From a virus, in the IMG/VR virus record IMGVR_UViG_3300021389_000072, positions 1 through 34,962 of that record: a stretch of 34,962 nucleotides of DNA, one strand, 5' to 3'. Under the pieces are notes generated by a model. It was not told the DNA's origin. It searched no databases and worked only from the letters and a program-made list of their open reading frames with translations. A program made the translations under genes and the position numbers. Positions 1 to 34,962 of the stretch are shown one piece after another; the first letter of the stretch is position 1, and every line of letters starts with the position of its first letter.

Positions 1-1
1 G

Positions 2-1876
2 GCGATGGGCAAGCTGCTGGGTATCAACAGTACAGCTGGATGGGATGCTGCTATGGCTAAAGGCGGTGGTTTTGCCGCTTTGGGCATCAAGTCTTCGGAT
101 GCAAACGCTGCACTGCTAGGCTCAATGGCCGGTAACCGAGGCACGCTGCTGGATAACGAAAGCACTGCGGTAAACACAGCCAACAACATTGCAGGTCAGA
201 AGATCCAAGAGGAAAACCAAGCCTACCTAAACAATGTTACTCGCCCACAAGACGCAGCTGACAGGGCTCGGGCAGAAGCTGGTTGGGCTCAAGCAGATCT
301 GGTGACCCAAGACGAAAACGCTAAGTACGCAAAAAATAAAGAAGATGAGGCGACTGCTCTATATGGTAAAGACCACGTAGAAGGCGTTCTGAAGTACAGC
401 CCTTATGTAACTGCTGATGACATCACGACTGCAATTAATAGAAACCCAGATCTTACACGTAAGCAGAAAGACGCTGCATTGGCAGCACTGCCTGATGTGT
501 TTGCAGCCAGAACTGGCGTTACCGCAACTGCTGCAAATAAGGTGTCTAATACACCAGAATCTACGGCCATTACTTCCCAGATTGACAGGGCTAAAGAAGC
601 TACTGCTAGAGCAGCAGCCAACAATCCCCTTATTGCGGACCATGCTTTATTAAATCAAGAGCACACCCAAGACCCTCAAGCCGCTCTGGATGAGCTTTTT
701 GCGGCTACGACTGCTGCTAATGGCGGAGATAATTTTGCCAGCTCCGAGGAGTTTAAGACCGGTAGTGGGCCTATGGCAGCATTCTACCAAAAAATGGTGA
801 CAGCCGGTACAAGCCCGGACGGCAGCCGCCTACCACCAGGATTGATTTCAAAGATCATCCAAAACAATCTAACGGATGGTGGGAGATACTTCTTCTTTGG
901 TGGTGGTAAAGTTGACAAAGACGAGAAGAAAATTCTTGATGAGATCAACAAGTTTAAAGACCCTGATCAAGTATCAGCGATGTACTTGTCTTCACAAAAT
1001 TATGCAGCCGAGCAAACGCAGATTGCTGGCATGGAAACCAAAAAAGGCGAGTTTGAGCGTATCATAGCTCTTGCCGAGCAGAATGGAGAGACCGAGCAGG
1101 TAAAGGTGCTTCGGGCCGGATACAAAAAGTATGTTGATGACACGACTGGCGTAACAGCTGACTCCGAAAAGGCCAAAAAAGCTGCTGATGTTGCTGAGGC
1201 TGCAATAGCTAAAGCTGCTAAAATTACAGCTGCTATAGGTGGTGGGGACCCTAAAAACATTAATGCTGCTTTGGCCGCACAAGCTGAACAGGCTGCTCAA
1301 GTTGCTGCTCGCCAAAGGCAAGAGTCGGCTGCTCTAGCTGCTTTTAGGCAACAAGCGGAATCGCAAACCCCCATCAGTGTTGTGGATCCGGCTTTAGAAA
1401 CTATGGGTAAAGCAGCTACTCAAATACCAAGTTTGTTTAGTTCTGGTTTTAGCACAGCCTTAAACTACCAATTTCCTGGGGCTTCTGTTGGAGCACGAAA
1501 AATTGGTGGGGCTGTAGGAAATGTTCTAGGTAGTGTGGCAGATCAGGTTATCCCTGAATCCACTCCCGGACCAAATATTGGAGGCAACCTTTGGAGCCAG
1601 ACGTCAGAGACAGACAAAGCGTATATGCTGTCATCTGAGCTTGATATGCCCCAGGCAGACTCTTCTTTGTTGACGAGGGCGGCTTATGTTATGGAAACAG
1701 GTGTTGATCCAAATACGGGCATTCCCTTGAGTGACTCAGAACAGCAAGTCATGAATACTAAAGTTGCTGAAGTCATTAAAAAAGCCCTTAAGGCGAGAGG
1801 AGACCTACCCCTCACACCTGAGTTAGCTCAACTGATTGCGTCCAATCCTATGTGGCAATCTGCCTTGGGTAATTAA
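2..1876 (+). CDS. Probable internal virion (ejection) protein, 5' end cut by window
   Basis: The reading frame is open to the left edge of the window, so the ATG at 5 may be internal and the gene partial. At least 623 residues are visible. The protein is rich in Ala, Gln, Lys and Asp, with long predicted helical stretches (roughly residues 55-115 and 385-455) and a Gly/Ala-rich hydrophobic patch near 480-510. I see no catalytic motif. It sits directly before the virion RNA polymerase gene on the same strand, the place where N4-like phages keep structural proteins that are ejected with or close to the polymerase. That location and the helical, low-complexity composition are the only basis for the call. 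A terminator follows 34 bp after the stop. It could equally be another late structural protein. Confidence 0.5.
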   Translation, partial: AMGKLLGINSTAGWDAAMAKGGGFAALGIKSSDANAALLGSMAGNRGTLLDNESTAVNTANNIAGQKIQEENQAYLNNVTRPQDAADRARAEAGWAQADLVTQDENAKYAKNKEDEATALYGKDHVEGVLKYSPYVTADDITTAINRNPDLTRKQKDAALAALPDVFAARTGVTATAANKVSNTPESTAITSQIDRAKEATARAAANNPLIADHALLNQEHTQDPQAALDELFAATTAANGGDNFASSEEFKTGSGPMAAFYQKMVTAGTSPDGSRLPPGLISKIIQNNLTDGGRYFFFGGGKVDKDEKKILDEINKFKDPDQVSAMYLSSQNYAAEQTQIAGMETKKGEFERIIALAEQNGETEQVKVLRAGYKKYVDDTTGVTADSEKAKKAADVAEAAIAKAAKITAAIGGGDPKNINAALAAQAEQAAQVAARQRQESAALAAFRQQAESQTPISVVDPALETMGKAATQIPSLFSSGFSTALNYQFPGASVGARKIGGAVGNVLGSVADQVIPESTPGPNIGGNLWSQTSETDKAYMLSSELDMPQADSSLLTRAAYVMETGVDPNTGIPLSDSEQQVMNTKVAEVIKKALKARGDLPLTPELAQLIASNPMWQSALGN

Positions 1877-1909
1877 GTTCATGGACGTGATCGACGAATA
1901 AATGTTATG

Positions 1910-1940
1910 ACGGGAGGAGCCTTGGTTCCTCCCGTTTCTC
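1910..1940 (+). terminator. Intrinsic terminator between ejection protein and vRNAP genes
   Basis: A 9-bp perfect stem (ACGGGAGGA at 1910-1918 pairing with TCCTCCCGT at 1927-1935) has an 8-nt loop and is followed by TTCTC. It lies in the 109-bp gap between the two late genes, so vRNAP is probably transcribed from its own signal just downstream. Confidence 0.7.
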
Positions 1941-1941
1941 G

Positions 1942-1953
1942 TCACACCACACC
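1942..1953 (+). promoter_or_regulatory. Recurrent TCACACCACACC element upstream of vRNAP
   Basis: TCACACCACACC lies just after the terminator and 32 bp before the vRNAP ATG at 1986. It is followed by a C/A-rich, G-poor leader. The same 11-bp core CACACCACACC occurs at four other sites in the window, mostly upstream of genes. It may be a phage-specific promoter or an untranslated leader element; which one cannot be decided from sequence. Confidence 0.5.
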
Positions 1954-1985
1954 AAAGCAAAGCAAATCCACAAAGGGTCTACAAC

Positions 1986-4900
1986 ATGAGTGAATATCCA
2001 CAGTCCCCCAACCTTGCGCATCTTGCTTCATTTGGCTCTAGCAATCGGGCCCCATCCAACTTGGTGGGTGATAAAAAAGAAAATCTGAAAATGACCGCTT
2101 TGCAGAAGCAAGCGATGCTAGGATCCCCTGAAGAGCAGCAACGTGTTGCTTTGGCTGAGATAGGGGGTAATCAGTCAGGCAGGAATCAATCTACTGATGA
2201 TATTTTGGATCCCAATGTATCAGATGCTCAATTTGTGGCCAGGTATGGAGAGGAGGCTCTAGCAAATCGACACCGTTATGGAGAAGTTCTCTATAACCAA
2301 AACCGCCTAAAAGAAGCAGAAAGAACCAACGGCGAAACCGCTTGGGATACAGCCATGGGGCTGGCTGGTGTTGGGACTAATTTGGCTGGTGGTGCAGCAA
2401 CGCTTGTAGGACAAGCCGTTGATACAGTCGTAACCAAACCCTTCAATGAGATCACAGGCGTCGATGTACCTTACTTGGCTCCAAACGTAGCAGACTGGAC
2501 CCAAGGCGCCTCAGAGTTCTTCCGTGGTCAGAAGAGCGAGTTATCTCAAGCACGAGCTCAGATCCATGCGGTCGAAGGGGCTTTGAACCAAGAAGACTCT
2601 GACATTATCACGGCACAAGAAGCTGATGCAGCTCCGGCCGATGAAGGGATCATGGGACTGATCCAGCGTAAAGCTAAGCAGTATGGTCGTGAAGGCGCTG
2701 TAGCTATCAGCAACTATGCAGATGACCCAATCGCTCAAGGAGATCTGGTGGTAGATGCCATTGGCTCCATCTTAGGTATTGCAGGCGCTGGTAAGATCAT
2801 CACGGCTCAGCGAGTGGGTAGTAAGCTCATGGCTAAGTATCTGGGCCAAGGTCTGTCTAAACAAGCAGCCAAAGCCGCGGTTAAAGCAGAACTCAAAACT
2901 GATGCTGGTAAGCTGATGCTGGCAAAAGCAGCAGAACGAAACATCATCCCCATCATTGGTGCAACTGAAGGTGGTAGTTCTGTAGCGGATACCTTGAACC
3001 AAATTAAGGGAATGACTCCCGAAGACTTCAAAGGCAACGACGCTTACAATGCTTTGGAAGATCAAGGCCTGACTCACGAAGAGATCACAGACGAGCTGGC
3101 TCACCAAGCTGGTAACATCACAGCTCCGATCGCTGTAGGTGTGGCTCTGGGTGCTGGTAAACTTGTCTCCAAATTTGCAGCCAATCCATTCTCTACGACG
3201 GCAAGAACCACTGCGGCCGAATTTGGTGCAAATACTGCGGGTAAGCAGATTGCCAAACGTGGTGGTGAGGTTGGTAAGAACGTAGCGTTTGAGACGACTG
3301 AAGAAGCTATTCAAGAAGGCGGCGCAGCCTTCGCAACTAATGTGGGCCTCAAAGGCTCTGGTGTGGATCCAGATCTAGCTTTGGATAAGGGTGTGGCTGC
3401 ACGAGCTGCTGAGGGGGCTCTTGGTGGTCTGGCAGGCGCTGGTGCCTTGCAGGCCCCTGGCTTGGCCGGTGGTGTGGCTAAAGATGTGGCTAAGGGCGCC
3501 TTGGATGCAGCCTCTAAGGGTATCGACGCAGCTGTAAAAGCACGCGATGCACAGGCTATTGCAGGGGCTGCTAACAACCCTAAAGCACGAGCAACTGCGG
3601 CAGAAGAATCAAAAGTCACATCTACTCAGTTGATAGCGGAACTCGCTAATCTGAGGGCTGAATCTGCCTCTAAAACAAAAGCTGCCGATGGCGGGACAAG
3701 CGTAAATTCTGATGCAGTTGAGGCATCAGACAAAGGCATTAAGCTAATCAATGACCGCATAAAGGAGGCCACGTACCTAACGGATTCTGAGGCGGAATAC
3801 ACGCTATCAGCCAGTATTCCTGAAGTTGCAGAAACACTGCAAAAGAACAGAGAGTTGGGACTAGATGGTAAACCCGCTACCATTAGCCGTATTTCTGTTT
3901 TTCAGGCAATGGGGGCAGTCTTGGAAGACGCCAACCAGAAGGCAGATATAAGAAATGCTGCGGCTATTGAGGTGTTACGGACAGGCTACAAGATCCAGCA
4001 AGCCAATTCCACAGATGTGATTGATGCACTTGGTTCCCTCCCTGAAGGCAACACCCTTCAAGAACTACACAGCGGCCTTGTATCGAAAAACCAAGTTGTA
4101 CTCAGCTCACCCTTTCTGAAAACGGCTGAAGACGTAGTTTCCAAGCTCACCAAAGAACAGTTTGAGGCAATGCCTGACGTACAAATGGTTATGAAGGGGG
4201 AGGCTAACGCGACTATAGAAGCCTCAGTTGCAGAAACTATAGCTTTTGTAAAAGGTATCAACAAAGCAGCTGTGAGTAACGTGCTTGTTGAAAAAGCTCT
4301 TGAGCAGGTAAATAACCAGATCAAGAAAACTGGTGGGAAGGCAACCCCAAAATGGAAGAGCCTCAAAGAAGGCCTTCAGTCTCTTAAAGCACTTCAGGAC
4401 AACGACCAGAAGCATGCAGCTAACACCTCATTGATTGAGAGTGCTCGAGGTACCTTAAAAGCTTCTGAGGACCCTGCTGATACACGCAACGCATCTTCTG
4501 TGCGTGAGAACATCTTGTTCACCCAAAATCCTTTCAATGGGCTTCCGTCTGTAGCCGAAAGCGTGATGGATTTTAACAAGGCAAACTTGTCTGGTGATCG
4601 GGATGCTGCCTATGTGGCATTGGCTAATATGCGGGATTTTGCAACGGCTTTGCGTAACAAAACAGAAGCTTTGGACAAGTCGTCATACATCAAAACAAAA
4701 GAAGGCGAAGCACCCAAGAACAAAGTGGCTTTCACCAACCGCAGCAACAAAGGCCCCTTTGAAGACACAAAAGGTGTTTATGCAAATACAGATGTCGCTT
4801 CCTCTGTGATCAATGCCTACGAGGTACGGTATGATGCGGTGGCCGTGTCAAACGCATATAATGTCATGCGCCAGAACCCAGCATTTGTGAATGATCCTGA

Positions 4901-7900
4901 GTTCAATGAAGACATCGAGGTTGCTGCATTTACCAAGAATTTAGACGATGCAGGGTACCGCAACAACCTAACAAACATAGGCAAGATTGATCCAAACGCC
5001 CCTGGCGTGGTTGGGGCAGAAGCCAAAGCTAAAGAAGATGCTGCTGCTAAAGCCAAAACAGAAGCAGAGGCTAAGGCGACAGAGGAAGCCAAGAAAGCTG
5101 CTGAGGTAGAAGCTGCGGCCGTGGCTAAAGCTAAGGCTGATGCAGAGGCAGAGGCAGCCGCTGCTGCTGAAGTCGTGGTTGAGGCAGGCAACGTGAAGAC
5201 TCAAAAGATGATCACGGTAGAGGACGCTCGCGCAAACCCTGATATTATCTTTGTCTTCGGAGACAACTTAATTGGTAAAGGTAAACGAGGGCAGGCTGTC
5301 ATTCGTGATGAACCAAACGCTATGGGTATCCCCACGAAGCGACTGCCGTCAATGAATGACAACGCATTCTTTGGTCAAGACATCGCAGAGGAAAAAGCTG
5401 CAATCACCACAGCAATCAATAAGATTATGGCTGCCCGTGAGTCAGGCAAAAATGTAATCTTTCCCGAAGATGGTGTGGGTACTGGTCTAGCAAATCTTCA
5501 AGAGAAATCTCCTGAAGTGCATGCCCACCTACAATCTGAATTGGTCCGTGCTGGCCTGATTTCGGCTCCAGTAGTTGATGAGGTCGTGGTCGAGGGTAAG
5601 GGCTCAGAGCCTTGGTTCAACGCCATAAAGGATATCTTGGTTCAAACCGGTAAGGGCGTAAATTACTTCCTTAGAGGGTTTAAGCCTAAGAAGTCTGGTC
5701 TGTCCTTGGCTCAGTTTACGGACCCAGTGGATCACTTTTTAAAGGGGGTTGGTCAACTCAAGGCTGAAGAGAACGGGCTCACGAGAGAGCTCTCTGAGAA
5801 AGAGCATGCTGCTGCCAGCACGTTGTTGGTAGATGTGTACCCTAAGTTCAAACAACGTTTTGACCAGACTGTGGAAGCAGTCCTCAACAAGAGGTACACT
5901 TCCAAGAAATACACATATCTCTCTGGAAAGACTTATGAAACGATTCTAGGGGAAGAAACCACTGACCCCACACTTTATGACGCAAAGCAACTCCTTCTCA
6001 TGAGTAAGGAGACTTTGCCACTTAACCTGCTTGAAAACCAAGGTGACAAGGCTGGTAAGCTCGTCATGAATGAGGGCGCCATACAAGCTGTATTTATGGC
6101 CACGATGGAGTGGTTGGCGAAGGATGCTGCCCGCGGAAAACCCTTCATGAAGAACGAGGACATCTCCAAAATCTTCTATGAGGGGAGCAAGGACGGATAC
6201 GTCACCGATCAGATGCGAACAGCTGTTCAAGGAGGTACTGTTACTAGCCAAGCTCTTGACGAGATCTCTCGATCGACGATGAACCTGCTTGGGGTGTCTC
6301 CAAACGACGATGTAACTGCGGACTTGACCCAAGGGTTGTTCAAAGCTCTTGCTTCAAATGCCATGGATATAATGACTTCTCGTGACCAAAACGGAGAACT
6401 GGTTCAGGATAAAAACAAGATCCTGGATATGCGTTTCACTGATGTAATCATCGAACCAAAGAGTGATGAGGACATTGTTGAGTACAAGAAAAAGCATCCT
6501 CTTAGTCGAGATAAGACTGAATACAGCGAAGCAGAGCTCTCCATCACTAAGAAGTACCTGACAGTGCAGCTGAACAAAGATCATCCTTTGGCTCAAGAAG
6601 ACGGTGTCTTTGCTAACCTCAAGAGCATGACGGATGTGTTCAGTCAGACCTTCACATCGACAGCTGAGAAAGTTCGGTATGTAGGTGCGCCTTCTAAAGA
6701 CGTGGCTGAGACCCAACAGAGAAGCAAAACTGACCTGTCTGGACGTGTGCAGGGAGTAATCAAAAACCTCCAAAACACGGAAAGCTTTGTGAACATGCCT
6801 ATGTTTAGCTTTGTCGGTGCATTTGGCAAAACCAATTACAGAGATCTTATGGGCTACATCGACACGTCTACGGGCAAGTTTGGTAGTGTCCACAAAGTCA
6901 GCATTGAGGGTAAGAACAAGTCCATCACCTCTGCCATAGATGGGACATACGCTTACATCGAAGACGCTGTTCAGATGGCTGAAGTAGAGGGTAAGAAGTT
7001 TGAAGACATCCCTCACTTCTTCAAGTGGGCGATGACAAAAGTCGGACGACTTATGCAGGTTGGTCTTGTCACTCAACAGGGTGACAAGTTCATGCGGGAG
7101 ATGATTGCCTCTACAAACTCCACGCTGGATATGACTGACCCAATACATGAGAAGTTCTTGTGGTTGGCTATCGCTCAGTCGATCGGTGTGAACCCAGCAA
7201 AAACGAGCCATGAAGAAGCCATTGCTAAGACCAAAAAGATATTGGAAGACAAAAAGGGCTTGGGTCCGGCCGCACGCTTACTCACACGATGGGTAGAGCA
7301 TGGCAGTAAGCCTATGACAGAGAAGCAGACAGCTTCCCTGAAGAAGTACCTGGGGGATTACAGCAAGAGATCAGGCCAACCGGTCACAGACAAGATGATC
7401 CATGCTTTGGTGACCCATGCTCAGCTTGATAATGCTATTTCCTTGGCTCCAGACGGTATCCCGCGGGAGTTCAAGACGGCTCTGGCTCTCGAGTCTGATG
7501 GTGTCACAGATGGTATTATCAACGCTCTGATGCACATGACCACAGGGGAGTTTACCAAAGAGTTCTTTGAGCTAGTGGCCAAAGGTGGGGTCTTGTTCTC
7601 CAAGGACCCAACAGCAAAGGTGACTTTGAACGAGTTTATCGACCTACATGAAAAAGGGGAATACGCAGACATCTACATGATGGTCTCTAAACACTTTGCT
7701 AAGAGTATGCAGGAAGATCTTGATACCAGCACTGTGGATGAGAAGGCTTACAAAGAAGCTTTGTATCGTTTGGTTCAAGCGTTCGTCCCTGCCTTTGATG
7801 CAAACGGCGGCATCTTTAACATCGGTCGGGACTTCGTAAAGAACCCATCTACGGTTCTCATCTATGGATCCAGTGCTGGTGGTATTGCTGGCAAGATCAA

Positions 7901-10900
7901 TGGCGAGTTGATGAGCGGCTTCCATTCAATGCTGAATGATATTGCTCAAGGTAAGAAAGACCGCGATAGCGCAGACGTTGTCTCCATCATGAAGGACATC
8001 CAGCTTGTGGCCGGATTTGAAACCAAAGATGGTAAAGGAGTAAAAACCTCCGAGCGTAAAGCTATGGATGATGCTTTGGCTACACCTACTGCCCCGAATG
8101 CTACCTTGTCTCGAGCGACTGTTGAAAGCCTTCGTGTAGCCATTGAAAAGAACATCGCAGAGACCCTTACAGACTCGATCGACGTTATCACTGGCGGCCT
8201 ACAGGCAGAGATGAAGTTCACTCAGCGGATCTCCAACCTGCAAGCAGAGCTGTTCAAATACTCCTTTGAGAAAGCCATTGAGGCTAAGAAGAAAGCAAAA
8301 ACTGCGGCCTATAAAGCAGGTACGGCTACTCCTGATCTGAGGGATGATGAAAACCTGACAGAGAATGAGGTTCAGCAAATCTTCCAGGAGACGATGAAAG
8401 TAGCCCCCATCTACCAAGGGGCTGATACAAACTTTGAGATTTCAACCGGTGAGAAAATTGACAGCGGTAATGAAGTCTCCAGGTCTTTCAGTGGCAGAAT
8501 TCCAGGCAACGTATCTCGACCAACTGCTAAAGAAGCAGGGGTGAAAGTCTCACCCTATATGACCATCGGTGTAGGTGACGGTGGTATGATCATTGAGATC
8601 TACGGTGATGGTTCTGTTGAGGTCAAGAACACACTCCCAATCTATGACGGTGTGGAGCAAGGCCTAGAGAACGTCATTGAGAGCTCACGTCGTATCAACA
8701 AGGGTGCCTATGACGGCTGGATGAATGGGGATATTCACGGACCTATCCACCAGAGCTTTGCCCAGACATTGAGCTTTTTTAGTGAAGCTGATTATGAAGC
8801 TCTACCTAAACCAACCCAAGCATCTATTCAAAAAGCCCTTGGGTACTACACAAACGATGGCAAAACCAAACGTACAAAAACTCTTGGTTCAGATCCTTGG
8901 AATGGTTACGCAAGCATCCTTGAAGAGCTATATCTAGCCGAGACCAAAGCTATGTCGGCCAAAGCTCGTAAGGCTGTGATGAAGCGTATGGGCATGCACG
9001 CTGACCACATGTCAGTGGCAGAGGCTCCATATGTCACCCCAGGCGAGGGTATCGCTAGTGGTAATGTCAGAGACTACGCTGCTATCGCAGAGTTGGCTAA
9101 CCGCCTCTATGAAGAGGAGATGGCCAAGCTGAGAGGCACTCAAGATAAGACTCGAGCTCAGCCGTCGATCCAAGCACCAACCCCAACCATGATGAACTTG
9201 GTTCAGGCCTTGGGTAAGCCTGTAGAGGGGTTCCCTAATGTGACGGTTGTCACTGGGGCTCAGCTGTTACCGCGGTTGATTAACGACATTGGAGCCAACA
9301 AAAACCAGATAACTATGCTGCGAGACATTCTTACAAAAGATTCCAATCAAAAGGGCATGCCCTACGCAGACTCCCCGCTCTATAAAACTAACTTCTACTT
9401 TGGTAACTCTACAGATCTTGAGGCTGTTCGGACCAAGTACCATCGTGAGTTAGGTAAGGTTAAGCCGATACAAGCAGGGGTAATGTACCCTCTGGCAAAC
9501 GTGGCATTCATCAGCAACTTGGCTCCAGAGACTTTGCTACATGAGATGCTGCACAAGCAGGTGGACGAGATACTCCAACTGTTAGAGCAGGGCTCTAAGG
9601 ATGTACCAGCGCATGCAGTAGCGGCCTACGGCCGCCTCAAAGCCATGGTTGCTCATGTCCGTAGGATGAAGACAAGTGCCATGCCAGAGAACCAACAAGC
9701 CTCTATGAAGATCCTTATAGGTGTGTTGAACAAAAACGAGGGTGACTCCTACACTCAGGTATCTGAGCTGATTTCTTGGGGTCTGACCAACCAGAACATT
9801 GTGGAGCAGTTCAAAAACCAACGGGTAGACAATCCCTTTATAAAGATCGTGAACAAGGTACTCGAGTATGTGAGCCGAATGTTGGGCATCAAGATGCACG
9901 GTAAAGATCTCTATGCAAACTTGAAGTTTAACACGGAGGTCCTCATTGCCCCTGAAACTGAAAAGCAAAAAGAGAATAAAACCAAAGCACAGGAAAAGGG
10001 CTTATCTAACGAGGATTCCCCCACGTTTCTTGAAGTTGTGGAAGACACTAATACAAGCGAAGACACTGACGTAATTGACATGCAGGATGTTACTTGGTCT
10101 GTTAATAAGCAGCAGGGTTTTGATCAGGTATTTGGGGAGGATTATTCCCTAGAGGCTGTAGAAAACCGCTTCCAGAAGAAACTCGAAAGCGAGATCCAGA
10201 AGTACGCCAATGCAACCACTACAGCAGACATAACTGTACAAGCTAAACTTTTTGACTCCCTGAAAAACGCTACAGATGCTGTCAATTACTTTGGTTCTCA
10301 AGGCATGGTTCTTAACGCAAGAGAGCATTTGGCCTTTAGATCAGTCCACTCAGTCATGACCGGTGTCTTTAAGATGGATGCTGGCGCCATGTCTCGGGCC
10401 TACAAGATGTACCGGCACTTTATCAACACTGTGACTGAGGAAGATTTCCACACAGCAAACGGGGCTGATCTATCTAATCTTACCACGGCAGATAAGAAAC
10501 TTGCAAAGACCCAATATGATGCTCTGACGGGCAAAGACGGGATCCGTAAGCAAGCAGGTGGCCAAGCAGAACTTCTGGCAGGCTTCATGGCCTTGGCTCA
10601 AGTACACCCAGGCATGCGCTCGATCGTTGAAGACATGGTTCCCCCTAAGGATACCGAGTTTAAAAGCGAGACTTTTGATGACATGGTGAACAGTGCATCA
10701 GACGCAGCAATCTCTTTGATCACGCGCTACACCACGTCCCAAGACAAGCCTAAGGGTAACGTGGCTCAAGAGTTGGCAGTGATTGCTGGGGCTCTAACAG
10801 AGGTGAACAAAGAGTCTGAGATGCTGGCCTTAATGGTGAAGCACAATCCTACGGAGAGAGCCAACAATGCAGTGTCTGGTTTTATTGATAGAGCAAGCAG

Positions 10901-13550
10901 TGCTGCATATAAGAAGTTGGATCAAGCAGGCAAAGATGCTGAAGCTCGTGGAGCCAGTAACCTAATTAAAGGACCTCTTTTGGCAGCCACACTGGTTACT
11001 GCACTTGGTTCTAAAGTAGCGTCTAAGGACATGGGTAAGACCTTGACTTCCATGATGAACAAAATGGAAGGGTACAGCACACTAAGGTCTCTGATGACGG
11101 ATATTCTGGGTCAGACAGATGACAACAAAGCGTTGTACAAGCTTTTGAACCAAGCGAAGGCAGTGATTGACAAGATCCGGCAGAACTTCCGTGACGACGT
11201 GCCTGCAAACCTAGAGAGCTACTTCAAGGTTAAGCCTACAAAGCAGCAGTGGGCTCATATGACTCAAGGCATCGCTAAGACAGGGATCATGGATCTCGGT
11301 CGCTCTGAAGGGCTGGCTATGCTCAAGAACATGTCTCAGCTCACTACGGAGACCCAGAAGCAGGAAGGGGCTGTAAGAGCCCTCGCAGGCAATCTGACGC
11401 CCCGTTACATGGATAAAGCTAAGATGCTGGCTCACCATATGATGATCCAAGAGAATAAGTCAGGCAATCTATTGACCAACACTTATGCGATCACGCACTT
11501 GCTCAACGAAGGCGTGAACATCTCTGCAAGAGCCAAAGCTAACTCTTCGGTGGATCTCTTTGAAGCTATCGACAAGCTGGTTAGTCTCTACGCAGTGGCT
11601 CTTATGGATCCAGATGCTAAGGTAACGCTGGAGTACATGGCCATAAATGAGCCAGAGGGTCTGGAGAAAGTTGCTGGGTATCATGAGAATATGACCCGAC
11701 TGGAGAAAGAAAAACTAGGAGCTAACAACATCACTGATCCACAAGATGTGGGCCGTCTGTACAATGGCCGTAAAGGCTTTATCCCTGCAACACCTAGCAG
11801 AGGCGCTTCGGTGAGGATTGCTGATGATCTAGACGACACAATTATGATACGTAAAGGCTACACCAAAGGTGCAAAGTACCATGGAGACCCGTCAGAGAAC
11901 TACCAAGGTACGCGGAGCGAATACTACTCCTCACATGCTGGCCGTAACAACTACCGCCAAGGCGCTGCTCAAACTGTTCGTGCCTCGTACATGGGGACGG
12001 ACATGAAGACCGGTCTGGCTATGGATGGAACCATGGGAGGTGCTATCTTAGGTAAGACTGTAGGAGCCTCCAAGCGCCGCATATATAACAAGTATGCAAA
12101 CCGCTCGATGGATAACCTTCCCGTGGGAGATCACCTGATCCCTCGGTTTGATACAGATGGCAACGTGTCTGCATATGAACGTCCTTTGGCTCCAGCCTTG
12201 ATTGCCAAGCTAAACAAAGACGAAAACATGGGTCGCATGCTTGGTGTGTGGGCTGGTCGTATTTTTGAAGAGGCTCATGCTAGAGAAATTAACGAGAAAC
12301 TCTTTCAACTGATTAAAGCCAATTACGACAAAGACTATGCCCAAAACCCCGATGAGTATACCAACGTGGCTGATCCAAAACATCCTGATGCGGTGATCAG
12401 AGATGCTTGGAAAACCTTGGGTTATGAAGGTAAAATCCTGGCTGAGAAACACTTCGGCGCCAAAGATGAAATGTGGATCCGCAAAGATATGGTGGATAAC
12501 GCTCTTGGTTACCGCAAAGCTGGTGTGACTGATGCTTGGACCGGTGTTACTAGATGGTCACCAGAAACCCAAGAGAACATGAAGAACGCAGCGATCGTTC
12601 TGATGGGTAATGACGCTTACACCTACCTTGTAAAAGGCGAAACTGCGCTACAAGACGCAGTATCTTACGCGAAAGACACCTTAATTGTGAGGGGTATAGT
12701 CGTAATGGTTGACAACTTTACATCAAATAAGCTGCAACTGATGACTTGGAACATTAGTCCTTTAGCAATACTTAATGGAACCAGAACTAAGGCTCTGGAG
12801 ACGATAGAATATAGAAAAAACATAAAAAGGATTAATGCCCTCAACACAGACATTGATGCCTCTATTGACAGCTTGAGCGACAGAGAAATAGACCAAAAAA
12901 AGGCAGAGATTTCTGCACTTGAGGCAGCCAATGCCAATATGTCAATTGCTGTGCTCATTGAAGCAGGAGAGTTCTCTACAATAGCAGAGGGCTTGGATGA
13001 GGCTGATCAAGATAATAGGGAAAGCAATATTGCTAAGTACCTGGAAAAAGCTGTGAATAAGCTTCCAAGCAAAGGTAAAACTATCCTGAAGAACGTGATT
13101 ATCTCTAAAGACACAGCGATCTATAAAGGCCTGAACCACATGGTGCAGTATGGGGACTTTATCGACAAAGCAATCTTGTATGACCATCTGACCCAGAAGA
13201 GGGGGATGACCAAAGATGAGGCTCTGGATATTATTCGGGATGAGTTCGTGGCCTACAACCTGGTTCCAGGGAGGGTACGAGACTTCTTCGAGACCAACGG
13301 TATGCTGTGGTTCTATAACTACAAGCTTCGCATCATGAAAGTGGCTTTGCGGACTATGCGAGATAGGCCAGTGTCAGCCTTGTTCTTTGGGGGTATTGTG
13401 GGACCTGAATTGGGGATTGACTCTGTGAGTTCTGGGGCTCTTGCAACACAAGCACTCAATGGAGACTTGATTATGTCTGTGGGTCCAGGGATGGGGATTA
13501 ACTCTCTGACCATGAACCCAATAGAAGGAGTAATTACATCTGCGTTTTGA
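1986..13550 (+). CDS. Giant virion-associated RNA polymerase (N4 vRNAP type)
   Basis: This 3854-residue protein carries a T7/N4-type single-subunit RNA polymerase core. I see the T/DxxGR motif TKVGR (T1684-R1688), motif A ESDGVTDG with catalytic D1838, motif B R1948-x3-K1952-x7-Y1960-G, and motif C IYDG with catalytic D2221. The K-to-Y distance of 8 and the inter-motif spacings match what I recall for N4 vRNAP (R424, D559, R666/K670/Y678, D951). By the same offset the polymerase module runs from about residue 1265 to 2370. Around it are Gly/Ala-rich hydrophobic segments (about 115-500), an Ala/Lys/Glu coiled coil (about 1012-1072), a small globular domain starting near M1075 with FGDN at 1091-1094, an HEMLH zinc-protease-like motif (H2519-H2523), and a long C-terminal region. 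In N4 this protein is packaged, ejected with the DNA, and transcribes early genes from hairpin promoters. The size exceeds N4's roughly 3500 residues. Confidence 0.93.
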   Translation: MSEYPQSPNLAHLASFGSSNRAPSNLVGDKKENLKMTALQKQAMLGSPEEQQRVALAEIGGNQSGRNQSTDDILDPNVSDAQFVARYGEEALANRHRYGEVLYNQNRLKEAERTNGETAWDTAMGLAGVGTNLAGGAATLVGQAVDTVVTKPFNEITGVDVPYLAPNVADWTQGASEFFRGQKSELSQARAQIHAVEGALNQEDSDIITAQEADAAPADEGIMGLIQRKAKQYGREGAVAISNYADDPIAQGDLVVDAIGSILGIAGAGKIITAQRVGSKLMAKYLGQGLSKQAAKAAVKAELKTDAGKLMLAKAAERNIIPIIGATEGGSSVADTLNQIKGMTPEDFKGNDAYNALEDQGLTHEEITDELAHQAGNITAPIAVGVALGAGKLVSKFAANPFSTTARTTAAEFGANTAGKQIAKRGGEVGKNVAFETTEEAIQEGGAAFATNVGLKGSGVDPDLALDKGVAARAAEGALGGLAGAGALQAPGLAGGVAKDVAKGALDAASKGIDAAVKARDAQAIAGAANNPKARATAAEESKVTSTQLIAELANLRAESASKTKAADGGTSVNSDAVEASDKGIKLINDRIKEATYLTDSEAEYTLSASIPEVAETLQKNRELGLDGKPATISRISVFQAMGAVLEDANQKADIRNAAAIEVLRTGYKIQQANSTDVIDALGSLPEGNTLQELHSGLVSKNQVVLSSPFLKTAEDVVSKLTKEQFEAMPDVQMVMKGEANATIEASVAETIAFVKGINKAAVSNVLVEKALEQVNNQIKKTGGKATPKWKSLKEGLQSLKALQDNDQKHAANTSLIESARGTLKASEDPADTRNASSVRENILFTQNPFNGLPSVAESVMDFNKANLSGDRDAAYVALANMRDFATALRNKTEALDKSSYIKTKEGEAPKNKVAFTNRSNKGPFEDTKGVYANTDVASSVINAYEVRYDAVAVSNAYNVMRQNPAFVNDPEFNEDIEVAAFTKNLDDAGYRNNLTNIGKIDPNAPGVVGAEAKAKEDAAAKAKTEAEAKATEEAKKAAEVEAAAVAKAKADAEAEAAAAAEVVVEAGNVKTQKMITVEDARANPDIIFVFGDNLIGKGKRGQAVIRDEPNAMGIPTKRLPSMNDNAFFGQDIAEEKAAITTAINKIMAARESGKNVIFPEDGVGTGLANLQEKSPEVHAHLQSELVRAGLISAPVVDEVVVEGKGSEPWFNAIKDILVQTGKGVNYFLRGFKPKKSGLSLAQFTDPVDHFLKGVGQLKAEENGLTRELSEKEHAAASTLLVDVYPKFKQRFDQTVEAVLNKRYTSKKYTYLSGKTYETILGEETTDPTLYDAKQLLLMSKETLPLNLLENQGDKAGKLVMNEGAIQAVFMATMEWLAKDAARGKPFMKNEDISKIFYEGSKDGYVTDQMRTAVQGGTVTSQALDEISRSTMNLLGVSPNDDVTADLTQGLFKALASNAMDIMTSRDQNGELVQDKNKILDMRFTDVIIEPKSDEDIVEYKKKHPLSRDKTEYSEAELSITKKYLTVQLNKDHPLAQEDGVFANLKSMTDVFSQTFTSTAEKVRYVGAPSKDVAETQQRSKTDLSGRVQGVIKNLQNTESFVNMPMFSFVGAFGKTNYRDLMGYIDTSTGKFGSVHKVSIEGKNKSITSAIDGTYAYIEDAVQMAEVEGKKFEDIPHFFKWAMTKVGRLMQVGLVTQQGDKFMREMIASTNSTLDMTDPIHEKFLWLAIAQSIGVNPAKTSHEEAIAKTKKILEDKKGLGPAARLLTRWVEHGSKPMTEKQTASLKKYLGDYSKRSGQPVTDKMIHALVTHAQLDNAISLAPDGIPREFKTALALESDGVTDGIINALMHMTTGEFTKEFFELVAKGGVLFSKDPTAKVTLNEFIDLHEKGEYADIYMMVSKHFAKSMQEDLDTSTVDEKAYKEALYRLVQAFVPAFDANGGIFNIGRDFVKNPSTVLIYGSSAGGIAGKINGELMSGFHSMLNDIAQGKKDRDSADVVSIMKDIQLVAGFETKDGKGVKTSERKAMDDALATPTAPNATLSRATVESLRVAIEKNIAETLTDSIDVITGGLQAEMKFTQRISNLQAELFKYSFEKAIEAKKKAKTAAYKAGTATPDLRDDENLTENEVQQIFQETMKVAPIYQGADTNFEISTGEKIDSGNEVSRSFSGRIPGNVSRPTAKEAGVKVSPYMTIGVGDGGMIIEIYGDGSVEVKNTLPIYDGVEQGLENVIESSRRINKGAYDGWMNGDIHGPIHQSFAQTLSFFSEADYEALPKPTQASIQKALGYYTNDGKTKRTKTLGSDPWNGYASILEELYLAETKAMSAKARKAVMKRMGMHADHMSVAEAPYVTPGEGIASGNVRDYAAIAELANRLYEEEMAKLRGTQDKTRAQPSIQAPTPTMMNLVQALGKPVEGFPNVTVVTGAQLLPRLINDIGANKNQITMLRDILTKDSNQKGMPYADSPLYKTNFYFGNSTDLEAVRTKYHRELGKVKPIQAGVMYPLANVAFISNLAPETLLHEMLHKQVDEILQLLEQGSKDVPAHAVAAYGRLKAMVAHVRRMKTSAMPENQQASMKILIGVLNKNEGDSYTQVSELISWGLTNQNIVEQFKNQRVDNPFIKIVNKVLEYVSRMLGIKMHGKDLYANLKFNTEVLIAPETEKQKENKTKAQEKGLSNEDSPTFLEVVEDTNTSEDTDVIDMQDVTWSVNKQQGFDQVFGEDYSLEAVENRFQKKLESEIQKYANATTTADITVQAKLFDSLKNATDAVNYFGSQGMVLNAREHLAFRSVHSVMTGVFKMDAGAMSRAYKMYRHFINTVTEEDFHTANGADLSNLTTADKKLAKTQYDALTGKDGIRKQAGGQAELLAGFMALAQVHPGMRSIVEDMVPPKDTEFKSETFDDMVNSASDAAISLITRYTTSQDKPKGNVAQELAVIAGALTEVNKESEMLALMVKHNPTERANNAVSGFIDRASSAAYKKLDQAGKDAEARGASNLIKGPLLAATLVTALGSKVASKDMGKTLTSMMNKMEGYSTLRSLMTDILGQTDDNKALYKLLNQAKAVIDKIRQNFRDDVPANLESYFKVKPTKQQWAHMTQGIAKTGIMDLGRSEGLAMLKNMSQLTTETQKQEGAVRALAGNLTPRYMDKAKMLAHHMMIQENKSGNLLTNTYAITHLLNEGVNISARAKANSSVDLFEAIDKLVSLYAVALMDPDAKVTLEYMAINEPEGLEKVAGYHENMTRLEKEKLGANNITDPQDVGRLYNGRKGFIPATPSRGASVRIADDLDDTIMIRKGYTKGAKYHGDPSENYQGTRSEYYSSHAGRNNYRQGAAQTVRASYMGTDMKTGLAMDGTMGGAILGKTVGASKRRIYNKYANRSMDNLPVGDHLIPRFDTDGNVSAYERPLAPALIAKLNKDENMGRMLGVWAGRIFEEAHAREINEKLFQLIKANYDKDYAQNPDEYTNVADPKHPDAVIRDAWKTLGYEGKILAEKHFGAKDEMWIRKDMVDNALGYRKAGVTDAWTGVTRWSPETQENMKNAAIVLMGNDAYTYLVKGETALQDAVSYAKDTLIVRGIVVMVDNFTSNKLQLMTWNISPLAILNGTRTKALETIEYRKNIKRINALNTDIDASIDSLSDREIDQKKAEISALEAANANMSIAVLIEAGEFSTIAEGLDEADQDNRESNIAKYLEKAVNKLPSKGKTILKNVIISKDTAIYKGLNHMVQYGDFIDKAILYDHLTQKRGMTKDEALDIIRDEFVAYNLVPGRVRDFFETNGMLWFYNYKLRIMKVALRTMRDRPVSALFFGGIVGPELGIDSVSSGALATQALNGDLIMSVGPGMGINSLTMNPIEGVITSAF

Positions 13551-13690
13551 TGCGCAAATCGCGCAAAGATTGTAAAAGGAAGGTTTTACATACAGGATTT
13601 AATTTGGGTAAACTATCTCATCCGTAGTGGCTCAGTTTCCCAAAACATGCCCTGCACCTTACTGCCTGATGACTCCTCCCTGTTGTCACT

Positions 13691-13722
13691 GGCCCCCCCA
13701 CGAAAGTGGAGGGGTCTTTTTT
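13691..13722 (+). terminator. Intrinsic terminator at the convergence of the two arms
   Basis: A GC-rich hairpin (CCCCCCAC, loop GAAA, GTGGAGGGG, one mismatch or bulge) is followed by TCTTTTTTAT. It lies about 140 bp after the vRNAP stop and ends the plus-strand late transcripts where they meet the minus-strand operon. The rest of the 13551-13731 gap is AT-rich, with no gene that I can support. Confidence 0.85.
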
Positions 13723-13731
13723 ATAGGCCAG

Positions 13732-13881
13732 TCATTCTTGGTTCAAAGGCTGGTTGGTGAGGGGTCCATGAACGACTTCAAGCTTTATCTGCTTACGGAT
13801 TTGAGGCCAGAGCGCACGAATGGAGACAACATCCCCACGTTGCACGGCTGTCTCAAACTGTTTGAGGGCATAGTGGGTCAT
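13732..13881 (-). CDS. Small hypothetical protein, 49 aa
   Basis: A short gene starts at ATG 13881 with a good ribosome binding site (AGGAGG, 8 bases upstream). Its start overlaps the stop of the preceding gene by one base (TAATG), typical of translational coupling. The product begins MTHYALKQFETAVQRGD and is mostly helical and basic. There is no recognisable domain. It is the last gene of the minus-strand operon, ending about 10 bp from the converging terminator. The start signal and coupling support it as real; the function is unknown. Confidence 0.55.
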   Translation of the reverse strand: MTHYALKQFETAVQRGDVVSIRALWPQIRKQIKLEVVHGPLTNQPLNQE

Positions 13882-14066
13882 TACCAGTCCCTCCTCTTAC
13901 GATCCTTGATCTCGTCACTCTTGGATTTTAGAGCGCCAATTCCAAACATGATCAAAATGGCGATCAGCCCGATGTGAAGGACAACAACCCACATCAAACT
14001 TATGACATTGAGAACCATGAATAAGAGCAAAGCGAGATACGCGACGACTCCGAAGAACCAATTCAT
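13881..14066 (-). CDS. Small membrane protein, 61 aa
   Basis: The product is dominated by two adjacent hydrophobic segments (about residues 3-22 and 24-46, rich in Leu, Val, Ile and Met), followed by a charged tail ending KSDEIKDRKRRDW. It is a likely inner-membrane protein with a basic cytoplasmic end. The ATG overlaps the upstream stop in an ATGA arrangement and an AAGGGGAT sequence precedes it. Small membrane proteins at an early/middle operon end can be lysis-related or superinfection proteins, but nothing here allows a choice. Confidence 0.6.
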   Translation of the reverse strand: MNWFFGVVAYLALLLFMVLNVISLMWVVVLHIGLIAILIMFGIGALKSKSDEIKDRKRRDW

Positions 14067-14374
14067 GATGGATCCCCTTTGGCTTTGGCGAGTGCAGCTC
14101 GGCCTTTGTTGATAACAAGATTTGCGATGTCATCATCAGGACCGGTATGCAGTAACAACAAAGCTAAACTGTCATCCAATGCCTCAAGCAAATCAGGAGC
14201 AGCAGCGATTAGGTGGGCGTTTGCGTCACATTTATCACCACGAACATGGGCCTCCTGAATTTCAGAAAGAGTGGGGGTGAAGTAAACACGGCGAAAGGCA
14301 ATGCCTGTGCCACCTTCGTAACTCTCAAGCTGACCAATTTGCCAAGGCCCAGGTGTGTGTTTGGTTTCAGTCAT
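14063..14374 (-). CDS. Conserved phage protein of the HTPGPW / LIAAAPDLLEAL type
   Basis: The 103-residue product starts MTETKHTPGPW and contains DANAHLIAAAPDLLEALDD near the middle, then an acidic helix and a short Ala/Lys tail. This pairing of an N-terminal HTPGPW with a later ANAxLIAAAPxLLEAL is a widespread signature of small phage and prophage proteins of unknown function. The start has GAGGACC upstream and overlaps the preceding stop by 4 nt, so it is cotranslated with its neighbours. The family assignment is confident; the role is unknown. Confidence 0.75.
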   Translation of the reverse strand: MTETKHTPGPWQIGQLESYEGGTGIAFRRVYFTPTLSEIQEAHVRGDKCDANAHLIAAAPDLLEALDDSLALLLLHTGPDDDIANLVINKGRAALAKAKGDPS

Positions 14375-14556
14375 GATAGGTCCTCAACTTCGTCCCAAGT
14401 GATGCTGAGGGTTGAGGGGCTTTCTACTTTGGCAGCCCACACGTCGATAATGATCCCCTCATCGGTTACGTTGATGCAGACAGACGCTCTACTCAGAATG
14501 TCGATGTACATCCGTTCATCGTCGCTGCTTGCTTTATCTACTTGGAAGGTGGGCAT
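14371..14556 (-). CDS. Hypothetical acidic protein, 61 aa
   Basis: A small acidic protein with alternating hydrophobic residues suggesting a beta-rich fold (SVCINVTDEGIIIDVWAA) and an acidic C-terminus. AGGACCC precedes the ATG. The stop overlaps the next start by 4 nt and the gene itself overlaps the upstream gene by 19 nt, so the cluster is tightly packed. I recognise no family. Confidence 0.6.
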   Translation of the reverse strand: MPTFQVDKASSDDERMYIDILSRASVCINVTDEGIIIDVWAAKVESPSTLSITWDEVEDLS

Positions 14557-14777
14557 GATGGGTCCTCGACATATTTGAGTGCTGTTGAGAGGCGCTTCAC
14601 AAGCCTTTGGAGAGCTTTTTTGTGTTCTGCCGGTGGGATCAGTCCACGCATTTTCAGCCGGATTATCTCATCATGATCTCGCTGAAATGCTTCAGCATCC
14701 TTAGTATGAAGCTGCGGGAATTGATCTTTGATCTTTGGGGCAGCCCAACCAAGAATAACGTCTGTGGGTTCAGTCAT
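14538..14777 (-). CDS. Hypothetical protein, 79 aa
   Basis: A charged, helical protein (HDEIIRLKMRGLIPPAEHKKALQRLVKRL) with no catalytic motif. The ATG at 14777 is preceded by AGAGGAACC. It belongs to the packed minus-strand cluster downstream of the SSB/RuvC region. The function is unknown. Confidence 0.6.
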   Translation of the reverse strand: MTEPTDVILGWAAPKIKDQFPQLHTKDAEAFQRDHDEIIRLKMRGLIPPAEHKKALQRLVKRLSTALKYVEDPSCPPSK

Positions 14778-14794
14778 TTGGTTCCTCTTTTCTT

Positions 14795-14992
14795 TTAACC
14801 AATGGTCATGAAGGCAGAGCGACTACCCTTCTCAAATACATAGAGGCGGTAGCGCCCAAAATTGGTGGAATACGGTGGCTTCCAGATCAAACCTGTCCGA
14901 CGTTCCACTTCGTCTTGTCTGCCGTTGTACGTCTCTGTGTAGACGTTTTCTTTTGATGCAATTTCACGCACCACGATCTTGTATTCAGCCAC
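14795..14992 (-). CDS. Hypothetical protein, 65 aa, GTG start
   Basis: The only plausible start is GTG at 14992, just after GGGGAGAGCC. The product begins MAEYKIVVREIASKENVYTE and looks like a compact alpha/beta protein, with a Tyr/Arg-rich middle (FGRYRLYVFEKGSR). No family is recognised. It lies 73 bp after the preceding stop, a gap holding a strong hairpin at 15025-15057. Confidence 0.6.
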   Translation of the reverse strand: MAEYKIVVREIASKENVYTETYNGRQDEVERRTGLIWKPPYSTNFGRYRLYVFEKGSRSAFMTIG

Positions 14993-15024
14993 GGCTCTCC
15001 CCTTTCATGGGACAGGGATGGTCA

Positions 15025-15057
15025 GCCTTATGCGGAGAAATATCCCCCGCATAAGGC
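15025..15057 (-). other. Strong hairpin without U-tract
   Basis: A perfect 11-bp inverted repeat, GCCTTATGCGG (15025-15035) and CCGCATAAGGC (15047-15057), has an 11-nt loop. It lies between a stop at 15066 and a GTG start at 14992. No T-run follows on either strand, so simple intrinsic termination is not supported. An RNA processing or stability role, or a weak terminator, is possible. Confidence 0.5.
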
Positions 15058-15065
15058 CAATCAGA

Positions 15066-15800
15066 TCATCCAGCTTTGGCCTTGGAGAAGATCGAACGAG
15101 GTGGTGGAGCATCAGCTGTCTTCACCGTTTCATTCATCGGTGGTTCATCATCCCGCGAGGAGGAAGCCATCGAGTTTTCAACCTCATCATCAGCCCCATC
15201 ATCTTCGCCGGTATAGGCTTGAGTTGGTTCTGGATCAGACTCTTCAGCTTCAGCCTGTGCTTTCAACAGCAGGCCAGAAGGCTTCTTAGATCCAATGGCA
15301 ATGCCGAGAGTGGCTTTAGCAACTGGCTTTGGTTCAGCAGCTTTCTGTTCCAGACTTATGGCAGTAGCTTCTTTAACCAAAGCTGTACGCCGTTCATCCC
15401 GCTCTTCCGAAGCTTGTGCTTCAGCACGAGGCATGATGCCCAGAGTGGCTGTGTAACCGTTTGCACCACGAGTGGCTTGCAGCTCAATGGTGATTTCCTG
15501 GTCAGTGGAGATATTGATCTGGCGGGACACGAAGTCTGTGATTGCCGTCTCAATTTCAACTTGGTTCATAATGATCTGCATAGTCAGATCTCCTTCTTCT
15601 TGTTGGGTTTGGGTTTGGGTTTCGGCTTGGAGGATTCCGACGAGTTCTGTGATGCGACCCAGTGGGTCCGCAATTCCAAAATTATCGGTAAGACTACCCA
15701 AAGCAGATTCAAAATTCTCATCAGAGCACCATTCTGTTATCGCCTGAAGGGCATGGTAGAGATCGTCTGCCTGAGCTTGGGTTAAGGTCACGTCTGCCAT
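15066..15800 (-). CDS. Hypothetical protein with disordered acidic C-terminus, 244 aa
   Basis: The ATG at 15800 has a near-perfect ribosome binding site (GGAGGTCC). Residues 1-60 are helical. Residues about 72-125 form a beta-rich unit (MQIIMNQVEIETAITDFV, then ITIELQATRGANGYTATLGI) that I recall as a recurring phage domain of unknown function. The last 100 residues are Ala/Glu/Asp/Pro-rich and probably disordered, ending RSIFSKAKAG. That basic end after an acidic stretch resembles the end of the SSB encoded two genes upstream. The gene overlaps the RuvC-like gene by 13 nt. A role in replication or recombination is inferred from location only. Confidence 0.6.
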   Translation of the reverse strand: MADVTLTQAQADDLYHALQAITEWCSDENFESALGSLTDNFGIADPLGRITELVGILQAETQTQTQQEEGDLTMQIIMNQVEIETAITDFVSRQINISTDQEITIELQATRGANGYTATLGIMPRAEAQASEERDERRTALVKEATAISLEQKAAEPKPVAKATLGIAIGSKKPSGLLLKAQAEAEESDPEPTQAYTGEDDGADDEVENSMASSSRDDEPPMNETVKTADAPPPRSIFSKAKAG

Positions 15801-16288
15801 AGGACCTCCTTGGCGTAGAGGGCGATCAGAGCAGCCTCAGCTCTCCCGTCATCCTTCTGTCGTGCAAACAGACTTGAGTATGCAGGGAACAGTCGAGTAG
15901 CCGCGGAGAGGCTTTGCTTTTTAAACTGAGCCTTCGTGTCACCTTTCTTTCTGACCAGCTTAAAATGCTTCTTCCATTGGCTGGGAGTGGCATCTCTGGT
16001 TGGAATGGCGTGACCGGCAAGACCCATGAGGATAGCCCCATAGCCTGTACCGAAGTTGAAAGCTGAGGCTATGCCTTGACCTTGGAAAGCGTGAACATGC
16101 TCGAGAGCTGCCTTCGTAACGCCATCTTCCGGTGGGGTTAAAAGGTTGCACAGTTCGGGCATGTTCACCACGGTTCGCCCTTTTTGATTGGCGAAGACAG
16201 GGATGTCATGGATAACCAATTCATGTGTCTTGCCGTTCAGGAAAGCGATTGCTCCAGATATTCCTGGATCAATACCTAAGAAATACAT
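15788..16288 (-). CDS. RuvC-like Holliday junction resolvase
   Basis: This 166-residue RNase H-fold nuclease would resolve branched DNA formed by recombination and replication before packaging. The RuvC acidic set is visible: D7 in FLGIDPGISGAIAF, E63 in KAALEHVHAF, and the C-terminal KDDGRAEAALIALY (D146/D147, E151), with a Lys-rich region before it. The size fits compact phage and poxvirus-type RuvC proteins. It follows SSB by 8 bp. The ATG lies in the loop of a small hairpin (16275-16295) whose arm hides the AAGG before the start, suggesting translational control or dependence on ribosomes arriving from ssb. Confidence 0.85.
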   Translation of the reverse strand: MYFLGIDPGISGAIAFLNGKTHELVIHDIPVFANQKGRTVVNMPELCNLLTPPEDGVTKAALEHVHAFQGQGIASAFNFGTGYGAILMGLAGHAIPTRDATPSQWKKHFKLVRKKGDTKAQFKKQSLSAATRLFPAYSSLFARQKDDGRAEAALIALYAKEVLWQT

Positions 16289-16295
16289 CCTTAGG
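16275..16295 (-). promoter_or_regulatory. Hairpin enclosing the RuvC-like start codon
   Basis: CCTAAG (16275-16280) and CTTAGG (16290-16295) form a 6-bp stem. The 9-nt loop contains the ATG of the resolvase gene. In the mRNA one arm includes the only purine-rich stretch immediately before the ATG. Confidence 0.4.
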
Positions 16296-16296
16296 A

Positions 16297-17040
16297 TTAC
16301 TTCTTACCGAAGAGCTTCTTCTTTGGAGCTCCATCGTCGTCAGATCCAGGACGGCCGGAACCAGAGCTACCAGCTCCAGCGCCTTTACCTGTGGTCTTGT
16401 CGAGGTCTTTGCCCTGATGGGTCTTGAGCCAAGCAGGCATAAACTCAGCTGGATCAATCTCGTGAAGATACTCGTTCACAGTACGGCCTGTTTCCGAGTG
16501 CATGACCTGCTTGATCTCGTTGACCGTGCGGGTATCTTTGGTGTTTTCATACTCGCCAGCATCGTTCTTGGCTTGCTTGAATTCCACAATCCGTTTGATG
16601 GCCAGTTTGATTTCCTGACCAGTCAAGCTGGTGATGACAGGAACCGTCGTGTTGACTTCCTTGCCTGCGGTAAAGTCGTAGATCTTCACGACTTTCTCTT
16701 CCACATGCTCATCTTGTTGATCCAAGGCTTCGCCGGTGGTAAGCAAGCAGATGTCGTTCAGCAGCGTAAACCCTGGCAATGGGTGCAGCTTCTTTGGATC
16801 CTGCTTGTCGGGATACGAGATGCCCCCGTTGCGGTTGGTGAAGTACACAGTCTCTTTGTACTCCTGGCCAGCAATCGTTCCGATCAGATTGAAGGCTTTG
16901 GCGCCAGCTTGAGACTCGGTGATGTAAACCATTCCGATGGTCACATCATGGATGCCGGACGCAACGGAAAAGTTACCTCCACCAACGCGGTCTTCAGTTT
17001 TCTCAAGGTTCTCAGTCTTCATTTTAGCAAACATGCCCAT
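16297..17040 (-). CDS. ssb: N4-type single-stranded DNA-binding protein
   Basis: A 247-residue protein whose size and genome position match N4 gp45-type SSB (about 265 residues). A beta-rich body (residues about 20-150) is followed by a flexible Gly/Ser-rich linker and a tail with acidic DDDG and then basic KKKLFGKK. N4 SSB coats replicating DNA and is also needed for late transcription by host RNA polymerase; whether this one does so is inference. AGGAG precedes the ATG. The gene is separated from the upstream ATPase gene by 59 bp containing a CACACCACACC element, so it may head its own transcript. The next gene downstream is the resolvase. Confidence 0.75.
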   Translation of the reverse strand: MGMFAKMKTENLEKTEDRVGGGNFSVASGIHDVTIGMVYITESQAGAKAFNLIGTIAGQEYKETVYFTNRNGGISYPDKQDPKKLHPLPGFTLLNDICLLTTGEALDQQDEHVEEKVVKIYDFTAGKEVNTTVPVITSLTGQEIKLAIKRIVEFKQAKNDAGEYENTKDTRTVNEIKQVMHSETGRTVNEYLHEIDPAEFMPAWLKTHQGKDLDKTTGKGAGAGSSGSGRPGSDDDGAPKKKLFGKK

Positions 17041-17083
17041 GGTTATCTCCTCTGGGTTTGTGTGGTTTGGTTCAGTTTGATGC

Positions 17084-17094
17084 GGTGTGGTGTG
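17084..17094 (-). promoter_or_regulatory. CACACCACACC element upstream of ssb
   Basis: An exact copy of the 11-bp element in the orientation of ssb, about 44 bp before its ATG. It is followed by the G-poor leader seen at the other copies. Confidence 0.5.
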
Positions 17095-17099
17095 CCGCT

Positions 17100-17849
17100 T
17101 CAGTCGTAGTAAGCTTTCAAGTGATCCAGAAGCAGCTGAGCATCGTTGTCGATGAACGTCTGCGCAACAGTGAACATGCCCATAGGAGAACGAATGCGCT
17201 CTCCTACAGTGTCTTTGGTCAACTGGGTCTGGAACACATATTTGAAGCCCAGTGCCTCATCTTCGGGAGTGAGGGTCAAAAGCGCATTTTCATATTTGGC
17301 CAAAGCCTTCAACGTCATGCGCTTGGTGGAAACCACGGTCGAGAAATAGGCCTCGATGCCATTGTTTTGAAGAGCCCCTTTAACAGGGATCTTCGTGTTC
17401 ATGGTTCCAGTAGCCTCATCCAGATCTGTACGAGTGTGGGCTGTAAAGATGACCCACTTGTCTGAACTGGCAACCTTATCTTGCATCAGTTTTTTGAAGA
17501 ACTGAGCATACTCCCCCCAAGCCTGCATGGTCTTGGATGACCCAACAACGTGGACGGACTCGTACATGTCCATCAAGAAAGTTTGGGTATCCACGACAAT
17601 CCCGTCAAAGTCAGGATTACCTTTGGCAAAATCGAAAGCATCATGGACTTCGTAAGGATCGGTGATGACATAAGTATCAAACTTGTTTCTGAAGGGAAGC
17701 TTTTTACCGGCCTCACAGTTCAGGTACATGACCTTCTTGCCACCTTTGAGATTGCGTAAGCTGGCGGACTTACCAGTCGCACTCTGCCCCGAGATCATGA
17801 CCAAATGGTCATTGAGTTGGATCCCAGGATCGTCTGTTGTGTCTGTCAT
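17100..17849 (-). CDS. RecA-core (Sak4/AAA_24-like) P-loop ATPase
   Basis: A 249-residue single-domain ATPase. Walker A is GQSATGKS (residues 21-28) and Walker B is FDGIVVDT with D87. A following segment with FTAHT near the third beta strand fits the RecA core. It lacks the extra domains of full RecA, matching the Sak4 group of phage annealing/recombination ATPases. Known Sak4 proteins work with a cognate SSB, and here ssb is the next gene. A role in annealing or recombination-dependent replication is therefore likely but inferred. It starts at an ATG with GAGG upstream, 124 bp after the primase stop and beyond a terminator, so it needs its own promoter or read-through. Confidence 0.75.
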   Translation of the reverse strand: MTDTTDDPGIQLNDHLVMISGQSATGKSASLRNLKGGKKVMYLNCEAGKKLPFRNKFDTYVITDPYEVHDAFDFAKGNPDFDGIVVDTQTFLMDMYESVHVVGSSKTMQAWGEYAQFFKKLMQDKVASSDKWVIFTAHTRTDLDEATGTMNTKIPVKGALQNNGIEAYFSTVVSTKRMTLKALAKYENALLTLTPEDEALGFKYVFQTQLTKDTVGERIRSPMGMFTVAQTFIDNDAQLLLDHLKAYYD

Positions 17850-17883
17850 AAGTACCTCACAATTAGGCCATAGAAAGCCAAGA

Positions 17884-17929
17884 AAAAAATTGGTAGGGAG
17901 CCTAGCTATTTAGTGTCACTAGGCTCCCC
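17884..17929 (-). terminator. Intrinsic terminator after the primase gene
   Basis: A 10-bp perfect stem, GGGAGCCTAG (17896-17905) with CTAGGCTCCC (17919-17928), is followed on the minus strand by TACCAATTTTTTT. It ends the helicase-polymerase-primase transcript and separates it from the ATPase/SSB cluster. Confidence 0.85.
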
Positions 17930-17973
17930 GTAAGCACCTCTACTCAGAGTGGGGAAATGGAACTAACCCTGTT

Positions 17974-20124
17974 CTAAGGAGACGCTTGGAGTTTGCGTGC
18001 AACCGTCACGAGGACAGTTTTACGCAATTCTTCGTCTGAAAGTTTGTTGGAAAGCTTCTTGTTAAAGCTCAAGACTTTTTCTTCAACTTCAGCGTAATCC
18101 ATACCGGCATCAACCAGAGCCAAGGCAAACTTAATGAACTGGTTGTTACGATTACCGTCACCGATACGTTGAGCGAACCAACGCTCCAGATTATCCAAGG
18201 ATTTGAGGTCGGCATTCTCTTTTTGGTACTCTTCGTTTTTGGTGGTCTTAGGGACGAAGGGCAGAATGTCGAGCATTTTGGTTCCTTGGCTGTAGTGATA
18301 CGAGCCTTTGTGGTTAGTCATCCACTTCTTGGCTCGCTGGTTAGACGTGTCGTCTGTGTCAAACGGCAACCACTGCATGAAATTGTTCATGAATTGACGA
18401 TACTCATCCTCATCAAGCTTGAGCTCGTAGTTCATGGGGATGATGAGACGAAACCGGTTAGAGTCTGGTGTGTGCCTCTTCGTCGTATAGGTCATGAAGA
18501 CAAACTCTTCGAGCAGCTCATGAACCATTTTAAGGGAAGCAGTCCCATCCACGTCGATGACAATCATATTGAATGTCGGGATGATGTTCTCGCCCAAACG
18601 GTGGTTGTGTTTGAAGTGGTGGTTACACCAGTGCATATCCTCAGCTTGTGTGAGGTTGTGCATCTCCGAAAAGCTCACCCGCTCTGGCTCATAGCCTTGT
18701 GCAAAGTGATCTGAATAGGAGACAACGATCTCTTCCAGACTTGTCTGCTTTAGGGTCTCCCCCAAGAAAAACTCGATGTTGTTTTCAAAGCGTTTCTTGA
18801 TAACGATATGCTGTTTGTAGCCCCAAGCCGTAGCCATGGAGAGCATCTCGTTCCGTGCTGTCTGTCCTGATTTGTAGAATGGTAATGCCTCAAACAAGTC
18901 CGAGTGCGTTACCTCAGTGTCCACAGCTGCGATGTAGCGTGCCAGTTTCATGTAGGATTTCTCCCGTGCCAGGATCTTCTGGAAAGCCAAACCGCTCTCC
19001 TCTACCAGCTTGATGGCTGGCAGTAGTTGGCTCATGTCCATGACAATCGCTTCATCTGAAAAAGCTAAAGCTCCTGCGAGCTTCAGTGCTTTGAAGTAGC
19101 GGTGGCGCATCTCGTTACGGCGGATTTCCTCGTGCTCTGGCATCTTGTTGGCCAAAGCCTCACAGTCGATCCGGTATTGGATGAGTGCAATCGCTACGTC
19201 GTCTGTAACCTCGATGTTCCATTTGAACTTCGATGGATCTGCCAAGGTCTCAAAGTGGGTCTCCCACTTGATTTCCATGTTCTGGGTCGAGACATCAACA
19301 AGCTCGTTGAAGATCTCTGTTGCAGTCAATCCTTCCCATGCAGGCTGAAGTTCACCCAAAGCAAACAAACACCGACGAGCGTAGCCGGTATCGAGCATTG
19401 TGTAGAATTTGTCTTCAGTGGATGCCCCGTCCAAAAGCTTGGTTGGGGTACCAAACATCAGGAGGTTTGCTGGGGTCTTACCCTCGATCTCCTTGGTTCG
19501 CTTGTTCTCATGGGAGTTCTTGGTGATCTTGTTCCTGACAAAACCTTGGTCATAAAGCTCCAAGTATGTAGTCAAGGCTTCGATAGATCCCTCAAGGTTG
19601 AGACCAATCTCGTCGATGAACAGGTTGAGAGAACCACAGCCTGCAATCAATGACTTCTGCCGGATCTGTTTAATGGCGGCCGATGAGCCCCCATCAAAAG
19701 AGAACGGGTACTCGCCGGTGGACTCGTACTCTTTGACAAGCAGATCTACTTCAAGCTGGTCTTCAGTGCCTTTTTGGGCAGCTCGCTGAATAGCAATCTT
19801 CCAAATATTGGTTTCAGCCAACACTGGGAGAGTGTGTTCCAGAAAAGTTTTACGGAAGCTGCGGGTGAACAGGTTCTCCAGCATGCCTACTGACCGGCCT
19901 TTGTTGGATCCAGATGGACCCAAGGCGATGGTGTAGGAGTTGACAGGGATGTCCCCCATGTCTGGGGTGCTCATAGTAGCCCGCATTGAGGAGGCCATCA
20001 TAGCGAGATAATAGGCGACGATGACGCGATAGAAACCCCGATCGACGTTCTGCGTCTTCTTGCAGATGACATCGGTGATCTCTTCGATTGCTGGGTGGTG
20101 TGATACGTTGCTGAGATCAACCAT
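17974..20124 (-). CDS. Replicative primase (AEP type) fused to an N-terminal P-loop domain
   Basis: I chose ATG 20124 (716 residues): AAGGA precedes it and it overlaps the upstream stop by only 8 nt. A GTG at 20175 would add 17 residues. The N-terminal part is a P-loop domain: GPSGSNKGRS (69-78) as Walker A and LNLFIDEI (166-173) as Walker B, resembling DUF3987/VirE-like helicase modules. The C-terminal part is an archaeo-eukaryotic primase fold: VIDVDG (D524/D526), then KRHTPDSNRFRLIIP with H551, then a helical PriCT-like end from GNRNNQFIKFALAL. It corresponds in position and size to the N4 gp43 primase. The order ATPase-then-primase is the reverse of many phage primase-helicases. It would prime DNA synthesis for the adjacent polymerase. 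Confidence 0.8.
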   Translation of the reverse strand: MVDLSNVSHHPAIEEITDVICKKTQNVDRGFYRVIVAYYLAMMASSMRATMSTPDMGDIPVNSYTIALGPSGSNKGRSVGMLENLFTRSFRKTFLEHTLPVLAETNIWKIAIQRAAQKGTEDQLEVDLLVKEYESTGEYPFSFDGGSSAAIKQIRQKSLIAGCGSLNLFIDEIGLNLEGSIEALTTYLELYDQGFVRNKITKNSHENKRTKEIEGKTPANLLMFGTPTKLLDGASTEDKFYTMLDTGYARRCLFALGELQPAWEGLTATEIFNELVDVSTQNMEIKWETHFETLADPSKFKWNIEVTDDVAIALIQYRIDCEALANKMPEHEEIRRNEMRHRYFKALKLAGALAFSDEAIVMDMSQLLPAIKLVEESGLAFQKILAREKSYMKLARYIAAVDTEVTHSDLFEALPFYKSGQTARNEMLSMATAWGYKQHIVIKKRFENNIEFFLGETLKQTSLEEIVVSYSDHFAQGYEPERVSFSEMHNLTQAEDMHWCNHHFKHNHRLGENIIPTFNMIVIDVDGTASLKMVHELLEEFVFMTYTTKRHTPDSNRFRLIIPMNYELKLDEDEYRQFMNNFMQWLPFDTDDTSNQRAKKWMTNHKGSYHYSQGTKMLDILPFVPKTTKNEEYQKENADLKSLDNLERWFAQRIGDGNRNNQFIKFALALVDAGMDYAEVEEKVLSFNKKLSNKLSDEELRKTVLVTVARKLQASP

Positions 20125-21076
20125 GTTCGTAAAGTTCCTTCTGAGTGCAAATTGCAAATGCTGGGCAATATCCACAGGCTTTAACTTTGCCAGGGATAGT
20201 GTGAACTACCCCCTTGCCAGCACTTGCCTGAAAAGCAATTGCATCAGAGAGGGAACTAAAATTACGGGTGGATCGACCATCCGTCTTGGCTGGATTGGCG
20301 TAGTATTTGTAAGAGGTTTCACCTCTCCACAGTTCTTCGTCTGTGCAAAATGGTAGAGCAGGCTCAGCCAGATCAGCATGAGCCTCCAGTACACGCAGCT
20401 TGGTTTTGATCCATGCCGAGGTCTCCTCTTCGGACATGAGCTCCACACGGTGCTCTTTGACGCGCTGTTGAGGGTATGCTGAGTTCTGTTTTGCCATCGC
20501 ACGAGACCAATCCGTGAAGATGAATTGGATATTCATGTGATCGGCTATGATCTTGTTAGGATTCAACCACTTATAGATGCTGCCTTGGAGACGATAATTT
20601 TCATCATTGGATCCATAGACCGCGGTATAGGCCGAGGTGCTCTTGAAGTCCTGAAGGACGCCTTCCAGCACCATGTCAAATTTACCAGAGATGGTGTATC
20701 CGCTTATCTCACGGCTGGAGCGTTGCTCCAACCAGACTTGGATATTCTCTGGATTTGGGTCTTTGGGATTGATCTCGATCTTGTCGATGATCTTCTGGGG
20801 GTATCCCAGTTTAGCCATGGAGGATTTGTAATCCTTTTTCCAGGCTTGCTCGATGCCGTCATGGATCGTGTGACCCAGACGAGATGCGATGTAATCTGTG
20901 ACATCTGGTGTCTCTTGCACAGCTTCGCTCAGACGCTCTTTTAAAAGGATCTGACGTACTGGTTTTAAGATAGATGTGGCGGAAATGGATCGACCCATTG
21001 CCGTGAAGTCATATCCATCAGCTGCCAGCCATACGGCAATAGGCAAGCTAACGCCGGTTACGTTGGTGAGGCGCAT
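20117..21076 (-). CDS. RecB/Cas4-like PD-(D/E)xK nuclease
   Basis: A 319-residue nuclease. The RecB-family motifs are H69 in RLGHTIHDGIE, then GKFDMVLEGVLQDFKSTS with D134, D143 and K145, and a QGSIYKWL helix (Q...Y motif). Near the C-terminus is a CGYCPAFAIC triplet of cysteines, recalling the iron-sulfur cluster of Cas4/AddB nucleases; a fourth cysteine could be in PALPFCTDEE. It lies between DNA polymerase and primase, the arrangement of the N4 replication block, and probably processes DNA ends. It starts at an ATG with AAAGGGG upstream and overlaps the primase start. Confidence 0.78.
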   Translation of the reverse strand: MRLTNVTGVSLPIAVWLAADGYDFTAMGRSISATSILKPVRQILLKERLSEAVQETPDVTDYIASRLGHTIHDGIEQAWKKDYKSSMAKLGYPQKIIDKIEINPKDPNPENIQVWLEQRSSREISGYTISGKFDMVLEGVLQDFKSTSAYTAVYGSNDENYRLQGSIYKWLNPNKIIADHMNIQFIFTDWSRAMAKQNSAYPQQRVKEHRVELMSEEETSAWIKTKLRVLEAHADLAEPALPFCTDEELWRGETSYKYYANPAKTDGRSTRNFSSLSDAIAFQASAGKGVVHTIPGKVKACGYCPAFAICTQKELYEHG

Positions 21077-21112
21077 GATGATCCCCTTTGGGTCTATGGT
21101 GTGATTTGGGTT

Positions 21113-21124
21113 GGTGTGGTGTGA
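21113..21124 (-). promoter_or_regulatory. TCACACCACACC element upstream of the RecB-like gene
   Basis: A full 12-bp match in gene orientation, 36 bp before the ATG at 21076. It forms one arm of a longer inverted repeat (21113-21157) with TACCGG/CCGGTA at its centre. Confidence 0.5.
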
Positions 21125-21157
21125 TACCGGAAAATTACTCTACCGGTACCACACACC
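21113..21157. repeat. Imperfect inverted repeat built from GTGTGG and ACCGG blocks
   Basis: The left arm, GGTGTGGTGTGATACCGG (21113-21130), pairs imperfectly with CCGGTACCACACACC (21143-21157) around a 12-nt AT-rich loop. It fills the 116-bp gap between the 107-aa gene and the RecB-like gene. There is no U-tract after it on the minus strand. It may be an operator or a weak terminator combined with the CACACC element. Confidence 0.45.
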
Positions 21158-21192
21158 AAAGAAAACAAAACTATTTTTGAAGGTAGCTTTGA

Positions 21193-21516
21193 TTACACGC
21201 TTTCGCGTGAAAACTCTTCTGGGGTCATATAACCCATAGTAGAAATGTTGAGAATTACGGCATCTTTTACCATATCTGGGTCAACATCATTTTCTGCTTT
21301 GATGCGCTGCATTCCTGCTTTTTGCATCTGCGACAGGTGCCGTTTACCGATGTCCAAAGTTGGGGTTTCCATCAGAATATTGATCGTCCGTTCCCGAACA
21401 GCTTCATCCTTGAGATAGACCATCTTCAGAGTTGCCAAGTGGTAGACTTTCTTGGCTCCCTCCGTTGGCACAGGCGCCAGCTTTGGGGTCATAGGACCTT
21501 TAGATTTAACAGTCAT
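21193..21516 (-). CDS. Hypothetical protein, 107 aa, coupled to DNA polymerase
   Basis: A basic N-terminus (MTVKSKGPMTPKLAPVP) is followed by a helical body and an acidic end. No domain is recognised. Its ATG overlaps the polymerase stop by 4 nt (ATGA) with GGAGG upstream, so it is translationally coupled to the polymerase. N4-like genomes have small unknown genes in this replication block. An accessory role for the polymerase is conceivable but untested. Confidence 0.65.
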   Translation of the reverse strand: MTVKSKGPMTPKLAPVPTEGAKKVYHLATLKMVYLKDEAVRERTINILMETPTLDIGKRHLSQMQKAGMQRIKAENDVDPDMVKDAVILNISTMGYMTPEEFSRESV

Positions 21517-24077
21517 GCTGCCTCCAGTTCTTGAACGTGTTCAGCGATAATATCGAGAATTTTCTCTTTATCGGCGCCATTAGGGATCTCTGCATCCTCA
21601 GCCCAAGAAGGGTAGAAGACAGAGAGTTCACCGCCAAGCTTGACGGTGTCGTGAGCAATATCAGGATGATCCTGCCATTGCACGGCTTTAACCAGATGCT
21701 CGTTGACCCAGAGGACCACGTCCATATCGTCAGGGGTCATGAGGTACTGTGCATCGTGGATATGTGCCGATGGTTTGATCACAAGACGGTATTTGCTTTT
21801 GCGTACCTTCCTCATGAACTCAATGCTGGCTCTGGTGTTTAAGAGGCACCATGATTGCCCGAGGGCGTTACCAGCAGTTCTGCCTTCAGCTTGTGCCTCA
21901 AAGGGAGTTTTACTGTTCCCTCGAACCACCTGATGAAGCAGAGGTGTTCTGACTCGCAGACCAAAAGCTGCTGTAATGAATCCAGTTTGAGCGGCTTCAT
22001 CGAGTTTCTTTTGGATCCATTGATCACTCTCTTTGTAGAGTTCATGATAACGTGCTTCGATCACCTTAGCTTGTGGTAGATCAAAACTCGTTTTAGCTAC
22101 CAAGCCGATATGGGTACCGCCATAAGTGAGCAAGAAAGTTGGTACTTTTGAATCGTCTCGGAGTACCGGATAGAGCTTCTTGATTGAGTTGATGCTCCCC
22201 ACTGTATCGACAATGCCGGTCATTTGCTCAGGGAAGTACGAGAATGCCCTGAGACAGTGGCCGTCGTAGCCGTCGAGGTAAACCTTCAGCTTGTTGGTGT
22301 CTTTTGTGGTGAGGGCCGAAATCCGATCTTCTAAAGAAGAAAAATCCAAGCCCATAAAAAGACCGTGCTTCATGCGGAAACACTTCTTGATCGCTTTTCC
22401 GTAGGCGCCTTTGACCGGCAGGTTCTGGAGGTTGGGTCCAGAAGAGCTGAGACGCCCCGATACAGTGCCTCCCAGGTTGAAGCTACCAAAGAGGTAATGC
22501 TGACCATCGGGAGCCAACTGAGCTCCTTCTAGGGCAGGGATGAAGGTCGAGTAGATTTTATCCACCGCGGCATACTCAAGGAATGCACGCAGCAGAGCAT
22601 GAACTTCTGGATCCTCTGTGGTGCCAAAGAGTTTCTCCAATACATCAGCACCCGTTGCCGGAAGCTTTGTCTTGGTTCGCTCGATGATTGGAAGACCCAT
22701 CAGTTCATAGAGAAGCCGTTGCATTTGTGGTGGGGAGTTTGGATTAAACTCTTCCACTGAGTCTGCGTAGGTAACCCGTTTGACTTTGAGGGTGGTGTTC
22801 TTGAATTGAACCCATTCCTCTTTCATCTGATGGGTGAACTCTTGGACAAAGCGGTGTCCTTGAATTGCAAACAGAGCATCGTTTCGGTAGCCTTCAAGCT
22901 CAGCCTTTGTCTTGACCACTTGATCCATATCAACTGGCATGCCTGAAAGCTGCATCTGAACGATGTCCACTAGGGCAGGGTGGAATAGCTCTTCGTAAGT
23001 CTCGAGCTGATCGTCTGCTACCATCTTATCCCAGTATTTCTCTTTGACGTACCAAGTAGATAGGCAGTCAACGAGGTTGTATTCCAGGAGCTGAGGCAGC
23101 GGGATCTTGGTGATGTCCTTGATCTCATCCACAGCATAGTTTCCAGCAAACTCTTGAGCCAAATCTTTGAGGCCAAGGGTGTTGCCGGCACAGGTGTTGG
23201 TTGCCAGATAGGCGATGATCTTGGTGCAGTCATAGTTGCCTAAGATAATCTCCAGGCCATCCAATAGCCCTGCTTGGTCGATCAGATTGTCCATAAACAA
23301 CTGATAGATCAAGATTGTCGCATCGAAGGAGATGTTATGGTAAGTCATCTTGTGTTTGTAGGCTTTGAAGAACCTGATCAGCAGTTTACGCACGGCCGCT
23401 GGATTCTCTGAGAGATCCACCGGAAAGGCGATACCTTCATGTTTGTTCCAAGCAAACCCGATTGTACCGATACCTGCCTCATAGAACTTGAGGCTGAAGG
23501 TTTCTGTGTCACAAGTAAGATCGCAGTCCATGTCGAGCAGCTTTTGGAGCCACACAGAGATGTCAGTGACTGTCATAGGATAGGCGCTAAATTTGATGAT
23601 GGAGTGGCCAGGATCATGGTAGATACCGTTCTGGTGACCCCACAAAGCTTCCATGGCCTGCTTAATCTTGTCCCGTGTGGGGATAGGATTGTAGAAGACT
23701 TGGCGGTAGTTGGGGCAGAATATGACATGGAACTCACCTGCCTGAGCGGTGGGGTACACGTTTGGTAGCACATAGCCTAGATAAGCATCGGCTTTGTTGA
23801 CACCGGTAAGGGTTTTGAAATAATCCCCATCACTGACCATCACATACTTGGTTCCAATGTCGGAAAGAACCGGCATCAGATCATCAAGGTATTCTCGCAT
23901 GATAGCGACCTTGGTTTTCTTTGCTGGCAAGTGTAGCGTGTAGGCAATTACACTCTCTGGATCCAACTCGTGAGGTGTCAGGTATTCCCTGGTCATATCT
24001 ATCTCAGAAAGCTTGGGAACCAAGAATGCAACGGGGTACTCTTTATGAGTGGTGGCACTGAAGGTTTGATATTGCAT
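21513..24077 (-). CDS. Family A DNA polymerase with 3'-5' exonuclease
   Basis: The 854-residue replicative polymerase has an N-terminal non-catalytic region (1-170) and a proofreading exonuclease: DLTCDTETF (D190/E192), MTYHNISFDATIL (D252) and YNLVDCLSTWYV for ExoIII. The polymerase domain follows, with SGRLSSSGPNLQNLP, motif A MGLDFSSLEDR (D578), motif B KVPTFLLTYGG and motif C AHIHDAQYLM (H774-D775). All catalytic residues are present, so it should be active. Length and neighbours match N4 gp39. The ATG has AGGAG upstream. It is transcribed after the helicase and a 171-aa gene, and coupled to a small gene downstream. Confidence 0.95.
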   Translation of the reverse strand: MQYQTFSATTHKEYPVAFLVPKLSEIDMTREYLTPHELDPESVIAYTLHLPAKKTKVAIMREYLDDLMPVLSDIGTKYVMVSDGDYFKTLTGVNKADAYLGYVLPNVYPTAQAGEFHVIFCPNYRQVFYNPIPTRDKIKQAMEALWGHQNGIYHDPGHSIIKFSAYPMTVTDISVWLQKLLDMDCDLTCDTETFSLKFYEAGIGTIGFAWNKHEGIAFPVDLSENPAAVRKLLIRFFKAYKHKMTYHNISFDATILIYQLFMDNLIDQAGLLDGLEIILGNYDCTKIIAYLATNTCAGNTLGLKDLAQEFAGNYAVDEIKDITKIPLPQLLEYNLVDCLSTWYVKEKYWDKMVADDQLETYEELFHPALVDIVQMQLSGMPVDMDQVVKTKAELEGYRNDALFAIQGHRFVQEFTHQMKEEWVQFKNTTLKVKRVTYADSVEEFNPNSPPQMQRLLYELMGLPIIERTKTKLPATGADVLEKLFGTTEDPEVHALLRAFLEYAAVDKIYSTFIPALEGAQLAPDGQHYLFGSFNLGGTVSGRLSSSGPNLQNLPVKGAYGKAIKKCFRMKHGLFMGLDFSSLEDRISALTTKDTNKLKVYLDGYDGHCLRAFSYFPEQMTGIVDTVGSINSIKKLYPVLRDDSKVPTFLLTYGGTHIGLVAKTSFDLPQAKVIEARYHELYKESDQWIQKKLDEAAQTGFITAAFGLRVRTPLLHQVVRGNSKTPFEAQAEGRTAGNALGQSWCLLNTRASIEFMRKVRKSKYRLVIKPSAHIHDAQYLMTPDDMDVVLWVNEHLVKAVQWQDHPDIAHDTVKLGGELSVFYPSWAEDAEIPNGADKEKILDIIAEHVQELEAA

Positions 24078-24112
24078 TTTTAAGCTCCTGCTTTTCTTGG
24101 GTCGGAGGTGGA

Positions 24113-24628
24113 TTAGTAGCGCATTTCAGTGGTCAGAAAATAAAGAATTTTTATCTTTATGCTCTCGTACTGAAGCTTCTGTAGGGGCTTATCTCCAATA
24201 GACCAAGCTTCTGGCTTTTGTCTTGGGAGCATCTGCATGGTAGGTATGAGATTAACAATGTCTTCAGGTAAAGCATCTCTACAATCTTGGTCTGTTTTAC
24301 AGGGCCAGAGGAGTAAGGATATTCCTTGTTTGACAGCTTGTGTTTCTTGTTCAACGCATTTCATGTCAGCCATGTAAGCTGATATGGCAGGATACATGGC
24401 TGGTTCCGGTGCTTTTTTTGTAGCCCGCTTATGCTGCTCTTTTGGTAGTTGAGTACGGAACTTGCCCTGGAACATAAACCCATGGTAAGAGCCCCCTAAA
24501 TCAGCATTTTCTCGAATGAGACTTCTGAGAACACCTTCTTGGTGAGCCATTTCCTTAGCCACCAACGTCTCTACAATCGCATCAACGAGAAGGTTTTTGT
24601 TAGAATAGGTTGGTGGAGCTTTAGTCAT
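24113..24628 (-). CDS. Hypothetical protein between helicase and polymerase, 171 aa
   Basis: I start this gene at ATG 24628 (MTKAPPTYSNKNLLVDAIVE), which has GGAAAGG upstream and lies 11 bp after the helicase stop. The frame extends further upstream inside the helicase gene but without good start signals. The protein is helical at the N-terminus, has a Lys-rich centre, two nearby cysteines (WPCKTDQDCRD) and a C-terminus rich in Lys and Ile. No family is recognised. Its position implies a replication accessory role, by context only. Confidence 0.65.
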   Translation of the reverse strand: MTKAPPTYSNKNLLVDAIVETLVAKEMAHQEGVLRSLIRENADLGGSYHGFMFQGKFRTQLPKEQHKRATKKAPEPAMYPAISAYMADMKCVEQETQAVKQGISLLLWPCKTDQDCRDALPEDIVNLIPTMQMLPRQKPEAWSIGDKPLQKLQYESIKIKILYFLTTEMRY

Positions 24629-24639
24629 AACCTTTCCTT

Positions 24640-26007
24640 TCAGGTGTATTTGCCAGGAAGTCTTCCATAGAGATAGATTTTGGAACTGGACCGAGACACC
24701 GCCACAAAAAGCAAACGCGCTACTTGCTTTGCGTCCCAAGATGTACCGATGTTCCCTAGATCAATGAAGACAGTATCATAGGTGCTGCCTTGGGATTTAT
24801 AGACCGTGCAAGCGGACTTATCACGAAGATCGGCACAAGTACCTTTCACCGTGAAGTACTCACTCCAGGCTTTCTGGCGCTTGAGTTCTTTAACGGCCGC
24901 ATCCCAACGCGGTTTGTCCAAAGCATAGTTGACGTAGAAAGTGTTTTGATCGTTGGGTATAGCAGCAGTTTTGCCGCTTAAAACACGCATGACCTGCATG
25001 TTGCAGTACGACAGGGGAACACCGTCGTCGAACAGCTCTCCATACCCAAACTCGATTACGTTGGAGTAACTGACGCTGATGATCTGGAGTTCTCGTTCCA
25101 CGCTAATAGAGGTCTTGCCCATGACGTAGGCCGAAGCCACAACCATGAGATCTCCTGCTATTGGTTCCTCGGGTAGGTTGCGGAGACCGCGGATACCTTC
25201 ATTGAACCAGTTTACCCGTTGGTTGGTGTAGCAGAGAATACGGGCTGATGGATTCATGTCATTGGCGAAGATATGGCTGAGTTTGTCCTCCATTTCCTCG
25301 TCATCCAGATACTCGATGGTTCCTGGCACAGCTTTGATAGGGCTGAACTTACCGGTCTGCACTGTCACCCGTAACTGAGCACACAGAGCCATAAGGGCTT
25401 GGCTGTGAGCATTGCGTACCGGCTGATCCAAGAAGACCATGTTGTCTGTGGCCATGTTGAGGTAGACGAGAGAAAGCTCTTCATCGACCGGCGCCAACTG
25501 ATCGCAATCACCCACAAAGATCACCTTGGATCCCTCAAAGGCTTCCAGGATTATCCCATATAGGGTTGCGTCGATCATTGAAGACTCGTCAATGAAAACG
25601 ATCTTCCGAGGCTTCTTGCAGTAGTTATTAGTTTTGGTAATGTCAGTCTTACCAGTTTTAAAGTTCTCTTGGACTTTTAATGCCAGATAGCTGTGGATGG
25701 TTTGCACCTGACCACGAGTACCTGGAATATTGAGCGAGCTTTCCAAGACTTCGGCTGCCTTGTTGGTGGTCGCCGTGAATACAACTTCGTCGTATTCCGG
25801 CTTGATCCCAAGCATGGCACAGGCATCGTGATATTCCTGCATAACCTTGTTAGAGAGATGACCCATCAAGAAGGTCTTACCGGTTCCAGGACCGCCTGAG
25901 ATACCAAAGGTAGCGTCCTCAGACATCAAGAACGCAAAGAAGGAATCTGAGCCTTCTTGTTGAGCTGGGGTGAGGGTAGGGGTTGTGATTGGAGTCTGGG
26001 CTGTCAT
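24640..26007 (-). CDS. Dda-like SF1 DNA helicase
   Basis: A 455-residue superfamily 1 helicase of the RecD/Dda group. Visible motifs are Walker A SGGPGTGKT ending at residue 45, motif Ia ATTNKAAEVL, Walker B IVFIDESSMID (D140/E141), motif III VIFVGDCDQLAPV, motif V CTVYKSQGSTYDTVFIDL and motif VI FVAVSRSSSKIYLYG at the C-terminus. Size and order before DNA polymerase match N4 gp37. It would unwind DNA or displace proteins 5' to 3' ahead of the replication fork. The ATG at 26007 has TAGGAAAA upstream. Confidence 0.9.
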   Translation of the reverse strand: MTAQTPITTPTLTPAQQEGSDSFFAFLMSEDATFGISGGPGTGKTFLMGHLSNKVMQEYHDACAMLGIKPEYDEVVFTATTNKAAEVLESSLNIPGTRGQVQTIHSYLALKVQENFKTGKTDITKTNNYCKKPRKIVFIDESSMIDATLYGIILEAFEGSKVIFVGDCDQLAPVDEELSLVYLNMATDNMVFLDQPVRNAHSQALMALCAQLRVTVQTGKFSPIKAVPGTIEYLDDEEMEDKLSHIFANDMNPSARILCYTNQRVNWFNEGIRGLRNLPEEPIAGDLMVVASAYVMGKTSISVERELQIISVSYSNVIEFGYGELFDDGVPLSYCNMQVMRVLSGKTAAIPNDQNTFYVNYALDKPRWDAAVKELKRQKAWSEYFTVKGTCADLRDKSACTVYKSQGSTYDTVFIDLGNIGTSWDAKQVARLLFVAVSRSSSKIYLYGRLPGKYT

Positions 26008-26016
26008 GGTATTTTC

Positions 26017-26385
26017 CTATTTAGGGGTTGTGGCATCCACCCCCTCAGTGCGGTCATACGCTGGCGAAGGAGCCATCCATTTTTGTGGGGGAATGCCAAG
26101 GAGCCAATCAGAGACAGTGGGAATTTTGCCCCCAAAGTCTTCTTTGACATGCTGTTCCCCAATCAAACGGACGGGAATGTGTTTTCCATCCGAGTTGGTA
26201 ATTGTGATTCCAAATTTCTCTTCGGCCCAGAAGATACCCAACGAGTGGTGCCTCAAGGCTCTGTGTCTGAAATCTGCCATGTGAGCTTTGGTCTCGTCGA
26301 ACCAATCGTGGATAGCCTGGTAATCTGCTGGGGAACCACCAAAGCGGCGAGCAGAAGAAACAGCATGATGGTATGGATGTGCCAT
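26017..26385 (-). CDS. Conserved phage protein, DUF6915-like
   Basis: The 122-residue product begins MAHPYHHAVSSARRFGG and contains HDWFDETKAHMADFRHRALRHH, then RLIGEQHVKEDFGGKIPTVSDW. This His-rich pattern is very common in phages and prophages and corresponds, as I recall, to DUF6915. Many spaced histidines and acidic residues suggest metal binding, but no activity is established. Its start overlaps the upstream stop by one base (TGATG), so it is coupled to the DUF6878-like gene. Confidence 0.75.
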   Translation of the reverse strand: MAHPYHHAVSSARRFGGSPADYQAIHDWFDETKAHMADFRHRALRHHSLGIFWAEEKFGITITNSDGKHIPVRLIGEQHVKEDFGGKIPTVSDWLLGIPPQKWMAPSPAYDRTEGVDATTPK

Positions 26386-26711
26386 CAGAGCGTAACTTCT
26401 GCAAAATACTCAGTTTCGATATAATAAGTTCCGCCATTGACGGCGATTACGTCGTTGAAAGTATCCCACTCAACATCACCGAAGCCGCCTTCGTTGTTCA
26501 CGAAGCCTGGAATTACGCCGTCTAAGCACTGGAACACAAATTCTTCAGATTTGTTTTTGAGGTCTGTAGGTACGTCAGTGAATTCTTCTTCTCCGGCGTA
26601 GAAGCTAATTCTATCTATCCAACCAGAGTCCCCGCCTCCACTTATTTCAGCTGTTACTTTGGTGATGTTGAGTGCCAAAAGAGAGCCTTTTACTACTGCA
26701 CGATTTGTCAT
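26385..26711 (-). CDS. Conserved phage protein, DUF6878-like
   Basis: I place the start at ATG 26711 (AAGGAAAA upstream; 108 residues). A longer frame would run through the upstream gene with low-complexity sequence. The product has EISGGGDSGWIDRISF and, near the end, NNEGGFGDVEWD followed by two beta strands and EYFAEVTL. This GGGDSG plus GG-G-[DE] layout resembles DUF6878, a small family of unknown role in phages and plasmids. The assignment is by pattern only. Confidence 0.6.
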   Translation of the reverse strand: MTNRAVVKGSLLALNITKVTAEISGGGDSGWIDRISFYAGEEEFTDVPTDLKNKSEEFVFQCLDGVIPGFVNNEGGFGDVEWDTFNDVIAVNGGTYYIETEYFAEVTL

Positions 26712-26733
26712 GGTATTTTCCTTATTGGTTCCC

Positions 26734-27015
26734 TCAGAAAGCTGGGTCGTTGTTGACCGAGATGAGGGGTTTTCTGGGTTGTTTGGGGAGCCAGACAAAG
26801 CGTTGTGCTTGGGTTCCGATGACGCCCTCGGGGATGTGGAGGGTCTTCCAATAAGTATTGGGGGAGGATGTCCGCCGACTGGAGTGTAGCTTAATGTAAG
26901 CCCGTCCTTTCTTGGCATAGATTTCTTGGTTCATCGCAAAGAGACAGGCTTCTGCGTAAGAGCCTTTGGTAACCAAGACGGCTTTGGCATCGGGGATTAA
27001 GGAAAAGAATTCCAT
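26734..27015 (-). CDS. Conserved small phage protein, 93 aa
   Basis: It starts at ATG 27015 with AGGAG upstream (an in-frame start 27 bases earlier has no such site). The product MEFFSLIPDAKAVLVTKGSY...EIYAKKGRAYIKLHSSRRTSSP matches a common pattern of small phage proteins of unknown function. It is basic at the centre with a Pro/Lys-rich end. It heads the minus-strand cluster and faces away from parA across a 173-bp shared regulatory region. Confidence 0.65.
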   Translation of the reverse strand: MEFFSLIPDAKAVLVTKGSYAEACLFAMNQEIYAKKGRAYIKLHSSRRTSSPNTYWKTLHIPEGVIGTQAQRFVWLPKQPRKPLISVNNDPAF

Positions 27016-27098
27016 GTTTGTTCTCCTAAGAATTCTGACCAAAAAACATAAAAGTGGTTTTTACACGCTTTTTTTGCTAATTTGGTTGGGTTTGGGGT

Positions 27099-27110
27099 GG
27101 TTTGGTGTGA
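27099..27110 (-). promoter_or_regulatory. CACACC-type element, one mismatch
   Basis: TCACACCAAACC on the minus strand differs at one base from the TCACACCACACC element. It lies in the divergent region between the 93-aa gene and parA, and is followed by the usual C/A-rich run on the minus strand. Confidence 0.35.
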
Positions 27111-27125
27111 TTTAGGGCTTGTTAG

Positions 27126-27141
27126 TTACAAATTTTTGTAA
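27126..27141. promoter_or_regulatory. Palindrome upstream of parA, candidate operator
   Basis: TTACAAA-TT-TTTGTAA is a perfect dyad 48 bp before the parA ATG, in an AT-rich region. Partition operons of the ParA plus small ribbon-helix-helix type are normally autorepressed from such sites, and the same region often serves as centromere. That role is inferred. Confidence 0.4.
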
Positions 27142-27188
27142 AACAGTAAATGTGGGAAACTGAAACTACTACAAGGAGTTCTTTAAAC

Positions 27189-27923
27189 ATGTCTGTCATT
27201 ACCTTTGCCTCCACTAAGGGAGGTGCGGGCAAGACAACGTCAGCAATCATACTGGCTTCTGTGCTATCTAAGCACCACGATGTGACTGTGATAGATACAG
27301 ATCCGGCCAAAAGACTGATGTCTTGGTCCGAAAAAGCAACTCTCCCAATGCGGTTGAATGTTATCGCGTCTGGGGGTGAGAGAGATATCCATGATGAGAT
27401 CGAGTTGGCTCATAAAGTCTCTGATTACGTGATTATTGATCTTGAGGGTGCTGCCACCCGCCTCAACGCATTTGCTATGGGGGAGAGTGATCTGGTGGTC
27501 GTTCCCATGGGGGATGAACAACCGGATGCTGAAGGCGCCATTGAGACGCTCGCACAGCTGGCTCTGGAGGCGAGGAACATGCGTCGGGAGATACCGGTGA
27601 GGATCTTGTTCACTCGCACTCAGGCGGCCGTGAAATCACGTATGGCGAAGTCTTTGAACCAACAGGTCCGAGACAAGATTGGGAGCTTCTCAACTGAGCT
27701 ACATGCCCGGACTGCCTTCTCTTCGCTGCACAATATGGGAGGCACCCTGTATGACATGGATCCTCTGTTAGTTGGTGGTCTCGAGAAGGCTCTAGGGAAT
27801 GCAGAGCTGTTTGCTGAAGAACTCAAAATGGTCATGAGATGTATTCATCAGCTGCGTGAACAGCACGGGAAGAAGACATCACTGAAAGAGAAGTTAGGAG
27901 CACGCCATGTCACGAAAGCTTGA
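27189..27923 (+). CDS. parA: ParA-family partition ATPase
   Basis: I choose ATG 27189 (AAGGAG 10 bases upstream; 244 residues) rather than the ATG 39 bases earlier. The deviant Walker A is KGGAGKTT (10-17), followed by VIDTDP (D36/D38) and DYVIIDLEGA (D84), all hallmarks of ParA/Soj ATPases. It lacks an N-terminal DNA-binding domain, fitting the short ParA (ParF-like, type Ib) class that works with a small partner. Such proteins pattern the nucleoid and move plasmid copies to daughter cells. It overlaps the following gene by 17 nt. Together they form a plus-strand island within minus-strand genes. Its presence in an N4-like phage suggests extrachromosomal maintenance. Confidence 0.88.
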   Translation: MSVITFASTKGGAGKTTSAIILASVLSKHHDVTVIDTDPAKRLMSWSEKATLPMRLNVIASGGERDIHDEIELAHKVSDYVIIDLEGAATRLNAFAMGESDLVVVPMGDEQPDAEGAIETLAQLALEARNMRREIPVRILFTRTQAAVKSRMAKSLNQQVRDKIGSFSTELHARTAFSSLHNMGGTLYDMDPLLVGGLEKALGNAELFAEELKMVMRCIHQLREQHGKKTSLKEKLGARHVTKA

Positions 27924-28146
27924 TTTTGCCCCATTAGAAGAAGCAGAAAAAGACATGGGGACTCGTCGTCGGTGGAAGAGCCGTGATCCAAACCCTACGG
28001 TTCAGATGTCTCTACGCATGCCTGAAGCCACATATGAGAAGTTTCGGGATCAGTGCCTCAAAGAGCGCTACACCAATGGCGAGATGCTCGAGAAGATGAT
28101 GAACTTTTACCTCAAGCACTATAAAGCAGGGACTCTCGATTCTTAA
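27907..28146 (+). CDS. Small DNA-binding partition partner (ribbon-helix-helix-like)
   Basis: A basic 79-residue protein encoded directly after, and overlapping, parA. A disordered basic N-terminus (TRRRWKSRDPNP) leads into VQMSLRMPEATYEKFRDQC (about 32-50), a strand-helix pattern typical of ribbon-helix-helix proteins, then a second helix NGEMLEKMMNFYLKHY. This organisation is like ParG/CopG-type centromere-binding proteins that partner short ParA ATPases and repress their own operon. The fold is inferred from pattern. GGAG lies a few bases before the ATG. Confidence 0.7.
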   Translation: MSRKLDFAPLEEAEKDMGTRRRWKSRDPNPTVQMSLRMPEATYEKFRDQCLKERYTNGEMLEKMMNFYLKHYKAGTLDS

Positions 28147-28167
28147 GGTCAGGTCTTGAATTTGGTA

Positions 28168-28197
28168 GGAGTGGGCCAGTTGGCCCACTTCTTTATT
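28168..28197. terminator. Bidirectional terminator between partition cassette and minus operon
   Basis: AGTGGGCCA (28170-28178) and TGGCCCACT (28181-28189) make a near-perfect palindrome followed by TCTTTATTT on the plus strand. It sits in the 46-bp gap between two convergent genes and would stop parA transcripts before the minus-strand operon. Confidence 0.7.
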
Positions 28198-28414
28198 TGG
28201 TGAATTTGTAATTATACTCGTACCAAGGGTCCCCTGGATCAGGGTAGATACCCTCGTTATCATTATGCTCTTCTGGATCAAAGCCTCCAGGGATTGGCCG
28301 GATGAGGTTGAATTTAAGTGCAGCCTCAAAGAGCTCAGCTCCATCAATGTCACGCACAGGCCACTCGTTGACGATTGCCCGAGCAAAGCCTTCCCAATTT
28401 GGTTGTGTACTCAT
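28193..28414 (-). CDS. Conserved small phage protein, 73 aa
   Basis: The product MSTQPNWEGFARAIVNEWP...ELFEAALKFNLIRPIPGGFDPEEH...GDPWYEYN is of a type widespread in phages: a helix, then LxxGxDPxEH, then an acidic/aromatic end. The function is unknown. AAGGAG precedes the ATG. Its upstream region holds the iteron-like repeats (28500-28579), so its transcription could be affected by Rep binding. Confidence 0.68.
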   Translation of the reverse strand: MSTQPNWEGFARAIVNEWPVRDIDGAELFEAALKFNLIRPIPGGFDPEEHNDNEGIYPDPGDPWYEYNYKFTK

Positions 28415-28579
28415 GACTCACTCCTTTCTTTTTATATTCAAATTTCTAAGATTCAGAGGCAGAATCCCCCAATTATCTCAATAGGTTACAGACCCAACTA
28501 TCATGTAATTGGGGGGAACCATCAGGTAATTGGGGAATACTGTCAGGGATTTGGGGGTGAAGTATCAGGTTTTTGGGGA
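28415..28579. other. Candidate iteron-type replication origin
   Basis: This 165-bp gap contains an AT-rich stretch (about 28424-28460, with TTTTTATATTCAAATTTC), an inverted repeat unit at 28465-28480, and four direct iteron-like repeats. The combination of AT-rich DNA next to 21-22 bp-phased repeats is the usual design of an origin used by Rep_3-type initiators, and such an initiator is encoded 4.3 kb away. I do not see a convincing DnaA box. Origin function is inferred. Confidence 0.6.
28500..28579 (+). repeat. Four iteron-like direct repeats
   Basis: The repeats are ATCATGTAATTGGGGG (28500-28515), ATCAGGTAATTGGGGA (28521-28536), GTCAGGGATTTGGGGG (28542-28557) and ATCAGGTTTTTGGGGA (28564-28579). 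The start-to-start spacing is 21, 21 and 22 bp, about two helical turns, so all face the same side of the DNA. The consensus is RTCAKGKWWTTGGGGR. A related unit in opposite orientation (TAATTGGGGGA on the minus strand) lies at 28465-28475. The fourth copy is identical to a site upstream of rep. Confidence 0.85.
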
Positions 28580-28777
28580 TTAGAATCCGTTTACTTTCCT
28601 GGGTCCATAGGCTTGGATCAGCATATAATCTTCGGCTGCCCGATATGGTTGATCCAGATGTGCATCAGGATAGCGACACTGGATTTCCTTACCAGCTACC
28701 CGAACCACTTCCATTTTGGTGGTGCCGGTTTTGAGCATAACGATGTCGCCGCGGTGGAATTCAGATTTATTACTCAT
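28580..28777 (-). CDS. Small protein, YodC/DUF2158-like
   Basis: I start at ATG 28777, which has a strong GGAGGT 8 bases upstream (65 residues). An upstream ATG at 28807 also has an AAAGGA and cannot be excluded. The product has FHRGDIVMLKTGTTKMEVVRVAGKE, the short SH3-like pattern (G-D-x-V-x-L-K-[ST]-G) of YodC-type proteins found in many phages. The molecular role is unknown. The last iteron ends one base before its stop codon. Confidence 0.6.
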   Translation of the reverse strand: MSNKSEFHRGDIVMLKTGTTKMEVVRVAGKEIQCRYPDAHLDQPYRAAEDYMLIQAYGPRKVNGF

Positions 28778-28809
28778 CCTCAGTGACCTCCGTTGTGAGG
28801 GGTTCATAA

Positions 28810-29043
28810 TTAAAATCCTTTGCTGTCGGCCACCCGCTTAGTGATGGTCCATGAATGGGTTTTCTTATCCCAAGAGCCCAAGAAAAAAGCTTTGTAATCA
28901 GTCCCCATCATCACCTTGGATCCATGGGAGATCTTTGCTTCGGGAGTGGTAGATTGACGCTTTTTGGACTCGTCGTAGATGAGCCAAGGATTGGATGAAT
29001 CATTGGTTTGGAGTGGGCGTTGGACTTTAACGATACTGGCCAT
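28810..29043 (-). CDS. Conserved hypothetical protein, 77 aa
   Basis: It begins MASIVKVQRPLQTNDSSNPWLIYDES and ends in a Lys/Trp-rich strand pattern. I recall similar small proteins in alphaproteobacterial phages and prophages (MASIVKVQRP...PWLIYD), without known function. AAGGAG precedes the ATG. A hairpin without U-tract (TGGGCGT at 29061-29067, ACGCCCA at 29078-29084) lies just upstream. Confidence 0.62.
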   Translation of the reverse strand: MASIVKVQRPLQTNDSSNPWLIYDESKKRQSTTPEAKISHGSKVMMGTDYKAFFLGSWDKKTHSWTITKRVADSKGF

Positions 29044-29092
29044 CTTGGCTCCTTGTGGTTTGGGCGTAGCTTATGCCACGCCCAGAGTTACA

Positions 29093-29440
29093 TTATGCTC
29101 CGCAGCCGCGGGACTTACCGGCAGCCGACAAAGCCGTAGCCTCACCCTTGAGACGGGCGATGTTTGGGGCGTTGGTGTCGCCTGACATGAAGAAAGCTGC
29201 GGGCCAGAACAGAACCAAGGCTACAGCCGTCATAGCGGCATCGTTGGAGGCTGCTTGCTTCTGTTGACCGGAGGCCACAAGCAGCTCGTTATTGACCCGT
29301 ACAGCATCTCGATTGAGTTGTTGGCAAGACATGCCCGAGTACTGATTTGTAGGGACGTATGTGGCTTGGATCTTATCCGGTGCAGTAGCGCAGGCGGATA
29401 GGACAGAAAGCAAGGCAAGCGTAAGTACAATCATTTTCAT
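29093..29440 (-). CDS. Predicted lipoprotein, 115 aa
   Basis: A typical lipoprotein signal peptide, MKMIVLTLALLSVLSACATA, has the lipobox LSAC with the lipidated Cys at 17. The mature part has CQQLNRDAVRVNNELL, a Gln/Ala-rich helix, one hydrophobic segment (VALVLFWPAAFFMSG) and ARLKGEATALSAAGKSRGC. This layout is common in small bacterial lipoproteins, so the gene may be host-derived. In a phage it could alter the envelope or block superinfection; that is speculation. AGGAG precedes the ATG and a TCACACCACACC element lies about 51 bp upstream, suggesting its own promoter. Confidence 0.75.
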   Translation of the reverse strand: MKMIVLTLALLSVLSACATAPDKIQATYVPTNQYSGMSCQQLNRDAVRVNNELLVASGQQKQAASNDAAMTAVALVLFWPAAFFMSGDTNAPNIARLKGEATALSAAGKSRGCGA

Positions 29441-29488
29441 GAATTTTTCTCCTGTGTTTCATGAGTGGGGTGGTTCGGTTCGGTTCGT

Positions 29489-29833
29489 TTAGGTGTGGTG
29501 TGATTGCAGAAGTAGGTCACCCAGCCCCGTATTCGCCCAATGCGCGGCGTCCGCGTGGGCTTTGGCTGCGGCTTGGGCTTCGGCCTCGGTTTTGTACTCG
29601 CCCAATGCTGACAGTGTTTTCCCGTTGAGCATGACATACCAGATTTCACTTGCCCCATCGTCATAGTCGCTTTCAAGCACAACGTATATGGATCTACAGA
29701 CACGCACTGATCCATTGCTGTTAAATGCAAGCGGCTTCGGCCCGCACAGGTCCAGCACGGCGGCGGCTGCTTTTGGGGCGGTCTTGCCAAGGATGGCGGT
29801 TGTAATCGCCTCAATCATCTTTTCGCGGTTCAT
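29489..29833 (-). CDS. Hypothetical protein, 114 aa
   Basis: The start is ATG 29833 with GGAG 9 bases upstream; the frame also has a TTG five codons earlier. The N-terminal part is an Ala/Lys helix (MNREKMIEAITTAILGKTAPKAAAAVLDLC). The middle is beta-rich (SIYVVLESDYDDGASEIWYVMLNG) and the end is an Ala-rich helix (EAEAQAAAKAHADAA). No family is recognised. Its last bases contain the CACACCACACC element for the next gene. Confidence 0.55.
   Translation of the reverse strand: MNREKMIEAITTAILGKTAPKAAAAVLDLCGPKPLAFNSNGSVRVCRSIYVVLESDYDDGASEIWYVMLNGKTLSALGEYKTEAEAQAAAKAHADAAHWANTGLGDLLLQSHHT
29492..29503 (-). promoter_or_regulatory. TCACACCACACC element upstream of the lipoprotein gene
   Basis: A full 12-bp match in gene orientation. 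It overlaps the 3' end of the preceding gene and is followed by a CGAACCGAACCGAACC run before the ribosome binding site. Confidence 0.5.
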
Positions 29834-29835
29834 GG

Positions 29836-30024
29836 CTATTTTCTCCAAGTTTTCATCAATAGCGCATTGATAAGTACCAGCTCACCAAAGCGGGCATATC
29901 TCCAACGTCCCCAAACCCAAGAGTAACTATCTGAAGGTACAGACTTTCGGACTTTTAAGATGGGGATGAAACCCAACGCCATGTGTACGGTGCATTGCTG
30001 CGCTTCGTGGCCAGGCTCGGTCAT
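29836..30024 (-). CDS. Hypothetical protein, 62 aa
   Basis: The start is ATG 30024, overlapping the upstream stop by 4 nt, with AAAGGACC before it. The product, beginning MTEPGHEAQQCTVHMAL, is rich in Trp, Arg and Val at its centre (SYSWVWGRWRYARFG) and ends in LLMKTWRK. No family is recognised. It is part of a run of tightly packed small genes. Confidence 0.5.
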   Translation of the reverse strand: MTEPGHEAQQCTVHMALGFIPILKVRKSVPSDSYSWVWGRWRYARFGELVLINALLMKTWRK

Positions 30025-30293
30025 GGCTTTGGTCCTTTGAGTTGGGCGATGGCGGCGTCCCATACCTTTGCAGAACCGGGGACAATATAATCGCCATGCA
30101 AAGCCCGTGCCATCACTTCACCAGCATCCACCAGCGCCTTCACCCGTGGGTCCGCCATGATCTGCTCTTGCGTCGGCGGCAGGTCTGCGCGGCGGTATTC
30201 AACATGGGTTTTAGATCGTAATGTCTTGTCTCCTGTCCAATCTGGTTCGTAGGGGTCTGGTCTGGCCCAAATCGTTTCCGGTGCATCGGTCAT
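30021..30293 (-). CDS. Small phage protein of Rhodobacterales type, 90 aa
   Basis: The product MTDAPETIWARPDPYEPDW...VEYRRADLPPTQEQIMADPRVKALVDAG has the TDAPxxIWA...YxRADL pattern that I associate with phages and prophages of Rhodobacterales. Its function is unknown. It overlaps both neighbours by 4 nt, so translation is coupled through the cluster. It supports an alphaproteobacterial host. Confidence 0.65.
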   Translation of the reverse strand: MTDAPETIWARPDPYEPDWTGDKTLRSKTHVEYRRADLPPTQEQIMADPRVKALVDAGEVMARALHGDYIVPGSAKVWDAAIAQLKGPKP

Positions 30294-30733
30294 TGCTTTG
30301 GCTCCTTGATTTGGGCGAGGGCTATCCGCGCCGGATTTGTGCCAAAGTCGCGCTGACGATAACGCTCGTGGACTGGGTGGTCAGCGGGGTATTCTTGGCG
30401 GATGTATTGATCTATTTCGGCCTCACATTCTCGCAAAGCATCCACCAGCGCCTTGATCGTGGCGGCTTGGGCTTCGGCTACTTTTCTAGTAGCGGTCTCT
30501 TGGTCCCAAGCTGTGTTAGCCATTTGAAACTTAAGATTTTCTTCTTCCCGTTCAGCCGTTACCTTTAGAAGTCGTGCTTCGCACTCTGCGAGTTGGGCGG
30601 ATAGGCTGTCAAGATCAATCAAGTTTGGATATGCACGTTTCATTTCCGCATTGTGCGCGGCAATCAATGCGCGCTGCTCTGGCGTATCTGGAATATAATC
30701 CCAATCAACGGCTTCGGGGGTTGTGTCGGTCAT
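30290..30733 (-). CDS. Coiled-coil phage protein, 147 aa
   Basis: A helical protein with a long coiled-coil-like segment (about residues 40-110: LSAQLAECEARLLKVTAERE through ATIKALVDALRECEAEIDQY), followed by a Pro/Arg-rich end and ALAQIKEP. The C-terminal part resembles that of the downstream protein (AQLKGPKP versus AQIKEPKQ). The function is unknown. Confidence 0.6.
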   Translation of the reverse strand: MTDTTPEAVDWDYIPDTPEQRALIAAHNAEMKRAYPNLIDLDSLSAQLAECEARLLKVTAEREEENLKFQMANTAWDQETATRKVAEAQAATIKALVDALRECEAEIDQYIRQEYPADHPVHERYRQRDFGTNPARIALAQIKEPKQ

Positions 30734-30734
30734 G

Positions 30735-30929
30735 TCAGATAAGCCCCTTTTCCAGTGCCAATGGTTCTGGCAAGGTCAAGGTTTCGATGCCAGCAAAACC
30801 ACTTGGCTCAATCTCGCATTGCGAAAGCGGCAACCAAACAGCTTGGTTTTTGTCGCCAGTATGAACCAGCACGGCTTTTTCTGTGCGGTGAACGACTTCA
30901 ACATCAATATCAATCAGGTTCGATTTCAT
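30735..30929 (-). CDS. Conserved small phage protein, 64 aa
   Basis: The pattern is KAVLVHTGDKNQAVWLPLSQCEIE, then LTLPEPLALEKGLI. The string WLP-x-SQ-x-E-I followed by LP-x-x-LA-x-x-KGLI is a common signature of small phage proteins of unknown role. The start overlaps the upstream stop by 4 nt. Confidence 0.68.
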   Translation of the reverse strand: MKSNLIDIDVEVVHRTEKAVLVHTGDKNQAVWLPLSQCEIEPSGFAGIETLTLPEPLALEKGLI

Positions 30930-31048
30930 GTCTTTTGCTTTCTGTTGTACATCGTTTCAGTTGCCCACAGGACCAACAGCCCAGCGGTGACAACTGCGGT
31001 TCCAGCGATCAATAGCGCGATGGTTTTGATGTGTTCGCGGATGGTCAT
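30926..31048 (-). CDS. Single-pass membrane protein, 40 aa
   Basis: The start is ATG 31048, with GGAG 9 bases upstream. The product MTIREHIKTIALLIAGTAVV continues through one hydrophobic helix (about residues 9-30) to a basic tail, YNRKQKT. A 15-codon frame (31045-31092, MTKTTPAFLVWSLWK) sits just upstream and overlaps both neighbours in ATGA fashion; it may be a coupling peptide or chance. The function is unknown. Confidence 0.5.
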   Translation of the reverse strand: MTIREHIKTIALLIAGTAVVTAGLLVLWATETMYNRKQKT

Positions 31049-31088
31049 TTCCAAAGGCTCCAGACAAGGAAGGCGGGGGTTGTTTTGG

Positions 31089-31253
31089 TCATTTGTGTGA
31101 CTCCGGTTTAAGTGCATCAACAAGCGCATCGGTGGAATGAGCGACCGCAAACAGGCGGGCGGTGTCTATATCATTGTGTGGATCTGCTTTAACGGCCTTA
31201 ATTGCGGCATACGCAGCTTGGTTCAGAGTAATAAGGGACTGCTTCGCATTCAT
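31089..31253 (-). CDS. Small hypothetical protein, 54 aa
   Basis: The ATG at 31253 overlaps the stop of the DUF4314-like gene by 4 nt and GGTGAT precedes it. The product is MNAKQSLITLNQAAYAAIKA followed by an Asp/His-rich region and ALVDALKPESHK. It is helical with no known domain. Coupling and compact fit between neighbours support it as real. Confidence 0.5.
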   Translation of the reverse strand: MNAKQSLITLNQAAYAAIKAVKADPHNDIDTARLFAVAHSTDALVDALKPESHK

Positions 31254-31468
31254 TTTATCACCTCAAATGTATCTGTAGGAGTAACCATTGACAGCCTACG
31301 GCCACTGTCCCAACGCATGGCAATCTGCCAAGAATTGGCATCAGCATGTTTGAATGAGACTGGGGAGACACTGACGACTGTACCCACATCTCCTTTGGAA
31401 ATAGGGCAGGGGTCATTAGGCATGTTGATGAGGCGAACACGATTGCCTGCTTTGCATGGTGGGGTCAC
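31250..31468 (-). CDS. DUF4314-like protein, GTG start
   Basis: The best start is GTG 31468, which follows AAGGAG by 7 bases; upstream extension would overlap the preceding gene. The product (72 residues) reads KAGNRVRLINMPNDPCPISKG, then DVGTVVSVSPVSF and later MRWDSGRRLSMVTPTDTFEV. This matches the DUF4314 pattern (G-x-R-V-x-L-x-x-M-x-x-D-x-x-P-I, then G-x-x-GTV, then WDSGR-x-L), a small SH3-like barrel found in phages and plasmids. The role is unknown. Confidence 0.72.
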   Translation of the reverse strand: MTPPCKAGNRVRLINMPNDPCPISKGDVGTVVSVSPVSFKHADANSWQIAMRWDSGRRLSMVTPTDTFEVIK

Positions 31469-31484
31469 TGGATCACTCCTTGGA

Positions 31485-31742
31485 TCATTTGTTTTGAGCT
31501 TGCTCGTAAGCGGTCCACGCAGCTTCTTTGTCATTAATGGGGTCTGAAACAATTTTGGGAGGGAACTCTGCTTCATAAGCGATACGTGCTTGTTGGCGGA
31601 TTTCTCTGACTTCAAGGCCCACTGCATTGATTAAAGAGTAGATTTGAACCATGTCTTCGTTTTTGACCCAAAGTCTTGGTAATGGCCTGAAACCTGCATC
31701 CCTAAGGGCTTGGGCTGCATTTGGTGTTGTTATGTCGTACAA
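31485..31742 (-). CDS. Hypothetical protein, 85 aa, TTG start
   Basis: No ATG is available at the N-terminus. TTG 31742 has AAAGGA 9 bases upstream and gives MYDITTPNAAQALRDAGFRPLPRLWVKNEDMVQIYSL. The LPRLWV-x-x-E-D-M segment followed by EVREIRQQARIAYEAEF resembles short phage proteins of unknown function. It overlaps the upstream gene by 41 nt in another frame, which is unusually long for this cluster. Confidence 0.5.
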   Translation of the reverse strand: MYDITTPNAAQALRDAGFRPLPRLWVKNEDMVQIYSLINAVGLEVREIRQQARIAYEAEFPPKIVSDPINDKEAAWTAYEQAQNK

Positions 31743-31980
31743 GGATCTGTTCCTTTATATGGTCACTGTTCTCGTCGTAGAGGTCGATGATGATGGAACG
31801 GGTGAACTCAGCAATTGTCATATTCTCGGGAATTTGGTCTAAGAACCAACTGGCAACACCAGGAGATTGGTTCTCTAGTTCTGTGAGCATTTTAGTGACG
31901 TTGCCGATGTAGCGGTGTTTGGGGTGCCAAGGATTTAACAACCGCCTTTTAATAGGGGAAGTTTCTCTAGGTTTAGGCAT
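31702..31980 (-). CDS. Hypothetical protein, paralogue of the gene at 34212-34442
   Basis: The start is ATG 31980 (MPKPRETSPIKRR, with AAGGAA upstream), not the further upstream frame. The core IGNVTKMLTELENQSPGVASWFLDQIPENMTIAEF aligns with IKMGAVRQMLIELEETTPGAAHWALDQVLPDGEF in the protein encoded at 34212-34442. The two are related small proteins (basic N-terminus, ML-x-ELE-x-x-[ST]PG-x-A-x-W-x-LDQ core). No function is known. It is the first gene downstream of rep. Confidence 0.6.
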   Translation of the reverse strand: MPKPRETSPIKRRLLNPWHPKHRYIGNVTKMLTELENQSPGVASWFLDQIPENMTIAEFTRSIIIDLYDENSDHIKEQILVRHNNTKCSPSP

Positions 31981-32021
31981 TTTAGAGATTCCTTGATTTG
32001 CTTTGTGGTTTGGTACGATAG

Positions 32022-32032
32022 CACACCACACC
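32022..32032 (+). promoter_or_regulatory. CACACCACACC element in reverse orientation after rep
   Basis: An exact copy of the element reading on the plus strand, in the 68-bp gap between rep and the following gene. There is no plus-strand gene downstream, so here it may serve as part of an inverted site or a terminator-like feature rather than a promoter. Confidence 0.35.
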
Positions 32033-32048
32033 AAAAAAGTTAAATAAA

Positions 32049-32897
32049 TCAGCTTCTCTTTGTCAACCGGCTCTCACTAGGGGAGGGCTCAATGACGTAT
32101 TCAGCTTGATCAGAGATACGGGCTTTACGGCCGATACGAGATTTGTGAATCTCACGCCAGGCTGCCTTGTTTTCTTCTAAGGATTTGTTCCACCAACCAA
32201 TATGGATATGTGTGACTTTTCTTCCAGTTTTAACTGGTAGAATGGTGATATTGAAGGGAGCCAAGGCATTGAGCTCACGCACTACAGGCTTGATAACAGC
32301 ATGGTTCAAATGCCCAAAAGTCTGATAGTTCGTTTTCTCTACTCCGAGCAACTCCCTGAATTCATCTAGTGTGAGCTTCTGTGTGGTCTTCACAGTAAGG
32401 CCAGCCCACTGAGAGACATTCTCATAAAGAGAGATCCCATATTTGGAGGAGATACTCATCAAGACAGGGAGTGAGATCTTTCCCCAAATCTCTGATTTTT
32501 GAAGGATTTCCACCAGACGTTTATCAAAGCTGTAGGTGAGCACGCCAGCCGGTCGGGTATGACTATCTATGTCATTACCCCCAAGGAACTGCACACGACG
32601 TGTGGAGCCATCTGGGAGCTGCATAATGATGAGGGTCTTCATCAGGGTGATGACGGCTTCTTCCACAGACTCATAGCCCTTGTGGGCGCCTGGAATAAGT
32701 TCTTCTATTTCAATCGTGTAGTCTTTGCCTTCTTGGATCCCCTGTCGGTGGGCATTATGCCATAGCACCGTGATGGATCTGCGAGCATTCAAAGACAGTT
32801 CTTCATGGCCGGTCACTTGGATCAGCTCTGAAGGTTTATTGGCTTGGTCCCTTCGAGGGGAAAGATCCAAGACCTTGTATGTGATTTTTTGCTCCAT
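32049..32897 (-). CDS. Rep_3-superfamily plasmid replication initiator
   Basis: This 282-residue protein has the tandem winged-helix layout of iteron-binding initiators (RepB/RepE/Pi family). The first half includes LSLNARRSITVLWHNA and PAGVLTYSFDKRLVEILQ. The diagnostic second half has SKYGISLYENVSQW (151-164), LTLDEFRELLGV (175-186), FGHLNHAVIKPVVRELN (194-210) and GRKVTHIHIGW (225-235). A basic tail ends the protein, and length is normal for the family. Such proteins bind iterons to open a plasmid origin and repress their own gene. Upstream, an 8-bp inverted repeat and an exact copy of iteron 4 overlap the expected promoter; the ribosome binding site is weak. The iterons are 4.3 kb away instead of adjacent. 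Confidence 0.87.
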   Translation of the reverse strand: MEQKITYKVLDLSPRRDQANKPSELIQVTGHEELSLNARRSITVLWHNAHRQGIQEGKDYTIEIEELIPGAHKGYESVEEAVITLMKTLIIMQLPDGSTRRVQFLGGNDIDSHTRPAGVLTYSFDKRLVEILQKSEIWGKISLPVLMSISSKYGISLYENVSQWAGLTVKTTQKLTLDEFRELLGVEKTNYQTFGHLNHAVIKPVVRELNALAPFNITILPVKTGRKVTHIHIGWWNKSLEENKAAWREIHKSRIGRKARISDQAEYVIEPSPSESRLTKRS

Positions 32898-32909
32898 GAG
32901 CCAAATTTA

Positions 32910-32951
32910 GGGGAGCCAATCAAAAAATGAAAGGCTCCCCAAAAACCTGAT
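32910..32951. promoter_or_regulatory. Rep operator: inverted repeat plus an iteron copy
   Basis: GGGGAGCC (32910-32917) and GGCTCCCC (32933-32940) form a dyad with a 15-bp AT-rich spacer immediately upstream of rep. TCCCCAAAAACCTGAT (32936-32951) is the exact reverse complement of iteron 4 at 28564-28579. In the Rep_3 family such inverted iteron-like sites bind Rep dimers and repress rep. The hairpin may also act as a weak terminator for the gene upstream. Confidence 0.7.
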
Positions 32952-32953
32952 AG

Positions 32954-33148
32954 TTAGGTCTTAACCTCACCCTGTACAGGCGTATTTTTAGGAAAGGAGT
33001 CCCAGTTACGGCCAAGTGGGCCTTGATTTGGTTTAGTACCAACAGCAGTTTTGGAGCTTCTCTTAAACCACATGGATCCAGATGAGACCGTAAATGAAGC
33101 CCCTATTTCTAGCTCCCCAAAGGTTGTTTGCTTGATTGCATAATTCAT
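32954..33148 (-). CDS. Small hypothetical protein, 64 aa
   Basis: The ATG at 33148 overlaps the thyX stop by 4 nt, with GGAAGGAAA upstream. The product has FGELEIGASFTVSSGSMWFKRSSKTAVG, a short beta-rich pattern (L-x-x-G-x-x-F ... W-x-K-x-S-x-x-x-A) common in small phage proteins. A Pro/Asn-rich tail follows. The function is unknown. Confidence 0.6.
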   Translation of the reverse strand: MNYAIKQTTFGELEIGASFTVSSGSMWFKRSSKTAVGTKPNQGPLGRNWDSFPKNTPVQGEVKT

Positions 33149-33960
33149 TCAATTTCCTTCCTGAATTGGTTCCAGCCTGTGAAGTTACCCCAGAGATGGC
33201 GAAGGCTACTATCAGGAGCACTGGCGGACGCTTGATGCTCAAAAGGAGACATGTGCTCCATATCCAAGAGCATTTTACCCAGAGTCATATTGCTTTCGCG
33301 GGATGGTGTTTGACCATCATGAGTCAGGTAAGACACCCGAGCGCACATGGCTGCGTCTTGAACCATGAGGTTGTGTAGGCCGTATGGGGTGAGTGTATCC
33401 TCCAGCAGAGCATCATCTGTGTAAGGCAGGTGATGTGTCCGAGGTGTTGCTTTGGTATGGGCATACTCAGCAAACATTGCGTCTGCCAAAGCTTTCATCG
33501 TTGGATCCGCTGCTGGGTGACACCGTAGAGCAAAGAAGTTATCCCACTCTGTGGCCGTGACAATCACAGAGATATGGCTGAAAGGCTCCAAGATCCGGTT
33601 AATGATCTGTTTGTGAGCCCCAGCTGCTTCCATCTGACGGGCATGAAACACAGCATCCTGTGCAGCTTTAAGCCACATGTTCTGGACACGGCGTGCCTCT
33701 TCTTGGCTCAGATCTTCAGAGGCTTGCATCCCTTTTTGGTTCTTACCCCAAGAGACAGGCATTGCTGGATCATCCAACACTTCTTTAATGATTTTATTGA
33801 CCGGCACAGCACGGCTGCTTGAGGCATTCCGGCTGAAGACACGGTGCGTCATGAACTCGGCATGAATGAACCGTGGATATCGCAGTTGAAACGAGGTGAT
33901 GATGCTGTCGGAATCCGTAGGGTTTGAGGACTTCTTCAGGATTTTGACTGAGATACTCAT
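33145..33960 (-). CDS. thyX: Flavin-dependent thymidylate synthase ThyX
   Basis: A 271-residue protein that would make dTMP from dUMP using FAD, NADPH and methylenetetrahydrofolate. The ThyX signature appears as FMTHRVFSRNASSSRAVP (T38-H39-R40 onward), a variant of RHRxxSxNExSxRY with Thr for the first Arg and Ala for Glu. Further support comes from FSHISVIVTATEWDNFFALRCHPAADPTMKALA, which matches the C-terminal ThyX core (W-x-x-F-x-x-L-R). Phage copies of this type occur in N4-like roseophages as I recall. It fits with the dCTP deaminase encoded 0.75 kb upstream: together they supply dUMP and dTMP for phage DNA. Confidence 0.9.
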   Translation of the reverse strand: MSISVKILKKSSNPTDSDSIITSFQLRYPRFIHAEFMTHRVFSRNASSSRAVPVNKIIKEVLDDPAMPVSWGKNQKGMQASEDLSQEEARRVQNMWLKAAQDAVFHARQMEAAGAHKQIINRILEPFSHISVIVTATEWDNFFALRCHPAADPTMKALADAMFAEYAHTKATPRTHHLPYTDDALLEDTLTPYGLHNLMVQDAAMCARVSYLTHDGQTPSRESNMTLGKMLLDMEHMSPFEHQASASAPDSSLRHLWGNFTGWNQFRKEIE

Positions 33961-33963
33961 GGC

Positions 33964-34164
33964 TCAGACTTTCTTTCCATAAGAGGCCAGCAAGAGGTTG
34001 AGTTCTTTTTCAAGCAAGGGTTTTGAAAAAGCTTGGTTGGTGTGATGAAGTTCGGAACAGATCTGAACCATACTTGCTCCTGCTTTGGACAAAGTAAGCG
34101 CATAGGAATTCAGAGTGTTGTTGCGAGTGCCTGTTTGAACAGACGAAAATGTTTGTTGATCCAT
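33964..34164 (-). CDS. Stand-alone primase C-terminal (PriCT-like) helical domain, 66 aa
   Basis: The ATG at 34164 has AGGAG upstream. The product aligns with the last helices of this phage's own primase: GTRNNTLNSYALTLSKAGAS here against GNRNNQFIKFALALVDAGMD there, and both continue to a conserved Asn, then S-x-x-L and an E-L pair. This G-x-RNN pattern is typical of the helical domain that ends many phage primase-polymerases. As a free 66-residue protein it could modulate the primase or bind its template. Origin by partial duplication or by transfer cannot be told apart. Confidence 0.6.
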   Translation of the reverse strand: MDQQTFSSVQTGTRNNTLNSYALTLSKAGASMVQICSELHHTNQAFSKPLLEKELNLLLASYGKKV

Positions 34165-34211
34165 TTTGGATGAGCTCCTGAAAATATGTGAAAAAGCGCG
34201 CAGCAGCTGGT

Positions 34212-34442
34212 CTACGGCCTGCCTTTGAGAGTCCGTTTCTTTTTATAGTCGTGATAGGCATTGAGGATGAGGTCTTGGACAGCGTCTACAAACTCCCCAT
34301 CAGGAAGCACTTGATCCAAAGCCCAATGAGCAGCACCTGGAGTGGTTTCTTCCAGTTCGATTAGCATTTGGCGAACTGCCCCCATCTTTATGTAGGAGCC
34401 TCCACGAACACGGGATTTGATAGATATGAGTTTAGAGGCCAT
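34212..34442 (-). CDS. Hypothetical protein, paralogue of the gene at 31702-31980
   Basis: A 76-residue protein with a basic N-terminus (MASKLISIKSRVRGGSYIKM), the core MLIELEETTPGAAHWALDQV shared with the protein at 31702-31980, and a basic end (DYKKKRTLKGRP). It could be a nucleic-acid-binding or adaptor protein, but no family is recognised. It lies 2 bp downstream of the acyl carrier protein gene. Confidence 0.6.
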   Translation of the reverse strand: MASKLISIKSRVRGGSYIKMGAVRQMLIELEETTPGAAHWALDQVLPDGEFVDAVQDLILNAYHDYKKKRTLKGRP

Positions 34443-34444
34443 GG

Positions 34445-34687
34445 TTATGCCCCCTGCGTTAGACGCTCAATCAGTTGGATCAGGTCGCCAAATGTTTGAG
34501 CGTCTTCCATCTCAACATCAGAGATTTCGACCTCAAACTCTTCTTCAAGGCCCATACAGATCTCGATCGTATCCAAACTATCAAGACCACAATCGTTGAT
34601 GAGGTTACTGCCATCATGCAGATCCTCTGTAGAGAGATTTGTAATTTCAGAAATAACGGAACGGATACGATTAGGGATGTTGTGCAT
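34445..34687 (-). CDS. Acyl carrier protein
   Basis: An 80-residue acidic protein with the phosphopantetheine attachment motif NDCGLDSLDTIEI (Ser37) and the standard ACP layout: helix I (IPNRIRSVISEIT), a loop to DSL, helix II ending in LEEEFEVEI, and helix IV (TFGDLIQLIERLT). Length and charge match bacterial AcpP. It should be modifiable by the host holo-ACP synthase. Carriage by a phage is uncommon. It lies 23 bp after the dCTP deaminase gene, in the nucleotide-metabolism end of the operon, with no acyl-using enzyme in the window. Confidence 0.9.
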   Translation of the reverse strand: MHNIPNRIRSVISEITNLSTEDLHDGSNLINDCGLDSLDTIEICMGLEEEFEVEISDVEMEDAQTFGDLIQLIERLTQGA

Positions 34688-34710
34688 GATTTGCCTGCCT
34701 TGGTTCAGTT

Positions 34711-34962
34711 TTACATTATTGCTTCGACAGGTTCATCAGCTTGGTTCTGATATTTCCCGTCGTAAGAATTTGGATTGCTGATTTGGGTGAAGATCACCTG
34801 AGAGATACCAGCACCGGCAGGGATGAAGAGGATTTCACTCCCGTGATACACAAGCTCGAGTGTTAAGAAACCTTTCCACCCTGGCTCGATTACGGTGTTA
34901 AAGACAGACAGGCCTTTACGAGCCCAAGTGCTTTTGTCGTGAACCACGCCAACAAGGTTGTC
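34711..34962 (-). CDS. dcd: dCTP deaminase, 5' part beyond window end
   Basis: The frame is open to the right edge, so only the C-terminal 83 residues are present. They carry HDKSTWARKGLSVFNTVIEPGWKGFLTLEL in two adjacent blocks, with the catalytic Glu in TVIEPGW and the Ser/Arg of STWAR. A GAGISQVIF strand and YDGKYQNQ near the end follow, all characteristic of dCTP deaminase rather than simple dUTPase. The enzyme makes dUTP from dCTP; dUMP derived from it would feed ThyX encoded downstream. Deaminase and synthase together favour thymidine supply for replication. Confidence 0.88.
   Translation of the reverse strand, partial: DNLVGVVHDKSTWARKGLSVFNTVIEPGWKGFLTLELVYHGSEILFIPAGAGISQVIFTQISNPNSYDGKYQNQADEPVEAIM

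Follow-up and report, generated by a model that had tools for sequence, protein, structure and literature searches.

A stand-alone PriCT_1 helix-bundle protein beside an intact primase in an N4-like phage with a plasmid replication module

The window analysed here, a virus record in its entirety (IMGVR_UViG_3300021389_000072; 34,962 bases), encodes a 66-residue protein made up of a stand-alone PriCT_1 helix-bundle domain. The protein is homologous to the C-terminus of N4 gp43-type primases and we tentatively favour, as the leading reading, an action in trans on priming. In archaeo-eukaryotic primases, initiation is under the control of helix-bundle domains, which almost without exception form part of the enzyme itself. 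The free bundle of this phage, found in nature next to an intact primase, offers a ready test of action or interference in trans, and the phage belongs to an N4-like lineage with a plasmid replication and partition module, in which control of phage priming would matter. The features first concerned are:

33964..34164 (-), free-standing PriCT_1 (primase helix-bundle) protein, 66 aa (PF08708, phrog_2135, hhalign, AF2)
17974..20175 (-), the phage's own N4 gp43-type primase, intact (phrog_2135, 1048.6 bits over 18-730)
18013..18174 (-), PriCT_1 domain fused to the phage's own primase (PF08708, E 1.3e-9, 33.2 bits)

Identity and predicted fold of the 66-residue protein

By its gene content, the phage is N4-like (Schitoviridae). 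It carries a giant virion RNA polymerase (3854 aa; phrog_2206, 1628 bits), the N4-type replication genes for the gp42 exonuclease (phrog_2139), the gp43 primase (phrog_2135) and the polymerase (phrog_17), and an ssDNA-annealing gene of N4 type. Its primase is 59-60% identical to primases of Schitoviridae isolates. Since this enzyme retains its own PriCT_1, the free PriCT_1 is an extra domain and not the split-off half that completes a split enzyme; a split primase, with the free domain replacing a lost one, is ruled out on the same ground.

The open reading frame runs from an ATG start to a TGA stop. A Pfam profile search placed PF08708 (PriCT_1) at residues 8-65 (E 4.5e-7; 29.8 bits, the curated cut-off being 21.1 bits), so that the domain spans nearly the whole length with nothing attached to it. 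Residues 6-65 match the C-terminus of phrog_2135, the N4 gp43-type primase family, at profile positions 649-709 of 713 (E 1.7e-7). Against the phage's own primase, 14 of 47 residues are identical (30%; pairwise E 3e-5). Profile-profile comparison, proposed as a check when the similarity was first noticed, detected it readily: hhalign against a profile of 53 N4-type primase C-termini gave a probability of 96.4 and an E of 1e-9. With a profile built from seven N4-type primase tails, the protein scored 36.0 bits, the best of 20,000 shuffles of its residues reaching 14.2 bits. The first-pass annotation had stated that the protein aligns with the end of the primase, and on this PF08708, the phrog_2135 C-terminus, hhalign and the shuffles concur.

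The resemblance is concentrated where primases are conserved. Of the 15 primase columns with 90% conservation or more, ten are kept, compared with seven of the 43 other columns (Fisher p 5e-4). The motif G-x-R-N-N, A, L, N, E is retained, the conserved positions being G12, R14, N15, N16, A22, L25, G29, N43, L50 and E54. The protein corresponds to the C-terminal ~60 residues of primases and ends where they end; it lacks a catalytic domain, and the in-frame sequence upstream contains no primase-like residues. Nor does the protein have the LDNLERWF lead-in found ahead of PriCT_1 in nearly all primases. Motif, length and predicted three-helix fold are thus common to the free protein and the PriCT_1 (PF08708) of N4 gp43-type primases, whereas the primase domain is fused to a catalytic domain and preceded by the LDNLERWF lead-in, and the free one has neither. 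The 66-residue protein is a PriCT_1 domain protein and not a primase, and the domain assignment, made from sequence, is secure.

AlphaFold2 predicts helices at residues 3-27, 32-44 and 52-65 (mean pLDDT 83) and the same three-helix arrangement for the tail of the phage's primase (pLDDT 85). The small all-helical bundle of PriCT_1 is thus predicted for the free protein too, and differing folds, which would have spoken against the homology, did not appear. A search of a viral structure library with the free domain returned primases as top matches. Among PDB folds, its first match was 3vw4, a weak one (prob 0.63, TMq 0.57; Z 4.8); this entry is the origin-bound DNA-binding region of ColE2-P9 Rep (PriCT-1 plus HTH). 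That Rep has an HTH and the phage protein does not. The primase tail matched 3vw4 (Z 6.2) and residues 225-301 of RepB' (3h20; Z 5.6). PriX was not among the fold matches of the free domain in the PDB fold searches, in which matches were weak throughout, as expected for a small bundle of only 66 helical residues. A profile-based sequence search of the PDB gave no match. The shortness of the protein and its ~30% identity could suggest a small helical ORF that resembles PriCT_1 by chance; with profile methods, shuffles and predicted fold all concordant, such a coincidence is extremely improbable. The first-pass description of a separated PriCT-like domain is likewise backed by the sequence profile, the profile-profile comparison and the predicted fold.

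Rarity and origin of the free domain

A search with PF08708 of about 100 phage records and some 640 bacterial genomes found no second stand-alone PriCT_1. The viral set comprised 49 records chosen by thyX or primase, 48 N4-like records (28 of them >70 kb), six related phages and six isolates, lists that overlap to give about 100 distinct records; the bacterial set combined samples of 244 and 398 genomes, at least three of which are shared. Every N4-like record searched had a single match above the PF08708 cut-off, within the primase. The only other match in these records, a 118-aa frame in one of them (G687), scored 11.1 bits, below the cut-off, and is likely to be noise. In both bacterial samples, no match above the cut-off came from an open frame shorter than 266 aa. 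Searches with the free protein itself found no close relatives among the IMG/VR viral contigs searched, only primases in phage records and nothing in plasmids. A comparable short phage protein is A0A836USN8 of Enterococcus phage Entfac.YE1, annotated 'Primase C-terminal 1 domain-containing protein'. Its predicted fold is similar to that of the free PriCT_1 (TMq 0.74; 28% identity), but at 141 aa it is twice as long and it belongs to a different phage group; the record of Enterococcus phage EF-P29 contained no PriCT_1. As the searches were of samples and this 141-aa protein is on record, short PriCT proteins count as rare, not as unique.

The free domain was first described as a copy of the end of the phage's own primase. 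Homology to that end holds, but a recent or close copy does not: over the alignment, the free domain is 21-32% identical to primase tails and 25% to that of its own phage, and in a tree it groups with none of the primase tails but lies outside them, on a branch so long as to preclude placement, while the phage's own primase clusters with those of its sister phages. A recent duplication of the phage's own primase tail is ruled out by the ~30% identity and the tree position. The homology is to the PriCT_1 of N4-type primases as a whole. A bacterial PriCT protein is a less likely source; a profile of N4-type tails gave 25.9 bits for the free copy and at most 10.8 bits for bacterial PriCT proteins. 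Because the latter fit the profile worse, descent from an N4-type primase, long ago or by way of another phage, appears the likeliest origin.

Gene neighbourhood and expression

The gene lies in a block (acp-ORF76-PriCT-thyX-ORF64) that stands between dcd and rep in the window:

34445..34687 (-), acyl carrier protein gene, in the PriCT-thyX block (PF00550, E 8.7e-14)
34212..34442 (-), 76-aa ORF, upstream of PriCT within the block; paralogue of 31702-32034 (BLASTP E 3e-10)
34175..34179 (-), ribosome-binding site AGGAG, 10 nt before the PriCT ATG (from sequence)
33145..33960 (-), thyX, translationally coupled to the PriCT gene (Thy1 PF02511, E 1.2e-13; phrog_85, E 2e-67)
32954..33148 (-), 64-aa ORF sharing 4 nt (ATGA) with the end of thyX (ORF list)
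32049..32897 (-), Rep_3 plasmid replication initiator (PF21205, E 3.1e-17; PF01051, E 1.1e-8)

The neighbourhood of rep and ThyX noted in the first-pass annotation is as described. Small paralogous ORFs (34212-34442 and 31702-32034; 36% over 44 aa) flank the PriCT-thyX-rep stretch.

The PriCT ORF looks translated. Its codon score is 0.17 in the annotated frame, compared with at most 0.08 in the other five frames, and is below that of core genes. The junction with thyX reads TGA-GCC-ATG, both genes being in one frame with a single stop codon between them, and the PriCT protein is probably made from one message with thyX, to judge from this arrangement; the 64-aa ORF at 32954-33148 is likely to belong to one operon with thyX. 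Recoding of the stop codon to give a PriCT-ThyX fusion is not favoured; TGA terminates many long genes in this phage.

This coupling in the same frame, the 4 nt that thyX shares with the next ORF and the presence of dcd within the same gene run would suit a docking or coupling factor, a helix bundle that pairs with co-translated ThyX and ties thymidylate synthesis to the replisome. Such a role is unlikely, however: a shared frame is expected by chance in one case out of three, neighbouring phage genes are commonly coupled, a free PriCT was found in none of the 45 thyX-bearing records searched, and the literature consulted gave no precedent.

In two related phages identified through ParA, G732 (70.7 kb) and G004, rep and dcd are adjacent and enclose neither thyX nor acp nor PriCT, and thyX lies elsewhere in both. 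The acp-PriCT-thyX block is therefore variable, being absent between dcd and rep in relatives that span that place. The main rival to a trans-acting helix bundle arises here, namely that the ORF is a relic: a foreign N4-type primase gene of which recombination left just the 3' end, along with the acp-thyX block, perhaps translated, but functionless. A relic would account for an ORF that comprises just the last ~60 primase residues and stops at the primase end, for the lack of a second case in the records examined, for the absence of the block in the related phages and for a codon score under that of core genes. Against it stand a good ribosome-binding site and a rightly placed ATG, an upstream frame without primase-like residues, and conserved motif positions kept at ~30% identity, which drift would not have spared. 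We regard a relic as possible but doubtful.

As a separate observation, thyX stands at a different place with respect to rep and dcd in each of three sequences, the window, G004 (locus L251) and G732 (locus L248), and the thyX genes of the latter two are 35-38% identical to that of the window; this suggests that thyX has been gained or moved repeatedly in related phages. Elsewhere in the window, 26018-26706 and 14075-14998 have the character of small-gene insertions: relatives that align well on both sides lack these stretches or carry other sequence in their place.

Proposed action on priming and the plasmid module

In the trans-acting reading, the free bundle would bind the single-stranded template together with the initiating nucleotide or the 5' end of the primer, and would thereby modulate the phage primase, either as a competitor or, like archaeal PriX, as an additional subunit for initiation; its effect could be stimulation or inhibition. 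Nucleic acid or nucleotide binding and action on the primase are proposed here by analogy with better known bundles. The helix bundle of pRN1 binds the template and two NTPs and hands both to the catalytic domain (PMC11009956), and that of RepB' alone binds ssiA DNA at 27 uM (PMC4434180). When a helix bundle is mutated, initiation suffers and polymerase activity can increase (PMC8718748). PriX is a separate primase subunit with a nucleotide site required for initiation (PMC5700102), and PriCT-1, PriCT-2, PriL and PriX are regarded as related (PMC5862659).

The isolated bundles of pRN1 ORF904 and RSF1010 RepB' are the same kind of domain as the free PriCT_1 and bind DNA alone, pRN1 also NTPs, but they are laboratory fragments of one protein, whereas the phage bundle is a natural separate gene. 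The arrangement can also be compared with that of PriX of Sulfolobus/Saccharolobus, a proposed PriCT-1 relative (PMC5862659) in which a helix bundle beside an AEP primase likewise has its own gene; the phage ORF, as modelled, would be such a bundle. PriX, however, supplies the initiation bundle that its primase requires, whereas the phage primase already has one. When the separated domains of pRN1 were mixed, no primase activity was obtained, which was ascribed to lost local concentration (PMC8076596); a free bundle would therefore need a contact of its own to the primase. The absence of the LDNLERWF lead-in of primase tails, the lack of an orthologue of the free protein in the records searched and the weakness of the structural matches also weigh against a trans-acting bundle.

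The phage carries, besides Rep_3, the following elements of a plasmid:

28496..28578 (+), four 21-bp iteron-like repeats, core TCAGGTAATTGGGG (TRF score 80)
27150..27923 (+), ParA partition ATPase (phrog_164, E 3.4e-26)

A plasmid initiator, iteron-like repeats and a partition ATPase, features expected of a phage-plasmid, are found together in a phage genome. Rep_3 is up to 65% identical to alphaproteobacterial plasmid Reps, which suggests an alphaproteobacterial host, perhaps of the Rhodobacterales. Iteron-like matches number eight in the window, with 0.86 expected, and one site (32937-32950) lies some 40 bp upstream of rep; in most of the plasmid and genome loci examined, homologous rep genes are accompanied by similar arrays of 21-bp units with the core TGAGG-GGGG. 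Sister phages (G732, i.e. L239, IMGVR_UViG_3300025645_000002, 70,741 bases; L238; L240; and G004, i.e. L237) also combine an N4-type primase with ParA and Rep_3, so that the plasmid module is a lineage trait and not the chimeric assembly of one contig.

With Rep_3, iterons and ParA present, and with a fold that resembles, weakly, the origin-bound PriCT region of ColE2 Rep, the free bundle might be a factor that switches between lytic replication (phage primase and polymerase) and plasmid replication (Rep_3 at iterons), damping the phage primase or helping at the plasmid origin. We consider this quite unlikely: PriCT is coupled to thyX and not to rep, rep has its own iteron-like upstream site (32937-32950), and the relatives G732 (70.7 kb) and G004 (18 kb) have ParA and Rep_3 but no free-standing PriCT, from which it follows that the plasmid module does not need one. 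A fuller version of the trans-acting reading, in which the bundle, as a virus-borne equivalent of PriX, regulates the primase of the phage and possibly restrains lytic replication during Rep_3/iteron plasmid upkeep, would likewise be an unlikely outcome.

N4-like phages are described as lytic, some of them integrating, and the word 'plasmid' is absent from a survey of the group (PMC10654107). The present phage is N4-like, yet has what looks like a full plasmid module of iterons, Rep_3, ParA and a small ORF that follows parA within 27150-28146.
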